Positions 1 through 64,000 of a stretch of DNA of 64,000 bases are shown here, in pieces (position 1 is the stretch's first letter; every line of letters begins with the position of its first letter). Under the pieces are notes generated by a model. The model saw only the letters and a program-made list of their open reading frames with translations. It did not search any database and had not been told where the DNA came from. The stretch is from positions 310,001 through 374,000 of the forward strand of contig JANXCF010000003.1 of the NCBI GenBank assembly GCA_025059995.1, written 5' to 3'. The position numbers were made by a program, and so were the translations under genes. The stretch comes from Leptospiraceae bacterium. GTDB lineage: Bacteria; Spirochaetota; Leptospiria; Leptospirales; Leptonemataceae.

Positions 1-1076
1 CCTAAAATCAAAGACAATCCCACTTCTCTAGTTCTTTTATAAAAATAAATCCTTTTTTCGTCTATGTTTAAAATTTTTCTTATTTCTTTGATAAATAAAG
101 AATTTCCGTTATTATTAACCAATATTGTTTCTTCTAATGGAAAAGGGAAATTCTCCGTTGCCATGACTTTATATTTTTGGGAATCAATGATGGATTTTAA
201 GCGATTAGCTAAGCGATTGACTTCACTGGCATTGAGAATTTCTAATGTGACTTCAATCTCGTTTTGAGTTTTGATGTTTTCTACGACTGATTCATAAACT
301 TCTTTGGATTTCTCGAGATTTAGCACCAATTCTTTTTCGTTGGTTTGATGGTTTGACACCACCATCAACGGAAACTCCACCACCAAAAAATCATAACTTG
401 CCAAAGTAAAGAAAAGTTTTCTCAAATCATCGATATGGATTTCACTTTTGAGGATATTGTGAAGAACCTTAATTTGGTTATCTTTTTCGAAAATGGTTCT
501 TTTATCACGGAGCTGGTACAAAAAATTAAGAAGAAATGTCTCGAATCGAAAATGTCGGTTTTGGGAAGCAATATAGTAATTCCCCCTTTCGTAGGTTTCC
601 AAAGAAACTAAATAGTCCTTCAGATAGTCACTGTAAAACCTACTCTTTCCCTCGAGAAAGAAATGGTCCGATTCTAAAAATTGCAATCTTTGAATAAGAA
701 AGAGTTCCAAACCTTCAAGAAAATCAATCATTTGTTCAAATTGTTGGTCCTTTAAGTGTATCCTACTATTGGGATTTTTCTGTGTGATTTTTTTGAATAC
801 TTCGATCTTTTCTTCCCATGATTGGGTTTTGTATTCTTCAAATCGTATGTTTTCTGAAAGAATGTCCTTTTCTTTGACTACATACGAATCAGGATTGAAA
901 AAAAGCAAAAGGGTTAATTCTTTTTCGGGAATGAAAATCCAACGGCTAAAGTTATAATAATTTCCTAAAGTCACAACAAAATCCAAATGGATTTCTTTTT
1001 CGAAATAGTCCTCCTTCGAACAACTCAACAAAAGAAAAATGATTATGAAATAAAATTTATAAATTTTCTTAAACAA
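1..1076 (-). CDS. lipoprotein with LytR C-terminal-like domain (3' end cut off by window)
   Basis: The open frame runs from a TTG at 1076 to the window edge, so about 358 residues are visible and the C-terminus is missing. Residues 1-20 are a hydrophobic signal with lipobox LLSC, so an inner- or outer-membrane lipoprotein is inferred. The visible end ([15 protein letters not shown], then a [13 protein letters not shown] stretch) resembles the LytR_C (LytR_cpsA_psr C-terminal) domain, which begins with a V-x-I-L-N-A-S/G motif. The middle is helical with no family I recognise. The TTG overlaps the flhA stop by 8 nt (TTGTTTAA), which suggests translational coupling; no good ribosome-binding site is seen. 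No ATG fits better. It is the last visible gene of the flagellar export operon. Confidence 0.7.
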
Positions 1077-3198
1077 GTTCACTTTCAAAGTGCTCCAAGG
1101 AAATATCCGAATATCTTTCTAATTTGATTTCAGGTGGGATTTCTTCATGAGCAATCACAGCAAAATTCTTTGTTGGGAATAATCGCTCCAAAATATAAAA
1201 TAACCCAGCTCTTGTGGTTCTACTTGTGATGAAAACAGGATAAACATTGTCTTTATTGGCTTTTTGGTATTCTCTTGCTAAAAGCTGCTGGAGTCTGATC
1301 TGAAACTCAGGATTCAATGCCAGAATGAAGCCTTCATCGGGATCCTTGTGGATGCCTTCTCTGAGTTTTTGATCCAAATCGGGATGGATAATGATGGCTT
1401 TTAGGGTTTTGGTTTGATCTACATATTCTGATACAATTTGCCTTCGTATGGATTGCCTTACGGCTTCAGTAAGAAGAAAAGGATCTCGAGCAACTTTTTC
1501 CCAATTAGTGGAAATTGCCTCTAAGATTTTCACTACGTTTTTGATGGATACGTTTTCTCTAAGTAGGTTTTGGAACACCTGCTGGATGATATCCAATCCG
1601 ATCTTTTTTTCATTGAGGATTTCGTCCACAATCACAGAATTGTCTTCTCGAACTTTATCCAAGATGTTTTTGATTTCTTGTCTTCCTAAGATTTCGTGGC
1701 TGTTTTGTTGGATGATTGAAGATAAATGGGTTGCAATCACAGTTGAAGGATCCACAACATCATAACCCAAATCCTCAGCCTCATTCTTACGTGATGGTTC
1801 TATCCAATAAGAACGGAGCTGATACGTGGGTTCTCGAATCTCTACGGCATTGGGGATAGGTCCTTTGGTTTTACCTGTATCGATAGCTAAAAGCTTTTCG
1901 GGTTCCACTTTTGCCGTGGAAATCAAACTGCCATGAAGTCGAATGGCATACTCATCGGGTTCTAGGTTCATATTGTCGCGAATCCTCACAGGAGGAACAA
2001 TGAGTCCTAAATCCATAGCATATCTTCTTCGAAGCCTTGAGATTTGATCTAAGAGGGTTCCTCCACTTTTGGGATCCACTAATGGGATTAAATTATACCC
2101 CACTTCAATTTCTAAAGGTTCTGATTTTAGGTGTTCTAGATAGGTTTCGGGTTTTCTTTCTTCTTCTGCCTTTTGTTTTTGGATTTCTTGGATTTCTTTT
2201 TCTTTTTGGAGCTTAATGGCTCTCTCCATTCGATAAGCCAAATAAATCAAGCCACCCCCCAGAAGAAAAAGCGTGATCATGGGGAAACCAGGAATCAAGC
2301 CCGCAAGTATCAAGAAGAAACCCGTTAAGTAAAGTAAATTTGCATTGCTAAATAATTGTTTTTGGAGTTCTTGGGGTAGAGAATCCTCACCTGAAGATCT
2401 CGCCACTACCACACCCGTTGCTGTAGAAATCAACAAAGCGGGGATTTGGGATACCAAACCATCACCAATCGTAAATCTTGTATAAACTTCTAAGGCTTCG
2501 TTAAAACTCAAATTCTGTATGGTAAGCCCAATGATCATTCCACCAATGATATTGATAGCCGTTATGACTAATCCTAAACGGACATCACCCTGGACAAATT
2601 TCGAGGCACCATCCATAGCTCCATAGAAATTCATTTCTTGTTGTAGAGCTAATCTTCTTCGTCGGGCTTCTGCTTCGTCAATATAGCCAGCACTCAAATC
2701 TGCATCAATTGCCATTTGCTTCCCAGGCATGGAATCCAAAGCAAATCTTGCTGCGACTTCAGAAACCCTCGTTGCTCCCCTTGTTATCACGATCACTTGC
2801 ACCAACGTCAAAATCAAGAAGATGATGATTCCCACTACCAAAGAAAAGGTGCCTCCACCACCTCCAATCACGAATGAACCGAAAGCATCAATGAGAGCTG
2901 AATCAGCTGCGGGACCTTTGGTTAAAATCAGTCTTGTTGTGGAAATGTTGAGGGCGATACGATAAATGGTGGTAATCAACAACAACGTAGGGAAAGAACT
3001 AAAATCCGCAGGTTTCGTAATGCTAAGAGAAGTAAGTAAAATCAAGATCGAAGAAAATAAACTCACAGCAATCAAAGCATCTAAAAAACCTCCAGGAAGG
3101 GGAATGATAATCAAGGCAATGATAAAAATGATCCCAAAACCTAAGATGGAATCTCCACTTGCTATGTATTTACGAATCAAAGCAATATAATCTGTCAT
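1069..3198 (-). CDS. flhA: flagellar type III export protein FlhA
   Basis: FlhA is the large inner-membrane component of the flagellar type III export gate. It forms a nonameric ring and receives substrates and chaperones in the cytoplasm. The 709-residue length is normal. Residues 1-330 hold about eight membrane segments, with family motifs [13 protein letters not shown] near residue 85 and the FHIPEP-region cytoplasmic loop ([19 protein letters not shown]) near 150. Residues 350-709 form the soluble domain (LIPLVDP, then PPVRIRDN near 430). Start ATG at 3198 lies 2 nt after the flhB stop, so the two are co-translated. It sits in the order fliO-P-Q-R-flhB-flhA. Confidence 0.97.
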
Positions 3199-3200
3199 AA

Positions 3201-4373
3201 TTACTTACCTATCAGTTTTCTGAATTTCTCAAGTTTTTGATAAATCAAAACAACAGCTCGATAAAATTCTTGGGGGATTTCTTGTCCAATCTCAACACGA
3301 TGATATAATTCCCTTGCTAAGGGAGGGTTTTCTTCGATGGGAATGTTGTTTTCTCGAGCAACTACTTTCATCAACAAAGCAATGGAGTCTTTTCCCTTTG
3401 CTATGACTTTTGGGGCATGATCCAAAGGATAGTTATATTGTAATGCCACCGCATAATGGGTTGGGTTTGTAATCACCACATCTGCCTCTTTGACTTTTCT
3501 CAGAGAAGCTCGGTCCTTGAGGATCTCCAGTGCTCGCTCCCTTTGCCTTTTACGGATTAGGGGATCTCCAATTTCTTCTTTGATCTCTTGTCTGACTTCG
3601 GATATGGTCATTTTTAAACTTTCGATATATTCATATCTTTGATAGAAATAATCCAAAATCGCTATGATCAATAGAAAGATACCAGTGATGATCAATACTT
3701 TAAGAGTGACAATCCCAAAAATGGAGATGGCTTTTTGCAAATCTGTGTTTGAAGATTTCAGCATGGGAATAAGATCATCTTGGATGATGATGTATGTAAT
3801 CAAAATCACTAATAAAACTTGAGCAATGGTTTTGAGAAGTCCAATGAGGTTCCTTCTTGTTGGAAGTATTCTACGAAAATCAGGAAAGATTCGTTGGAAC
3901 TGGAATTCTAAAGGTCTGAGGGTAAACAAAAATCCAACTTGAACCACATTCCCCACAATCCCCAAAAGAAAAGAAGCCAAAACCATGGGAAAAACAATCT
4001 TTCCTGCATTCCAGAAAAAACCCCATAAAAATTCTCTTGCATCTTCTACGTCAAAATTCTGGATCTCGGATATTTTTTGGAAAGATACTCGAAAGAGCTC
4101 GGAGATTTGGTGCACAAAATAAGTCGAAAGTAAAAACAAGACAAATGTAGTTCCTAACAGGATTAAGGCGGATGGGATTTCATTGGTGCGGGGAATATTC
4201 CCTTTCTCTCTTTCTTCTCTTTTTCTACGTTCGGTAGGTTCTTCGGTTCTTCCTTCGTCTTCTGCGGCAAATCTTTGAAAATCAATATCATCTAAAACAA
4301 AATCCTTATGTAAAATCTCCCAAAGTGTGAGTTCTAAATAATTAGGTTTAGCGATTGACTTTGGGAATGTCAT
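3201..4373 (-). CDS. flhB: flagellar export switch protein FlhB
   Basis: FlhB controls substrate-specificity switching of the flagellar export apparatus by self-cleavage. The conserved NPTH cleavage motif ([12 protein letters not shown]) is at about residue 303 of 390, preceded by four membrane segments and a basic [15 protein letters not shown] region near residue 45. I place the start at the ATG at 4373 because GGGGGAG lies 7 nt upstream; a longer reading from 4403 is possible but poorly supported. The N-terminus is about 40 residues longer than in many FlhB proteins. The gene overlaps the end of fliR by 26 nt. Confidence 0.95.
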
Positions 4374-5166
4374 GGAACATCTCCCCCAAAAATTGCAAAG
4401 CAATGATAAAAGAGTCCTTCATGATGGAAATCATCACAGGTATGATTAGAATAAACACAATCAAGCCAACAATAATATTGAATTGTAAACCCAAATTCAA
4501 AAGATTGAACTGAGGTGAGGCTTTATTGATCACCCCCAGAGCTACAGAAGTAATAAACAAAATCCCCACCAAGGGAAGTCCTAACTTCAAGGAAGTCAAA
4601 AACATGATACCAAAGGCCTGATCCAAAGAATTCAGAAAGCCACCTAAGGTTTGCGTATCAAATTGTAGGGTCGGCAATGCAGAAAACGAATAATACAATG
4701 CACGAATCACATGTAAATAGGTAGGTAAATAATAACCATCTAACTCAAAATCAACGGTCAAAAAAAGTAAAATCCCCAAAAGGTTTTTCAAAGTTCCAAT
4801 AATGGGCAAAGAGACTTGAGATTGTGGATCCAACACTTCTGAAAAAGATATCCCCATCTGTATGCTTAAAAACTCACCCGTCATGATGAAAGCGGAAAAA
4901 ATCACAAGTATCATAAATCCAATCATGAAACCAATGAAAAACTGAGTAAAAAACTCCAACAGATAAGCATAGAAGTTTTCAAACGAAGTTTTGGGAAGAT
5001 GGAACGAAACCAAAGGGAAAAACAAAAATGAAAGAAAAACAGCAATACTCACTCGAAAGCGATAGGGGATGTTCTCTGACGAAATCACAGGCAAAACAAA
5101 AACAATCCCCATAATCCGAGAAAAAATCAAAAGTAAACTCCAAAAACCTTTGAAAAAAGGCTCCAT
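4348..5166 (-). CDS. fliR: flagellar export protein FliR
   Basis: FliR is a polytopic inner-membrane subunit that joins FliP and FliQ in the export-gate core. The protein is hydrophobic with about six membrane segments and the FliR pattern near residue 75-120 (FFIGFMIGF, then GEFLSIQMGISFSEVLDP). Length of 272 residues is normal. The start is uncertain: an ATG at 5166 lies 2 nt after the fliQ stop, while a TTG two codons upstream at 5172 would overlap it. I prefer the ATG; neither has a clear ribosome-binding site, so coupling to fliQ is likely. Confidence 0.95.
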   Translation of the reverse strand: MEPFFKGFWSLLLIFSRIMGIVFVLPVISSENIPYRFRVSIAVFLSFLFFPLVSFHLPKTSFENFYAYLLEFFTQFFIGFMIGFMILVIFSAFIMTGEFLSIQMGISFSEVLDPQSQVSLPIIGTLKNLLGILLFLTVDFELDGYYLPTYLHVIRALYYSFSALPTLQFDTQTLGGFLNSLDQAFGIMFLTSLKLGLPLVGILFITSVALGVINKASPQFNLLNLGLQFNIIVGLIVFILIIPVMISIMKDSFIIALQFLGEMFHDIPKVNR

Positions 5167-5168
5167 CC

Positions 5169-5432
5169 TCAAAATCGAATGATCAGATTAAAAAGTTCAA
5201 TAGTAAAATCCACAATCGTATGGATGATATACGTAGAAAACAAAATTAGCGCAATAAATACTGCAAAGAGCTTCGGCACAAAGGTAAGGGTTTGTTCTTG
5301 AATGGCTGTGGTCGTTTGCAAGATAGAAATCACCAGCCCTGTGATTAAACTCAAAATCAAAATGGGGGCAGAGATCTTTAATGTAACGATCAACGTATCG
5401 TAAGTTAGTTTTAAGATATCGGTTTCTGTCAT
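5169..5432 (-). CDS. fliQ: flagellar export protein FliQ
   Basis: FliQ is a small subunit of the export-gate core, with two membrane hairpin helices. The 87 residues contain two hydrophobic stretches (about 15-40 and 50-75) separated by the family segment ISILQTTTAIQEQTLTFVPK. I choose the ATG at 5432 because AGGAG sits 6 nt before it; the ATG two codons upstream (5438) directly abuts that site. It lies between fliP (9 nt gap) and fliR. Confidence 0.95.
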   Translation of the reverse strand: MTETDILKLTYDTLIVTLKISAPILILSLITGLVISILQTTTAIQEQTLTFVPKLFAVFIALILFSTYIIHTIVDFTIELFNLIIRF

Positions 5433-5441
5433 TTTCATCTC

Positions 5442-6218
5442 CTAAAAGTAGGATTGAACCAGATTGTAAGTAATCAAATGCCAACCGTCAACAAGAATAA
5501 AGAGTATGATTTTGAAGGGTAGAGAAATGATGGCAGGTGGTAACATGATCATTCCCATCGACATCAAGGTGGAAGAAATAACAATATCGATAATGATAAA
5601 AGGAATGAAAATCAAAACGCCAATAATGAATGCTTTTTTCATTTCTGAAAGCATAAAGGCAGGCACCACAATATAAGTATCGATATCATCTAATTTTTGG
5701 ATTTGAGAAATATCTTTCCCCGCCAATTTAACAAACAAAGCGATTTCTTTTCCCCCATCTTTTCCAATTTGTTTGATCATGAATTTTCGGAAGGGCTCAA
5801 TCCCTCTATCGAGGAACTCTGTGGTTGATAATTCGTTTCTTAAATAGGGTTCGAGAGCTCTTTCATTGAATTCTCTGAAAGTAGGTGCCATGATGAAGAA
5901 CGTCAAAAACAATGCTAAGCTAAATAGCACTTGGTTTGGAGGCATGTTTTGCAATGCCAGAGCTCTACGGACAAAATCCAGAACAATCACAATCTTGGTA
6001 TAAGAAGTCATCATCATGATCAAAGCAGGAGCCAAGCTCAAAATAGAAACCAGTAAAATCAACATCAAAGAAGTAGAAGCCTCTTGTCCGTTTCTTGCAG
6101 CTCTTACACCTTCTATCACAGGGATCGTTAGGTTGGGAATTTCTTGAGCAAATAATTCACTAACAAAAAACAAAATTACGACAAAAGTAAATGGAAGAAT
6201 TTTTTTTATCTTTCTCAT
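5442..6218 (-). CDS. fliP: flagellar export protein FliP
   Basis: FliP forms the pentameric core of the flagellar export gate. The 258-residue protein has an N-terminal signal sequence (residues 1-24, ending SELFAQ), four membrane segments, and FliP motifs: [20 protein letters not shown] near residue 70, [16 protein letters not shown] near 93 and [19 protein letters not shown] near 223. Its ATG at 6218 overlaps the fliO stop as ATGA, indicating coupled translation. Confidence 0.97.
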
Positions 6219-6937
6219 ATCTCGCTTTCTTTGAAGCGTTTTAACTGATCTTGTTGGATTCGAAGAAGTTCTTCGAATTCTTTAAGAGTGATTTCATCAT
6301 TTTTCTTATTGGTCAGTTCTGCATAAAAGCTTCGTTGTGGATTCTTCTGGGAATGCCACAATTGAAAAGTTTGAAAAAAATTCTCCCTAAAGAAAGTTTT
6401 CCACTGATTCTCATACGCTCTTCTTTTTTGTTGATAGTCTTGATACCAAAGACGAATTTTTTCGGCAACGATGCTGTTTTCTACCACCTGCACTAATTGA
6501 ATCGAGTTTTCGGAAATTCCCAAAATCACAATTTGACCGGCAATATCAACGATTTGCAGAAACTTCCCCGACATCAGGGGTATAGTTCCTAAGATTTGCA
6601 CTGGAGAAGCCGTGTCTCCAACAATCCAATGCTTCTTTTTGAGATATTTGATTAAATAATAGAAAAAAAATCCAAAAATCCCGAGAACAAAAACAAATCG
6701 AAAAATCAAGCCAGCGACCGTGGGGGTTTCATCGAAAATGACGTTTGCCTGTGGGTTTTCATTGGGTGCTGGATTTAGAGTTCGCTGCGGATTTTGCATC
6801 TGGATTTCTTCCATCCAGCTCTTTTCTATTTCTTTGAGTTCCTGCTGAGGGTCCTTTTTTGAGACTTCTTGTGAATATAAATTCCCTATCAATATCAAAG
6901 AAAAAATAAGTAATACATAATTTTTTTTACTTTTCAT
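6215..6937 (-). CDS. fliO: flagellar biosynthesis protein FliO
   Basis: FliO helps assemble the FliP ring of the export gate. From the ATG at 6937 (AAAGGTG 5 nt upstream) the protein has 240 residues: a signal peptide (1-22), a periplasmic linker rich in Gln, Asn and Pro, one membrane helix (about 82-100), then the FliO cytoplasmic domain with a [20 protein letters not shown] segment. The C-terminal 70 residues are charged and poorly conserved. A longer reading to 7006 exists but has no initiation signal. First gene of the export operon on this strand, 107 nt after the RpiB-like gene. Confidence 0.85.
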
Positions 6938-7044
6938 TTTCACCTTTTGAGATTTGATTTGAGTGGAAACAAGATATGACTTTTTTCGATTTTCTTTCAA
7001 CAACAAAATGAGCGTTAAGATGGATTTTTTTTCTAATTATTTGT

Positions 7045-7512
7045 TTAGATATCTTTGACAAATTTGCATTGTTTTTCTTCGATTTCTGCAATCCTTGCCA
7101 TTTGGCGTTTATTCCATTCATCTTCGCTATAGGGTGTATCAAAAAATGCAGCAAGGATTTCTTTTGCTTTGAAGGGGGTTGTTAGTCGTAGGCTAAGTCC
7201 TAAGACATTCGCATGATTCCAAATTTTCGCTCCTTTTGCAGTTTCTGCATCAAAACACAAGGCAGCTCGAACTCCTTGAAATTTATTTGCAGCAAGGGTT
7301 GCACCAGTTCCGGTCCAACACATAACAATCCCAAAATCGACTTTCTTTTGAGCTACTAAACAAGCCACCTTTGCAGAAACAATTGGCCAATCCACAGAAG
7401 ACTCACGCTTATCGGGTCCGTAGTATTCCACTTCATAACCACGATTTTTGCATTCATTGATCACAATTTCCACGACTTCAGCCCACTCATCACTTGAAAT
7501 CGCCACCTTCAT
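7045..7512 (-). CDS. RpiB/LacA/LacB-family sugar-phosphate isomerase
   Basis: The family isomerises aldose and ketose phosphates, for example ribose 5-phosphate and ribulose 5-phosphate. The 155-residue length is normal. The active-site Cys is at 65 in the segment GIVMCWTGTG, followed by LAANKFQGVRAAL, and a WNHANVLGLSLR segment near 105. The glycine run after Cys65 differs from the common CGTGIG, so this is not a textbook RpiB and the substrate is open. An ATG at 7512 is chosen; a TTG at 7521 is the alternative. A perfect 13-nt palindrome (7513-7525) lies right at the start. Confidence 0.8.
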   Translation of the reverse strand: MKVAISSDEWAEVVEIVINECKNRGYEVEYYGPDKRESSVDWPIVSAKVACLVAQKKVDFGIVMCWTGTGATLAANKFQGVRAALCFDAETAKGAKIWNHANVLGLSLRLTTPFKAKEILAAFFDTPYSEDEWNKRQMARIAEIEEKQCKFVKDI

Positions 7513-7625
7513 GAACTTCAAGTTCTCAAAATAACAAACTTCGTCAATCCCTAATCATAAAGAAAGAATTCCAATTTACAAAGAGAGAAAACAAAATAAA
7601 TTATAAATAAAAAAAGAGGTGCTAC

Positions 7626-8333
7626 ATGGAAGAGGCAGTATCCCAAAATCAAAATAGAAATATAAATCAGATTGTATACAACACAATACACAATCGATTT
7701 CGTAGAGCTCGAACTGACGAAGCAAGAAACATACGAAAAAATGCACTTTTAGAGGCAGCAAAGCAGATTTTCTTTGAAAACGGTTATCGCAACACAACCA
7801 TCAAAGACATAACTGATCGAGCTGGAGTCAGCATAGGAACGTTTTATCTATATTTTGATAACAAACTTACAATCTACAAAAACGTGTTGTTCGAAGGGAT
7901 ATTACAATTAGAAGAACACCTACGAAACTCAGTAAAATCTATCGATGTTGATACTGAAACTGCAGAAAAAATGATTCGTATCCTTGCTAAAGCCTATATT
8001 GAGTTCTACCAAAGAAACCCTGAATACTTCGACATCATAGCTGTGTTGAATCTAACAGAAGAAGAATTACGGGAAAATCACACCAAAATCAGCAAAGAAA
8101 TCCACGTAAAAGCAAGAGACATCTTGAGGTTTATTGAATCAATCATTCGGTTAGGGAAACAAAAAAAGGAATTCAAAGTAGAAAACACTTCTGCGGCTGC
8201 CATAACCATCTGGAGTTTATTAGAAGGAATTTTGATCCTCAATCAGAGAAACAACTTGAGTTTACTTAAACAAGAATTAAATCCAATTTTGGATTTTGCA
8301 ATAGATCGTTTTATCACGAGCCTGAAGGTTTAA
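7626..8333 (+). CDS. TetR/AcrR-family transcriptional regulator
   Basis: A dimeric DNA-binding repressor is expected. Residues 36-85 form the TetR helix-turn-helix (AAKQIFFENGYRNTTIKDI, then RAGVSIGTFYLYF), and residues 95-235 are an all-helical ligand and dimer domain. It has a 30-residue N-terminal extension. ATG at 7626 has GAGGTG 6 nt upstream. It is divergent from the RpiB-like gene and convergent with the helicase gene, sharing the stop junction TTAA at 8330-8333. Target and ligand cannot be deduced. Confidence 0.88.
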   Translation: MEEAVSQNQNRNINQIVYNTIHNRFRRARTDEARNIRKNALLEAAKQIFFENGYRNTTIKDITDRAGVSIGTFYLYFDNKLTIYKNVLFEGILQLEEHLRNSVKSIDVDTETAEKMIRILAKAYIEFYQRNPEYFDIIAVLNLTEEELRENHTKISKEIHVKARDILRFIESIIRLGKQKKEFKVENTSAAAITIWSLLEGILILNQRNNLSLLKQELNPILDFAIDRFITSLKV

Positions 8334-9625
8334 ATTCGTTGTTCTTTTTCTCTCGCTAAAAAAGCCTCAAGCTCTTGATGGCGTGAATTTTCTGTCTTTT
8401 TGAAAACCACTTTTCGAAAAATTTTTAATTCAATGCTTGTAGGATGATATTCGTATAAAATGATACACAAGTTTTTTGCTCTCGTGATTCCTACGTAGAG
8501 AACTCGGATTTCTTCGTCGGTTAAAAATTCCTCCCCACTCCATCCTTTTGCCAAATCCAAAAACACCACAGGAAACTCCAACCCTTTTGATTTATGGATG
8601 GTCATCACTTGTGAAAGAGGAACTCCATTTTGAAGCCAAAAATTTTTTCGATAATTACTTCGAACAAGAATCATGGCTTGGTAAGAAACCACATAATTCA
8701 CGATTTTCTCTACGTCTTTGTGGGATTGGATCTCGAAAGACAAAACGGGATGTGGAGATTTTTGCTTTCGAATGGTTCTTACGATTTTGGGAATTTTTTT
8801 AGAAGAATACGAAATTACGTGATTCCCTAGTTTGACAATCGGTTCTAAACTTCGAAAATTCTCGTTAAGATAAAAGACTTTTGCATTATGAAAAAACTTT
8901 CTAAATTTCAAAAAAGGTTCCACAGTGGCTCCTCGAAATCCATAAATTGCCTGCCAATCATCTCCCACAACAAACAACTTCTTTGGCTGAAGTAAGGATA
9001 AAAAATACAGTTGTCTTGGGTCCGTGTCTTGAAATTCATCAACAATCACATTTTGATATGTTTCTTTTAGAATAGAAACCCATTCTTCTTGGTTCTTTAG
9101 TCCTTCCAATACGATTTCAATGAGGTCCTCGAATTCGAGAAAGTGGTTTTCTTTTTTGTAGTGCTGGATTTCTCGATACACCCATTCAAAGAGCTCTGGA
9201 TGGTATTGCTTCAAGTGATTTAACTTTTTTACTATGATTTCATAGGGAATTCCCTTACTTTTCTTTGGGTCTGAAAGGATCAGGTTTTCGATAAACTTTT
9301 CTTTTTGCTCATCAAGTAGGATCCGAAATCCTGATTTTGATAATGTTGGATGATATTTTTTTATATAATGATAACAAAAGGCATGAAAGGTTCTGATTTC
9401 TACATGAGGATGATATACTTTCGGCAGCCGACTTCGTAATTCTCCACAAGCCTTTCGACTAAACGAAAGAAGTAATAAAAACTCATTCTCTTCAATGGAT
9501 TTGATGGTATAGCCAATGACGGTTTTCGTCTTTCCACTCCCTGCAGCAGCTACAATCTGTTTATAAGGTGAGTCATCATGAATGATTTTCCACTGCTTTT
9601 TCGAGAAACTATTTTTTTCCAACAT
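8330..9625 (-). CDS. compact UvrD/Rep-like superfamily 1 DNA helicase
   Basis: An ATP-dependent 3'-5' DNA helicase or translocase is expected. All SF1A motifs are present: motif I AAAGSGKTKT (26-35), motif Ia FSRKACGEL, motif II VDEFQDTD, motif III VGDDWQAIYGFRGA, motif IV NFRS, motif V TIHKSKGLEFP, motif VI LYVGITRAKN. At 431 residues it is far shorter than UvrD, Rep or PcrA (about 670-740), and the 2B region between motifs IV and V is nearly absent. It has no nuclease domain. It is divergent from ssb (89 nt apart). Confidence 0.88.
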   Translation of the reverse strand: MLEKNSFSKKQWKIIHDDSPYKQIVAAAGSGKTKTVIGYTIKSIEENEFLLLLSFSRKACGELRSRLPKVYHPHVEIRTFHAFCYHYIKKYHPTLSKSGFRILLDEQKEKFIENLILSDPKKSKGIPYEIIVKKLNHLKQYHPELFEWVYREIQHYKKENHFLEFEDLIEIVLEGLKNQEEWVSILKETYQNVIVDEFQDTDPRQLYFLSLLQPKKLFVVGDDWQAIYGFRGATVEPFLKFRKFFHNAKVFYLNENFRSLEPIVKLGNHVISYSSKKIPKIVRTIRKQKSPHPVLSFEIQSHKDVEKIVNYVVSYQAMILVRSNYRKNFWLQNGVPLSQVMTIHKSKGLEFPVVFLDLAKGWSGEEFLTDEEIRVLYVGITRAKNLCIILYEYHPTSIELKIFRKVVFKKTENSRHQELEAFLAREKEQRI

Positions 9626-9659
9626 ACATTTTGATTTGTCTTATTTTCCTCAAAATCTT

Positions 9660-9687
9660 TTGAAAAAAAATTCCTATTTTTGATATT
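9660..9687 (+). promoter_or_regulatory. possible sigma70 promoter of ssb
   Basis: TTGAAA at 9660-9665 and GATATT at 9682-9687 are separated by 16 nt and lie 28 nt before the ssb start. The match to consensus is moderate and the region is AT-rich, so this is only a candidate. Confidence 0.35.
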
Positions 9688-9702
9688 TAAAACATAGATA
9701 CC

Positions 9703-9714
9703 TAAGGAGGTGAT
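9703..9714 (+). promoter_or_regulatory. full-length Shine-Dalgarno sequence of ssb
   Basis: TAAGGAGGTGAT, directly before the ATG at 9715, is a perfect 12-nt complement of the usual 16S rRNA 3' end (ATCACCTCCTTA). It fixes the ssb start and implies strong initiation. Most other genes in this window have only 4-6 matching bases or none. Confidence 0.85.
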
Positions 9715-10053
9715 ATGGCGAGTTTAGCATACACGTTTGTTCGTGGTGTTATAGTAAAAGAACCTGAGCTCCGTATCGTTGGCGAAAACCAAAAAGTGGC
9801 AATCCTCACCCTTGCTGTAAATCATAGTAGAAAAAAAGAATCGGTGAGTTTTTTTTCCATAGAAGCATGGGGAAAAAACGCAGAGATTTGCAGCAAACAT
9901 CTAAAAAAAGGAGCAAGAGTCACCATATTAGGGGATTTACGACAAGATCGATGGACTGACGATAAAGGAGAAATTCACTCCCGAACCAAAATCATTGCAC
10001 GACAAATCCATTTAGAGTTTCAAACAAGAAAAATCCAAAAACAAGTTGCTTGA
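9715..10053 (+). CDS. ssb: single-stranded DNA-binding protein, short form
   Basis: SSB coats single-stranded DNA in replication and repair. The 112 residues are a single OB fold: RGVIVKEPELRIV near residue 10, VAILTLAVNHS near 29, FFSIEAWGKNAEICSKHLKKG near 46-66, VTILGDLRQDRW near 69. The protein stops right after the fold at RKIQKQVA. The Gly/Gln-rich linker and the acidic C-terminal tip that recruits partner proteins in typical bacterial SSBs are missing. It may be the only SSB of a lineage that lost the tail, or a second paralogue. It ends in a strong hairpin terminator. Confidence 0.9.
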   Translation: MASLAYTFVRGVIVKEPELRIVGENQKVAILTLAVNHSRKKESVSFFSIEAWGKNAEICSKHLKKGARVTILGDLRQDRWTDDKGEIHSRTKIIARQIHLEFQTRKIQKQVA

Positions 10054-10078
10054 GGTCAGCATTCGCTGACCTTTTTTT
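10054..10078 (+). terminator. intrinsic terminator after ssb
   Basis: GGTCAGC / GCTGACC form a perfect 7-bp stem (10054-10060 with 10065-10071) with an ATTC loop, followed by seven T (10072-10078). The T run overlaps the stop codon of the convergent radical SAM gene. On the minus strand no T run follows, so it acts on ssb only. Confidence 0.9.
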
Positions 10079-12683
10079 ATAACTTAATTACTCGAAGATA
10101 AACATTCCATTGAGATTTGGGAATCTCCAAGTTTTGAGTCACCAAATCAGAAAGAGAAATGAATTGTTCATTGGCTTCGGGTAAATGAAGATGAATGCCA
10201 TATAACCAGTCCTTTTGATCAAAATAAAGTTTATGTTTGATTCTTTCTGAGTTGGGATAGGAATTTTTCAAATATTGAATAAAATCTTTTTGAGAGCACA
10301 ACTCAAAATGAAGAATATTTATGATCTTTGGTTTTCCGTTGGATGAAAGGACTGCGTGTTGATTGTTTGAAAAAATTTGTAATATTTTTTTGTAAATATT
10401 TTCAAATAAAATTTGATCTCGAAACTCTAATCGATATGATACTTCTTTCGGTTTTTGATATTGTTTTACTACTTCTAAATTCATTAAAATTAAATCTTCT
10501 GGGAGATTGTTTTCGATTTCTTCGAAGTATTTTGACAATGCTTCTTGATGAAGGTTTTTATAACTATGAAGATAGAGTTCTTCTTTTAGAGAATGCACAT
10601 AAAGAGGAAGGGAATTTGTTGTATGAAGTTTCTCGGTTTTGTTAAAACCACTGGTAAAGGTCATGGGGAACTTTGCACGCCTTAGGGCTTTTCGAAAAAC
10701 TTCTACCGTATCCAAATGGCTTATATAAACAAAATCCCTGATTTTTGCATAAGTAAGCTTCACAAGGGACTTGGATACCATTTTCTCTTTTGGGATTGAA
10801 ACCTTCTTGAAGAGTTCTGGCGGATATTTTGATGGATCTAATAATTCTCTTTTTACTGGGTTGATGTTTTCTTCTGTGATGGCCTCGAACTTCTCATAAT
10901 CTCGAAGTAATTTTTCGATAGGAAAACCATCGACAACATCTTCCCACGGCATGGGAGTTCCTGGATGTTTTTTCCCCAGCCATAGAGTTTTCAGAGAAAC
11001 TGGGATTTCTTCCATGATTTCACGCCAGATGTCTTCTCGAAAACCATCGTCCCAAGAATCAAACTTAGCTCCTTTTTGGTAAGCCTTCAAAAGATATTCT
11101 CCTACTCTGTGATCACCTCGTGATAATAGTCCTTCTATATATGCCATCCATGGGGAAGGATGACGAACCCATACTCTTTTCGAACGAACTTCGTTTTTGA
11201 TTCTTTGGATGGCTTCCTCGAAGTATTCGGGGGGTTTTTGTTCTTCCCACTGAAACGTAGTAAAGGGTTTGGGAACAAATAAAGAAACTGTGACATTTAC
11301 TTTTTTTCGCTTTCCGTGTTCTTCTGCGAGTTTGCCTAGAGCATTTAGCGATCGAATCAAATCATCGACTTCTCTATTTCGCGAATCAGGAAGTCCCAAC
11401 ATAAAATAAACTTTTACTAAATCCCATCCTTTTTGGTAAACCAAACTTATCAAATAGTGAAGATTCTCTTCTGAGACTTTTTTGTGAATCTTTTCCCGTA
11501 AAAACTCTGAACCTGCCTCCAATGCGAAAGTAATATTCGACTTTCGAATATCTGAAGTCATTTCCAAAATGGGAATGGTATTTACTTGAACACGAAGACT
11601 GGGAAGAGACAAAGAAACCCCCTCAGGACCGTAACGTTTTGCCAAACCAATCACTAAATCCTCTAACCAAGGATAATTAGCAATGGATAAAGAATGAAGA
11701 GTCAAAACGTTGTTTCCGGTTTTTCTAAGTAATTTCCCTGCAATTTCAATCAAGCGTTCGACTGCCACGTTCCTAACGGGTCTCTTCCAAAATCCTGCAT
11801 GACAGAACCGACAACCTTGACCACAACCGCGATTAACTTCCAACACAGTTCGATCTTGGGTGATTTCAATGTTAGGAATCACAATATGCTCTAAATTTGC
11901 AAACTCCTCACTACGATAGGTTCTTTTTTGAACCCTTTTTCCCAAATAAGTAGGATAACCACTGGGATTTTCAATCACTTGGTAAAACTCAGGTATTACC
12001 AACCCTTCGACATTTTGTAAATCTTTTAAGATTTCTTTTCGGGGTTTTTTTTGCTTTTTGCCGTTTTCAATCACTTTTACTATTTCTATGATGGCTTCTT
12101 CTCCATCCCCCATAAAGACACCATCCACAAAATCAAACAAAGGGAGAGGATTCGAAACCGCTGTTCCACCACAAATAATGAAAGGATCATGGTGTCTTCG
12201 TTGGCTTCTCAACAAAGGGATGTGAGCTAAATCCAAAGCATACAAAATATTCGTAAAATTCAATTCATGGGCAACATTAAACCCCCAAACATCAAAACTT
12301 GTGATTTTTAAAAAATGATCTAAAGAATAAAGTGGGATTTCATATTCTTTCAAAAGAGCTCCAAAATCACTCCAGGGCAAAAACACTCGATCACAAAAAA
12401 ATCCATTTCTATGAAGTTGATCATAAAGTATTTTTAAACCTTCATTTGACATACCCAGCTCATAAACATCAGGATAGCTCAATACTACTTTAACAAAATG
12501 ATCTTCAGGATGTTTTTTAGGAATGCCAAACTCAGCTCCAATGTATCTTCCAGGCTTTTGAACCTTTTGCAAAAGTTCATAAATCAATTTCTTATCAACT
12601 CTCTCTAGCTTGGGATCGAAAGGAAGTGAAGTTCTCGTAGAAATATCAAGAATATCCTGAGAATACAAATTAGACACTGTCAT
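10077..12683 (-). CDS. B12-binding-type radical SAM protein with C-terminal DUF2344 domain
   Basis: The protein has an N-terminal cobalamin-binding-like region (30-230, CGGTAVSNPLPLFDFVDGV), a radical SAM core with the [4Fe-4S] motif Cys287-x3-Cys291-x2-Cys294 (RGCGQGCRFCHAG), and a C-terminal DUF2344 region (about 650-868: KLTYAKIRDFVYISHLD, then FTSGFNKTEK). This is the architecture of the TIGR03960/TIGR03936 families, whose reaction is not established to my knowledge; a link to RNA or ribosome metabolism is often suggested from neighbours. Length 868 is normal for the fusion form. ATG at 12683 has no clear ribosome-binding site. Confidence 0.88.
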   Translation of the reverse strand: MTVSNLYSQDILDISTRTSLPFDPKLERVDKKLIYELLQKVQKPGRYIGAEFGIPKKHPEDHFVKVVLSYPDVYELGMSNEGLKILYDQLHRNGFFCDRVFLPWSDFGALLKEYEIPLYSLDHFLKITSFDVWGFNVAHELNFTNILYALDLAHIPLLRSQRRHHDPFIICGGTAVSNPLPLFDFVDGVFMGDGEEAIIEIVKVIENGKKQKKPRKEILKDLQNVEGLVIPEFYQVIENPSGYPTYLGKRVQKRTYRSEEFANLEHIVIPNIEITQDRTVLEVNRGCGQGCRFCHAGFWKRPVRNVAVERLIEIAGKLLRKTGNNVLTLHSLSIANYPWLEDLVIGLAKRYGPEGVSLSLPSLRVQVNTIPILEMTSDIRKSNITFALEAGSEFLREKIHKKVSEENLHYLISLVYQKGWDLVKVYFMLGLPDSRNREVDDLIRSLNALGKLAEEHGKRKKVNVTVSLFVPKPFTTFQWEEQKPPEYFEEAIQRIKNEVRSKRVWVRHPSPWMAYIEGLLSRGDHRVGEYLLKAYQKGAKFDSWDDGFREDIWREIMEEIPVSLKTLWLGKKHPGTPMPWEDVVDGFPIEKLLRDYEKFEAITEENINPVKRELLDPSKYPPELFKKVSIPKEKMVSKSLVKLTYAKIRDFVYISHLDTVEVFRKALRRAKFPMTFTSGFNKTEKLHTTNSLPLYVHSLKEELYLHSYKNLHQEALSKYFEEIENNLPEDLILMNLEVVKQYQKPKEVSYRLEFRDQILFENIYKKILQIFSNNQHAVLSSNGKPKIINILHFELCSQKDFIQYLKNSYPNSERIKHKLYFDQKDWLYGIHLHLPEANEQFISLSDLVTQNLEIPKSQWNVYLRVIKL

Positions 12684-12772
12684 ATCGACTATTTAAAGAA
12701 ATAGTATTTTCGTAGGCAACCAAAATGTGATTTCGAAAATGCTTCTTTGAGGCAAATCAAAACTTCAAATAA

Positions 12773-13144
12773 TCAAAGCTTTTTTAATAAATTTTGCATT
12801 TTGATTTTTAATTGTTCAAGTTTGATAGGTTTCACAATGTAATCTTTGGCTCCAATCGAAGCAAGATAACGTATTAGTGGTATTGAGTTTTCAATCGAAA
12901 TAAAGATTACAGGAATACTGGGTCTTATATTGAGGATTTCATGAAATAAAACAAAACCATCAACTTTTTTCAAAACAATATCTAAAATGACCACATCCAC
13001 TTCGTTAGAGTGAAATCGAAACCATTCTAGAAATTCATTACCATCTTGGAATTCTTTTATAATCTTAGAAAAATCTGTGTTGCAGGCAATTCGTAAATCT
13101 CTGAGGGTGATAGGTTCGTCTTCACAAACAACAATTCGTTTCAT
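12773..13144 (-). CDS. single-domain response regulator
   Basis: A stand-alone receiver domain of 123 residues with no output domain. The acidic pocket (Glu8-Asp9-Glu10), the phospho-acceptor Asp55 (VVILDIVL) and Lys105 (YIVKPIK) are all present, so phosphorylation is likely. The usual Thr/Ser at the end of strand 4 appears as Ser83 (FISIEN). The gene starts 5 nt after the leuB stop, so it is probably co-transcribed with leuB; the pairing looks incidental. The cognate kinase is not obvious. Confidence 0.9.
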   Translation of the reverse strand: MKRIVVCEDEPITLRDLRIACNTDFSKIIKEFQDGNEFLEWFRFHSNEVDVVILDIVLKKVDGFVLFHEILNIRPSIPVIFISIENSIPLIRYLASIGAKDYIVKPIKLEQLKIKMQNLLKKL

Positions 13145-13148
13145 GGTA

Positions 13149-14255
13149 TTATAGATATGAAAGAATTTTTTCCCCCATTTCTATTGTGGATAGATAATTT
13201 TCGTTTTGAAAAGCCAAATCCTTAGTGCGAGCACCATCTTGAAGAGCTCTTTCCACTGCATCCTCGATCTTTTTAGCAATCGAATCCAACCCAAAACTAT
13301 ATCTCAACATAAGAGCACCCGATAGGATTTGAGCAATAGGATTAGCGACTCCTTTTCCTGCGATATCAGGCGCAGAACCCCCTGCAGGTTCATATAACCC
13401 AAACGGATAACCTTGTGAATTTTGGATCACTGATAAAGATGCACTGGAAAGCATTCCCAAAGATCCCCCCAGAACCGAAGCCTCATCGGAAAGAATATCT
13501 CCAAACATATTACTACACAAGATCACATCAAAACGGGAGGGATTCAAAATAAGCTGCATTGCCGCATTGTCCACATACATATGTTCTAATTCAATCTTTT
13601 CGTTGTTTTCTTGATTATATCGATGGACATAGTTTGTTACAACTTCTCTCCAAAAAACCATAGTTGTTAGAACATTTGCTTTATCAATGCTTGTGATCTT
13701 CTTTCGACGTAGTTTTGCTGAATCTAATGCCACCTTGGTAATACGTTCAATCTCGTAGCGATGATAAATCATTGTGTCATAGGCTTTTTCTGTTTCTCCG
13801 AAACCTTCTCTTCCCTTTGGCTGACCAAAATACACATCACCCGTCAATTCCCGAACTACCAGTAGATCAACACCGTTTTGGATTCTTTCTTCTTTGATGG
13901 GAATGACTTTTTTCAATGCAGGGTAAAGCTTTACAGGTCTCAGATTTGCAAAAAGTTGAAAGTGCTTTCGTAATGGTAAAAGAGCTCCCCTTTCTGGTTG
14001 TAAATCCGGAGGTAGATTCTCCCACTTTGGACCACCAACGGAACCAAAAAAAATGGCATCAGAATCTTCGCATAACCTTAAGGTTTCTTTTGGTAGTGGA
14101 TGACCTACGCTATCAATTGCAGCACCCCCAACTAATCCTGTAGTCCAAATGAATTCTTTGGATAGATCACCTAATGCTTTTTTGAGAACCTTCAGAGCTA
14201 CTTCTACTACTTCGGGACCAATGCCATCACCTGCCAATACTGCAACTTTTTTCAT
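13149..14255 (-). CDS. leuB: 3-isopropylmalate dehydrogenase
   Basis: LeuB oxidises and decarboxylates 3-isopropylmalate to 2-oxoisocaproate with NAD+ in leucine synthesis (cytoplasm). The 368 residues carry the family motifs: [10 protein letters not shown] at 7-16, GSVGGPKW near 72, [16 protein letters not shown] near 93, and the signature [20 protein letters not shown] near 245, followed by [12 protein letters not shown]. It starts at ATG 14255. No leuA, leuC or leuD lies nearby. It reads the same way as the response regulator that follows. Confidence 0.96.
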
Positions 14256-14344
14256 ATTGTAATTTTTTTTTAGAAAATCAAATCGTCAAACTTTAAAAAC
14301 AACTATATATAAATTCAGTTTATAAATCTTCTTTATAAAATTTT

Positions 14345-14884
14345 TTAAATATAGTAGTTGTATTCTTCTTTTATCTTGGGACGTATTCGAAACATAAAAC
14401 TTCGGTAATAATCATATGCTTCACAAAACTTGTTAATATCACTGAAGATATGTATCACTTCTCTTATGAAAATTAATTGATCTTCTACTTGAGAATTTTT
14501 GCTTTTGAGCTCTTTCAAAATCTTTCGGATTTTGGATAAAAAGATTTTTCTTCCTTCTCGGTCATAGCCATTCTTGTTGTATTTGTAAGGGGATAATTCT
14601 TTGATAAAGTTACTTGCATATTCCAGAAACAATTCTGGATCTTTTTCGATCTTCGATCTTTCATGATAAGAAAAAGTTAAAAGGTAAGCCCATATAATGG
14701 TAATTTTTGCAGCGATTTCTTTAGAATATCGATATTCTAAGCATTTTTGATAATAATCAGATTGAATACAAAAGTTAATAACATCATTCCAGCTTTCTAA
14801 TGTAGAATTTAAGGCTTTGATATATACTTCATCATCAATCATTTGTAGTGTTAATAATAGAATTGTTCGTTTTTGCAAGAACAT
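14345..14884 (-). CDS. hypothetical helical protein
   Basis: I do not recognise this 179-residue protein. It is predicted almost entirely helical, with many Lys, Glu, Tyr and Ile, and no signal peptide or clear membrane helix. The ATG at 14884 has no ribosome-binding site; an internal ATG at 14842 (MIDDEVY) is an equally plausible start and would remove the hydrophobic LLLTL segment. It is divergent from eno and lies upstream of leuB on the same strand (89 nt gap). Codon use looks like that of its neighbours. Confidence 0.6.
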   Translation of the reverse strand: MFLQKRTILLLTLQMIDDEVYIKALNSTLESWNDVINFCIQSDYYQKCLEYRYSKEIAAKITIIWAYLLTFSYHERSKIEKDPELFLEYASNFIKELSPYKYNKNGYDREGRKIFLSKIRKILKELKSKNSQVEDQLIFIREVIHIFSDINKFCEAYDYYRSFMFRIRPKIKEEYNYYI

Positions 14885-14953
14885 TTTCTGACTAAAAACC
14901 GAATTAATAAAAACTTAATTACAGAACGAATAAATGCAATGATATTTGCTTGA

Positions 14954-16291
<1,338 letters not shown>

Positions 16292-16300
16292 ATTTTAAAC

Positions 16301-16693
16301 ATGTCTAAAAGGCTTGTATTGCCTTTGAGCTTTTTGACCTTTTTTCTTTTTTTGGTTTATCTTTTTATCTTTAGTTCCATAGGGTATTTTGCTTTCGAAA
16401 AGAAAAGAAATTCCATCTATCAATTAGAAAAACAAATCGAGGAACTCAAAAGAGAAAATCAGATTTTACAAGAAAAGCTCATCTTGAATGAGAACCAAAA
16501 TCAAAAAGAATTCTATTTCTATATCATTAAGTTCGAAAACATAAACACAAACTCTTTTTCAGAAACTTCTGGGAAGTTCAATTCATACTTTTTCACATCT
16601 CAAGAAAATTTGTTTTTCTTTGCCTTTTTACTAATTGGCATTGCTGGGTATGTTTTTATTTTGCTAACGCTACTTCAAAAAGCTCAAAAGTAG
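16301..16693 (+). CDS. FtsB/DivIC-like septum formation protein
   Basis: A 130-residue protein with a membrane helix (about 9-30), a Lys/Glu-rich coiled coil (about 36-65: IYQLEKQIEELKRENQILQ) and a second hydrophobic helix (about 104-124). The first helix plus coiled coil matches FtsB/DivIC, which bridge division proteins at the septum. The position 10 nt after eno matches eno-ftsB in Escherichia coli. The second membrane helix at the C-terminus is not typical, so the family call rests on layout and synteny. Confidence 0.65.
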   Translation: MSKRLVLPLSFLTFFLFLVYLFIFSSIGYFAFEKKRNSIYQLEKQIEELKRENQILQEKLILNENQNQKEFYFYIIKFENINTNSFSETSGKFNSYFFTSQENLFFFAFLLIGIAGYVFILLTLLQKAQK

Positions 16694-16737
16694 AATTTAT
16701 TTCTTTTCTTTCGTAATTAAGAAAAAAAAATCGTTAT

Positions 16738-17328
16738 ATGTATATCAATCATGATACTACATCCATATTTGAACACTTTGTTCCTATCAAAGCTGAAATT
16801 GAAAAAAACTTCATCAGTAAGCGGCAGATTTTCCTATGGGGTCCTATCGATGATCGTTCCGCACAGTATGTTGTGGAAAGGCTTTTATACTTAGATTCGA
16901 TTGATCCTGGAAAAGACATTTATCTTTTTATCAATAGTCCAGGGGGAATTATCACCTCTGGGATGTGTATTTATGACACAATGCAGATGATCAAATCTGA
17001 TGTAGCCACAGTTTGTATGGGACTTGCAGCGAGCATGGGAGCATTGCTTCTATGTGGAGGAACCATAGGCAAAAGGTATGCTTGGCCTCATAGTAAAATC
17101 ATGATTCACCAACCCTTGATTTCAGGACAAATCATCGCTCCTGCTGTTGATTTAAAAATCCATGCCCAAGAAATCAAAAAGACCAGAGACGAACTCAACC
17201 GTATCATCGCTGAAAGAACAGGAAGAAACATAGAACAAGTCGAAAAAGATACGGATCGAGATTATTACATGAATGCCCAAGAGGCGTTAGAATATGGGAT
17301 TATCGATAAGATTTGGAATGGGTTTTAA
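16738..17328 (+). CDS. clpP: ATP-dependent Clp protease proteolytic subunit ClpP
   Basis: ClpP is the serine protease chamber that degrades proteins fed to it by a Clp ATPase. Ser99 ([11 protein letters not shown]) and His124 (IMIHQP) of the catalytic triad are visible, and the acidic partner lies in DTDRD (171-175). The 196-residue length and the [13 protein letters not shown] end are normal. No ATPase gene (clpX, clpA) is adjacent. The ATG at 16738 has no clear ribosome-binding site. It ends in a TTAA junction shared with rpoD (17325-17328). Confidence 0.95.
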
Positions 17329-19082
17329 TTTTCATCTAAGAAATCTTTTAGTTTCTTACTACGAGATGGATGTCTCAATCTTCTGAGAGCTTTGGCTTCA
17401 ATCTGTCGTATCCTTTCTCTCGTAACTTGAAATACGTAACCAACTTCTTCTAATGTATGGATGTAACCATCTTCTAAGCCAAATCTCATTTTTAGGACCT
17501 TTTGTTCTCTTGCAGGTAAGGTATTTAAAACATTTCGAATTTGTTCTTGAAGCATTTTATTAGCTGCATGGCGTAGGGGTGACTCGGTTTTTTCATCTTG
17601 GATAAAGTTCACAAGTTTGGAGTCTTCCTCATCTCCAATGGGTGTTTCTAAGGAAATAGGATCTTTAGCAATGGTGTTTACAGCCTTTACTTTAGAAACA
17701 GGCCAACCTAAACGTTCTGCAATTTCTTCAACTGTAGGTTCTCGCCCATATTCTTGAAAGAAAATTCGAATCTCTTTATTCACTTTGTTGATTTGTTCTA
17801 TCATGTGGATAGGAATACGTATAGCTCTTGCCTGTTCGGAAAGAGCTCTTGTGATAGCTTGACGTATCCACCACGTTGCATAAGTAGAAAACTTAAAGCC
17901 TTTTTTGTATTCAAACTTATCTACAGCTCGGATTAAACCTACATTTCCTTCTTGGATCAAATCATAAAAAGGTAAACCTCGATTTGTGTATTTTTTTGCG
18001 ATCGATACAACAAGTCGCAAATTCGATTTAATCAACTCTTTCTTGGCTTGAGAAATTTCTCGTTCTCCTCTCACAATAGACTCTCCCCAATCTAAAATAT
18101 CTTGGATAGAGCAACCGGCATCCTGCTCCATCCTTCTGAGTTTTCGTTCGTTGTTTCGGATGTCCTTGATGATTTCTCTGACCTCTTCAATAGAACACCC
18201 CATTTCTTTCTCTACTAAATCCAAATTTTCGTTTTTCTCGATGAAGCGATTATAAGCCTTGATTTGTTTTACGTCTTTGTTGTAGCGAGCTTTAAGATTG
18301 AGAAAATGTTTTTGTATCTCTTTGATACGATTCACCATTCCTTTAATTTTATTCGAAATACGATGGATTTCTTTTTGAGATACCCCTAATTCTTTCATTT
18401 TTTCATAGATTTTGTTTTGAGTGCTCGTTATGATACTTTGAAGTTCCTGCCATTTTTTAGATCCTTCTACTGTTTTTCGTAATTTTGCTCTTGCCTCTTG
18501 TAGTTTTTTATCTTCTTTCTTGACTATCTCCATTGTTTCGAAGAACTTTTTTTCTAAATCCTTGATTTGTTTTTCAGTTAAAGTATATGGTTTTTCTGTA
18601 TAGATAACATCGGTGATCTTAATTTTTCCTGCCCGAACCTTTGGCATTAATTTTGAGAATTGTAGTCTTAAAATGGTTGAACGTAGAACTGTTTCTTCTA
18701 TGATTTTTTCTCCATTTTCGATCCTCTTTGCTAAGAATACTTCTTTATCCCCAGAAATCAAAGATATCTGACCAATCTCTTTTAAATACTGCTTAATGGG
18801 ATCATCTGAGGAATCATCATTTTTTTTCTTTTTCTTTTTTTCTGTTTCTTCTGTGATTTTCCGAAATTCTTCGTCAATATCTTGTTCTTCGTTATTATTG
18901 TAGCTGTATTCTTCAACTATACGTATCCCTAAATCATGAAGAATACCAAAAACCTCTTCTATTTTTTCGGAATTGACAATTTTTTCTGGAAGTAATTCAT
19001 TAATTTCATCAAAAGTGATTTCCCCGTTGGTTTTACCAATTTTGATAATTTGTTTCATTTCTTGAAGTTCCATTAAGTTCAT
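17325..19082 (-). CDS. rpoD: primary RNA polymerase sigma factor (sigma70, RpoD)
   Basis: RpoD directs RNA polymerase to housekeeping promoters. The 585 residues show region 1.1 at the N-terminus ([19 protein letters not shown]), region 1.2 ([11 protein letters not shown] near 96), a coiled, charged non-conserved region (about 150-330), region 2 ([31 protein letters not shown] near 390), region 3, and region 4 ending in the helix-turn-helix ([27 protein letters not shown]). Start at ATG 19082 has GAGGT 8 nt upstream. Last gene of rpsU-dnaG-rpoD. Confidence 0.97.
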
Positions 19083-19108
19083 GGTTCCGACCTCGTTTTT
19101 GATGGTTT

Positions 19109-20998
19109 TTAGGTTGCTTTAAGCGTATTGAGTAAAATTTTTTTCTCTCGTATTAATTCATTAATTTCATAATAAAGTTGAGCTTTCAAATCAGGTTCTA
19201 CTAATCTTAAACGCTCTTGTTTTTCTTGGATTTGTTGGTTGATTTTTTCCAACCGGTGTTTCGTAATCAACTCCCTTAAGATGTTTTCCATATCTTCATC
19301 GGATAGAATGTCTTTTGGATAAAGGTGGGAGCTCTGAATTTTGCTTTTTTGTTCGAGTAAATAGGGAGCAAAAATCCGTTGAACGTCCTGTGGGAGGTAA
19401 GAAAAGATGACTTTCGGGTCAATTTCTTCTCCTGAAATAACAGTTCTTTCATGTAAAATATTCCACAGAAAAAAAGAAGCCTCATCTTCAAATTCAATGG
19501 CTTGGATTTGATTCGAAAAAGTTTTGACCATTTTTGGAAATTTAAGAAGTGTTCCAATTATATCTCTTTCTATAAAAAAGAGTATATTTTTTTTTTGGTC
19601 AATCTCTGGGTGAACTTTTTTTTGCTGTGTTTGAGAAAAAAATTTCGTTTTATCTTGGTTAGTGTGTTTTAAGAAGTTTAAACCCGTGATAAACTGCAAT
19701 TCTTCCTTCAAGAATTGTTGGAGGATATCGTGATGGATGTGAGAGTAAATTTCTTCAAATCGAGAAAGCACACTTTGTTTTTCTGAAAGAGTCAAGTTCT
19801 TGTAATATCTTTGTAATTGTTGATTTGAAAAGATTTTTTGGAGTTCCCTCTGCCAAATCTCTATATCATTCTCAAAAACAGGAAAAAGTCTATTAACACC
19901 CTCCGAAGACACTAAAACCGAAAACAATAAAAACTGAAATCCTGATATCTGAAATTCCTTCCAAAAAGACGGAATCCAGTAGAGTTCTTGGTTTAGGATT
20001 TTGACAGATAAATCAAAAGGATCCATTCCTTCGGGTAGTAAAATTACATGAGTTTTTTCGATGTCATCTTGGAATAAAAAAAGAGTCTTTAAAACAGCAT
20101 TTCTTCCACTGACATCTCCATCCATCATAATCACAACATTTTTTGTATATCGATGAAGAAGCCTTTTATGATTTTCTGTAAAAGCAGTCCCCAAAGGAGC
20201 TACGACATTTTCCAGATCGACCTGATGGAGTCCTAAAACATCCAAATACCCTTCCGTGATGAGAACCTCGTTTCTTCGCTTTATGGACTCAATGGCGAAA
20301 CTCAACCCAAACAAAGTAGAACCTTTGTGAAAGATGGCTGATTCTGGGGAATTAAGGTATTTTGGTTTTGAATCATCAATCACCCTACCCCCAAAACCGA
20401 CTACTTGATTCGTTGTGTTGGAAATGGGAAAGATCACTCTATTCCGAAAAAAATCATAAAATTGATTCCATTCATTTTTTTTGATCAAACCCAAAGATAG
20501 AAGTCCCTGTGTTTCTTCAGGGAAGAGATGAAGTAAAAACTGACTTGTATTGGGTGCCGCTCCTAATTGAAACTTTGTGATCGTGCTATCCAAAATTCCA
20601 CGTTGATGGAGGTAATCTCGATAGGGTTTTCCTTCTTCAGAAAGCAAAAACTTATGATACTCAAAAGAAACTTTTTCCATGAGTTTGATAGATTGATTTT
20701 CTTGGGTTATTTCCTTTTCTGTAAAAGGAATCCCCGCATATTCACACAAAATTTGCAGAGCTTCTTTGAAAGAAACCTGCTCTTTTTCCATCACAAAGGT
20801 GATTAAGTTCCCACCCTTACCACATCCAAAACAATAAAAAATCCCTTTTTCTGGTGTAATTGTGAAAGAAGGAGTTTTTTCTCTATGGAAAGGACATAAT
20901 CCTACTAAGTATCTACCTTGCTTTTTCAAAGAAACGAATCGACCTACATAACTTTCAATAGGAATCGCAGTCAAAAGCTTTTCTTTTAAATCATACAT
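19109..20998 (-). CDS. dnaG: DNA primase
   Basis: DnaG makes the RNA primers for DNA replication. The zinc finger is Cys35-x2-His38 with Cys56-x2-Cys59 ([17 protein letters not shown]). The catalytic TOPRIM core follows: [14 protein letters not shown] near 247 and [10 protein letters not shown] near 295. The C-terminal 200 residues correspond to the helicase-binding region and are poorly conserved. The 629-residue length is normal. It lies between rpsU and rpoD (26 nt before rpoD), the classic macromolecular-synthesis operon. Confidence 0.97.
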
Positions 20999-21034
20999 AG
21001 AAAGAAAATTTGATGCGGGAAAATGATGAGAATT

Positions 21035-21250
21035 TTATTTCGAATTTGATTTCTTTTTTAGTAGCATCATTAGTTTTTTTCGTCTCTTTCGTTCGGCAGT
21101 TTCTCTTTTTCTTTTACGGATTTCGGAAGGTTTTTCATAAAACTCCCTTTTTTTGATTTCACTTTGAATCCCAGCATTCACGCATTCTTTTTTGAATCTT
21201 CTCAGAGCTGAGTCGATACTTTCTCCTTCTTTTAAATAAATTCCAATCAT
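21035..21250 (-). CDS. rpsU: 30S ribosomal protein S21
   Basis: S21 is a small basic ribosomal protein that aids mRNA binding near the anti-Shine-Dalgarno region. The 71 residues have the family core ([22 protein letters not shown], then [16 protein letters not shown]) and a Lys/Arg-rich tail. ATG at 21250 has AGGAG 5 nt upstream. First gene of rpsU-dnaG-rpoD, 36 nt before dnaG. Confidence 0.96.
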
Positions 21251-21420
21251 AGCTTCTCCTAAAAGATGTTAGAAGTTCAAAGGCTTTATTTTTGTCAAGC
21301 CATTTTTAAGTTTTTTATAAATGAATTCAAAACATTCTCTTTACCAAAAAAATCATCATAAAAATCCATTTTGTTCCGTAGATTATACTACCAATCACTT
21401 CCAAAGGTAGGAGGATTTCC

Positions 21421-21636
21421 TTGAAGTTATCTCAAAGAAAATTCGAAAAGCAGCTAATTCGATTCATTGATTTCAGAGGGATTGACATATCAGTTCAATT
21501 GGAAGATGGAAGCATCGTAAATCTCAACAAAAACAGAAAGTTCGAAAAAGGCTATATCATAAACATCACAAAAACAGGCGAAGAAAAGATCCCTATAAAA
21601 TCCATTAAAAAAGCAGAGTTTTATATCTTAGAATAA
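21421..21636 (+). CDS. 71-residue protein, possibly Sm/Hfq-like beta barrel
   Basis: I do not recognise a family. A TTG start at 21421 is supported by AGGAGG 6 nt upstream. A basic N-terminal helix (about 1-17) is followed by alternating strands: IDISVQLEDG (25-34), VNLNKNRKFEKG, YIINITKTGE and KIPIKSIKKAEFYI at the end. An N-terminal helix followed by five short strands with a central Asp-Gly turn is the layout of Sm and Hfq proteins, but the conserved Hfq motifs (for example YKHA) are missing. It is divergent from rpsU and ends in a hairpin terminator, so it looks like a real monocistronic gene. Confidence 0.7.
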   Translation: MKLSQRKFEKQLIRFIDFRGIDISVQLEDGSIVNLNKNRKFEKGYIINITKTGEEKIPIKSIKKAEFYILE

Positions 21637-21660
21637 CAAGCTTATATGCTTGTTATTTTT
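21632..21660 (+). terminator. intrinsic terminator after the 71-residue gene
   Basis: AATAACAAGC (21632-21641) pairs with GCTTGTTATT (21648-21657), a 10-bp stem with a TTATAT loop, followed by TTTCTTTT. It overlaps the stop codons of both convergent genes. A T-rich tail is present on the plus strand only. Confidence 0.8.
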
Positions 21661-22624
21661 CTTTTAAGATTAGTTCTAGTAGTTCTACTTCGTTGATGCT
21701 TAAGATATTTTTGTTTAGTAAATCAGCTATGATGATTTCTTGAGTATCAGCTTCTTCATTCTTGATGGTTAAATATACTTCGTTTAGAATTTTATCTCGT
21801 TTCTGTCTAACTGAAAGATTCGAGTCGCTTTGAATTTCTTCGATATGTTTACCTAATGTTTTTTCAATCATAAAAGCTGTTTCTAAACTTTTTAGTTTCG
21901 AGCTGAACTCTACTGAAAATTCTTTTGATAGTTCTTCAATGTTAATGTAATTTCGAATTAAAGAAAAAAACTTCAAATTTATCATTTCTGAAACCAAAAC
22001 ATGGATGAACTCTTTCTTTTCTGTAAAAATAAACTTAAGCACTTGGAATCTAATTTCATCCAGTGCAAATATCATCAGTATCGGAATGATAATGGGTTTT
22101 TTTTCAGTGATAACATTCATGAGTTTCCATAACTCACCTTCTTCTAAATTCAATAGATATCGAAATCTCAAAGTGGTGGTTTTTTGAGCTTGTTGATGAT
22201 AGAGAAATCTCAATGAATCTTGGATTTCTCTGTAGTTTCTTTTTATCAAGAAGTTTTGATTTTTAGAAAAATCCAATTCCTCAAACAGTTGGGTTATTTT
22301 TTCTATATCCTCTAAAACTCCTGAGTTTTTAAAGGTTCCCAACAAAAGTAAACGAACTTCTTCTTCTACTAAATAAAGAACAGAATTTTTTGTTAACTTA
22401 TGGATGAGTTCTTTTGAGGTTTTCTGATCTGTCATATTCAAAAGATAAATCAAAATACCGCTATATTTTTCTGAAAACTTTTCCAAGACTTCATCCTCTA
22501 AATCCAAAAAGACCTTTATGGTTTGTTTGAGCTTCAAAAAGTTTAGATTTTCAAATAGCTTATCTACTCTCTCATAGATAGAGCCTATTTTACCTGTATT
22601 AGAAATTAAATGATAATTATTCAT
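21653..22624 (-). CDS. hypothetical all-helical protein
   Basis: A 323-residue protein with no signal peptide or membrane helix, predicted wholly helical and rich in Leu, Glu and Lys. Residues about 160-210 (LEEGELWKLMNVITEKKP, then IIPILMIFALDEIRFQVLKF) have the spacing of the FliG middle domain (an E..L..I..E.P..IA.IL pattern), but the identity is too low to call it. It could be a divergent motor-related or HEAT-like protein. It is convergent with the 71-residue gene. No ribosome-binding site is clear. Confidence 0.6.
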   Translation of the reverse strand: MNNYHLISNTGKIGSIYERVDKLFENLNFLKLKQTIKVFLDLEDEVLEKFSEKYSGILIYLLNMTDQKTSKELIHKLTKNSVLYLVEEEVRLLLLGTFKNSGVLEDIEKITQLFEELDFSKNQNFLIKRNYREIQDSLRFLYHQQAQKTTTLRFRYLLNLEEGELWKLMNVITEKKPIIIPILMIFALDEIRFQVLKFIFTEKKEFIHVLVSEMINLKFFSLIRNYINIEELSKEFSVEFSSKLKSLETAFMIEKTLGKHIEEIQSDSNLSVRQKRDKILNEVYLTIKNEEADTQEIIIADLLNKNILSINEVELLELILKEK

Positions 22625-22730
22625 TTAGGGAAAAGCATAGATAGAGTATGCTTTCTTTACAAGCCTTTTTTACTTCATTTTTAAAGACAATGATTATTCT
22701 ATCACGTTGATTTCGTTTTCTTTTTTTTGA

Positions 22731-23151
22731 TCAAAATGACCTTTTGTTTTTTTCGAGTTTGTTTATGAGTTCGTCGGTATCATGATAAAGTTTCATTAAG
22801 TCATTTTCGTGTTCGTTTCAAGCTGAAGCCCATAGGTGATGGTTCCAAAAGAAGCATTTTCGTATTCATCCGAGGTGAGGTATTTTTTGATTTGCTCAAG
22901 AGCTTCTTTTTTGTTGTCCGAGAAACTACTTTTGACTTCAATCACCTAACCATCGAGGCTATATCCGCCATTCCGGTACAAACACCTTCATGAGTGAGTT
23001 TTTGTTTGATACTTATTTTTTTGAATAACTCCTTACCAACAAGTTTCTCAAGAAGTTGCCGTAGGGCATCTCGAATTTCAGCTTCGTTTTTTTGAGTCTG
23101 AGCACTCTTGATTTTTTGTATATATTCTTAAACATCGCTTAAATAATTCAT
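22731..23151 (-). pseudogene. decayed PD-(D/E)xK nuclease-like gene
   Basis: This region lies in the only long gap of the window (22625-23342). Read on the minus strand from the ATG at 23151 it encodes a roughly 140-residue protein in three frame pieces. Frame 1: an AEIRDALRQLLEKLVGKELF helix pair, then GVCTGMADIA. Frame 2: VIEVKSSFSDNKKEALEQIK. Frame 3: ENDLMKLYHDTDELINKLEK ending at TGA 22731. Breaks seen: TAA at 23128-23130, a one-base loss near 22954, TAG at 22946-22948 (Tyr codon changed) and another frameshift near 22810. The D-x(n)-E-x-K arrangement (ADIA.DGYVIEVKS) suggests a restriction-type nuclease. The rest of the gap (22625-22730, 23152-23342) is AT-rich with nothing I can name. 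Confidence 0.7.
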
Positions 23152-23342
23152 AATGATGTTTTCCATTTTTTGCTTTATTTATAATTTCTTTATACTTTCA
23201 AATCAAAAATTAATTTTTCTCACAGTGAAAAACTCAGAAAAAACATACACAAAATTCTCGATTTGTCGATTCTTTGATATATAATAATTAAAAAATTTGA
23301 TATATTCTCTTTTAATGACAAGATTTTTTTAGTTTGATTCCT

Positions 23343-26300
23343 ATGAAGAAAAAGAAACTCAATTTTACCCATCTGCATCTTCACACGACTTTTAGTCTCT
23401 TGGATGGTGCTATTCGTATCAAAGACTTAATGGAGTATCTAAACCAACATGAGATGGATTCGGTTGCAATAACCGATCACGGAAACATGTATGGTGTGAT
23501 TCAATTCTATCAAGAAGCCGTAAAACACAACATCAAACCCATCATCGGCAATGAATTTTACGTAGCTCCGGGGAAAAGAACCGAAAAAAAGTTCGTAGAA
23601 AACTTGGCTGATGGAAATAACTTTCATTTAGTTTTATTAGCACAAAACCTAAAGGGCTACAAAAACCTCATCAAACTCACATCCCGTTCTTTTACCGAAG
23701 GGTTTTATCGAAAACCCCGAATTGATTATGAACTCTTAGAAGAATATAGTGAAGGATTGATTTGTCTTACGGCTTGTCTGGGAGGTGAGGTCCAAAGCAA
23801 AATTCTTTCTGGAAGATTCCACGAAGCCGAAGCTCTTGCCAAAAGACTCAAAGACATTTTCGGAAAAGATCGATTCTATCTCGAAATCCAAAATCACGGA
23901 CTCAAAGAAGAAGAGATTGTTGCCAAAGGAAACATAGAAATTTCCAAAAAATGGGATATCCCTTTAGTGCTCACAAATGATGCCCACTTTCTGACGCAAA
24001 AAGATCACGAAATCCAAGACATATTATTGAGAATCAATCAAAAGAAAACCATTGATGAACCTTTGGAATTTGGATTTAATCAAGAATTCTACGTAAAAAC
24101 ACCAGAAGAAATGTTCCAGGTATTTCCTGAAATCCCCGAAGCCTTCTACAACACCCAAAAAATCAAAGAGATGGTTGATTTGTCGTTCGAATTTGGAAAC
24201 CCTTTACTTCCTAAGTTTGATGTTCCAAAAGGCTATACCACAAATAGCTATTTACGAAAACTTGCTGAAGAAGGGCTCAAACGAAGATATAAAGTGATCA
24301 CAAAAGAAATTCAAGAACGCTTTGAGTTCGAATACAAAGTCATCACAGAAATGGATTTTGCTAGTTATTTTCTGATTGTTCAGGATTTCATCAACTGGGC
24401 AAAAAGTCAAAACATCCCCGTTGGACCGGGACGTGGTTCCGCCGCTGGTTCACTGATTGCCTATTGCTTAGGAATCACAGAAATTGATCCCATTCGTTAT
24501 AATTTGCTATTTGAAAGATTTTTGAACTTAGAAAGAAAAGAAATGCCTGATATCGACGTTGATTTTTGTATGGAACGAAGAGAAGAAGTCATCAACTACG
24601 TAAAGCAAAAATACGGAGAAGAAAACGTAGCTCAGATCATCACATACGGAAACATGGCAGCGAAAGCCTGCATCAAAGATGTTGCCAGAGTTTTGAAAAT
24701 GCCCTTTGCGGAAGCTAATCTCTATTCTCAAGCTATCCCCAATACCCCAAAAATTACCATCGAAGAAGCCTACGAGGAATCACTGGAATTTCAAAGATAT
24801 GTAAATAAAAGTGAACTCCACAAAAAGGTTTTTGAGATCGCAAAAAAGTTAGAAGGAAACTCACGTCAAACGGGTGTGCATGCCGCCGGAGTAGTGATAG
24901 CTCCCGAACCTCTGGAGAATATCGTTCCTCTTGCCACAGTTGCCAACCCCAAAGACAAATCTTCCCAAAGGATTTTGGTGACACAGTTTGACATGAACGT
25001 TCTTTCTGAAATTGGTTTAGTCAAAATGGATTTTCTGGGCCTTAGGAATTTAACCGTCATTCACAACACTCTAAAAAGAATCCAAAAAAGAAGGGGGATT
25101 CAGATTGATATTAACAACATCCCATTGGATGATAAAAAAACCTATCAACTTTTACAATCGGGAAAAGTCAAAGGCATCTTTCAATTAGAGTCTTCTCCGG
25201 GTATGAGGGATTTTGTGGTTCGAATGCAGCCAGAGGTATTTGAAGACCTGATTGCTTTGATTGCCATGTATCGTCCGGGACCACTTCAAACGGGCATGGC
25301 AGATATGTACATCAACCGTAAAAAAGGCTTAGAAAAAGTAGAATACCCTCATCCCGACTTAGAAGGAATCCTAAAAGAAACCTACGGTGTGATTTTGTAC
25401 CAAGAACAAGTGATGCAAATTGCTCAAAAGATTGGGGGCTTCAGCAAAGGTCAATCCGATACCCTCAGAAAAGCCATGGGGAAAAAGATCGAATCCAAAA
25501 TGCAAGAAATGAAAGTTCTCTTTATTGAAGGAGCGGTTCAAAGAGGATATGACTCAAAATTCGCAGAAGAATTATATAACCAGATGTCTGAGTTTGCAAA
25601 GTATGGGTTTAATAAATCTCATTCTGCTGCATATGCCATGATTGTTTACCAAACTGCCTATCTAAAAGCCAATTACACCATTGAATTTCTCACTGAAGTT
25701 CTCAACAGCGAAATTCACAAAACAGAAAAATTAACTCCTTATTTTTACGAATCCAAAGAATTGAATATCAAAATAGAAAAACCAGATATTAATAAGTCCT
25801 TTGAACTTTTTGAAATCGAAAACGAAAACACCATACGCTATGGATTAAGCGCCATCAAAAATGTTGGAGATAATGTGGTTTCCAACATTTTGGAAGTTCG
25901 AAATCGAATCAAACAATTTCGAAGTTTCACAGAGTTTTTACAAGAAATCAATCTCAAAACAATCAACAAAAGAGCTCTGGAGTCATTGATTTATGCCGGT
26001 TGTTTCGACAATTTAGGTTACACCCGAAAAGGCTTGATTGAGTCCTTGGAATATTTAATAGAGAAAGTGAAAAAAAACAAAGAACCCTACCAAGAAAGTC
26101 AAGGGGTTTTGTTTCTTTCTCTTGGGACCACAAATTTACTCATGAAACATGGTTTTTATCATAATAATACTGAAGCACTGGAATATAAGATTTCTAAAGA
26201 AGAATTTCAACAAGATGAATTCTTCAAAAAAGAAAAAGAAGTCTTAGGGATTTATTTTTCAGGACATCCTTTGGATAAATATCAATACTTGATACGACAT

Positions 26301-26891
26301 CTAAAAATTACTCCCATTGAAAAGCTATACACAGAAAATAAAACTTCGGAGTTTGAATTGTGCGGTGTGATTCAGGATTTAGAAATCAAAAGCAGTAGGA
26401 ACAAAAAAGAATATGCTCGGTTTCAGCTTTTAGATTGGACTGGTCAAGTTCAATGTTTAGTTTTTTCGAACTTGATTGAAAGCAATAGAAACCTCCTACA
26501 GGAGGATCAAATCGTATGGGTGAAAGGAAGGGCAGACGTTGACGAAGAAACCCAAAACATAACGATTTTAGTAGATGAAATAAAAGCTCTCACCGAAGAA
26601 CTCTTGGAAGAAAAAGCAGAACAATCCCTACACATAAAAATACAAAGAGAAGTCTTTCAAGAAGATAGCTTTGTTCAACTATGGGAATTATTCAATAAAC
26701 ATATCAAAAATCACAAAGGAAAAGCCCAGATTTACTTTCATATTATAGAAAATGGTAGCACCCAAACTGTGATCAAAGCTCACAGCACTTTTTCAATTTC
26801 AGTGAATGATGAACTTATCAAAGAACTAAAAAAAATCGAAGGAATCAAAGGTATTTATCACACTATTGGAACCACCATCAAAGCTTTGTGA
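23343..26891 (+). CDS. dnaE: DNA polymerase III alpha subunit
   Basis: DnaE is the replicative polymerase catalytic subunit. From the ATG at 23343 it has 1182 residues (a TTG 3 codons upstream is possible). An N-terminal PHP domain (HLHLHTTFSLLDG, ITDHGNMYG) is followed by the polymerase core with GPGRGSAAGSL near 363, the catalytic PDIDVDFCMERR near 401 and GLRNLTVI near 564, then GKKIESKMQEM and FNKSHSAAYAM in the fingers, a helix-hairpin-helix region, and an OB fold (CGVIQDLEIKSSRNKKEYA) near 1005. No proofreading exonuclease domain, so it is DnaE type 1. Its stop abuts the next gene's stop as TGATCA. Confidence 0.97.
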   Translation: MKKKKLNFTHLHLHTTFSLLDGAIRIKDLMEYLNQHEMDSVAITDHGNMYGVIQFYQEAVKHNIKPIIGNEFYVAPGKRTEKKFVENLADGNNFHLVLLAQNLKGYKNLIKLTSRSFTEGFYRKPRIDYELLEEYSEGLICLTACLGGEVQSKILSGRFHEAEALAKRLKDIFGKDRFYLEIQNHGLKEEEIVAKGNIEISKKWDIPLVLTNDAHFLTQKDHEIQDILLRINQKKTIDEPLEFGFNQEFYVKTPEEMFQVFPEIPEAFYNTQKIKEMVDLSFEFGNPLLPKFDVPKGYTTNSYLRKLAEEGLKRRYKVITKEIQERFEFEYKVITEMDFASYFLIVQDFINWAKSQNIPVGPGRGSAAGSLIAYCLGITEIDPIRYNLLFERFLNLERKEMPDIDVDFCMERREEVINYVKQKYGEENVAQIITYGNMAAKACIKDVARVLKMPFAEANLYSQAIPNTPKITIEEAYEESLEFQRYVNKSELHKKVFEIAKKLEGNSRQTGVHAAGVVIAPEPLENIVPLATVANPKDKSSQRILVTQFDMNVLSEIGLVKMDFLGLRNLTVIHNTLKRIQKRRGIQIDINNIPLDDKKTYQLLQSGKVKGIFQLESSPGMRDFVVRMQPEVFEDLIALIAMYRPGPLQTGMADMYINRKKGLEKVEYPHPDLEGILKETYGVILYQEQVMQIAQKIGGFSKGQSDTLRKAMGKKIESKMQEMKVLFIEGAVQRGYDSKFAEELYNQMSEFAKYGFNKSHSAAYAMIVYQTAYLKANYTIEFLTEVLNSEIHKTEKLTPYFYESKELNIKIEKPDINKSFELFEIENENTIRYGLSAIKNVGDNVVSNILEVRNRIKQFRSFTEFLQEINLKTINKRALESLIYAGCFDNLGYTRKGLIESLEYLIEKVKKNKEPYQESQGVLFLSLGTTNLLMKHGFYHNNTEALEYKISKEEFQQDEFFKKEKEVLGIYFSGHPLDKYQYLIRHLKITPIEKLYTENKTSEFELCGVIQDLEIKSSRNKKEYARFQLLDWTGQVQCLVFSNLIESNRNLLQEDQIVWVKGRADVDEETQNITILVDEIKALTEELLEEKAEQSLHIKIQREVFQEDSFVQLWELFNKHIKNHKGKAQIYFHIIENGSTQTVIKAHSTFSISVNDELIKELKKIEGIKGIYHTIGTTIKAL

Positions 26892-27539
26892 TCACTGAAT
26901 ATCAAAGTGTAAAACCTGATGGTAAGTACTAAGAATTTCAAGGCTATAATTTCCTTTTGATAAATTATCTAAGTTGATTCTCTCTTTTTCTTTAGTGATG
27001 CTGATTTGCTTTTGGCTAATGATTTCTTCATCACGATACAGCTTGATGGTGAGAGCTCCATAGACATGATAAAAATAAATACTTAACAAAACTTCTGATT
27101 GTTGAGGAATAAACGAATATTCTACCAGAGATTCATTTTGATTATCTCTTAATACGACTTTATAACTTTTCCCCAATCCATTAGCACGATAATTTGGTAT
27201 GGGAATCAACTCCACAGGTAAGCTTAAACTCGAGGAAAGAATTTCTATAGAGTTTTCTAATAGTTTTAGAGAAATTCGATTTTTCGCTTTTTCTTCTTGT
27301 CTTTGGAGTTGTTTTTGATAGAATTCTTTTACTTGATAAGCATAGAAATCCGGTAGTGGCAACCGCTCATCAGAGTTAATCATCCTATGAATGGCTTGAT
27401 AAATATCCATAAGTTCCCATAATTCTTTGGCACTCAGCTGATTGATTTGCTTTTTGATTTCTTTTAATTTTTCTTCGTTATTGCTGTTGAGAATTTCATC
27501 TACTAACTTTATGATGTAGTAAAATTCCTTTTTTCCCAT
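26892..27539 (-). CDS. hypothetical protein following a sigma factor gene
   Basis: I do not recognise this 215-residue protein. Residues 1-95 are helical and highly charged; residues 100-215 look like a beta-sandwich (VELIPIPNYRANGLGKSYKVV, then LLSIYFYHVYGALTIKLYRD and a final GNYSLEIL turn). No signal peptide or membrane segment is seen, so it is probably cytoplasmic. ATG at 27539 has AAGGAG 7 nt upstream. It lies 35 nt after the sigma factor gene on the same strand, so the two are likely co-transcribed. A role as regulator of that sigma factor is possible, but a membrane anti-sigma factor is ruled out by the lack of a membrane helix. Confidence 0.6.
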   Translation of the reverse strand: MGKKEFYYIIKLVDEILNSNNEEKLKEIKKQINQLSAKELWELMDIYQAIHRMINSDERLPLPDFYAYQVKEFYQKQLQRQEEKAKNRISLKLLENSIEILSSSLSLPVELIPIPNYRANGLGKSYKVVLRDNQNESLVEYSFIPQQSEVLLSIYFYHVYGALTIKLYRDEEIISQKQISITKEKERINLDNLSKGNYSLEILSTYHQVLHFDIQ

Positions 27540-27574
27540 ACACTGCTCCTTCTGCTAATTTGACGTATCTATTT

Positions 27575-28480
27575 TTAAATCAGTAAAAATTTTTTTAATT
27601 CCTGAGACTGCCGAATTTTTTCGTTGGCTTTTTTGAAATGTTGACTTACCGTTGGCACACTAATTTTCAGAAATTGAGCAATCTTGTGGAATGGTACTCT
27701 GATCAAGAGTTCTCTCTTTTGAAACCTTTCTAATACTTTTATGCGATTTAAACTCCATTCTTTGAGTTTTTCTTTGATTTCTTTTAATTCATAGCTATCT
27801 TCTTCATGTTTCATCAATTCACTTTCTTTTCGTTTTAAATCCAAATATTTCTTATGCATTCTTTGAAGCCGTTCTATCTTTTCAGTTAGTCTTTGGTTTT
27901 TTTTGACCAAATAATCTTTTGTTTTAGAAATAAAACTTAATATTTCAAAATTTTCTTTTCCGTAAACTTCCTTCAGGATTTCTATGTCTTTGGGTTCAAG
28001 ATTAAGATAAAAAAGATACACTAACTTAAAGACTATTCGTGATTGGGGTTCTAAATTATCGAGTTCTTTGTAAAAAATGTCTATTGCATAACCTTCATCT
28101 TCTTGCATATTAAAGGAAAATTCTTTACTAAATTGTTCAAATGGAATATACTCAAGATTTTTAAATTTTTTATGATACCTAAACCAATCCATCACTAAAT
28201 TTCGAAGAACACTATAAAACCAAGTCCGAAAAGAAGCATTTCCTCGATAGGTTTTAAAACGCTTCCCATCCCTCAATCGTTCAAAAGCAAAAAGAAAAAA
28301 ATCTCCCGCATCTTCCTCAGAAAAATGAAAAGCTCTAATGGGAAAATTATAAATTTCAATGCTATAAATTTCAAAAAAGCGTTGCAGAGCTCCCCAGTCT
28401 TGTGATTTACAGCGTTCTATTAATTCCTCAAACTCTTGGGTTTGTTCAAATTGCTTTAATTCAATTCTATCACGACTCAC
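27575..28480 (-). CDS. sigma70-family (ECF-like) RNA polymerase sigma factor with long linker
   Basis: Region 2 is at about residues 20-105 (AFHFSEEDAGDFFLFAFERL, then GNASFRTWFYSVLRNLVMDWFR), and region 4 at about 255-301 (FHKIAQFLKISVPTVSQHF). ECF sigma factors normally have about 20-40 residues between these; here about 150 residues intervene, including a Lys/Glu-rich coiled coil (LVKKNQRLTEKIERLQRMHK). The 301-residue length is well above the family's usual 170-200. It is divergent from the M23 peptidase gene (93 nt) and followed by an unknown gene. What it regulates is not visible. Confidence 0.85.
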   Translation of the reverse strand: MSRDRIELKQFEQTQEFEELIERCKSQDWGALQRFFEIYSIEIYNFPIRAFHFSEEDAGDFFLFAFERLRDGKRFKTYRGNASFRTWFYSVLRNLVMDWFRYHKKFKNLEYIPFEQFSKEFSFNMQEDEGYAIDIFYKELDNLEPQSRIVFKLVYLFYLNLEPKDIEILKEVYGKENFEILSFISKTKDYLVKKNQRLTEKIERLQRMHKKYLDLKRKESELMKHEEDSYELKEIKEKLKEWSLNRIKVLERFQKRELLIRVPFHKIAQFLKISVPTVSQHFKKANEKIRQSQELKKFLLI

Positions 28481-28573
28481 TTTTCATAAAAAAAACAGGA
28501 AAGCTCATAAAAGTCAAATTCTATTTCAAAATAAAAAACTTTACAAGAAGGTTCGGAAGGTTTCTTGGGGTTT

Positions 28574-29506
28574 ATGAGAAATAGGTTGTTGCTTTTTTTT
28601 CTTATTTTTCTTGTTTTTTTGGGTCCTTTGATAGGTAGCCCAAGTTTTCAATTTCAATGGCCGATACAACCCCAAAAACAAAAACATGTTATTACTTCTA
28701 CATTTGGTGAATCTCGAATGGATCATTTTCATAATGGCATGGATATATCCGGAGAAGATTTACCCGTTCTACCAATAACCGATGGAAAAATACTTTATTT
28801 CGAACACTCGAGGATGTTTCCCTCTTCGAAAAGATTTTTATCTGGCACGGGAGAACAAATCTGGTTAGAACATGAACATGGTATTTGGAGTGGTTATTAT
28901 CATTTGAAAGAAATCTACTTTCCTACTGATAATTTTACTTTTCGAAGGTTTGATGTTCTGGGAATTTCAGGCAACACAGGAAAATCCTCTTCTGCCCACT
29001 TGCACTTTTTTATCACAGAAGAATACGGGAAAAAAATCATCAACCCCCTACTCAGGCTACCTCCAGAAGAAGATACCACAACTCCTGTAATTGAACACAT
29101 CGCCTTCATCATCATCAAAGATGAAAAAGAAGAAATTTCAATCATCTTGCCCGAAAAAAAAGCAAACATCAAGCTTACACTACCTCGTCCTATTTATTTA
29201 AAAGTTTATGATGCCAATAATGTTCCCAAAACAAAACGAATTCCATACCGAATTGAATGGACCTTTCAAAATCAAAAATCTCAAGAAAGTTCATTCTATC
29301 AATTTGATTTTATTGAAAATCATCCTAAGGGATATTTACTAAATGGCAACCTCTCTTTTGAGGAAGTATTTTACAAAAACTATGTAAAGCTAAAGACCTT
29401 TCCTTATGAGGAAGGAGAAAACCTACTAACCATTAAGGCAATCGACAAAAACAACAACACTACAGAAAAAAAATTTCTTCTTTGGATAAAAAAAGAATAT
29501 GAATGA
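28574..29506 (+). CDS. M23-family (LytM-type) metallopeptidase, secreted
   Basis: M23 enzymes cut peptide crosslinks in peptidoglycan, or act as amidase activators when degenerate. Residues 1-22 are a signal peptide. The LytM domain (40-150) has zinc ligands His53 and Asp57 (HFHNGMDISG) and the HLH motif His142-x-His144, plus a YYH segment at 108-110, so it looks catalytically competent. Residues 155-310 form a beta-rich C-terminal domain of unknown role. An ATG at 28574 is used; a TTG at 28565 with GAAGG upstream is the alternative. Its TGA directly abuts the hisG stop codon. Confidence 0.88.
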   Translation: MRNRLLLFFLIFLVFLGPLIGSPSFQFQWPIQPQKQKHVITSTFGESRMDHFHNGMDISGEDLPVLPITDGKILYFEHSRMFPSSKRFLSGTGEQIWLEHEHGIWSGYYHLKEIYFPTDNFTFRRFDVLGISGNTGKSSSAHLHFFITEEYGKKIINPLLRLPPEEDTTTPVIEHIAFIIIKDEKEEISIILPEKKANIKLTLPRPIYLKVYDANNVPKTKRIPYRIEWTFQNQKSQESSFYQFDFIENHPKGYLLNGNLSFEEVFYKNYVKLKTFPYEEGENLLTIKAIDKNNNTTEKKFLLWIKKEYE

Positions 29507-30139
29507 CTAAACATGAAGTTTTCGAAAAGAGGCAAATAAGTTCTGAAAAGCCTCAAACTGATTATAAAAACTACCTTTGTTTATGATAAAAATAGCTTGG
29601 GATTCCATGAGGGTTTCGATTTCTTTGAGTTGATTTTCTTTTAAGGTTTTCCCTGTGCTGACCAAATCTACAATGCCATCAGAAATTTTTAAAATAGGAG
29701 CTACTTCAATAGAACCATGGAGCTTGATGATCTCCACACTCATACCCTTTTGGAAAAAAAAATCTTTCGTCAAGTTTGGATACTTCGTTGCTATTCGGAT
29801 GTAAATTTTTCTCCAAAAATCAGAAGTAGATAAACCCTCAGGGATTGCTAAGGACAAGCGACAAAATCCAAAAGGCAAATCAAGATAATAAAAAACATCA
29901 TACTGATTTTCAAACAACAAATCCCTTCCGCAAACACCAGCGTCCGCACCCCCATGAAGAACCATTAACGGCACATCTTGATTTCTCACCATCATAAACT
30001 GTATTGTGTGAGTTACATCAAAAAAAATTAACTCCCGATTTTGAGGAAGTTCCACATCAAAGTTAAGATTTTTTTTGAAAAATTCTATCGTATCTTCTAG
30101 CATTCTACCAGAGGGAATAGCAATACGTAGAGGTTTCAT
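29507..30139 (-). CDS. hisG: ATP phosphoribosyltransferase, short form
   Basis: HisG joins ATP and phosphoribosyl pyrophosphate in the first step of histidine synthesis. The 210-residue protein begins IAIPSGRMLEDT and contains the HGGADAGVCGRDLL segment near 65 and the substrate-site region KISDGIVDLVSTGKTLKEN near 150. It lacks the C-terminal regulatory domain, so it is the short form that needs HisZ; no hisZ is in this window. Its start is directly after the TPR protein's stop (30140), and no other his gene is adjacent. Confidence 0.93.
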   Translation of the reverse strand: MKPLRIAIPSGRMLEDTIEFFKKNLNFDVELPQNRELIFFDVTHTIQFMMVRNQDVPLMVLHGGADAGVCGRDLLFENQYDVFYYLDLPFGFCRLSLAIPEGLSTSDFWRKIYIRIATKYPNLTKDFFFQKGMSVEIIKLHGSIEVAPILKISDGIVDLVSTGKTLKENQLKEIETLMESQAIFIINKGSFYNQFEAFQNLFASFRKLHV

Positions 30140-30889
30140 TTAAGGTTCTGAATTAATCAAAAAGAAAAGGGTCAATTCGGATTGGATTTTGGAAATTTCA
30201 GGATGATTTTGAATATCGAGCTGATAAACTTTTTTAGATATCCTACGGGCATCTTCTTTTTTTCCCAAATGATAAAGTAATCGAACTTGAGTGAATAATA
30301 CATAAGCTTTTAGGTATTCATTTGGAATTTCATATTTTAAAATTTCTTCTATGTTGGATAGAGCTCTACTATATTTCTTTTGATTCTCAAAATGGATTGC
30401 AGCATTTAAATAGGCATATTGTTTCAATTCAGGATATTCCAATAGTTTTGCCAACTCTTCGTATTGAATGGCTACGTTTTCGTAATCCCGTTGTTCTTGG
30501 TAGAGCTCTATTTTTTTAATGATGGCTCGTTTTTGAGCTGATTTGTTTTGAAATTCTTTTTGATAATTTTCTAATTTGTTGATAGCTGTTCCAATGTCAC
30601 TTGCTCCTGCTTGAAAAATGGGACTTTTCAAGAGTTCTTCGAAAGCCAGCAAAGAACGTTTTTCTAAATTTTCAGTATAAACGTGATAAAATACAATCCC
30701 AACGAAAACCACAAGAACAAAAGAAAGGATACCTAAAGACAACTTTAGGTTCTTTCGAAAATAGTAGAAAAGCTTTGCAAGGTAAAGTTCTAATTTTGAA
30801 CCTTGAAAATCAGCAAATGGATCATAGATTTCTTTTTGTATTGTTTGGGATTTTTCCGAGGTTTTTTTCCTTATGAAGCTTTTACCCAT
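30140..30889 (-). CDS. membrane-anchored TPR protein
   Basis: A 249-residue protein with a short cytoplasmic N-terminus, one membrane helix (about 50-72) and a C-terminal helical repeat region (about 95-245) with TPR-like pairs (YENVAIQYEELAKLL; YLNAAIHFENQKKYSRAL; VRLLYHLGKKEDARRISK). The layout resembles YfgM-type membrane TPR proteins. A scaffold role is inferred only. It lies between rpsA and hisG with no spacing to hisG and 1 nt to rpsA, so it is part of that operon. Confidence 0.8.
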   Translation of the reverse strand: MGKSFIRKKTSEKSQTIQKEIYDPFADFQGSKLELYLAKLFYYFRKNLKLSLGILSFVLVVFVGIVFYHVYTENLEKRSLLAFEELLKSPIFQAGASDIGTAINKLENYQKEFQNKSAQKRAIIKKIELYQEQRDYENVAIQYEELAKLLEYPELKQYAYLNAAIHFENQKKYSRALSNIEEILKYEIPNEYLKAYVLFTQVRLLYHLGKKEDARRISKKVYQLDIQNHPEISKIQSELTLFFLINSEP

Positions 30890-30890
30890 T

Positions 30891-32591
30891 TTAATTCAAT
30901 TCATCTTTAAGAATGGCACCTAAAGTGTAAGTCTCTTGATCTTCTTTATTGTTGTATTGCTTAACAATTTCTTTTGCTTTTTTTCGTTCATAATCTTTGA
31001 TAGAAAGAGATATTTTTTCTTTTACTGGGTCAATTTTGAGTAATACTGCTTGGATCTCATCTCCGATTTTGTATTTGTCTTCGATTTTTTCGTTCTTTTT
31101 GAGAGGGATTTTGGACTTATGGACTAAACCTTCATATCCGTCACCAATATCCACAAAAATTCCAAAGTCAGAAATACTTGTAATTTTCCCTTTTAAGACT
31201 TCACCTTTAGGATACTTTTGTGCTAACTTCTCGAAAGGACTTGGTTCTAATTGTTTGATTCCACAAGATATTTTTCTATTCTCTGGATCAATCGAAAGAA
31301 TCTTAAACTTGACAACATCTCCTTTTTTGAGCATATTCTTATCTGGTTCTTTATCCCAACTATAATCTTTTACTCGAATTAAGCCTTCGATATCGTCGAA
31401 GATTTTTACGAACGCTCCATACTTCACGATACCTGTTATCTTTCCTTCCCGAATTTCCCCTACTTTGAGTATTTCTGTGATTTTATTCCATGGATTTTCC
31501 GTTGCTTCTTTGTAGCTCAAAGAAATTCGTTTCTTTTCGGGATCGATGGCTAATATTTTTGCTTCTACTTCCATTCCTTTTTTGAAATACTTCCTTGGAT
31601 TGACCTTTTTCTTGGACCATGAAATCTCAGAATTATGAATAAGTCCTTCCAAACCCTCTCGAATTTCTAAAAATGCTCCATACACTTTGATGTCAGTAAT
31701 TACCCCAGAAACGATGCTTCCGACTGTGAGTTCTCGTTTCGCCCACTCCCATGGATCTTCTGTTAATTGTTTAATTCCTAAAGAAATCTTATTTTCTTCT
31801 GGATTTATGGATAATATTTTTGCTTTGATTCGATCCCCTTTACGGTAGTTCTTTCTGAATGGATAATCACTCTTCCAGCTAATGTCATTTTGATGGATAA
31901 ACCCATCCAAATCCTCTACTCTAATGAACATTCCATATGAGATGATTTTAGTGATAGTTCCTTCAACAATATCCCCTTCTTTGTATTTACTTAAAAACTT
32001 TTCCCACTTTTCTTGGTTGATATCCTCTTGGATTTTCTTTCTCGATATAATACCTGTTTTTCTTTCTTCATCAATTTTAAGGATTTTGAAATCGATTTGA
32101 TCTCCTATGTTGACTTTAGGAATCTTGTTTCTTATTTTGATGCCTATTTCGGATTTTGGCAAGTATAGTTTGATACCATTGATGGCTACAATAAATCCTT
32201 TCTTGTTTTTGTGTTCTTCGATTATTTTTCCACTCAAAGGCAAATTGTTTTTGTTGGCTTCTCTGATACGATTCCATGCTTCTCGTTTTGCTGCTTCTAA
32301 TCGAGAAACCACAGAGTTTCCTTCTATTCCTCCACTTTTTATTACTACTACTTTAATTTTCTGACCAATTGTAGGTTTTTCTTCAAACTCTTCCAATGGA
32401 CAAATACCTTCTAGCTTTTGACCAATGTCCAAAAATACTTCAGTATCACTAATATCCAAAACCTTCGCCTCAATCATATCCCCTTTATTGAAACGAGAAA
32501 TATCAAACTGCTCATCCAAGAAGGCCTCTTCTAAGAGCTTCTCAAATTCATCTTTTTCTTGCTTAACCTCATCAAAAGGAGTAGTTGTCAT
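30891..32591 (-). CDS. rpsA: 30S ribosomal protein S1
   Basis: S1 helps ribosomes bind mRNA. The 566 residues hold six S1 OB-fold repeats at about 37-98, 117-185, 205-275, 290-362, 377-447 and 462-535. The last four carry the strongest consensus (ITKIISYGMFIRVEDLDGFIH; ITDIKVYGAFLEIREGLEGL; ISDFGIFVDIGDGYEGLVHK). It follows cmk (53 nt gap), the common cmk-rpsA order. Length is normal for a six-repeat S1. Confidence 0.96.
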   Translation of the reverse strand: MTTTPFDEVKQEKDEFEKLLEEAFLDEQFDISRFNKGDMIEAKVLDISDTEVFLDIGQKLEGICPLEEFEEKPTIGQKIKVVVIKSGGIEGNSVVSRLEAAKREAWNRIREANKNNLPLSGKIIEEHKNKKGFIVAINGIKLYLPKSEIGIKIRNKIPKVNIGDQIDFKILKIDEERKTGIISRKKIQEDINQEKWEKFLSKYKEGDIVEGTITKIISYGMFIRVEDLDGFIHQNDISWKSDYPFRKNYRKGDRIKAKILSINPEENKISLGIKQLTEDPWEWAKRELTVGSIVSGVITDIKVYGAFLEIREGLEGLIHNSEISWSKKKVNPRKYFKKGMEVEAKILAIDPEKKRISLSYKEATENPWNKITEILKVGEIREGKITGIVKYGAFVKIFDDIEGLIRVKDYSWDKEPDKNMLKKGDVVKFKILSIDPENRKISCGIKQLEPSPFEKLAQKYPKGEVLKGKITSISDFGIFVDIGDGYEGLVHKSKIPLKKNEKIEDKYKIGDEIQAVLLKIDPVKEKISLSIKDYERKKAKEIVKQYNNKEDQETYTLGAILKDELN

Positions 32592-32644
32592 AATATACCC
32601 TTGATATTTTATTCAATGATTGCTGGATTTCTTCACCTACTTTT

Positions 32645-33367
32645 TCAAAATTGCTTTTGCAAGCAACTTAAAATAATACTCAATACCATATTTATTGTAA
32701 GATTAGACGTGTCAATAAGGATAGCATCATGAGGAATCCTTAAAGCGCCAAATTTTCGGCTTTGATCTTGATGGTCTCGTAGTGCAATTTCATTTTTAAT
32801 TTTTTCTAAATCCATATTGAGAACCATCCCTTTTGCTTTTGCATATTGGTGGTATTCTTGATATCTTCGTTGTGCTCGTATTTCTACACTTGCATCCAAG
32901 TAAAACTTAAATTTCGCTTCGGGAAAGACTTCCGTTCCCATGTCCCTTCCATCGACTACAACCAAATAAGAACTACCAAGAGAACGAAGGATTTGATTTA
33001 CTTGACTTCGATAACGAACATCATCTGCGATAAATTTTATCCGTTGGGTTAGATTATATGTGCGCAATTCTTCTTGAAGTTTTTTTTCCTTGTAATAAAT
33101 AACTTGTTGATGGTTTTCGATCATCACTTGTAGGGGAAACTCATGGGGATGTGGCTGTAGTTCCAAAAATTTGCGTTCGAAGATCTCTATCGATTCCTGC
33201 TCGCCGATTTTATCAATCACTGCATAAGTAAAAGCTCTATAAATTGCTCCCGAGTCCAAATGAAGATAGCCAATTTTCTCAGCCAATCGCTTTGCAATGG
33301 TGCTTTTTCCTGAACCAGCAGGTCCATCCAAAGTGATGACTTTTTCTAGTTTATTGGGAATTCCCAT
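32645..33367 (-). CDS. cmk: cytidylate kinase
   Basis: Cmk phosphorylates CMP and dCMP with ATP. From ATG 33367 the protein has 240 residues with the P-loop ITLDGPAGSGKST at 11-23 and the CMP-binding stretch HLDSGAIYRAFTY near 36, and GRDMGTEVFPEAKFKFYLDA near 140. A longer reading to 33439 would extend into tyrA; the internal ATG matches the usual family N-terminus and overlaps tyrA by only 17 nt. It sits between tyrA and rpsA. Confidence 0.95.
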   Translation of the reverse strand: MGIPNKLEKVITLDGPAGSGKSTIAKRLAEKIGYLHLDSGAIYRAFTYAVIDKIGEQESIEIFERKFLELQPHPHEFPLQVMIENHQQVIYYKEKKLQEELRTYNLTQRIKFIADDVRYRSQVNQILRSLGSSYLVVVDGRDMGTEVFPEAKFKFYLDASVEIRAQRRYQEYHQYAKAKGMVLNMDLEKIKNEIALRDHQDQSRKFGALRIPHDAILIDTSNLTINMVLSIILSCLQKQF

Positions 33368-34280
33368 AAAGAGTGTCTCGATAGATTTTTGCTTTTGTTT
33401 GCCATTCCCACCACCAATCCTTCCATTCGTCATTTTCAAAAATCGAAATCAAATACTCGAGTTCTTTTTGATAATCTTTTAAAGTTTGAAGGATATTTTG
33501 TTTGTTGGTTGAAATTATATCAAACCACATTTTGGGGTTGGAACCTGCAATCCTCAACATATCCCTTAATCCACCACCCAAAATTGGGATAGGAGATTCT
33601 TGATTCCATCTTGTAATGATTTTGTTTCTTCCGATGATGGTTGATAAAACACTCGACAAAATATGGGGTGCATGACTCAAATAAGATAAAACGTAATCAT
33701 GAGTTTCTGCATCCATCAGAAATACTTTCATTCGTAATTCCTGCCAAAAAGAAGAAACTGCTTCTTGATCTTTGGGATTTCTATCCTCTTGATGGTTTTG
33801 AGACAATCGATTGATAATAATACATAATTTGTTTTCGAAAAGATTTTTCACATATCCTTCAGGTCCAGAGTGCTCCGAACCACAGATGGGATGTGCTCCC
33901 ACAAAACGCAAAGGAAACGAAGACTCCAGTTGCCTTGCTTTATTTTCTATTTGAATTCTTGTCGAACCCATATCTGTGATCAAACCTGAAAACCGAATTT
34001 CTTCTAACTTTTCCAACAAATCCAAAGTATCCAAAACGGGTAAACCAATAATAAGAAAATCCACTTCTTTCAACCGAGAAAAAATTTCTGCTTCCTCAGA
34101 AAGCCAGACTTCATCCGCAAGTTGATTTTCCAAAATCCAAGTTTTACTCTTTTCATTACGAACAACTCCAATAATTCTCCCCTTAAAAGAAGGATGATTC
34201 TTCAATGCATATGCCAAAGAAGTCCCCATCATTCCCATGCCGTAGATGATAACATTTCGAAAAGAAGTTAACACACTCAT
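33351..34280 (-). CDS. tyrA: prephenate dehydrogenase
   Basis: TyrA oxidises and decarboxylates prephenate to 4-hydroxyphenylpyruvate for tyrosine synthesis. The 309 residues begin with a NAD(P)-binding Rossmann motif (GMGMMGTSLAYAL from 14), then DMGSTRIQIE near 107, the HPICGSEHSGPEGY segment near 130 and SHAPHILSSVLST near 197. The presence of only the dehydrogenase domain fits a monofunctional enzyme. ATG at 34280 is 2 nt after the pheA stop. The gene overlaps cmk. Confidence 0.95.
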   Translation of the reverse strand: MSVLTSFRNVIIYGMGMMGTSLAYALKNHPSFKGRIIGVVRNEKSKTWILENQLADEVWLSEEAEIFSRLKEVDFLIIGLPVLDTLDLLEKLEEIRFSGLITDMGSTRIQIENKARQLESSFPLRFVGAHPICGSEHSGPEGYVKNLFENKLCIIINRLSQNHQEDRNPKDQEAVSSFWQELRMKVFLMDAETHDYVLSYLSHAPHILSSVLSTIIGRNKIITRWNQESPIPILGGGLRDMLRIAGSNPKMWFDIISTNKQNILQTLKDYQKELEYLISIFENDEWKDWWWEWQTKAKIYRDTLYGNSQ

Positions 34281-34282
34281 AA

Positions 34283-35407
34283 CTAATAGTTCAAATTTGC
34301 TTTCGGATATGAACCTAAAACTTTCAAAAAAGAAGATTTTTTCTCAATGATTTTCAATATTTTCTGGATTTTTTTTTCGTTTTTATGCCCATCGAAATCA
34401 ATAAAGAAATTATATTCTCCATAGATACGTTTGGTTCTTCGAGACTCAATCTTAGTCAAATTCACATTTGATTTATAAAATGGTTCTAATATCGAATATA
34501 GACTTCCTGGTTTGTCATGAACTCCTACAATAATAGAAGTTTTATCATGATTTGTGATTTCATTTTCTTCTTTATTGGACAGCACCCAAAAGCGAGTAAT
34601 GTTATTAGGAAAATCATGAATGTTTCTTGCAATGATCTTTAATTGATAGATCTCTGCAGCTAATTCACTCCCTATGGCTACTCCATCTTTTCTTGTTGCT
34701 GCCAGTTCTGTTGCTGCTGCAGTGCTTTGGGTTTCAACAATTTCTACCTTTTTTAAATCAAGATTCTGAGAAAGCCAATTCATACACTGTTCTTTGGCAA
34801 TCCCAATTGTATAAATTTTTCTTATCTTGTTCAAAGGAATATCGTAAGGTGCTAAAAGATTCTGAGAAACTTTTACGTATATCTCTGCATAGATTGTTAC
34901 TGTGGAATTGACGATCTCATCTAAGGTATTACTCACCGACCCACCAATGGTGTTTTCTACAGGAACAACCCCATATCGTATCCTTTCTCCTAATTCCACT
35001 TCACGAAAAATTTCTCGTATGGTTTGGTATGGAACCACAGAGATCGAAGAACCAAAGCGCTTCTGCACAGCTAAATGAGAAAAAGAACCAGGTGGTCCTA
35101 AATATCCTACTGAGAATTCCTCTTCCATTTTGATGGTTCCCGACATGAGCTCTCGATAGATTGCCAACAACGCCTCTAAAGGGAAAGGTTCTTTGTCTAC
35201 TTTAGCTTTGTAATAATCATAGTAAATATTCTTTATGTTTTCATAAATTTTTAATTCACGGGTGGGTTTATAGATGGATTGTTGACTTTGTTTTTTGAGT
35301 TTTCCTATTAAAGAAGCGATCTCGGCTCTTTTTAGGATTAAGTGGACAATTTCTTTGTCAATTTTATCGATTTCTTTACGATATTTATCAATTTCTTGTT
35401 CTTGCAT
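34283..35407 (-). CDS. pheA: bifunctional chorismate mutase / prephenate dehydratase
   Basis: The enzyme turns chorismate into prephenate and then phenylpyruvate. An AroQ-type chorismate mutase domain occupies about 1-85 (IDKIDKEIVHLILKRAEIAS), the prephenate dehydratase domain about 100-280 (GYLGPPGSFSH, VVPVENTIGGSVSNTLDE, NNITRFWVLS), and an ACT domain about 290-370 (SIIVGVHDKPGSLYSILE). The usual phenylalanine-binding ESRP reads ESRR here. First gene of pheA-tyrA-cmk-rpsA-TPR-hisG, divergent from the next gene. Confidence 0.96.
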   Translation of the reverse strand: MQEQEIDKYRKEIDKIDKEIVHLILKRAEIASLIGKLKKQSQQSIYKPTRELKIYENIKNIYYDYYKAKVDKEPFPLEALLAIYRELMSGTIKMEEEFSVGYLGPPGSFSHLAVQKRFGSSISVVPYQTIREIFREVELGERIRYGVVPVENTIGGSVSNTLDEIVNSTVTIYAEIYVKVSQNLLAPYDIPLNKIRKIYTIGIAKEQCMNWLSQNLDLKKVEIVETQSTAAATELAATRKDGVAIGSELAAEIYQLKIIARNIHDFPNNITRFWVLSNKEENEITNHDKTSIIVGVHDKPGSLYSILEPFYKSNVNLTKIESRRTKRIYGEYNFFIDFDGHKNEKKIQKILKIIEKKSSFLKVLGSYPKANLNY

Positions 35408-35463
35408 TCGAATGGAACAAATTCTTGTTTTCTTTTTGCTTTTACAATTCTTTTTTAACTTTC

Positions 35464-36159
35464 ATGATGAAGTTAGCCGTTTTGGCTTTGCTATTCACTC
35501 TCTTACTTACCCAGAGCGTCATGGGCAATGAAACTTGTATTCTTTATAGTATTTATGATCAAGCCAAAGGTACTTGGACTGATGAACATGATTGTAATCA
35601 GCAAATCCTTTCAAAGAAGTATTCTTCGGGTTCCCTATTTAAAATCTTTCTTGTGAGTGCAGGGTATCATTATCAAAAAATTCAACCTAATCAATTCAAA
35701 CAAATCCAAACATACATGGCGGAATCCAATAACGATTATTTTGTTGAATTAGTAAAAAGCATTACCCACGAAAAATTAATACTTTACTTTAACCAGCATC
35801 TCAACAACTATCTCAAAAGAAAAGTCAGCAGTAGAAACTTCCCGAGTCCTTTTAGTTTTTTACATGGTGGAGATCTAAAATTCAAACCCCAAGAAATTAT
35901 GGAATGGTTCAAAGAACTATATTTAAGCAAAAAAGAAGATTTCTCTTTTGCAAAAAGAACCCTTTTTAGAAAAGAAGCTTCTTTAGAATTTTATGGCAAA
36001 AGTGGGACCTGGGACGGTGCCGCTTGGTTTTGTGGCTTCACGCCAGAGGGAATAGTCATATGCAGTCTAACAGAATACCCGAAACCCCATTGGCAAAAAG
36101 CGAAAGAATTAAGCTATCAAAATTTTATCAATCAGTTAGAAAAAATTAAAATCCCATAG
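35464..36159 (+). CDS. small secreted protein with serine beta-lactamase / penicillin-binding fold motifs
   Basis: A signal peptide (MMKLAVLALLFTLLLTQS) precedes a compact domain with all three active-site signatures of this superfamily: Ser-x-x-Lys in SSGSLFKIF, Ser-x-Asn in AESNNDYF and Lys-Ser-Gly in YGKSGTW. At about 231 residues it is shorter than class A or D beta-lactamases and PBPs (about 260-400). It could be a D,D-peptidase or a beta-lactamase; function cannot be told apart. ATG at 35464 is used (35467 also possible); a reading from TTG 35425 is less likely. Confidence 0.75.
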   Translation: MMKLAVLALLFTLLLTQSVMGNETCILYSIYDQAKGTWTDEHDCNQQILSKKYSSGSLFKIFLVSAGYHYQKIQPNQFKQIQTYMAESNNDYFVELVKSITHEKLILYFNQHLNNYLKRKVSSRNFPSPFSFLHGGDLKFKPQEIMEWFKELYLSKKEDFSFAKRTLFRKEASLEFYGKSGTWDGAAWFCGFTPEGIVICSLTEYPKPHWQKAKELSYQNFINQLEKIKIP

Positions 36160-36174
36160 AAACTAATCACATTA

Positions 36175-37818
36175 CTAAGTAATTGGAGAAAGCTTCCTAA
36201 TCACACTCAATGCTCGATAAGAACGATTCTTTTTCTTACGATCAAAACCTTCATAAACTTGAAACTCAAACTCATACCCTTCCATGGCATCGAAATTCAT
36301 CGTTGGTCCTGGAATGAAAACCTGATCTTGAGTTTCTGTTTCGGCAATATAGTATTTTTTTTCAGGATCAACATATTTGATTTTCGCTTTGATTTTAGTG
36401 ATGACTTCTGATTCTTTTTCCTTCATCACTTTTGGGATAAAATACAGTTCTTTGTTTCTCCAACGTTTTCTTTCAAAAGATCGATAAGTAAATAGTCTCA
36501 AACCAATGACAATGTCGTTTATGTTTTCAGCCAAGCCTTCGACTTCGGATGCCGGTATGGGGATACGTTTATGAGCAGAAGAATAGAAAAATCCTCTTTC
36601 TCGTTTTTGTTGATCCCTTGTCCAAACCCCAACCACCAAAGGAAATTCCTCTGGATTAAATTGATAAACTTTTTCAATTTTTTTAACTATTCCGAAATAG
36701 TTTTTCCTACGAAGGGCTCTGATATCAACTTTCTGACCTTTTTGAAGCTTTTCTAATTCTGGATGTTGTGCCCAATCTCCTAAGTAGATAATTCCATTTT
36801 CTACAAAAGCCGTCTTTCGTTTTGTGGGATTTACATCCACCACTATACCATGCACCAAATCCAAGAAACTATAATCAGGTTCAATATCCTTCGAGAGTTC
36901 TTCGTAAAAGGATTGAGGTAGTTCTTCTGGTGCATTTGCTACAAATTTCTCATGTTTTTTTAGTTCTTCCACTTCTTCTTTTGTTGGAAGTTTTCTGATT
37001 TCTAAAAGTTTTGTGATATATTTCAATTCCGAACTGCCTTCTTGGTACTTTTGTGCATCAAAAAGAGACTTTGCCAGTTCAATACGAAACTTTATGGTCA
37101 AATACGGGTCTTTTGGAGTAATCACTGCTTTGCATAGGTATTGGATCGATTTTTGGACATCTATCTTCTGATAGGCTATCCCCAAATAACCCCATAAATG
37201 CCAATCATTTTTCATGGCAGTTAATTTTTGTAGGATTGGGATAGCCTTATCATTTTGTTTGAGCTCTATTAAAATCCTTGCTCGAAAGTAAGGGAGATTC
37301 AAATTATCAGGAAATTTTACTTCGGCTTGTTCAAGCCAATTCAAAGTGAATTCTAAAGCTTCTATTTCTTTTTTGTTTAAAGAATGATGAGCCAACGTGC
37401 TTGAAACTGATTCCACTAATGAATTGATTTGAACTCTTCCTTTTTTTCGCCGTAAAAAATCTTCATTTCGGAACAGGTCCTCAATCGTATGATTTTTTAC
37501 GATATTATAGATTTGGAACAAAGCTGAGTTATCTCCTTTTTTGTAAAACCGTATCAAAACTTTTAAAAAATTCGAATAAAGAATATCAGGTGTAGGTATA
37601 TTGAGCCGTAGGAATTCTTTAACTGCGATTTTATTCCATTTGTTGAGTTTTTTTTGTTTTCGTAGTGCTTGCTTTAATTTTTCGAACAAAACCCAACCTA
37701 AGGCTTTTTTGTTCCACTCATTATTAGGGTCTTTTTCTAAATATTCTCTTGCTACTTTTTCTGCTTCTTTGAGTTTTCCTTCTTTTCTTAGTTTAAATGC
37801 TGGATTGATATTAGCCAT
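36175..37818 (-). CDS. TPR protein with C-terminal OB-like region
   Basis: The 547-residue protein begins with TPR-like helix pairs (FKLRKEGKLKEAEKVAREYL, ALGWVLFEKLK; later LPYFRARILIELKQNDKAIP near 175). From about 325 to 540 it becomes beta-rich with repeated OB/S1-like blocks (GIVVDVNPTKRKTAFVENG, KIKYVDPEKKYYIAETE). TPR plus S1-like domains have been linked to conflict-system proteins in other bacteria, but no partner genes of that type are adjacent. Cytoplasmic; function unknown. It ends 15 nt from the convergent small penicillin-fold gene. Confidence 0.7.
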   Translation of the reverse strand: MANINPAFKLRKEGKLKEAEKVAREYLEKDPNNEWNKKALGWVLFEKLKQALRKQKKLNKWNKIAVKEFLRLNIPTPDILYSNFLKVLIRFYKKGDNSALFQIYNIVKNHTIEDLFRNEDFLRRKKGRVQINSLVESVSSTLAHHSLNKKEIEALEFTLNWLEQAEVKFPDNLNLPYFRARILIELKQNDKAIPILQKLTAMKNDWHLWGYLGIAYQKIDVQKSIQYLCKAVITPKDPYLTIKFRIELAKSLFDAQKYQEGSSELKYITKLLEIRKLPTKEEVEELKKHEKFVANAPEELPQSFYEELSKDIEPDYSFLDLVHGIVVDVNPTKRKTAFVENGIIYLGDWAQHPELEKLQKGQKVDIRALRRKNYFGIVKKIEKVYQFNPEEFPLVVGVWTRDQQKRERGFFYSSAHKRIPIPASEVEGLAENINDIVIGLRLFTYRSFERKRWRNKELYFIPKVMKEKESEVITKIKAKIKYVDPEKKYYIAETETQDQVFIPGPTMNFDAMEGYEFEFQVYEGFDRKKKNRSYRALSVIRKLSPIT

Positions 37819-37951
37819 TACCTACCTCTTTACTTAGATTTTGATCAGTTATTTCTTATAGATTATTTATAGAAACTTAAAATTTTTCTTAACTATTATG
37901 TAAATACTTTTATAATCTCATGTCATATTCGGTGAATAGCTTATTTTGATT

Positions 37952-40624
37952 CTAATTTTGTTGTAGGAACTTCCTCAAGACTGTTTGCAAAATTCCTCCA
38001 TTTTTGTAATAGTCTATTTCAACTTGATTATCTAACCGACAGATAACTTTAAATTCTTTCTCATCAGCTCTCACTGTTAAGATCTGGTTTGGCTTTATGT
38101 TATCATCAATCCCTAAGATATGATATACTTCTTTTCCTGTGAGTCCTAAAGTTTCATGGGATTCTCCATCTAAAAATTGAAGTGGTAGCACACCCATCCC
38201 TACCAAATTGGAACGATGGATTCGCTCAAAACTCTGAGCTATCACAGCCTTTATTCCTAATAAATACGTTCCTTTTGCAGCCCAGTCTCGAGAAGAACCT
38301 GTTCCGTATTCTTTTCCTGCCAACACTATCAAAGGAATATTATTCTTTTTGTATAACTCACTGGCATCATAAATGGTCATAACTTCATTTGTAGGGAAGT
38401 AAATTGTGTACCCACCTTCTCGATCCACTAATTGATTGCGTAATCGTATATTGGCAAAGGTTCCACGAGTCATCACACGATCATTTCCTCTACGAGCCCC
38501 ATATGAATTAAAATCCTCAGGTTGAACTCCCTTCGAAATCAAATACTGACCTGCTGGTGAACTTTTCGAAATAGATCCCGCAGGACTTATATGATCAGTA
38601 GTAATGGAATCTCCTACTTTCACTAAACAACGAGCATTTCGTATTTCCTGTAGAGGTGGAATTTCCATTGTCATGTTTTGGAAAAAGGGTGGTTCTTGAA
38701 TGTAGGTCGAATTTTCATTCCATTCGTATAAAAGTCCTGTTGGAACCTTGATTTGATTCCACATTTCATTGATCATCCTGACATTTTCGTATTTTTTCTT
38801 AAAGACTTCTGGTTTGATGTGATTATCTATTATTTCTTGGATTTCTTGTAAGCTAGGCCATATATCTTTTAAGTAAACAGGATTGCCTTTTTGATCAGTA
38901 CCTAAGGGTTCATTGTATAAATCAATATTGACGGTTCCAGCAATAGCATATGCAACTACCAACATGGGACTAGCAAGGAAATTTGCTTTAACATGAGGAG
39001 AGATTCTTCCTTCAAAGTTTCGATTTCCTGACAAAACAGCTGAAACAATCAGATTTCCTTCGTTGATGGCTTTTACGACTTCATCAGGAAGTGGTCCCGA
39101 ATTTCCTATACAAGTTGTGCAACCATAACCTACCACATGAAAGCCCAGTTGCTTTAAATATCCCATTAATCCGGCACTTTCAAGATATTCTGTCACAACG
39201 CGCGAGCCCGGTGCCAAACTGGTTTTGACATACGGTTTTGCTTTAAGTCCTTTTTCTACGGCTTTTTTCGCTAAAATTCCAGCTCCCACGAGGACCGAAG
39301 GATTTGATGTATTGGTACAAGAAGTGATTGCAGCTATGACGATATCTCCGTGACGAAGTTCTGCCTTATAGCCGTTTTGAATTATACCAGTGGATTGTAG
39401 TTGGCTTTGAGGTAACTCATAACCTCCTTGTTTGATAGACGTTGTAAGTAAAGAATTCCACTTGTGTTTAATTTCTTTCAATGCGACTCGGTCTTGAGGA
39501 CGTTTTGGTCCTGCCAATGAGGGTTCAACCGAAGATAAATCCAATTCTACGATATCAGTAAATTCAGGCTCAGGAGAATCTTTTGTTCGAAACATTCCTT
39601 GTTCTTTATAGTATCTTTCCACTAAATCAACTAATTCTTCATTTCTTCCCGTTTTTCTTAAATAATTTAGTGTCTCTTCATCAACGGGGAAAAATCCAAT
39701 GGTAGCTCCATATTCAGGTGCCATGTTTGCAATCGTGGCTCGATCCGGAAGGGTTAATTCTTCTAAGCCAGGTCCGAAAAATTCAACAAACTTTTCCACA
39801 ACTCCTTTTTTTCTCAAAATCTCTGTGACCGTTAATACCAAATCTGTAGCGGTTGTTCCTTCTTTGAGCTTGCCATAAAGCTTAACACCAATCACCTCAG
39901 GGATTAACATGTAAAGGGGTTGCCCTAACATCACAGCTTCTGCCTCAATCCCGCCAACACCCCATCCTAAAACACCCAAACCATTAATCATCGTAGTATG
40001 AGAGTCAGTTCCAACCAAACTATCAGGATAAACTTCGTTATTTTTTGTTAAAACCACGGTTGCCAAGTATTCTAAGTTGACTTGATGAACAATGCCAACG
40101 CCCGGAGGAATTACCCCAAAGTTTTGAAAAGCACTTTGACCCCACTTCAAAAATTCATACCTTTCGATATTTCTTTTGAATTCTAATTCCATGTTTTTCT
40201 GAAAAGCCTCATCGCTTCCAAAGTAATCCACTTGTACACTATGATCAATCACCAAATCCACACGAACTGAGGGGTTTATTTTTGATGGATCTCCCTTCAT
40301 CCTCACCATAGCACTACGCAAAGCCGCTAAATCCACAACACAGGGAACTCCCGTAAAATCTTGTAAAATCACTCTTCCTGGCATGAAAGGAAATTCAACT
40401 TTAGGGATATTTTTGGGATTGTATTTCGCTATTCGTAATATGTCGTCTTCTTTGACTAAATAATCATCAAAATTTCTTAAAGCTGACTCAATTAGAACTC
40501 GTATTGAATATGGAATTTTTGTAAGTTCAAATTTTAGTTCTTGTGCTAATTTCGGTAAACTGTAAAAAACAAAGGAACCCGTTTTAGAACTTAGTTCTGC
40601 TTTGGAAATTTCTTTTAATGACAT
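37952..40624 (-). CDS. acnA: aconitate hydratase (AcnA type)
   Basis: Aconitase interconverts citrate and isocitrate through a [4Fe-4S] cluster. The 890 residues follow the AcnA/IRP1 layout, with cluster cysteines in [11 protein letters not shown] and [12 protein letters not shown], and the swivelling C-terminal domain carrying [13 protein letters not shown] and [18 protein letters not shown] at 40624 has AGGAG 6 nt upstream. It is a single-gene unit: flanking genes on both sides are unrelated. Presence suggests a tricarboxylic-acid cycle. Confidence 0.97.
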
Positions 40625-40699
40625 AAACGACTCCTGGCTGATATGATGTTCTTTTATTCTTAAAGCCTAAGTCAAGAAAAATCATGCCAGTGAGTGTTT

Positions 40700-40738
40700 A
40701 AAAAAGAAAAAAAGAGTCAGATTGCAACCGCAATCTGA
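40700..40738 (-). terminator. intrinsic terminator after the 66-residue gene
   Basis: TCAGATTGC (40717-40725) pairs with GCAATCTGA (40730-40738) around an AACC loop. Read on the minus strand the hairpin is followed by CTCTTTTTTTCTTTTTT. It begins right after the stop codon of the 66-residue gene and lies before acnA, so acnA must have its own promoter. Confidence 0.88.
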
Positions 40739-40739
40739 A

Positions 40740-40940
40740 TTAAGCTAATACATTGAGGTTTCTTCCAATCCCCTCTTGTTGTAGGTCTTGGATTTTTTGC
40801 TCAGTGTTGAAACGTATTAGCCTGTTGTTGAGTTCTTGATTTCTATCTATCGCCATTTGTTGGATTTGATTTACAGCTTCTGCTGATCGGATTGTTAGAT
40901 CCATTGAAGCAGAAGTCGTAGTTTGTATTGTGTTATGCAT
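40740..40940 (-). CDS. 66-residue helical protein, YjfB/motility-like
   Basis: From the ATG at 40940 the protein has 66 residues, mostly helical, polar and Gln/Asn-rich (SAEAVNQIQQMAIDRNQELNN), ending GIGRNLNVLA. The helix plus a Gly-x-Asn-Leu/Ile-x-x-x-Ala end resembles small putative motility proteins (YjfB family), but the match is by eye only. A longer reading to 41030 has no initiation signal. A strong terminator follows. It lies downstream of the porin-like gene (about 114 nt) on the same strand. Confidence 0.5.
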   Translation of the reverse strand: MHNTIQTTTSASMDLTIRSAEAVNQIQQMAIDRNQELNNRLIRFNTEQKIQDLQQEGIGRNLNVLA

Positions 40941-41054
40941 AAGTTCATTATCGATAATTAAAATCACGAAATAAAGAAAACAAGAACAATTTGTAAAGCT
41001 CCCTCCAAAAAAATTTTGGAGGGAACTCAAACCTAAAAGAGGAAACTTTTGTGA

Positions 41055-42692
41055 TTAGAAAATAAAGGTTACTGCTGCGTTGATGATATCACCGTTGTTG
41101 TTTGCGGGTCGCAACAAGTCATTATCTTGATAGTAGTGGGATGTTGCCTTCCAGTCCTCGTAATCTAATTTGATGGAAACGTTAGGATGAGGATAAAACG
41201 CTATACCAATCGTTTGTATCCTTCGATTATTGACGGGATCAGGAAGTCCATAAATCCCGTATTTTTCTAATTCTGTTCGAACTTCTGCTCCTGAAATGGA
41301 ATTTCTAAATCCCACTGAGCTCGGAGTTACATTCGTTAATCTAAATAAATCTGGGATACCTGCTGCGTTATTCAATTCTTTGGCTATTTCAGTTTCGATG
41401 AAGAGTTGTCCATTGTTTCTTAGGGTTCGCTTTTGAGTGTTCACATATTCGTTTTTGTAGAAAATCACGGTTTTGTATTTTCCATTGAATAAACTTGCAA
41501 TATCAAACCCTATGATACCGTAAGCACCTTCTACGGTAGAACCTATGTTTCTATTCGTTTTTGCATTGATGGCTCTTACACCTTCTTCATCAATCCAACC
41601 TCTTGCCATAAGAGCTTGAAAAAACCATGCATCTTTTTCAAATCGTAAGTGTCCTTCTCCTATTCTTACAATGGGATTGATTTTTCGAGAAAATTCAAAA
41701 ACTCTACTTGCAATCGTTCTTATGGGAGCAGCCGCCCCAGCTGCATTAACTTCTGGTGGTAATGGAATTTTAGAAAAATCCAAGCGAGAAAACACATCAA
41801 CTTTTTCCAAATCTTTCTGCCCTGCACCGCCTATGTAGTATGAACCACCAATTGTCAATCCCTCAATAGGAAAAACATCCATATATGCAACATAAGCCAA
41901 ATGATCTGTTTTTGCTAAACTACCTCTCGGTCTAGCAGGATTAATCCAAGTGCTTTCACTGATTTGGTTTCCTTCAAGTCCATTCAAAACTGCAACTTTA
42001 TAAAGAACCAAATCATTCAAAAGCTTACCATGAAACATCACTCCCAGTTCCCTCCATGTTGAAGGAATAATAAAGGTTTCAGTGTAAGGTCTTTCTACTG
42101 TGTAAAAAGTTGTAGGCTCATGCAAAATATTTGTAATTCCCGAAGGAACTAAGTGTAATCCCGCCGCAACTTGGAAAGACTCTGTAAAGAGAAAATCGAT
42201 GTAAGCAAATTCCACAAACACATTACCTTCTTGGATACGGGTAGTCCTGTTAATATTGACAGAGGCTTGATTCCCAGACACTGTACCCGTGTATGTCCCC
42301 CCTAAAGCAATGTTATCTGCATTTCGAAAACCTGAGTTCACATATTCTATTTCTGCATTGAGTAAAATCCAATCATTGAATTTATACCCAGCATAGAGAA
42401 CAAAGCGATGAACATCAGACTGATCTACCCGATAGGGATTTTTGAAGTTTCTATACTTGATTTCTCCATAGCCACCCCATGTGAGACCTTCTTCAACGAA
42501 GTAAACCCCTGATGCTGCTGGGCTAAAACCTTGGTAGCTTTTATATTCTTTTGCTGCTTTCTCTCCTCTTAACTTTTCGATTTCTTCTTCTAATATGCGA
42601 ATCCTTTCTTCTGTTGTGATGGTTTGACGTTGTTGCCCCCACGTAAGGGTTAGTGATGAAACTAATAAAAGAAATAAAATGAGTTGTTTCAC
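41055..42692 (-). CDS. outer-membrane beta-barrel porin-like protein
   Basis: A signal peptide (1-19, ending TWG) is followed by a short coiled coil (ERIRILEEEIEKLRGEK, 29-45) and then a long run of amphipathic strands ending INAAVTFIF with a terminal Phe, typical of outer-membrane barrels. The coiled coil before the barrel resembles DcaP/OprO-type porins, which trimerise. The substrate is unknown. The start is a GTG at 42692 with GGAGG 6 nt upstream. A perfect TTGACA (42745-42750) lies upstream, but no well-spaced -10 box is evident. Confidence 0.8.
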   Translation of the reverse strand: MKQLILFLLLVSSLTLTWGQQRQTITTEERIRILEEEIEKLRGEKAAKEYKSYQGFSPAASGVYFVEEGLTWGGYGEIKYRNFKNPYRVDQSDVHRFVLYAGYKFNDWILLNAEIEYVNSGFRNADNIALGGTYTGTVSGNQASVNINRTTRIQEGNVFVEFAYIDFLFTESFQVAAGLHLVPSGITNILHEPTTFYTVERPYTETFIIPSTWRELGVMFHGKLLNDLVLYKVAVLNGLEGNQISESTWINPARPRGSLAKTDHLAYVAYMDVFPIEGLTIGGSYYIGGAGQKDLEKVDVFSRLDFSKIPLPPEVNAAGAAAPIRTIASRVFEFSRKINPIVRIGEGHLRFEKDAWFFQALMARGWIDEEGVRAINAKTNRNIGSTVEGAYGIIGFDIASLFNGKYKTVIFYKNEYVNTQKRTLRNNGQLFIETEIAKELNNAAGIPDLFRLTNVTPSSVGFRNSISGAEVRTELEKYGIYGLPDPVNNRRIQTIGIAFYPHPNVSIKLDYEDWKATSHYYQDNDLLRPANNNGDIINAAVTFIF

Positions 42693-42892
42693 TTTTAACC
42701 TCCAAATAGAATTTTGATATAGATTTTTATAGGGTATGGTTTTTTGTCAACTGAAAATGAGATTCACTCTCAATTTCACTAAAAATTTGTGCAATACACA
42801 ATAAAAAAATAATAAATAAAACAAAAAATAGCTTGATGTTTTATCAATTTACTATATAAAAGTAATAAAAATTTAAAAATTTATACATAAAA

Positions 42893-42923
42893 TTGTGTTT
42901 AAGTTCAAAAAGTTGTTTATAAT
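42893..42923 (+). promoter_or_regulatory. possible sigma70 promoter of the 153-residue gene
   Basis: A perfect TATAAT (42918-42923) lies 35 nt before the ATG; TTGTGT (42893-42898) is 19 nt upstream of it, longer than the ideal 17. The whole intergenic stretch (42693-42958) is very AT-rich, so chance matches are likely. Confidence 0.35.
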
Positions 42924-42958
42924 GAAATATATACTCCAATCAACTGCAAGGAGCTACT

Positions 42959-43420
42959 ATGGAGATTAAAACCAAAATCAAAAATGGACATGATTTGTTA
43001 GAAGCCATGAAAGATAAAGATTTTTATGAATATGTTCTATCGAATACCATTCCTGAACCAGATGATGAATATAAAGAGTTATATCAACGATTTCAAAAAG
43101 GAGATCCAAAACTTCAACTTACCAAAGAACACAACATAAAAGGCAGACAATATTTTTTGACCTTTCGTGACCCCGATGTAATTATTTACCCTGTGATCAG
43201 AAAAACACGCTTTATGATGAAGGATGGAAAGAAATTCATAGCCTTGCATAAAAATATCATGAATCATTTTAATGACGATGGTTTTTTTATCCCCAAAGGT
43301 TGGTTAATCATTACTTCTTCGTTGTGTTCTAAGACTGGGCGTTTCCTTCTTGAGAATGACTTCATGATTACTTCTCTTCTTGATCTTGCTTTGGCTGAGG
43401 ATGCAGAATTAGACGAATAA
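42959..43420 (+). CDS. hypothetical protein
   Basis: I do not recognise this 153-residue protein. It has no signal peptide and no membrane helix. It is charged in the first 60 residues (KDKDFYEYVLSNTIPEPDDEY), then has a hydrophobic beta-like core (YFLTFRDPDVIIYPVIRKTRF) and a helical C-terminus ending acidic (LALAEDAELDE). ATG at 42959 has AAGGAG 5-6 nt upstream, and a TATAAT lies 35 nt before it. Convergent with the thiolase gene. Confidence 0.7.
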   Translation: MEIKTKIKNGHDLLEAMKDKDFYEYVLSNTIPEPDDEYKELYQRFQKGDPKLQLTKEHNIKGRQYFLTFRDPDVIIYPVIRKTRFMMKDGKKFIALHKNIMNHFNDDGFFIPKGWLIITSSLCSKTGRFLLENDFMITSLLDLALAEDAELDE

Positions 43421-43423
43421 AAA

Positions 43424-43446
43424 ATCCCCCTCATAGTAGGGGGTTA
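43424..43446 (-). terminator. intrinsic terminator of the thiolase gene
   Basis: CCCCC (43426-43430) and GGGGG (43439-43443) form a G/C stem with an 8-nt loop. On the minus strand the stem is followed by ATTTTTTATT, and the thiolase stop codon immediately precedes it. On the plus strand only TTAATC follows, so it mainly serves the thiolase gene. Confidence 0.7.
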
Positions 43447-44739
43447 ATCTTCGATTCTACCTACAACAAAGGTCATATTCGTTGTCGCACTCCCTCCAAT
43501 GTTTAAGGTTAAACCATTCTTCGCACCAGGAACTTGATAATCACCCGCTTGATCGGTTACTTGCTTATAAACATCCAAAACCATACGCACACCTGAGGCT
43601 CCAACGGGATGACCCGCTCCAATCAAACCACCAGAAGGATTTATCGGAACCTTTCGTTTGTTTTTAGGATTACCCTCAAAGTCAATCACACCCTCTTCGA
43701 TCGCTTGGTATTCTTCTCCTGGCTCAGTTAATCCAAAAGCAGAAATCGATGCATACTCACTCGAGGTAAAACAATCATGTGTTTCTATCACATCAATTTG
43801 GTCGATATCCAATTTTGCTCTCCTGTAGGCATCTAAAACTGCTTGTCGTGTCCATGGAAGCAAATAAGGAGTTTTTCGTGCTTCTTCCATTTTGGCTTCG
43901 AACGTGATGGGTGCTACTCGATGACCCCAGCCTTTGATAACTGCCATTTTACTTTTGGGTCTACCCGTTCTTCGAGAAAATTCCATCGCATATTCTGGTG
44001 TGGCTAAAACCAACATAGCAGCCCCATCTGTTACTTGAGAACAATCAGAAATAGCCAGACGACCTCCAATAAGGGAATTCGTAGACGTTCCTCGTGAACA
44101 AGCCTGTTCTTTACTCATGAACCAAGTCCTAGTTTGAGCCAAGGGATTCCTTTTCGCATTCGCATAATTAATCCTCGAGATTTCAGCTAAATTGTCCATG
44201 ATGCGTTCTTCACCCAATTTATCACCATATCGATAGATAATTTCATCAGCTAATTTTCCGAATAATTTTGGGAAGGGAAACTTGATACCTTTGGATTCTT
44301 TTTCATAATAAGCTGCGGTTCCTAAAAAATCACCACCAACAACAGAACTCACAGTCTTCATGATTTCAATACCAACGACAATAGCAACATCATAGTCACC
44401 TGCACGAAGATGAGTATGTGCAGCGTCAATCGCCGCTGAACCAGAGGCACAGGCAGCTTCATATCTTGCTCCGGGAACTCCATAAAAAGCCGGATGAACC
44501 TCTGTCAAAAATGCTCCCAGATGTCCTTGATTGGCGTATTGTTCCATGTCGAAATTTCCCACAAAAATAGCAATACGGTTTTCTTTGTTCAATCGATTGA
44601 TTTCTTCGTAAGTCAATCCTACTTCATGTAGGCCATCTTCCACCACTTCCCGAAACATGGATACAAAGGTCTTTCCTTCTTTGGTCCAATTCCGAGCGAA
44701 ATCGGTTTGAGCACCTCCAAGGATATAAATTGGCTTCAT
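43444..44739 (-). CDS. thiolase / acetyl-CoA acetyltransferase family protein
   Basis: Thiolases make or break beta-ketoacyl-CoA. The nucleophile Cys97 sits in [10 protein letters not shown], the His motif HDCFTSSE lies near 320, and the C-terminal [14 protein letters not shown] near 375 contains the second catalytic His; a normal final Cys-Gly pair is replaced by IGGSATT. The 431 residues and the HDCFT motif fit the SCP-x/thiolase-like branch, often of unclear substrate. Start ATG at 44739. It stands alone; no other fatty-acid genes are adjacent. Confidence 0.88.
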
Positions 44740-44800
44740 AAATAAACCTCCAAAAAATTGATAGTTAGTTTTTCTTATATAGTTTAAAAAAAAAGAATTT

Positions 44801-45079
44801 TTAACGCGGATTTAAAAATTCATAATATTCATCATAAAGTATCCAAAGAGCATCCAACCACTTTCGAATATCAACTTCATACTTTTGGTTTTGGACGTGA
44901 ATCTCCAGTTTTTTTTCTAAAGTGAGCTCAACTTTAGCAAAAGGAAGAAGCTCAGCAAAAATCTTCTGGATTTCCGTTCGGATTTCTTCATCACCAATCC
45001 ATTCGTTCTTTGAGAGGAGTTTATGAATCCGATGGAATATCAAAAGGGACAAACGCTTATGGTCTAACACATCGGACAT
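44801..45079 (-). CDS. hypothetical protein overlapping the DUF1566 lipoprotein
   Basis: The frame starting at ATG 45079 encodes 92 residues, helical and charged ([39 protein letters not shown]). It overlaps the end of the lipoprotein gene by 23 nt in another frame. No ribosome-binding site is clear. A reading to 45199 would overlap 143 nt and is less likely. I do not recognise it; it continues past the lipoprotein stop for 256 nt without one, which supports it being real. Confidence 0.6.
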
Positions 45080-45644
45080 ACAAAACTGTGGTTGTAGTTC
45101 GAGTAAATTCCTTTCCAAAATCTGTTTCAGCAAAATTAATGGCATATGCCAATTTGGGATCTGTTTCGGAAATGCTTTTAGTCCAAAAGAACTTATCATC
45201 AGGGGTATTCGGAAAACTCACTAAAAACGTCTTTCGATTCCCAAACAACTTGGCAAGGTAGCTCATTTCGTTTTTCGTCGGCAACCTCCAATCACTGAAA
45301 CCTGCAAATACAAGATCATCACAGGCAGAAAATGCAGGACCACTATTTAACTCCAAATTTAAGGTATCAAAACAACCTCCTTCAACTGCACAAGCAGAAA
45401 CACTTTTAGCACCAAAAGTGGTTCCCCCACCAGTTCCTGTGCATGTATTTGTTGTTTGATCCCAAACTTGACCATAACTACACTTCATCCACATTCTATT
45501 TTCAGGATCAATGATGGTTCCATTGAAGTTATCTTGGAAGGAAGTCAGTAAATTCCATGATCCCGCTAAATCGATTCTTTCTTTCTTTTCTACACAGCTT
45601 AATAATAAAACTATTAAAATCAAAAATATCTTTTTCTTTTTCAT
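45057..45644 (-). CDS. lipoprotein with DUF1566/Lcl C-terminal-type domain
   Basis: A signal peptide with a spirochaetal lipobox (LLLSC at 14-18) starts a 195-residue secreted lipoprotein. Residues 48-195 fit the DUF1566 (Lcl C-terminal) module: W-x-D-x-x-T-N-x-C near 60, GFSDWRLPTKNEMSYL near 115-131, FFWTKS near 152 and the terminal VLYVRCVRP. Several Cys may pair. Ligand and role are unknown. It lies upstream of the 92-residue gene. Confidence 0.8.
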   Translation of the reverse strand: MKKKKIFLILIVLLLSCVEKKERIDLAGSWNLLTSFQDNFNGTIIDPENRMWMKCSYGQVWDQTTNTCTGTGGGTTFGAKSVSACAVEGGCFDTLNLELNSGPAFSACDDLVFAGFSDWRLPTKNEMSYLAKLFGNRKTFLVSFPNTPDDKFFWTKSISETDPKLAYAINFAETDFGKEFTRTTTTVLYVRCVRP

Positions 45645-45705
45645 AGTAGCTCCTCTATGTTATTAGATTCCTTTTTTTACTTATTCTTAAAATTTTTTTG
45701 AACTT

Positions 45706-46632
45706 TTATGCATTCATGTGATAAAAACGTTGGATGATTTCATGGATTCCTATTCCCGCATTATAAGAAGAACGCACCAAAGAACCAGATTCAACGTGCA
45801 AATATCCTAATTTTAAGGCATAATCTTTAAGTTCAAAAAACACCTCTTCAGGATAGAGTTTTTTTAGTTTGGCATGTTTTTGGGTAGGTGGTAAATACTG
45901 TCCTATGGCAAGTATATGAACTCCTTTTTCTTTTGCTTCTTGTATCACTTCTTTGACTTCTTCGAGTGTTTCTCCTAAACCTAAAATCAAACTTGTTTTC
46001 GTTAAAAAACCTGCTTTTGAAGTGCTTTCTAACACCTTGAGGGAAATTTGATAATTCGATTGAGGACAAATTTCTCTAAACAACGAAGGAACAGTCTCGA
46101 TGTTATGGGCAATGATTTCGGGCTTTTCATTCCATATCTTTTGTAAATTTTCTTCTTTTCCTTTAAAGTCCGGGATTAACACTTCAACGGTGGTTTGAGG
46201 ATTTTGTTTTTTGACTTCCCGAATGCAAGAAGCAAAATGAGCACTTCCACCATCCTTTAAATCATCTCGATCCACAGAGGTAATCACAACATGTTTTAGT
46301 TTCATTTCTCGGACAGAGTTCGCTAATCTCATTGGTTCTGTGGGATCTAAAGGAAGGGGTTTTGCTGTTTGAATATTACAAAATCCACATCTCCTTGTGC
46401 AACGATCCCCCATGATCAAATAAGTAGCAGTTCCCATGCTCCAACAATGGTTGAGATTAGGACATAATGACTCTTCACAAACAGTGTTCAAAAAATTTTC
46501 TTTTATGCTTTTTCTGACACTGCTTGAATTCAGATTTTTCTTAGGAATGGGTAGTTCTTTTTCAATCTCAACAGGGATAGCGAATGGGATGGGGATTCGT
46601 ATCTTTTTTGAAGTTAATTCTTGAGAAATCAC
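45706..46632 (-). CDS. lipA: lipoyl synthase
   Basis: LipA inserts two sulfur atoms into octanoyl groups on carrier proteins to make lipoate. The auxiliary cluster cysteines (Cys52-x4-Cys57-x5-Cys63) and the radical SAM cysteines (Cys78-x3-Cys82-x2-Cys85, DRCTRRCGFC) are all present, as is the terminal RSSYNAG motif. The N-terminal extension is short and the 308-residue length is normal. Neighbours are unrelated. Confidence 0.96.
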   Translation of the reverse strand: MISQELTSKKIRIPIPFAIPVEIEKELPIPKKNLNSSSVRKSIKENFLNTVCEESLCPNLNHCWSMGTATYLIMGDRCTRRCGFCNIQTAKPLPLDPTEPMRLANSVREMKLKHVVITSVDRDDLKDGGSAHFASCIREVKKQNPQTTVEVLIPDFKGKEENLQKIWNEKPEIIAHNIETVPSLFREICPQSNYQISLKVLESTSKAGFLTKTSLILGLGETLEEVKEVIQEAKEKGVHILAIGQYLPPTQKHAKLKKLYPEEVFFELKDYALKLGYLHVESGSLVRSSYNAGIGIHEIIQRFYHMNA

Positions 46633-46676
46633 AACAACAATAAAATTGAAATTTTTTTTCTTGCAAGCAATTTCAT

Positions 46677-47120
46677 TTACTCGTATTCTTTAAGAAAAAT
46701 TAAATGTTCATTCTCAATCTTTCGGTAATAGCAGGTTTTTCGATGCTTTTGTGTTCCCTTTTGGTAGGTATGACAAATTCCTTCTTTTATGGGTTTTACT
46801 AAATATAACAAAGAATTTTGCTCACAATTGACACGGATTTCATGGAGCTCTAAGTAATTTCCGGAAGTTTCCCCTTTGATCCAAAGTTCTTTTCTTTTGG
46901 AGCTATAAAATACTGCTTTTTTTAATTCGATGGCTTTTCTTAAAGCTTCTGGAGTGACATACGCTAACATGAGGACTTCTTTGGTTTCGATATCCTGAAC
47001 AATTACTGGCATGATGTTGGGAATCTTGGCTACTTCTTGAAGTTTTTGAAAGTCTAATTGCAATTCTGAGATTTCTTCTATCGAATTTATGGAAACTTGA
47101 AAATTTTTCTTAATTTCCAT
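46677..47120 (-). CDS. hisI: phosphoribosyl-AMP cyclohydrolase
   Basis: HisI opens the adenine ring of phosphoribosyl-AMP in histidine synthesis. The 147 residues include LMLAYVTPEALRKAIELKKAVFYSSKRKELW (split around residues 50-80) and the C-terminal metal region with Cys99, Cys116 and Cys130. The usual Asp-Cys-Asp-x-Asp metal site reads Asn98-Cys99-Glu100-Gln101-Asn102, and Cys116 to Cys130 is longer than usual. The fused HisE domain is missing. Start ATG at 47120 lies 1 nt from the divergent aroA ATG. Confidence 0.88.
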   Translation of the reverse strand: MEIKKNFQVSINSIEEISELQLDFQKLQEVAKIPNIMPVIVQDIETKEVLMLAYVTPEALRKAIELKKAVFYSSKRKELWIKGETSGNYLELHEIRVNCEQNSLLYLVKPIKEGICHTYQKGTQKHRKTCYYRKIENEHLIFLKEYE

Positions 47121-47121
47121 T

Positions 47122-48453
47122 ATGGTTGAAAAAAAAAACTTTGTTTGTATGTCTATATTTAAAAAGTATCAAGAACAAGATCAAGACATTCTATTTATTC
47201 CAAAAGTTTCCTCGTTTCGTGGTGAAGTGGAATTGATTGGCTCCAAATCCATTGCTAATCGAGCTTTGATCCTTTCTTCTTTTTGCGAAGAAGAAACCCT
47301 ACTCCAAAATGTTCCAGACTCAGAGGACGTTTCGGTGTTGATAGAAAATCTGCCTTTTTTGGGTATTGAAATCCAAAAGCTTTCTTCAAAGGAACTACTC
47401 ATCAAAGGTAGTCCCGAATGGAACCCCAAAAAAAATTACTTTAATCTAAAAAATGCGGGAACAGCTCTACGCCCCCTCATCGCTATTCTATCTACAAAAG
47501 AAATTCATCAAGACATCGTGATTGATGGCAATGAACAAATGCGAAAAAGACCCATCAAGGATTTGGTGGAGGCGTTATCTCAGATTGGTGTGGAAATTCA
47601 ATCCCAAAATGGCTATCCCCCCGTCAAAATCCAAAAAGGTGGCTGGAGGAAAAATCAAATCTTTCTTTCAGGAAAAACCTCTAGTCAATATTTGAGTGCT
47701 TTACTTTTAGCAGCGCCGTTGACTTTTCAAGAAATAGAAATTTTTATCACAGATGAATTAGTGAGCAAACCCTACGTAGACATCACTATCGCCTTGATGA
47801 AGAAGTTCCAAGTGGAAGTCATTAATGAAAACTATCGTTATTTTAACATACCAAAGCAATTCTATCGAAGCCCTAAGACCCTTTGGATTGAAGGAGATGC
47901 CACCGCCGCCACCTACTTTTGGACAGCCGGACTACTTTCAGGACCCGTATCTACAAAAGGAATCACTTTGAACTCCATCCAAGGAGATATTCAGTATTTA
48001 GAAGTCATCAAGACCTTAGGTGGAAAAGTAGAATTTGATCACCAAAGTGTTAGAGTTTTTCGTCTATATCCGATAAAGGGATTGAGTATTGATATGAATG
48101 CTATGCCAGATGCAGCTATGACCTTAGCAATCACAGGGCTTTTTGCCGAAACCTACATAGAAATCTATAATGTCGAAAATCTGAGAGTAAAAGAATCCGA
48201 GCGAATCCGAGGTTTACACAATGAACTAAAAAAATTCGGAGCTACCGTAGAAGAAAGAAAAGACGGGCTCAAAATTTATCCACCAAAGCAAATCCCAAAA
48301 ACTCCCCGTATTGAAACATATCATGACCATCGAATGGCAATGGCATTTTCCTTAGCATCGTTTTTAAGCGATCTGGAAATTATTAACCCTGATTGTGTGA
48401 AGAAAACCTACCCCAATTACTTTCAGGATTTTGAATCCCTATGCGTTTTATGA
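47122..48453 (+). CDS. aroA: 3-phosphoshikimate 1-carboxyvinyltransferase (EPSP synthase)
   Basis: AroA transfers enolpyruvyl to shikimate 3-phosphate in the aromatic pathway. Motifs: GSKSIANRALIL near 36, NAGTALRPLIAIL near 112, RPIKDLVEAL near 142, LSGKTSSQYLSALLLAAP near 182, and RVKESERIRGLHNELKKFGA near 355. It has 443 residues from 47122; an internal ATG at 47149 is a possible start and would leave more room for promoters between it and hisI. The last base of aroA overlaps the next ATG as ATGA. Confidence 0.95.
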   Translation: MVEKKNFVCMSIFKKYQEQDQDILFIPKVSSFRGEVELIGSKSIANRALILSSFCEEETLLQNVPDSEDVSVLIENLPFLGIEIQKLSSKELLIKGSPEWNPKKNYFNLKNAGTALRPLIAILSTKEIHQDIVIDGNEQMRKRPIKDLVEALSQIGVEIQSQNGYPPVKIQKGGWRKNQIFLSGKTSSQYLSALLLAAPLTFQEIEIFITDELVSKPYVDITIALMKKFQVEVINENYRYFNIPKQFYRSPKTLWIEGDATAATYFWTAGLLSGPVSTKGITLNSIQGDIQYLEVIKTLGGKVEFDHQSVRVFRLYPIKGLSIDMNAMPDAAMTLAITGLFAETYIEIYNVENLRVKESERIRGLHNELKKFGATVEERKDGLKIYPPKQIPKTPRIETYHDHRMAMAFSLASFLSDLEIINPDCVKKTYPNYFQDFESLCVL

Positions 48454-50141
48454 CAGATGTAAGAGAAATTTTTAATGCCTTTGACTCTCATGATGATGGT
48501 TATTTTTTGATAGAAAATCGAGAAAATACTGCTTATTTATGTGTTTTTCCTCCTACTACAAAAATGGGAAGAAAGGTCACACTTTCAGAGGTTCAAGCTC
48601 GGTTAGAACTATTTGAGATTTCTTATGACATTGAACAAGTCAAAACTATTGTGGAAAGAGCTGATGGTAAGTGGCATGCTCTCGGCAACTGGAAAGAACC
48701 CGAATCCGAAGATGCAAAATGGGAAATCCTGATCTCAGAAGACAAAAAATCAGCTTACTTAAAAATCACACCACCCGTATACAAAGGCAAATGGATAAAC
48801 AGTGAAGAAATCTGGAAAGCCCTTAGAGAAAAAGGAATCATCATTGGCATTCAAGAGGAACTCTTAGAAAAAATCATCAATCGTGAATTAGAAGAACTCA
48901 AAGACTTCACTCAAAATGAAACATGGGAAAAAACTTTTTTGATTGCTAAGGCAATTGATCCTCAACAAAGCACTGACGGAAAAATACGGTTTTACTTTGA
49001 TCCCTTTCCTCGAGCTAAGCCAAAAGAAAACCCAAACGGAAAAGTAGATCTTCGAGCTCTTAATGTGATACAAGTTTGCAAAGAAAAGGATCTCTTAGCT
49101 GAGATTCTTCCACCTATAAAAGGAAAACCTGGAGTTGACATCTTTGGAAATCCCATCCCACCCATAGAAGGAAAATGTGCTCAAATCGAAGCAGGAGAAA
49201 ACACAGAACTCATAGATGGTAAACTTTACGCAAAAATTGCTGGGCAAGTAAAAATCCAAACCAACTCTGATTTTACTCATGCCAAAATCCAAGTGATACC
49301 TGTTTTGACGCTTGAGAACGTAGATTTCTCCGTAGGGAACATAGAATTTCCTGGAACCGTATATATCAAAAACCGCATATTAGATGGTTTTGAAGTCAAA
49401 GCAGGGGAAGACATCATTATCGAAAAATCCGTAGGTAGTGTAAAGTTGTCATCTCAGGGAGATATCATTCTACATGGTGGGATTATGGGGAGAGGTCAAG
49501 GTTTTGTTTATGCCGAAGGAAACATTTATGCAAGATTTATCCAAAATAGTCAAGTTTATGCTAAAAAAAGTGTTTATGTTGAGGACTTGATTTTTCACTC
49601 TGAGGTTCTTGCAGGAGAAGAAATCCATATCCATCAAGGTCGAGGGGAATTGATTGGTGGAAAATCTATATGTGGTCAGAAACTCATTTCAAAGCGGATC
49701 GGAGCTGTTGCCGAACCTCATACTTTGATCTATGTAGGAATCCCACCCGAAACCCTTAAAGAAATCAACAAAATCAACGAAGAAATTGAAAGGAACTCTC
49801 GCCTTCTTGCTGAGATTGAAAAAAACATCAAATACTTAGAAAACCAACCAGCAAAACTTCAAGAAGAAAAACATAAAAGATATTACGAAAAACTCAAATT
49901 AGCCAAACAAAAGCTCCAACAAAAACAAGAAAACTACCTCAACCAAAAAGAAATCCTACTTCTTTCAAGTAAAGCCCAACCCCAAGGAGAAGTTCACATC
50001 CAAGAAATTATATTTCCCAACGTAGAAATCATTTTTGGAAATAAATCCGCAAAATACAAACAAACTAAAACTCCCATAAAGTTTTCTTGTAAAATTGCTT
50101 ATGACACCAAAAATAGAGTTCCCAAGATTCTTTATGATTAA
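48450..50141 (+). CDS. FapA-like (DUF342) polymerising protein
   Basis: DUF342/FapA proteins have a central right-handed beta-helix, seen here as strand-turn repeats around 230-410 (VYIKNRILDGFEVKAGEDI; GDIILHGGIMGRGQGFVYAEG; IYARFIQNSQVYAKKSV). The last 120 residues include a coiled coil (ETLKEINKINEEIERNSRLL). The 563 residues fit the family. ATG at 48450 overlaps the aroA stop by 4 nt; an ATG at 48441 is an alternative. The role is unknown; the family has been linked to assemblies, and some members to motility or chemotaxis. Confidence 0.88.
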   Translation: MTDVREIFNAFDSHDDGYFLIENRENTAYLCVFPPTTKMGRKVTLSEVQARLELFEISYDIEQVKTIVERADGKWHALGNWKEPESEDAKWEILISEDKKSAYLKITPPVYKGKWINSEEIWKALREKGIIIGIQEELLEKIINRELEELKDFTQNETWEKTFLIAKAIDPQQSTDGKIRFYFDPFPRAKPKENPNGKVDLRALNVIQVCKEKDLLAEILPPIKGKPGVDIFGNPIPPIEGKCAQIEAGENTELIDGKLYAKIAGQVKIQTNSDFTHAKIQVIPVLTLENVDFSVGNIEFPGTVYIKNRILDGFEVKAGEDIIIEKSVGSVKLSSQGDIILHGGIMGRGQGFVYAEGNIYARFIQNSQVYAKKSVYVEDLIFHSEVLAGEEIHIHQGRGELIGGKSICGQKLISKRIGAVAEPHTLIYVGIPPETLKEINKINEEIERNSRLLAEIEKNIKYLENQPAKLQEEKHKRYYEKLKLAKQKLQQKQENYLNQKEILLLSSKAQPQGEVHIQEIIFPNVEIIFGNKSAKYKQTKTPIKFSCKIAYDTKNRVPKILYD

Positions 50142-50380
50142 CGTTTCTTTCGCTTGATCAAAGATAAAATCTTTTCAATCCAAGGCATATTGACCCCCAA
50201 TTTTCTCAAAGCATACGTAAACAAAAACAGAGCCACACCTTCATCAATCCAACCCAAAATGGGAATACCATCCGTAAACTCGGGAAAGAAAATATAAATC
50301 AGACTCATCAAAGCAAGTATGAGATACAACCATTTTATTTTTTTGGGCTTTTCTTCTGGCAAAGTTGCTTGATTTTCCAT
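50138..50380 (-). CDS. DUF1232 (YkvA-like) small membrane protein
   Basis: An 80-residue protein with two hydrophobic stretches (about 16-34 and 40-60) and the DUF1232 motif PEFTDGIPILGWIDEGVALF near 33-52, followed by a basic tail. The ATG at 50380 sits 4 nt before the DUF1574 gene's stop. Its stop shares TTAA (50138-50141) with the convergent FapA-like gene. No function is known for the family. Confidence 0.85.
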   Translation of the reverse strand: MENQATLPEEKPKKIKWLYLILALMSLIYIFFPEFTDGIPILGWIDEGVALFLFTYALRKLGVNMPWIEKILSLIKRKKR

Positions 50381-50384
50381 GCAA

Positions 50385-51449
50385 TCAATTTCTTGGAAGA
50401 TTAGACTTTCTCAATCGATTTTGATACCATTTTAGAATTTCTTCTAAAACAAAATGATAACACTCAATGGACATATGGGTAGCATCAAAAAATGTATTAC
50501 AGAAAAACCTTGTGTTGGAACTAAAATCCATCAACTGACTTTTTTCAAGAAATGTTTGCATCTTCTCCTTCCAGATTTGAGTGGCTTTTTGGGTTTGTTC
50601 CATTTGTTGTAGCATCTCCTCCATCACCGGGGAAACCGGAGGCTTTACGAGAAGATATGTAATATTGTTTTTCTCGATAAGCTCGATGGTTCTTTGGAAA
50701 AACTCCCACTGCCTTTTCGAAAAAGAATAATTTTTATACAACCACAGGATGTTTCCGTAAGCACTGATCTCCATTTCTGCTAAATCCCGCATATACCATT
50801 CTTTATTGAGAATGGGAGGAAGCCCACACCCTTGGTTTTCTCTCTGGAACCTATCTACTTGATATAAAAATTGATAGATTGGTTCTTGAGGATTTTTGAG
50901 TCGCTGCCACAAAACATAAATATCAGGTGGATAACGCTTTCCTGCAAAAAGGTTATAACCCAAAAAGGCGCTGACCTCATCCCTTTCGAATAAAGAAAAA
51001 TACCGAATCACAAATGAAAAATCAAACGTATAAGGAAGATTTGACCTTCGAAAACCAGGAGAATATTCATTGAATTGAAAAGGATCAGTTTCTAAAACCA
51101 CAAAATCAATCTTTGATGAAGCATCCAAAATCTTTTCAACGATGTAAAGATAATAGGCTGGTGAGTTTACAGGAACAGAGAAGTTATAAAGTTCCCAATC
51201 AGGAAAATTCTTTTTGAATTCTTGATAATCAAAAAACATGAATCGGGAACTTCCCATTACCACTAAGTTTTTCTTTTTTGGCTCTGAGTGTGAAAGTTTT
51301 TGGATCAGTTCTTCTTTATATTGGTAATAAAGAAACGTGGGATCTTTTTGGGTAAGAAATTGGATTTCTTTTATTAAGAAAATTTTATCCAAAAGAAAAA
51401 GAAGAAAAACTATCCCTAAAGGAAAATAGGCTACGAGGTGTTTTTTCAT
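50385..51449 (-). CDS. DUF1574-type (Leptospira-associated) protein
   Basis: The 354-residue protein has one N-terminal membrane helix (about 6-28) and an SGNH-hydrolase-like body: VVMGSSRFMFFDYQEF near 66-80 (GSS block), FVVLETDPFQFNE near 118, and the DATHMSIECYHF near 335 (Asp-x-x-His block). This fits PF07611 (DUF1574), a family known mainly from Leptospira. An acyl-ester hydrolase or transferase is inferred from the motifs. Its ATG overlaps the GT87 stop as ATGA (51446-51449), so the two are translated together. Confidence 0.75.
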   Translation of the reverse strand: MKKHLVAYFPLGIVFLLFLLDKIFLIKEIQFLTQKDPTFLYYQYKEELIQKLSHSEPKKKNLVVMGSSRFMFFDYQEFKKNFPDWELYNFSVPVNSPAYYLYIVEKILDASSKIDFVVLETDPFQFNEYSPGFRRSNLPYTFDFSFVIRYFSLFERDEVSAFLGYNLFAGKRYPPDIYVLWQRLKNPQEPIYQFLYQVDRFQRENQGCGLPPILNKEWYMRDLAEMEISAYGNILWLYKNYSFSKRQWEFFQRTIELIEKNNITYLLVKPPVSPVMEEMLQQMEQTQKATQIWKEKMQTFLEKSQLMDFSSNTRFFCNTFFDATHMSIECYHFVLEEILKWYQNRLRKSNLPRN

Positions 51450-52861
51450 GTTTGATTTTTCACAACAAAGGTGATTGAACCAAACAACTTAAATGCGAGA
51501 AAAATCCAAATCCCAAAGTTAATCCACGTAAAAAACGAGTAAATCGAAAAAAAATCCCTCACCCCATAAGGAAGAAACATCAAAATCCAAACAAAAATCG
51601 AAGGAAAAACGAACAATCCATGATGTATCTCATCATGCTTCAAAAAATAAAAAAAATAAGCAACGATCAAAATCCCAAAGGTATGATACCAACTAATCCC
51701 AGAGGTGAGCAAAGCAGAAAGAAAAAGAAAATATAAATAATACAAAGTCAAATTTTGATCTTTGAACGAGAAAATCCAGAAGGCAAAACTCAAAACCAAA
51801 AGAACCCCCAATACAAAAGAATTTAACGAAGTTATGAGAACTTTTATCGTTTCAAAAGAAAGAGGAACTAACGGTAAACCATAGAGATGCTGCTTAAAAT
51901 CAGCGAAAGTAAGAAACAACTTCCCCAAAGCTCCAGACAAAGATTGATTGTTAGTATAGGGTCGAACGAATCCGAATTCTTGATAAGTTCCCATGATCAA
52001 TTCATACCAAAAACGAAAAAATTCCCAGTTTTTCTCCCACCCCAAATAAAGTGATGGCAAAAAAATAGCCAAAAAAATTCCTAAAAACGTCCCCAATAGG
52101 ACACTATATCGTCGTTGAATGAAAAAGAACAAAACGATAAAACCCGTAATGATTTTTATCATCATGGTAAATCCCACAAAAACCCCCAAAACAAAATCAA
52201 GGGTAAAATTTTTGGAGTAGTAAAAAAAATTTAACGTCAAGACCAAAAAGAAGATCAAAAAAAAACCAATATTTCCATTACTGCTGTTTTGAATGAGGTA
52301 TGGAAATGTAAAAACCAAAGAAAGTAAAATCCCCCTCAAAATTTTTCGCTTAGATCTCACACCTAATTGATATGCAAGCTGATACAAAAGCCACAAAGAA
52401 ACTCCCAAAATCAAAAGTTGAAAAATCTGAAATACCATCCCCGCAACCTCATAAGAAAAAAACGTCAAGGGTATGATAAGGAATCCAAAAAGAGGAGGAT
52501 ATAAATACGTTCCAATCCCTTTTATTTGGCTTAAAAAATCATATAGCTTTTGGAAATTTCCTTCTTTTAAGAGGGATGGGAGCTCCGACTGGTGGTTCAA
52601 AAACCATTCGATTTTTTCTTCGTAGTAAGGGCTTTGATGATTTCGAATTCTCAGTGATGCATGGTAGTAATCTTCGAAATCACTTCTACTTTTCCACTCC
52701 CAAGTTTGTGTTGTGGGAGAAAGGATTTCCAATGAATTTATCAACAAAACCAAAAAAAGAACTCCAAAAGAAAAATAAATATTTTTGTATTTAAGAAAAA
52801 TCAAGAGTATCTTTTGTTTGCATTGTAAAAATATACTTTTCCATGAATTTTCAATTTTCAT
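51446..52861 (-). CDS. GT87-family (DUF2029) membrane glycosyltransferase
   Basis: A polytopic membrane protein of 471 residues with about ten membrane helices. The N-terminal periplasmic loop carries the DFEDYYHASLRIRNHQSPYYE motif near 62-82, with the catalytic-type Asp seen in the GT-C mannosyl/arabinosyltransferase families (DUF2029). It probably transfers a lipid-linked sugar to an unknown envelope acceptor. It is coupled to the DUF1574-type gene, which may act on the same product. Confidence 0.85.
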   Translation of the reverse strand: MKIENSWKSIFLQCKQKILLIFLKYKNIYFSFGVLFLVLLINSLEILSPTTQTWEWKSRSDFEDYYHASLRIRNHQSPYYEEKIEWFLNHQSELPSLLKEGNFQKLYDFLSQIKGIGTYLYPPLFGFLIIPLTFFSYEVAGMVFQIFQLLILGVSLWLLYQLAYQLGVRSKRKILRGILLSLVFTFPYLIQNSSNGNIGFFLIFFLVLTLNFFYYSKNFTLDFVLGVFVGFTMMIKIITGFIVLFFFIQRRYSVLLGTFLGIFLAIFLPSLYLGWEKNWEFFRFWYELIMGTYQEFGFVRPYTNNQSLSGALGKLFLTFADFKQHLYGLPLVPLSFETIKVLITSLNSFVLGVLLVLSFAFWIFSFKDQNLTLYYLYFLFLSALLTSGISWYHTFGILIVAYFFYFLKHDEIHHGLFVFPSIFVWILMFLPYGVRDFFSIYSFFTWINFGIWIFLAFKLFGSITFVVKNQT

Positions 52862-52909
52862 TGAAATGTAAGTTTTTTTTTTGGAAGTATCTTAGTCAAA
52901 CGCATAAGC

Positions 52910-53980
52910 ATGATGAAGGAAACTCACATTGAAGAATTAAACGAATATAGATTTGATTTACCCGAAGAACTCATTGCAAAATACCCAGCAATTCCAAGAG
53001 ACTCCGCAAGACTAATGATCCTCAAAAATCAAACCATCCAGCATGATATTTTCGCTAATATTGATAAATATCTTTCCGAAAAATCCATTTTGGTTTTCAA
53101 CAACACAAAAGTTTCTCAAAGAAGAGTTTTTCTAAAAAGAAAAAAAACCCAGAAAACCTTCGAGGTTCTTTTTTTAGAACCAATAGAAAACAATCTCTGG
53201 AAGTGTCTTATCCGAAAAGGAAGTAAACTCTCACTAAAAGAAGAACTTAAACTCGGAGAATATACCTTCATAATAGAAAAAAAAGAAGAGCGGTTTTATT
53301 ACGTCAGTTGTTGGATGAACCAACATCCAGCCATGATCGATATCTCTTCAGCTGAAAATTTTTTTCTTCGATATGGAGAACCTCCAATTCCACCTTATTT
53401 GAAGCGAAGAGCCAATGAAATAGACAAGATTTACTACCAAACCATTTTTGCCGAAAAACCGGGAAGTGTTGCTGCACCAACAGCTTCTTTACACTTCACA
53501 GAACATTTACTTAACAAACTTTATAAAAAACATATAATTCTTTTCATCACCCTTCATATTGGTTATGGAACTTTTTCGCCATTAACAGAGAAAGAACTGA
53601 AAACAAAAGAATTACACGAAGAACCCTATGAAATCCCCAATGAAGTAGCTCAGATTCTAAACGAAAACCACAAAAAATTTCCCATAGTTGCTGTGGGAAC
53701 CACGACCCTCAGAGCATTAGAAGATAACTTCAGAAAATTCCAGCAATTTCAAGCAGGCAAATTCTCAACAAAATTGTTTCTAAAACCACCTGATTTGATT
53801 TTATCGACGGAATATCTGATTACGAATTTTCATCTTCCTGCCTCATCACTTTTTATGCTCGTCTGTGCTTTCGGCGGAAAGGAATTTCTAAAACAAGCAT
53901 ACGATATAGCCATCAAAGAAAGGTATAGATTTTATAGCTACGGGGACGGAATGCTTTTACAAAATCAAATCTATTTATAA
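52910..53980 (+). CDS. queA: tRNA preQ1 synthesis: S-adenosylmethionine:tRNA ribosyltransferase-isomerase
   Basis: QueA transfers the ribosyl part of S-adenosylmethionine to 7-aminomethyl-7-deazaguanine in tRNA, giving epoxyqueuosine. The 356 residues have YRFDLPEELIAKYPAIPRDSARLM near 13-36, FNNTKVSQRRVF near 63, EKPGSVAAPTASLHFT near 181, the GYGTFSPL motif near 221 and TNFHLPASSLFMLVCAF near 304. It starts at ATG 52910 or the ATG one codon later. It is divergent from the GT87 gene. Confidence 0.95.
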   Translation: MMKETHIEELNEYRFDLPEELIAKYPAIPRDSARLMILKNQTIQHDIFANIDKYLSEKSILVFNNTKVSQRRVFLKRKKTQKTFEVLFLEPIENNLWKCLIRKGSKLSLKEELKLGEYTFIIEKKEERFYYVSCWMNQHPAMIDISSAENFFLRYGEPPIPPYLKRRANEIDKIYYQTIFAEKPGSVAAPTASLHFTEHLLNKLYKKHIILFITLHIGYGTFSPLTEKELKTKELHEEPYEIPNEVAQILNENHKKFPIVAVGTTTLRALEDNFRKFQQFQAGKFSTKLFLKPPDLILSTEYLITNFHLPASSLFMLVCAFGGKEFLKQAYDIAIKERYRFYSYGDGMLLQNQIYL

Positions 53981-54042
53981 TTTTTTCTAAATATTTACAA
54001 ATATGAATTGACATTAAGAAATTAAAGATAAACTAAAAAACA

Positions 54043-54951
54043 ATGAAAAATATCCCTGTATTGAAGCAAATCATGGATTTAAAATTTCATCATTTTCATC
54101 TGGATCAATTCCAAAAGTTCATTTTAGAAAACATTCACTTAGAATTCTTTTTAAAGAAAGGAAGAATGATCCTAACGCCAGATTATCAAGTTTATTTTGT
54201 TAGTAATGAAGACATTTCTGATGAAGAATACGCTCAGATTGAGTCCCTAAAAAAAGAACACAGGTTTTTATCTAAACTAAAAGAATATATTATATATAAC
54301 TTAGCCATTTACTCAGCTCTGATTGAAACAAATTCTTATTTTATCGAAAACAATAATTATCTTCTTATCTGCCGATTTGTTCCCGAAGCAAATCACAAAA
54401 ATCACTTCGAATTGAAAGTTTATACCATACATCCTGATGAACTTCCTCATAACTATAAAGATAAACTTTACTTGGGAAGAGACTTTGTGAACGTTCAGTC
54501 CTTCACAAGAAAGTATTTGGGAATTTTATCCATCAAAAATAGCTTAAAAGAACAATTAAAAAAGCTGGAAAATCGTTTGAGGGCATACACGACCAAAGAA
54601 ATCTTTTCCGAAATTGAAAGCGAATACACAAATGAAATCAAAGAACTCATCTCTGAGATTGAAGAATATGTGAATGTTATCACTTCAGATTATCCAGAAG
54701 AAATCTCCAAAAAAACCATTCCAGAAAACAAGTTGATACAAGTTAACGAAATTTTTCGAGAAATCAAACACGTCCTGATTGATATCGAAGACTCTATAAA
54801 AGAACTCGAAGACAAACTCTTAGAAAGCAATCTACTGAAAGCCGCCAAATACGTAATCAAATTTCGTAAAGATATAATGAATTATACTAACTATATCATC
54901 ATCAAAATCAACGGAAGGATTTCCGATGCCGTAAATCACATCCACTTATGA
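54043..54951 (+). CDS. hypothetical coiled-coil protein
   Basis: I do not recognise this 302-residue protein. The first 160 residues are mixed (SALIETNSYFIENNNYLLIC; YKDKLYLGRDFVNVQSFTRK) and may be a small domain of the beta-sheet type; residues 160-290 are coiled coil (KLENRLRAYTTKEIFSEIES, EIEEYVNVITSDYPEEISKK). No signal or membrane segment. It overlaps the convergent ftsZ end by 16 nt. Confidence 0.7.
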   Translation: MKNIPVLKQIMDLKFHHFHLDQFQKFILENIHLEFFLKKGRMILTPDYQVYFVSNEDISDEEYAQIESLKKEHRFLSKLKEYIIYNLAIYSALIETNSYFIENNNYLLICRFVPEANHKNHFELKVYTIHPDELPHNYKDKLYLGRDFVNVQSFTRKYLGILSIKNSLKEQLKKLENRLRAYTTKEIFSEIESEYTNEIKELISEIEEYVNVITSDYPEEISKKTIPENKLIQVNEIFREIKHVLIDIEDSIKELEDKLLESNLLKAAKYVIKFRKDIMNYTNYIIIKINGRISDAVNHIHL

Positions 54952-56309
54952 CTTCCATCGACTTTTTTTCTTCGTAAGTAGGCTGGTTCTTTCAGCTCCT
55001 CGAAATCCCATTCGATGAAATCATCATCTGTGTTGAAATAAAGTTTCTTTTTGGTTTTTTCTGGAATGTAGGCTTCAATTACTTCTTCTTTTGGAATAAG
55101 TTCTTTCTTGAAATTCTTTGAAGATGGTTGTTCATTCACAAAATTCAATGTATAAAGTGTTTCTTCTTCTTTTTGGAATTGAGATTCCCAATTCTTCACA
55201 TTTATCGTTTGTTGATTTTCCAAACTCCTTCGATAAGGATATGGTTCTTTTTGAGTAGTTAATTTTCGTTCTTGAGGTTGGATTTCGTCTTTTTTGGTGA
55301 AGATCTTTTCTTGCTGGTTGATGATAACTTCTTGAGGCTTTCCAGCTTTGGTTCGTTTTTTGAACCCAGTTGCAATCACGATCACTTGAACTTCGTTTTC
55401 TAAGTTTTCATCAATGGTTAGTCCGATGATTTTATTGGCTTCTGGATCCACGTTTTTCGTGATATATTCTGATACATCCTTCCAGTCCTGTAAAGATAAA
55501 TCCCGTCCTCCAATCACATTCAACAAAACTCCCGTTGCCCCAGAAATATCAGGATTTTCCAAAAGCACATTGTTCATTGCCTGATTGACAGCATCTCGAA
55601 CTTTATTTTCTCCTACTCCTCTTCCAAAACCTAAAACAGCCTCTCCAGAAGACTTCATGATATTTTTTACATCTGCAAAATCAACATTGATAATACCTGC
55701 TTTGTTGATGATATCCGAAATTCCCCTTACAGCATTATAAAGGATCTCATCAATGATCTTTAGGGCTTTCTTGGCAGGAGTATTCGGTTCAATGATTTGG
55801 AAAATTTGATCATTTTTGATCACAATCAAAGTATCTACAACCTGTCTTAGAGCTTCAATCCCCATTTTGGCGTTTTTTTCCCGCACCTTTCCTTCAAAAA
55901 CAAATGGTAAAGTCACAACAGCAACTGTTAGAGCTCCCAAACTTTTTGCTATTTCTGCCACAATGGGAGCAGCTCCTGTGCCTGTTCCTCCTCCCATCCC
56001 TGCTGTGATGAAGACCATGTTCGCATTATCTAATAGTTTTGCGATTTTTTCTCGATCTTCTTTTGCCGCTCTTTGTCCGATTTCCGGATCACCCCCAGCT
56101 CCTAGTCCCATCGTGATCTTTTTCCCTATGACAAGTTTGTTTTGAGCCTTAGAATGACTGAGTGCTTGCTCATCGGTATTGATTGCTATGAATTCTACAA
56201 ATTGTAATTGATTGGTGATCATTCGATCCACAGCATTGGAACCGCCCCCGCCAACCCCCACGACCTTAATGATAGCAGGTGGATTTCTGTCTTGATCTAA
56301 TTCAATCAT
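54936..56309 (-). CDS. ftsZ: cell division protein FtsZ
   Basis: FtsZ is the tubulin-like GTPase that forms the division ring. The 457 residues contain the GTP-binding VGVGGGGSNAVDRM near 16-29 and GMGGGTGTGAAP near 108. The globular core ends about 320, followed by a Lys/Glu/Gln-rich linker of about 120 residues and the conserved C-terminal peptide (ELKEPAYLRRK) that binds FtsA. ATG at 56309 has AGGAG 6 nt upstream. It follows ftsA (46 nt). Confidence 0.97.
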   Translation of the reverse strand: MIELDQDRNPPAIIKVVGVGGGGSNAVDRMITNQLQFVEFIAINTDEQALSHSKAQNKLVIGKKITMGLGAGGDPEIGQRAAKEDREKIAKLLDNANMVFITAGMGGGTGTGAAPIVAEIAKSLGALTVAVVTLPFVFEGKVREKNAKMGIEALRQVVDTLIVIKNDQIFQIIEPNTPAKKALKIIDEILYNAVRGISDIINKAGIINVDFADVKNIMKSSGEAVLGFGRGVGENKVRDAVNQAMNNVLLENPDISGATGVLLNVIGGRDLSLQDWKDVSEYITKNVDPEANKIIGLTIDENLENEVQVIVIATGFKKRTKAGKPQEVIINQQEKIFTKKDEIQPQERKLTTQKEPYPYRRSLENQQTINVKNWESQFQKEEETLYTLNFVNEQPSSKNFKKELIPKEEVIEAYIPEKTKKKLYFNTDDDFIEWDFEELKEPAYLRRKKVDGSHKWM

Positions 56310-56355
56310 AATTTTCTCCTATGAACGAATGATTATTTTATTAATGCTTTTTTTT

Positions 56356-57594
56356 TCAACCAAAAAGGTGTCGAAAGATACCTTTTATTTTTGTATCTTT
56401 CTTGGGAGTTTTATTAGAATCGTGAGCTTTATCTAATCTTTCGAACATTATATGTTTTGACATAAACTTGATGAGTCCCATAGCCGTTGAAAATTCAGGA
56501 GAAGCTACTTCATTAAACACATCTTCGATTTCAACAGGCTTTCCTATTTTTGAAGGGATACCAAATATTTTCTCAGCAATTTTATCCAAACCTACAAGAA
56601 GACTACCGCCTCCAGTTAAGACCACAAAAGAAAAATTTTGCTTATCTTTATCCAATTTTTTGTGTATGATTTTGTAAATTATCTCAAAAAGTTCCTCTGC
56701 TCTTGCTTCTAAAACCATGGCTATATCTTTCAAATACACAAACCTTTTAGTACCTCCAGGGCTTGATGGAATTTCGACTTTTTTTGTTGGATCTATGTCA
56801 TCGTTGAACGCAATACCATCACGTTTTTTTAAAATTTCTGAAATGAACGTAGGTAATTTAAAAGCACTTCCTAAATCAGAGGTGAAATGATATCCCCCCA
56901 AAGGAATTGAAAAAGTATACATATAACTTCCATGATTTATCACAGCTACATCAGTAGTTTCATGACCAATATCAATCACAATAAAATTCGAATTTCTTTC
57001 TGATTCTTTTATTACTGCTTCAGATGAAGCAATGGCATTCAGAACTAAGTGATCTATTTCTAAGTCTAAATGCTGAAAAATTTTGTAAATGTTTTTTATC
57101 AAATTAATAGGTGATATAATGATAAGAACATCTGCTTCTAATCGAGAACCAACCATCCCCAAAGGATTAGGAACTCGCATTTTTCGATCAATCAAATATT
57201 CTCTTGATAGAATATGCAAAATACTGTATTCTGAAGGTATTTGGATTTCTTTCGCATTCTGGATAGCTCTATCCACATCTTCATCTGTGATGATGCGGTC
57301 TTCATTCGATATGGAACAAATCCCAATTGAACTTTCACTTCTGATTTTGCTACTAGATATATTCACAACTACACGATGAATTTTTGTAATCCCACTCATC
57401 TTAGTAGCTTCACTTATGGATGCTTTAACAGAAGCTATTGCCTTTTCAATATTGATAATTTCTGCATTTTTTATTCCTTCTGATAATACATTGCTAAACC
57501 CCAGAACTTCTATCTTTTTGTAGGTATTTATCGCAGCAATAACACATTTAGTAGAAAAAGAACCGATATCTACAGCACAAAATAAAGTATTCAT
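56356..57594 (-). CDS. ftsA: cell division protein FtsA
   Basis: FtsA is the actin-like protein that tethers FtsZ filaments to the membrane. The 412 residues have the ATPase motifs CAVDIGSFSTKCVIA near 6, VDIGHETTDVAVINHGSY near 212 and VLTGGGSLLVG near 336, and end in the amphipathic helix KIKGIFRHLFG that binds membranes. Its ATG overlaps the upstream gene's stop as ATGA (57591-57594). Confidence 0.96.
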   Translation of the reverse strand: MNTLFCAVDIGSFSTKCVIAAINTYKKIEVLGFSNVLSEGIKNAEIINIEKAIASVKASISEATKMSGITKIHRVVVNISSSKIRSESSIGICSISNEDRIITDEDVDRAIQNAKEIQIPSEYSILHILSREYLIDRKMRVPNPLGMVGSRLEADVLIIISPINLIKNIYKIFQHLDLEIDHLVLNAIASSEAVIKESERNSNFIVIDIGHETTDVAVINHGSYMYTFSIPLGGYHFTSDLGSAFKLPTFISEILKKRDGIAFNDDIDPTKKVEIPSSPGGTKRFVYLKDIAMVLEARAEELFEIIYKIIHKKLDKDKQNFSFVVLTGGGSLLVGLDKIAEKIFGIPSKIGKPVEIEDVFNEVASPEFSTAMGLIKFMSKHIMFERLDKAHDSNKTPKKDTKIKGIFRHLFG

Positions 57595-58163
57595 AACTCA
57601 CCAGTAATGATTAAATGTGTGTCATCCTTATGAAGATTTACATAAGCTTCTCTAACTTTATTATCTATCAAAAAGACAATCATTGAAAGGATTTTTTCCA
57701 TCCAATTTTGGTCATAAAAGTCATTTAATTCCAAACGAATATTCTTTTTAGCAAGAAAAAATTCCCATTTATTTACTTTATATCTGATGTCTGATAACCA
57801 AAACAACAAAGAGGGATTTAAGTTGATCATTTTTTTATAATTATTAAGGAATTGATGTATTTCTTCTTGATTTTCTTGGTTACTTTCTTCTATAATGAGA
57901 ATCGGTATTGTTTCAACGATATCTCGGTTGATACACTCCTCTTTCTGTACGAATTGAGATTGACTAGTAAAATATATGATATTTTCTAAATTTTCTGTGA
58001 TTTTAAGTATACAAAAATTTTTCTTTTGGAGTAGAAACTGAAGGTCTGCCTCCTCAATGTTTTTATCATCATCAAAAAAAAATGAGAATAATACGATAAA
58101 TGAACCAATAACTAAAAAACTCAAAGAAACAAAAATCTTTACAACAAAATTTTTATTCTTCAT
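57591..58163 (-). CDS. FtsQ/DivIB-like cell division protein
   Basis: Located between murC and ftsA, the usual ftsQ position. From ATG 58163 it has 190 residues: a short cytoplasmic start, one membrane helix (about 8-30) and a periplasmic domain. The POTRA motif of FtsQ is not obvious (ADLQFLLQKKNFCILKITENL could be it), and the protein is shorter than most FtsQ (about 260-280). The call rests on position and topology. A TTG 6 codons upstream is the alternative start. Confidence 0.6.
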   Translation of the reverse strand: MKNKNFVVKIFVSLSFLVIGSFIVLFSFFFDDDKNIEEADLQFLLQKKNFCILKITENLENIIYFTSQSQFVQKEECINRDIVETIPILIIEESNQENQEEIHQFLNNYKKMINLNPSLLFWLSDIRYKVNKWEFFLAKKNIRLELNDFYDQNWMEKILSMIVFLIDNKVREAYVNLHKDDTHLIITGEL

Positions 58164-58294
58164 TTCTGTTGGAAAAAACAAATAGCCTCATTTTATTAAG
58201 AAGACAAATCATTTTTCGTATAAATAATACAAAGAAAACTTAAAAAATCACTTAAATATTAAAAAATTTTATTGTTAACAAAAAATTTCGCAAA

Positions 58295-59746
58295 TTATTT
58301 ATTTTTTAACAAGTGAATTTTTTGTAAAAACGTTCTTATTTGATAGGAAATATTCCCAGCTCCCATGAAAACAATGCAATTGTAATTTTGATAAAATAAA
58401 ATCTCGAATTCATTATCCCTTAAGTAATGAACCTTTTTTCTGATAAACCTACCAATCAACTCTGATGAAACACCAGCGATTGGACTCTCACCTGCACTAT
58501 AAAGTGGCAAAAGGTAGACCTCATCTGCTAATTCCAGAGCTCTCGCAAAATCTCTGGCTAAACTCAGAGTTCGTGAATAACGATGAGGTTGGAAGACAAC
58601 AGCGATTTTGTTTTTGTATCTTTCTTTCATGGATAATAATACATTAGCAATTTCAGTCGGATGATGACCATAATCATCGTAAATATCAATTCCATTTACG
58701 TTATCAATCAAATCCATTCTTCTTTCGACTCCCGAGAAACGATTCAAAATTCTGATTAAATAATTCATGGAATGTGGATTCTGTATTTCATTTCCCAAAG
58801 ACCTATAAGATAGTCCAGGATACTCCAACAGTAATGAATATACAGTAGCAATAGCACCCAAGCCATTTTTCAAAAAGTGTTTTCCCGGAAAACGAAAATG
58901 AATTCCTTCGTTCTTAGAGTCATAAATCAAATTCTGGTTTTTGAACAAATTGATACGTAGTATATCTCCTTGATAAATACCTAAAAAAAAATAACGATAG
59001 AGATTGTGATCTGGCTTTTTTGTCCCAAAACCTATATAAAATTTTTCTTCGACATTGTAGGGAAATTTCTGTAGTTCTAAGTCATCATTGTTGATTATGC
59101 TATACATAGCATTTTTAGAAAAATCAAAAAAAGCTTTGGTAAGCCGTTCAAAACTTTGATAATAGTTTAAATGATCTGTATCTATATTTAAAATGATTTT
59201 ATAATTTGCATTCGATTTTAAAAACGAACCATCAGACTCATCGGTTTCATAAACAGAGATGTTATTTCCACTATGAAATCCTTGAGGGAGAAATTTGGGG
59301 TAACCACCCACGATAATAGTTGGATTCAAACACAAGTTCATCAAAATCCAGCTTATCATAGATGTTGTAGAGGTTTTACCATGGGTTCCCGCAACAGCGA
59401 TTTGATTCTCGTGATTTTGTAATAGAAAATTCAAAAAATCCATTCGATGGAATAGTTGAATTTCTCCTTTACTTGCAAGTTCAGAAGCAAATTGCCTTTC
59501 TGGATGATTTTCTGATATAGCAGAACTATACACATAATAATCGCAATTTTTTAAGACTTCTAAATTTGGATGTCCAAAACATTCAATTTGATAAGCATTC
59601 AAAATTTTGTAACAATTGTGATTTAAATCATTCAATAAAATATCAGAACCATATACTTTATATTTCATTTTACTTGCTAAAAGTGCTAAAGGTTTCATTC
59701 CAGAACCACAAATCCCACTAAAATAGACTGAAATTTCATTATGCAT
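58295..59746 (-). CDS. murC: UDP-N-acetylmuramate-L-alanine ligase
   Basis: MurC adds L-alanine to UDP-N-acetylmuramic acid. From ATG 59746 the protein has 483 residues with SGICGSGMKPLALLA near 10, the ATP loop AVAGTHGKTSTTSM near 109, YDDYGHHPTEIANVL near 342 and FQPHRYSRTL near 372. A longer reading to 59782 begins MIFFEAIIN without support. First gene of the murC-ftsQ-like-ftsA-ftsZ group, 131 nt before the ftsQ-like gene. The other mur and fts genes are not here. Confidence 0.95.
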   Translation of the reverse strand: MHNEISVYFSGICGSGMKPLALLASKMKYKVYGSDILLNDLNHNCYKILNAYQIECFGHPNLEVLKNCDYYVYSSAISENHPERQFASELASKGEIQLFHRMDFLNFLLQNHENQIAVAGTHGKTSTTSMISWILMNLCLNPTIIVGGYPKFLPQGFHSGNNISVYETDESDGSFLKSNANYKIILNIDTDHLNYYQSFERLTKAFFDFSKNAMYSIINNDDLELQKFPYNVEEKFYIGFGTKKPDHNLYRYFFLGIYQGDILRINLFKNQNLIYDSKNEGIHFRFPGKHFLKNGLGAIATVYSLLLEYPGLSYRSLGNEIQNPHSMNYLIRILNRFSGVERRMDLIDNVNGIDIYDDYGHHPTEIANVLLSMKERYKNKIAVVFQPHRYSRTLSLARDFARALELADEVYLLPLYSAGESPIAGVSSELIGRFIRKKVHYLRDNEFEILFYQNYNCIVFMGAGNISYQIRTFLQKIHLLKNK

Positions 59747-59825
59747 TCTGATAAGGTTTATAATCGCTTCAAAAAAAATCAAGTTTTTATTGACAAAAAT
59801 TCATAAACTCAGTTTTGATATTTTC

Positions 59826-60560
59826 ATGGAAAAAATAATTCCTTTCAAAAAAACGATTGGTTTGTTTTTGGTAAGTATTTTTGGTATTCCCTTGATTTTT
59901 TCTCACTGTCAAACAGCTGAGAAAATTGGTAAGCAAACCCTTATCTCTACTGCTATAGGTTGTGGTGCTGGTTTAGCATTAGGAGCCATCTATGATGAGG
60001 TTCAAAGAAAAAGAGAATCAGAGCAAAGAAGAAAGGATTTCTTTGCCGTTTTGAAGAAAAGAAAAGAACAAAATCAAGGGAAGATTGTTGGTTTAGCTGC
60101 AGGATGTTTGGCTGGATTAGGAACTGGACTCTATTTAGACTTAATGTATGATGACATCCAAAATCAGTTCGGAGCAAGAGGCATTAATCTAGAAAAAATC
60201 CCCGATGAAAAAGGAGAAACGAAAGAACTTCTTGTAAAAATGGATGGGGATATCAACTTCCAGGTGGGAAGTGCTGAACTTCAAGGTGTTGCAAAAGAGA
60301 ATGTAGCAAGACTCAAAGAAGCTCTGGAGGCTTACCCAGAAACCGCTGTAAGAATTTGGGGACACACCGACAAAACAGGAAATCGAAAATTCAATGAAAA
60401 ACTTAGCGAAGATCGAGCTAAAACCGTTGCAAATGCATTGAATCTACCTTCTAATCGAGTTGCAGAAGTAAAAGGTTGGGCTTGGGACCGACCTTTGGAT
60501 GGAACAGGAGCAAGCCCTGCCAATCGTAGGGTAGAAGTAAGAATTATTCCTCTAAATTAA
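59826..60560 (+). CDS. OmpA-family lipoprotein
   Basis: From ATG 59826 the protein has 244 residues: a signal with a relaxed spirochaetal lipobox (IFSHC), two Gly-rich hydrophobic hairpins (AIGCGAGLALGAIY; GLAAGCLAGLGTGLYL) and a C-terminal OmpA peptidoglycan-binding domain (about 138-244) with IWGHTDKTGNRKFNEKLSEDRA and ASPANRRVEVRI. It likely links the outer membrane to peptidoglycan. It is divergent from murC and ends in a hairpin terminator. Confidence 0.88.
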   Translation: MEKIIPFKKTIGLFLVSIFGIPLIFSHCQTAEKIGKQTLISTAIGCGAGLALGAIYDEVQRKRESEQRRKDFFAVLKKRKEQNQGKIVGLAAGCLAGLGTGLYLDLMYDDIQNQFGARGINLEKIPDEKGETKELLVKMDGDINFQVGSAELQGVAKENVARLKEALEAYPETAVRIWGHTDKTGNRKFNEKLSEDRAKTVANALNLPSNRVAEVKGWAWDRPLDGTGASPANRRVEVRIIPLN

Positions 60561-60569
60561 AAACTTCGT

Positions 60570-60602
60570 GCCACTTCTTTCGAATGAGAAGTGGCTTTTT
60601 TT
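60570..60602 (+). terminator. intrinsic terminator after the OmpA-type gene
   Basis: GCCACTTCT (60570-60578) and AGAAGTGGC (60587-60595) form a perfect 9-bp stem with an 8-nt loop, then seven T (60596-60602). The T run overlaps the stop of the convergent GGDEF gene. Confidence 0.9.
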
Positions 60603-61884
60603 ACAAAATCTCCACGCGATTTCTTCCCTTTGATTTGGCAAGATACAATGCTTCATCTGCTCTTTTTAGAAAGGAATTAATATCATCATTTTCTTGAAAT
60701 AGTGAAATTCCAACACTCACTGTGATAGTCGGTAAATCAATACTTCTAAAATGAGTTTCAATCAACGTTCGTATTTTATCACCAAACATAACAAGGTGAT
60801 CGTAGTTTATCTCAGGTGCAAGGATGATGAATTCTTCACCCCCCCATCTTGCAAATAAATCGGATTTTCGGATATTGAAACTTATTACCCGACAAAATTC
60901 TTTCAAAACCTCATCTCCAATCAAGTGTCCATATTGATCATTGACTTTTTTAAAATGATCAATATCCAAAAGTAAAATACCAAAGGTTTTTGAGTCTTTA
61001 TAACGTTTATGCTTTTCGATATGAAAATTGAGAAAATTATGAAAATATTGTCGATTATATATTCCTGTCAAAAAATCTACACTTGCTACACGCTTTAAAA
61101 CCTCTTTTTGTTTCTCTTGTATGGTAATATCGTAATAGGTAACAAAATATTTATCTGATTCCATCCACTTCGCTGAAACTGAAAACACATGTTCTTCATT
61201 GGTTTTTGGATTTCTCATGACTACTTTTCGTTTCTCAACTGGTAATTCCAATACTTCATTTAACCAGTTTTCATGATTGTGTATATAACCTTCTTTTTCA
61301 ATGAAGAACTCACAAATGCATTTATAATGGCTTTTGAAATCTAAAAGGCTTTTAAAACCCAAGAAATCTAACCCATAAGTATTTAAAGCAAACAACTCTT
61401 TACCATTACTGACAGAAACAATACATTCTAACGAACTAAAAATCTTATTAATCAAATTATTTTGAAACTGAATTTTTCGATTCAAAAGAATTTGGGTTTT
61501 GATTTCATGTAATATTTCATATAGTTCAGAAATAACAACTGGTTTAACTAAATATTTATAAACTCTTTTATCAATAGACTCTTTTAAAATTTCCCTTTCT
61601 TCATATGCTGTAAGTACAATTGGATAAAAGTCTTCTTTTATTGCTTTCATGTGTTCAATCATTTTCAAACCATCCATACTTGGCATTCGAATATCGGTAA
61701 TCACAATCTCAGGAAGGATTTCTTTAAATCTTAGAAGTCCAATTTCACCATCTTCTGCAGTGTAAATAGAATTAAATTCTAATTCTAATATCTTTTTTAA
61801 ATAATCCAATGCTACTTTACTATCCTCAACAATTAAGATTTTGACTTCGTCTGAAATTTCTAAAATCTTTGGATCAAACTGCAT
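60601..61884 (-). CDS. response regulator with GGDEF (diguanylate cyclase) output
   Basis: The protein makes the second messenger cyclic di-GMP. A receiver domain (about 12-130) has the phospho-acceptor near Asp62 (IVITDIRMPSMDG) and Lys111 (YLVKPVV). The middle (about 140-270) is PAS-like. The GGDEF domain (about 280-427) has the active site GGEEF and an I-site RxxD five residues before it (RKSD), so it should be active and product-inhibited. Its ATG lies 5 nt after the restored stop of the upstream kinase gene, so they form a two-component pair. Confidence 0.93.
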   Translation of the reverse strand: MQFDPKILEISDEVKILIVEDSKVALDYLKKILELEFNSIYTAEDGEIGLLRFKEILPEIVITDIRMPSMDGLKMIEHMKAIKEDFYPIVLTAYEEREILKESIDKRVYKYLVKPVVISELYEILHEIKTQILLNRKIQFQNNLINKIFSSLECIVSVSNGKELFALNTYGLDFLGFKSLLDFKSHYKCICEFFIEKEGYIHNHENWLNEVLELPVEKRKVVMRNPKTNEEHVFSVSAKWMESDKYFVTYYDITIQEKQKEVLKRVASVDFLTGIYNRQYFHNFLNFHIEKHKRYKDSKTFGILLLDIDHFKKVNDQYGHLIGDEVLKEFCRVISFNIRKSDLFARWGGEEFIILAPEINYDHLVMFGDKIRTLIETHFRSIDLPTITVSVGISLFQENDDINSFLKRADEALYLAKSKGRNRVEIL

Positions 61885-61960
61885 AAACCCTAAAAACGAA
61901 CAATCACCATGGCTCCCAAACAGCCATCAAATATGAAATTATCACAATGTAAACTACCAT

Positions 61961-63784
61961 TCATTTTTTCAAAATCAAATATGATGAATAAAGTCCCAGA
62001 CCCTTACCATCCAGCTTTTTCGTTGTATTATAGGGTTGAAATAGCCTTTCTAGAACCTCTTTTGGGAAACCCCTTCCATTATCCCAAATTCTTATTTCTC
62101 TGGTTTTTGAAAAAATGTCAATTTTAATGATTCCTACATGATTTTGAATTTTTCTGCGACATTCTAGAATAGCTTCCATTGAATTGTTTAAAATATGTAG
62201 CATGACTTGTTTATATAAATTTTTATATCCAAAAACCATAAAATCTTCATCGTTATTAATTATAAATTGTATATTCGAAATTTCCAATGGTACCTTCAGA
62301 AATTCCAAAACTGAGAATAATTCATTTCTTACACTAAATTCAGTTTTTTCTTGATCCCACTCGTAAAGGCTCTTAAAATCATTGATTGTGTCTGAGAGTA
62401 ATTGAATTTCTTGTAAAGTTGCTTCTAAAATTGATTGTAAATCTAAACCTGTATGCATCTCTTTTTTTGAGTGATACATTATATATTGTAGCATCAAAGT
62501 GATGTTATTTAAAGGTTGTCTCCAGTGGTGAGCTATGATATTCAAACTTTCCCCAATCGCAGCTAATTTTGATTGATATAAAAACATCTGTTCTTTTTCT
62601 TTTTTTTCTTTTTCGACTTTTATAAGATCAGTAACTTCATAAAAAATTGCAAGTGATTCTTTAGAATTTCTTGTTCCATTAATTGGGTACAAAAATAAGT
62701 AAAAAAATCGCTCTGGCGAATTTCCCAATCGAACACCCCAGAAACGAGGTTCTTCGTTGGCTTCAAAACCTTTAAATCCATTATCAATAAAGTCTAATAA
62801 ATCTGTAAAATCTAAATTTCTTAACTTTCGAATAGGCGCTTTTAATATTTCTTCTGAATAATTATTACACTCAATGATCCTATTATTCCTAATGATTCCA
62901 ATTCCAAATAATCTCTGGTTATATAATAACTGAAACCTCTTATAAAGTGAGATTCGCTTATGAATTTCTTGAGTGAAAAAAGTTTCCAAACGCTGATGAA
63001 TTTCTTCCATTTCTCGTTCTCGTTGGAGCTTCAATTTTTCTGTAATATCATGAATAATAAAAAAAAGATATTTCTTCTTTTGAACCTCAACCACTGAGGA
63101 AAAAATCTCTACTTCTTTCATTGAACCATCAGCCAATCTTTGAGGAATCAAAAAATAATTTAGGAGATTCAAAGCTGCTTGGTGTATTTTTAATTCAAGT
63201 TCTTCTTTAGGTATTACAAAGAAATCCAGTAAATTTTTGTTTTTTAGTCTTTCTTTAGTAAATCCATAGAAATTTTCTGCTGACGTATTTGCTTCAACAA
63301 TCGAACTCGTTTCCGGATCCACTATCAACATGTGAACAGAATGTTTCTCAAAAAAAGAAATATACTTTTCTAATTCATTTTTAATTCTTTCTTGTAGTCG
63401 AAACTGACAGGATACATCAATCAAATACCCAACATATATCTCTGGTTCATGATTTTGATTATAAAAACAGATTTTATGATCATCTACCCAAATAATCTCT
63501 TGATTCTTTTTTTTAAAGCGATAAGTCTTATGCTTCCATCTTTTTAACTTAAATTCATAACTAAACATTCGGATTTCTTCTTTGAATCTTTCCAAATCCT
63601 CTTCATGGATGACATCTGAATATAAAACTTTTCTTTCCAACCACTCTTGAGAAGTATAACCCGTCAAATCTACCACATTTTCTGTTACAAAATCAACTGG
63701 CCATTTTTCTTCATTTCTCCAAACAAAAATAACAACAGGTCCCAACTGAAAGATTTCTTTGATAAAATCGAGAGCTAACTGCAT
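61961..63784 (-). CDS. PAS-domain sensor histidine kinase, C-terminus cut by a frameshift
   Basis: As read, the protein has 607 residues: three PAS-like domains (about 10-130, 145-265, 285-400), a HisKA dimer domain (IAHHWRQPLNNITLML near 425) and a HATPase domain with DNGRGFPKEV, FQPYNTTKK and GKGLGLYSSY. It stops at GLYSSYLILKK, just before the last strand of the ATPase fold. Adding one base to the A6 run (61964-61969 on the plus strand, T6) extends it by MNGSLHCDNFIFDGCLGAMV... to a TAG at 61890, 5 nt before the GGDEF gene. No membrane helix, so it is probably a cytoplasmic sensor. Confidence 0.88.
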   Translation of the reverse strand: MQLALDFIKEIFQLGPVVIFVWRNEEKWPVDFVTENVVDLTGYTSQEWLERKVLYSDVIHEEDLERFKEEIRMFSYEFKLKRWKHKTYRFKKKNQEIIWVDDHKICFYNQNHEPEIYVGYLIDVSCQFRLQERIKNELEKYISFFEKHSVHMLIVDPETSSIVEANTSAENFYGFTKERLKNKNLLDFFVIPKEELELKIHQAALNLLNYFLIPQRLADGSMKEVEIFSSVVEVQKKKYLFFIIHDITEKLKLQREREMEEIHQRLETFFTQEIHKRISLYKRFQLLYNQRLFGIGIIRNNRIIECNNYSEEILKAPIRKLRNLDFTDLLDFIDNGFKGFEANEEPRFWGVRLGNSPERFFYLFLYPINGTRNSKESLAIFYEVTDLIKVEKEKKEKEQMFLYQSKLAAIGESLNIIAHHWRQPLNNITLMLQYIMYHSKKEMHTGLDLQSILEATLQEIQLLSDTINDFKSLYEWDQEKTEFSVRNELFSVLEFLKVPLEISNIQFIINNDEDFMVFGYKNLYKQVMLHILNNSMEAILECRRKIQNHVGIIKIDIFSKTREIRIWDNGRGFPKEVLERLFQPYNTTKKLDGKGLGLYSSYLILKK

Positions 63785-63785
63785 T

Positions 63786-64000
63786 TTAGTAGATTCTTAT
63801 TGTCTTGATATTTGTGAACTCTCGAATCCCTTCTAAAGAAAGTTCTCTTCCATAGCCAGATTCTTTTACGCCTCCGAAAGGAAACCCAGGATCAGACTTC
63901 ACCATACCATTCACAAAAACATTTCCAAAAAATAATTCCGGCATGATGTTTTTTACTTTTTTGTAATCTGTAGTCCAAATTGACACTCCAAGTCCAAAAT
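63786..64000 (-). CDS. aldehyde dehydrogenase, C-terminal part
   Basis: Only the last 71 residues are in the window; the 5' part lies beyond 64000. The visible part (FGLGVSIWTTDYKK..., FGNVFVNGMVKSDPGFPFGGVKESGYGREL) matches the end of NAD(P)-dependent aldehyde dehydrogenases, nearest the succinate-semialdehyde type (VKSDP.LPFGGVK.SGYGREL). It ends one base before the kinase start codon on the same strand. Confidence 0.85.
   Translation of the reverse strand, partial: FGLGVSIWTTDYKKVKNIMPELFFGNVFVNGMVKSDPGFPFGGVKESGYGRELSLEGIREFTNIKTIRIY

Follow-up and report, generated by a model that had tools for sequence, protein, structure and literature searches.

Loss of frame at an A6 run near the end of a sensor histidine kinase gene adjacent to a REC-GGDEF gene in a Leptospiraceae genome

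The kinase gene and its orthologues

The window, a stretch of 64,000 nucleotides (G000:C3:310001-374000), belongs to a genome of 2.38 Mb assembled in 17 contigs. A sensor histidine kinase gene located at its end is flanked by genes encoding an aldehyde dehydrogenase and a REC-GGDEF response regulator. All features listed below are on the minus strand and are given in window positions.

60601..61884 (-): REC-GGDEF response regulator of 427 aa, intact, directly downstream of the kinase
61890..61964 (-): out-of-frame kinase C-terminal remnant, 24 codons (MNGSLHCDNFIFDGCLGAMVIVRF) followed by TAG at 61892-61890
61961..61963 (-): TGA that ends the truncated kinase, directly after the A6 run, overlapping the ATG of the other frame as ATGA
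61964..61969 (-): A6 run, the point where the kinase departs from the congener frame (from the sequence and the congener alignment)
61961..63784 (-): sensor histidine kinase ORF of 607 codons, with PAS domains, an H box and a HATPase_c domain that is cut short
63786..64000 (-): 3' end of the aldehyde dehydrogenase gene, the upstream neighbour, kept in all congeners

The junction reads TTG AAA AAA TGA and the truncated protein ends with ...GKGLGLYSSYLILKK*. The other frame opens with ATG AAT GGT and runs to the TAG, which is separated by 5 nt from the ATG of the REC-GGDEF gene (61884). Pfam matches were obtained in the kinase for PAS_3, PAS_9 and HATPase_c, with HisKA staying below its cut-off, and the H box (AHHWRQPL) was HisKA-like. 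The H box as well as the N, G1, F and G2 ATP-binding boxes were all present, the nucleotide-binding boxes being located upstream of the break. Residues H419, N533/N534, D568-G570-G572, F582 and G593-G595-G597 were invariant with the congeners. An A8 run elsewhere in the gene (near 63510) was read in frame, and the congener alignment revealed intact catalytic motifs and no other lesion in the remaining kinase.

The comparison was made with three congeners (JAOACE010000022, BPKM01000001 and CALFVU010000008), whose public records are metagenome-assembled genomes. An orthologue of the kinase was found in each of them, with 37-47% identity. The order aldehyde dehydrogenase–PAS histidine kinase–REC-GGDEF (window 60601-64000) was identical in the window and the three congeners, i.e., in four of four genomes of the genus. 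In no congener was the gene frameshifted; it ran through the break point as one continuous frame in all three, which confines the base loss to the window genome. The in-frame ends of the congener kinases were ...ILKKMNATIYCYN..FVIQFRE, ...IINKMNANIYCYN..IIKFRK and ...ILNKMNADIFY..IIKFR, all with KMN, the M of which is the methionine opening the lost tail of the window kinase. The 24-residue tail aligned to the three congener tails with BLOSUM62 scores of 45, 42 and 21, reached by 0, 1 and 1780 of 20,000 shuffles, respectively, the score of 21 belonging to the most distant congener and being not significant. Judged by these alignments, the out-of-frame tail is still a recognisable kinase remnant, beyond chance. 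Eight of its 24 residues were identical, versus 47% in the kinase body, but such a difference covers too few codons to judge relaxation.

A same-species record was sought among genome contigs, where near records may be omitted, and only the three congeners and distant relatives were found. A DNA pattern spanning the junction gave no match in viral contigs, and the search of the literature on this hot-spring Leptospiraceae genus yielded nothing useful.

Lost strands of the HATPase domain

The Pfam HATPase_c profile (PF02518) was matched in the window kinase from position 6 to about 82-85 of 111. In the congeners, the match spanned positions 3-108, 4-108 and 2-107 and the domain was complete, including the terminal strands that are missing from the window kinase. 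Among the 15 HATPase_c matches above the cut-off in the window genome, 12 of the 14 others reached positions 107-110.

The model of the congener kinase core had a mean pLDDT of 80.5 and matched solved histidine kinases, e.g., HK853 and Leptospira LvrB. The segment lost in the window corresponds in this model to strands E233-242 and E245-254, with a pLDDT of about 90, so that the stretch lost is, as modelled, the last two beta strands (the terminal hairpin) of the HATPase domain. The truncated core of the window kinase modelled worse (mean pLDDT 65.9 vs. 80.5), which is weak evidence since the models were built from four sequences and the window and congener queries differ.

The first-pass annotation of this DNA had described the frame loss at the A6 run, the TGA and an other-frame tail reaching a TAG at 61890, which leaves 5 nt to the GGDEF gene, and these coordinates and sequence facts were confirmed. 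It had also assigned to the break the removal of the last strand of the kinase; the C-terminal loss is real, but two HATPase strands are gone, not one. The continuous frame of all three congeners agrees with two of the readings put forward there, a newly broken kinase or a homopolymer error. A 607-residue end shared by relatives, named there as the finding that would speak against the break, occurred in none of the three.

Frame breaks elsewhere in the genome

Other frame breaks were screened for by comparing 1.63 Mb of the window genome (2.38 Mb) with 1.2 Mb of two congeners, which covered 458 distinct loci and 507 kb of aligned sequence. The compared coding sequence contained 1486 A/T runs of 6, 665 of 7, 256 of 8 and 48 of 9, i.e., about 2,460 runs of at least 6, of which two were broken. 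Only two frame breaks remained after sorting, at the A6 run of the kinase and at an A9 run of metH. Just one A9 break was found among the 36 A9 and 161 A8 coding-strand runs in the set. With one further break judged real across 458 loci, widespread homopolymer miscalling in the assembly was ruled out. The remaining candidates were sorted by eye, not by an automated procedure; several of them were judged to be artefacts, caused by an out-of-frame piece of a broken congener gene used as the query, an upstream start extension or paralogues.

A similar screen of the congener BPKM01000001 (G002:C1) gave many more candidates, without a rigorous count. This record seems rich in frame-broken genes and less accurate, and caution is needed when it serves as a reference.

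The second broken gene is located roughly 4 kb beyond the end of the window and about 6 kb from the kinase break (contig coordinates):

G000:C3:376670-378402 (-): metH, broken and shortened, with the frame break at the A9 run at about 378,010

In this gene, 128 conserved N-terminal residues are in one frame and are followed by a frame of 470 codons, in which homocysteine methyltransferase was the sole domain recognised; the congener protein is about 1,230-1,240 aa long. No B12-binding match in a metH-sized frame (about 1,240 aa), as in the congeners, was detected in the window genome. Because metH is also missing its remaining domains, its shortening points to real gene erosion in the neighbourhood.

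Origin and consequences of the frame break

The explanation that we favour, with slightly better than even confidence, is a recent real loss of one base in the A run, which cripples the kinase in a single lineage of this uncultured genus of Leptospiraceae. Replication slippage would have removed the base and put the last 24 codons of the PAS-histidine kinase gene out of frame. The resulting 607-residue protein retains all ATP-binding motifs and, by comparison with its orthologues, is devoid of the terminal HATPase beta hairpin. It would probably be unstable or inactive, which would abolish or weaken the input to the intact REC-GGDEF diguanylate cyclase next to it. As the kinase is otherwise undamaged, with intact catalytic motifs, such a loss must be very recent. 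A disruption private to one genome, with intact orthologues in all three congeners, is also what a recent pseudogene would show.

As the main rival to a real mutation, the missing base may be a consensus error, made in the sequencing or assembly of this draft, probably metagenome-assembled, genome; the living organism would then have an intact kinase. We regard such an error as a serious possibility, albeit one well short of even. The shortening of an A run by one base is a classic type of sequencing error, and the tail is recognisable and ends exactly where expected, as if it had never been out of frame. The A runs of the kinase and metH are both one base short, and two such breaks about 6 kb apart could also come from one thinly covered stretch. 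However, an error-prone consensus is at odds with the two breaks among all A/T runs compared, with the single break among the A9 and A8 coding-strand runs and with the A8 run inside the kinase that was read in frame. A tolerated truncation, in which the protein of 607 residues still works as a kinase, or as an altered one, and can do without the lost strands, is very unlikely. The N, G1, F and G2 boxes are all upstream of the break, but in the homologues listed the protein extends past this point to include the terminal strands, and the truncated domain has a poor predicted fold.

Equally improbable is a partial restoration of the frame, by transcriptional slippage on the A6 run or a ribosomal back-step at the TGA, which would produce truncated and full-length kinase side by side. 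The tail is conserved and its frame open, the TGA comes immediately behind the A run, and AAA in the P site could slip back by one base and pair again, which would bring ATG into the A site; a precedent is Citrobacter rodentium tssM1, where the frame is restored at 11 A's preceding a stop (PMC4256274). Nevertheless, the frameshift was absent from all congeners, which ruled out conserved recoding. In 467 aligned coding pieces (508 kb of the window genome) confronted with synonymous shuffles, the observed/expected ratios of coding-strand A runs were 1.11 for A6, 1.04 for A8, 0.74 for A9 and 0.16 for A10, with 0.12 for T10; A and T runs of at least 10 were strongly avoided, those of 9 mildly and those of 5-8 not at all. 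As A6 was slightly commoner than expected and A10 was avoided, a run of six does not count as prone to slippage here. Runs are avoided from a length of nine in many bacterial genomes (Baranov et al., PMC1088944), and productive slippage by E. coli RNA polymerase required at least seven T's (PMC6260861). Moreover, G AAA AAA does not fit the canonical X XXY YYZ slippery heptamer and would permit a one-tRNA slip alone, and the RNA fold downstream of the junction did not stand out clearly from shuffled sequences (z -1.42, with 18 of 200 shuffles of equal or greater stability). A single-tRNA slip at the TGA is possible on paper, with nothing to support it, and a programmed switching of the kinase is unsupported. 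The suggestion of the first-pass annotation that slippage recovers the frame and thereby switches a cyclic di-GMP module was not supported by these data. The link to cyclic di-GMP output proposed there is reasonable, since the kinase adjoins the REC-GGDEF gene in all four genomes; together they may constitute a two-component input to cyclic di-GMP.

The distance from the kinase stop to the REC-GGDEF start is 2-6 nt in the congeners and 76 nt from the premature stop in the window. Reinitiation is almost abolished once the distance reaches about 20 nt (PMC10666635), and stop/start overlaps of the ATGA type usually couple translation (PMC6728339). With the premature stop so distant, the coupled translation of the cyclase could fall, unless ribosomes restart at the ATGA and read the tail to the TAG. 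It is conceivable, albeit very unlikely, that a restart at the ATG within the ATGA gives a separate 24-residue peptide of the two terminal strands, which might complement the kinase, with reading to the TAG keeping the GGDEF gene coupled.

If the base loss is real, the locus captures one lineage in the course of losing a two-component input to a diguanylate cyclase, with the output gene intact. If it is a consensus error, the case is a caution against taking homopolymer frameshifts in draft genomes for switches. Neither outcome would surprise a specialist.

The orthologous PAS-histidine kinases of the genus resemble the window kinase in gene order, domain order, sequence (37-47% identity) and tail, but have a complete C terminus that is read in frame. 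In tssM1 of C. rodentium, a C-terminal domain is likewise located in another frame behind an A run ending in a stop. However, that run is an A11 before a premature stop that is rescued by transcriptional slippage (PMC4256274), whereas the window gene has an A6 run and no evidence of restoration, and its relatives simply have an intact frame. Ordinary homopolymer-indel pseudogenes share with the window kinase a frame lost by one base in an A run and confined to a single genome, and did not differ from it in any of the features tested. The kinase break looks like an ordinary recent mutation or sequencing slip and not like a controlled switch.
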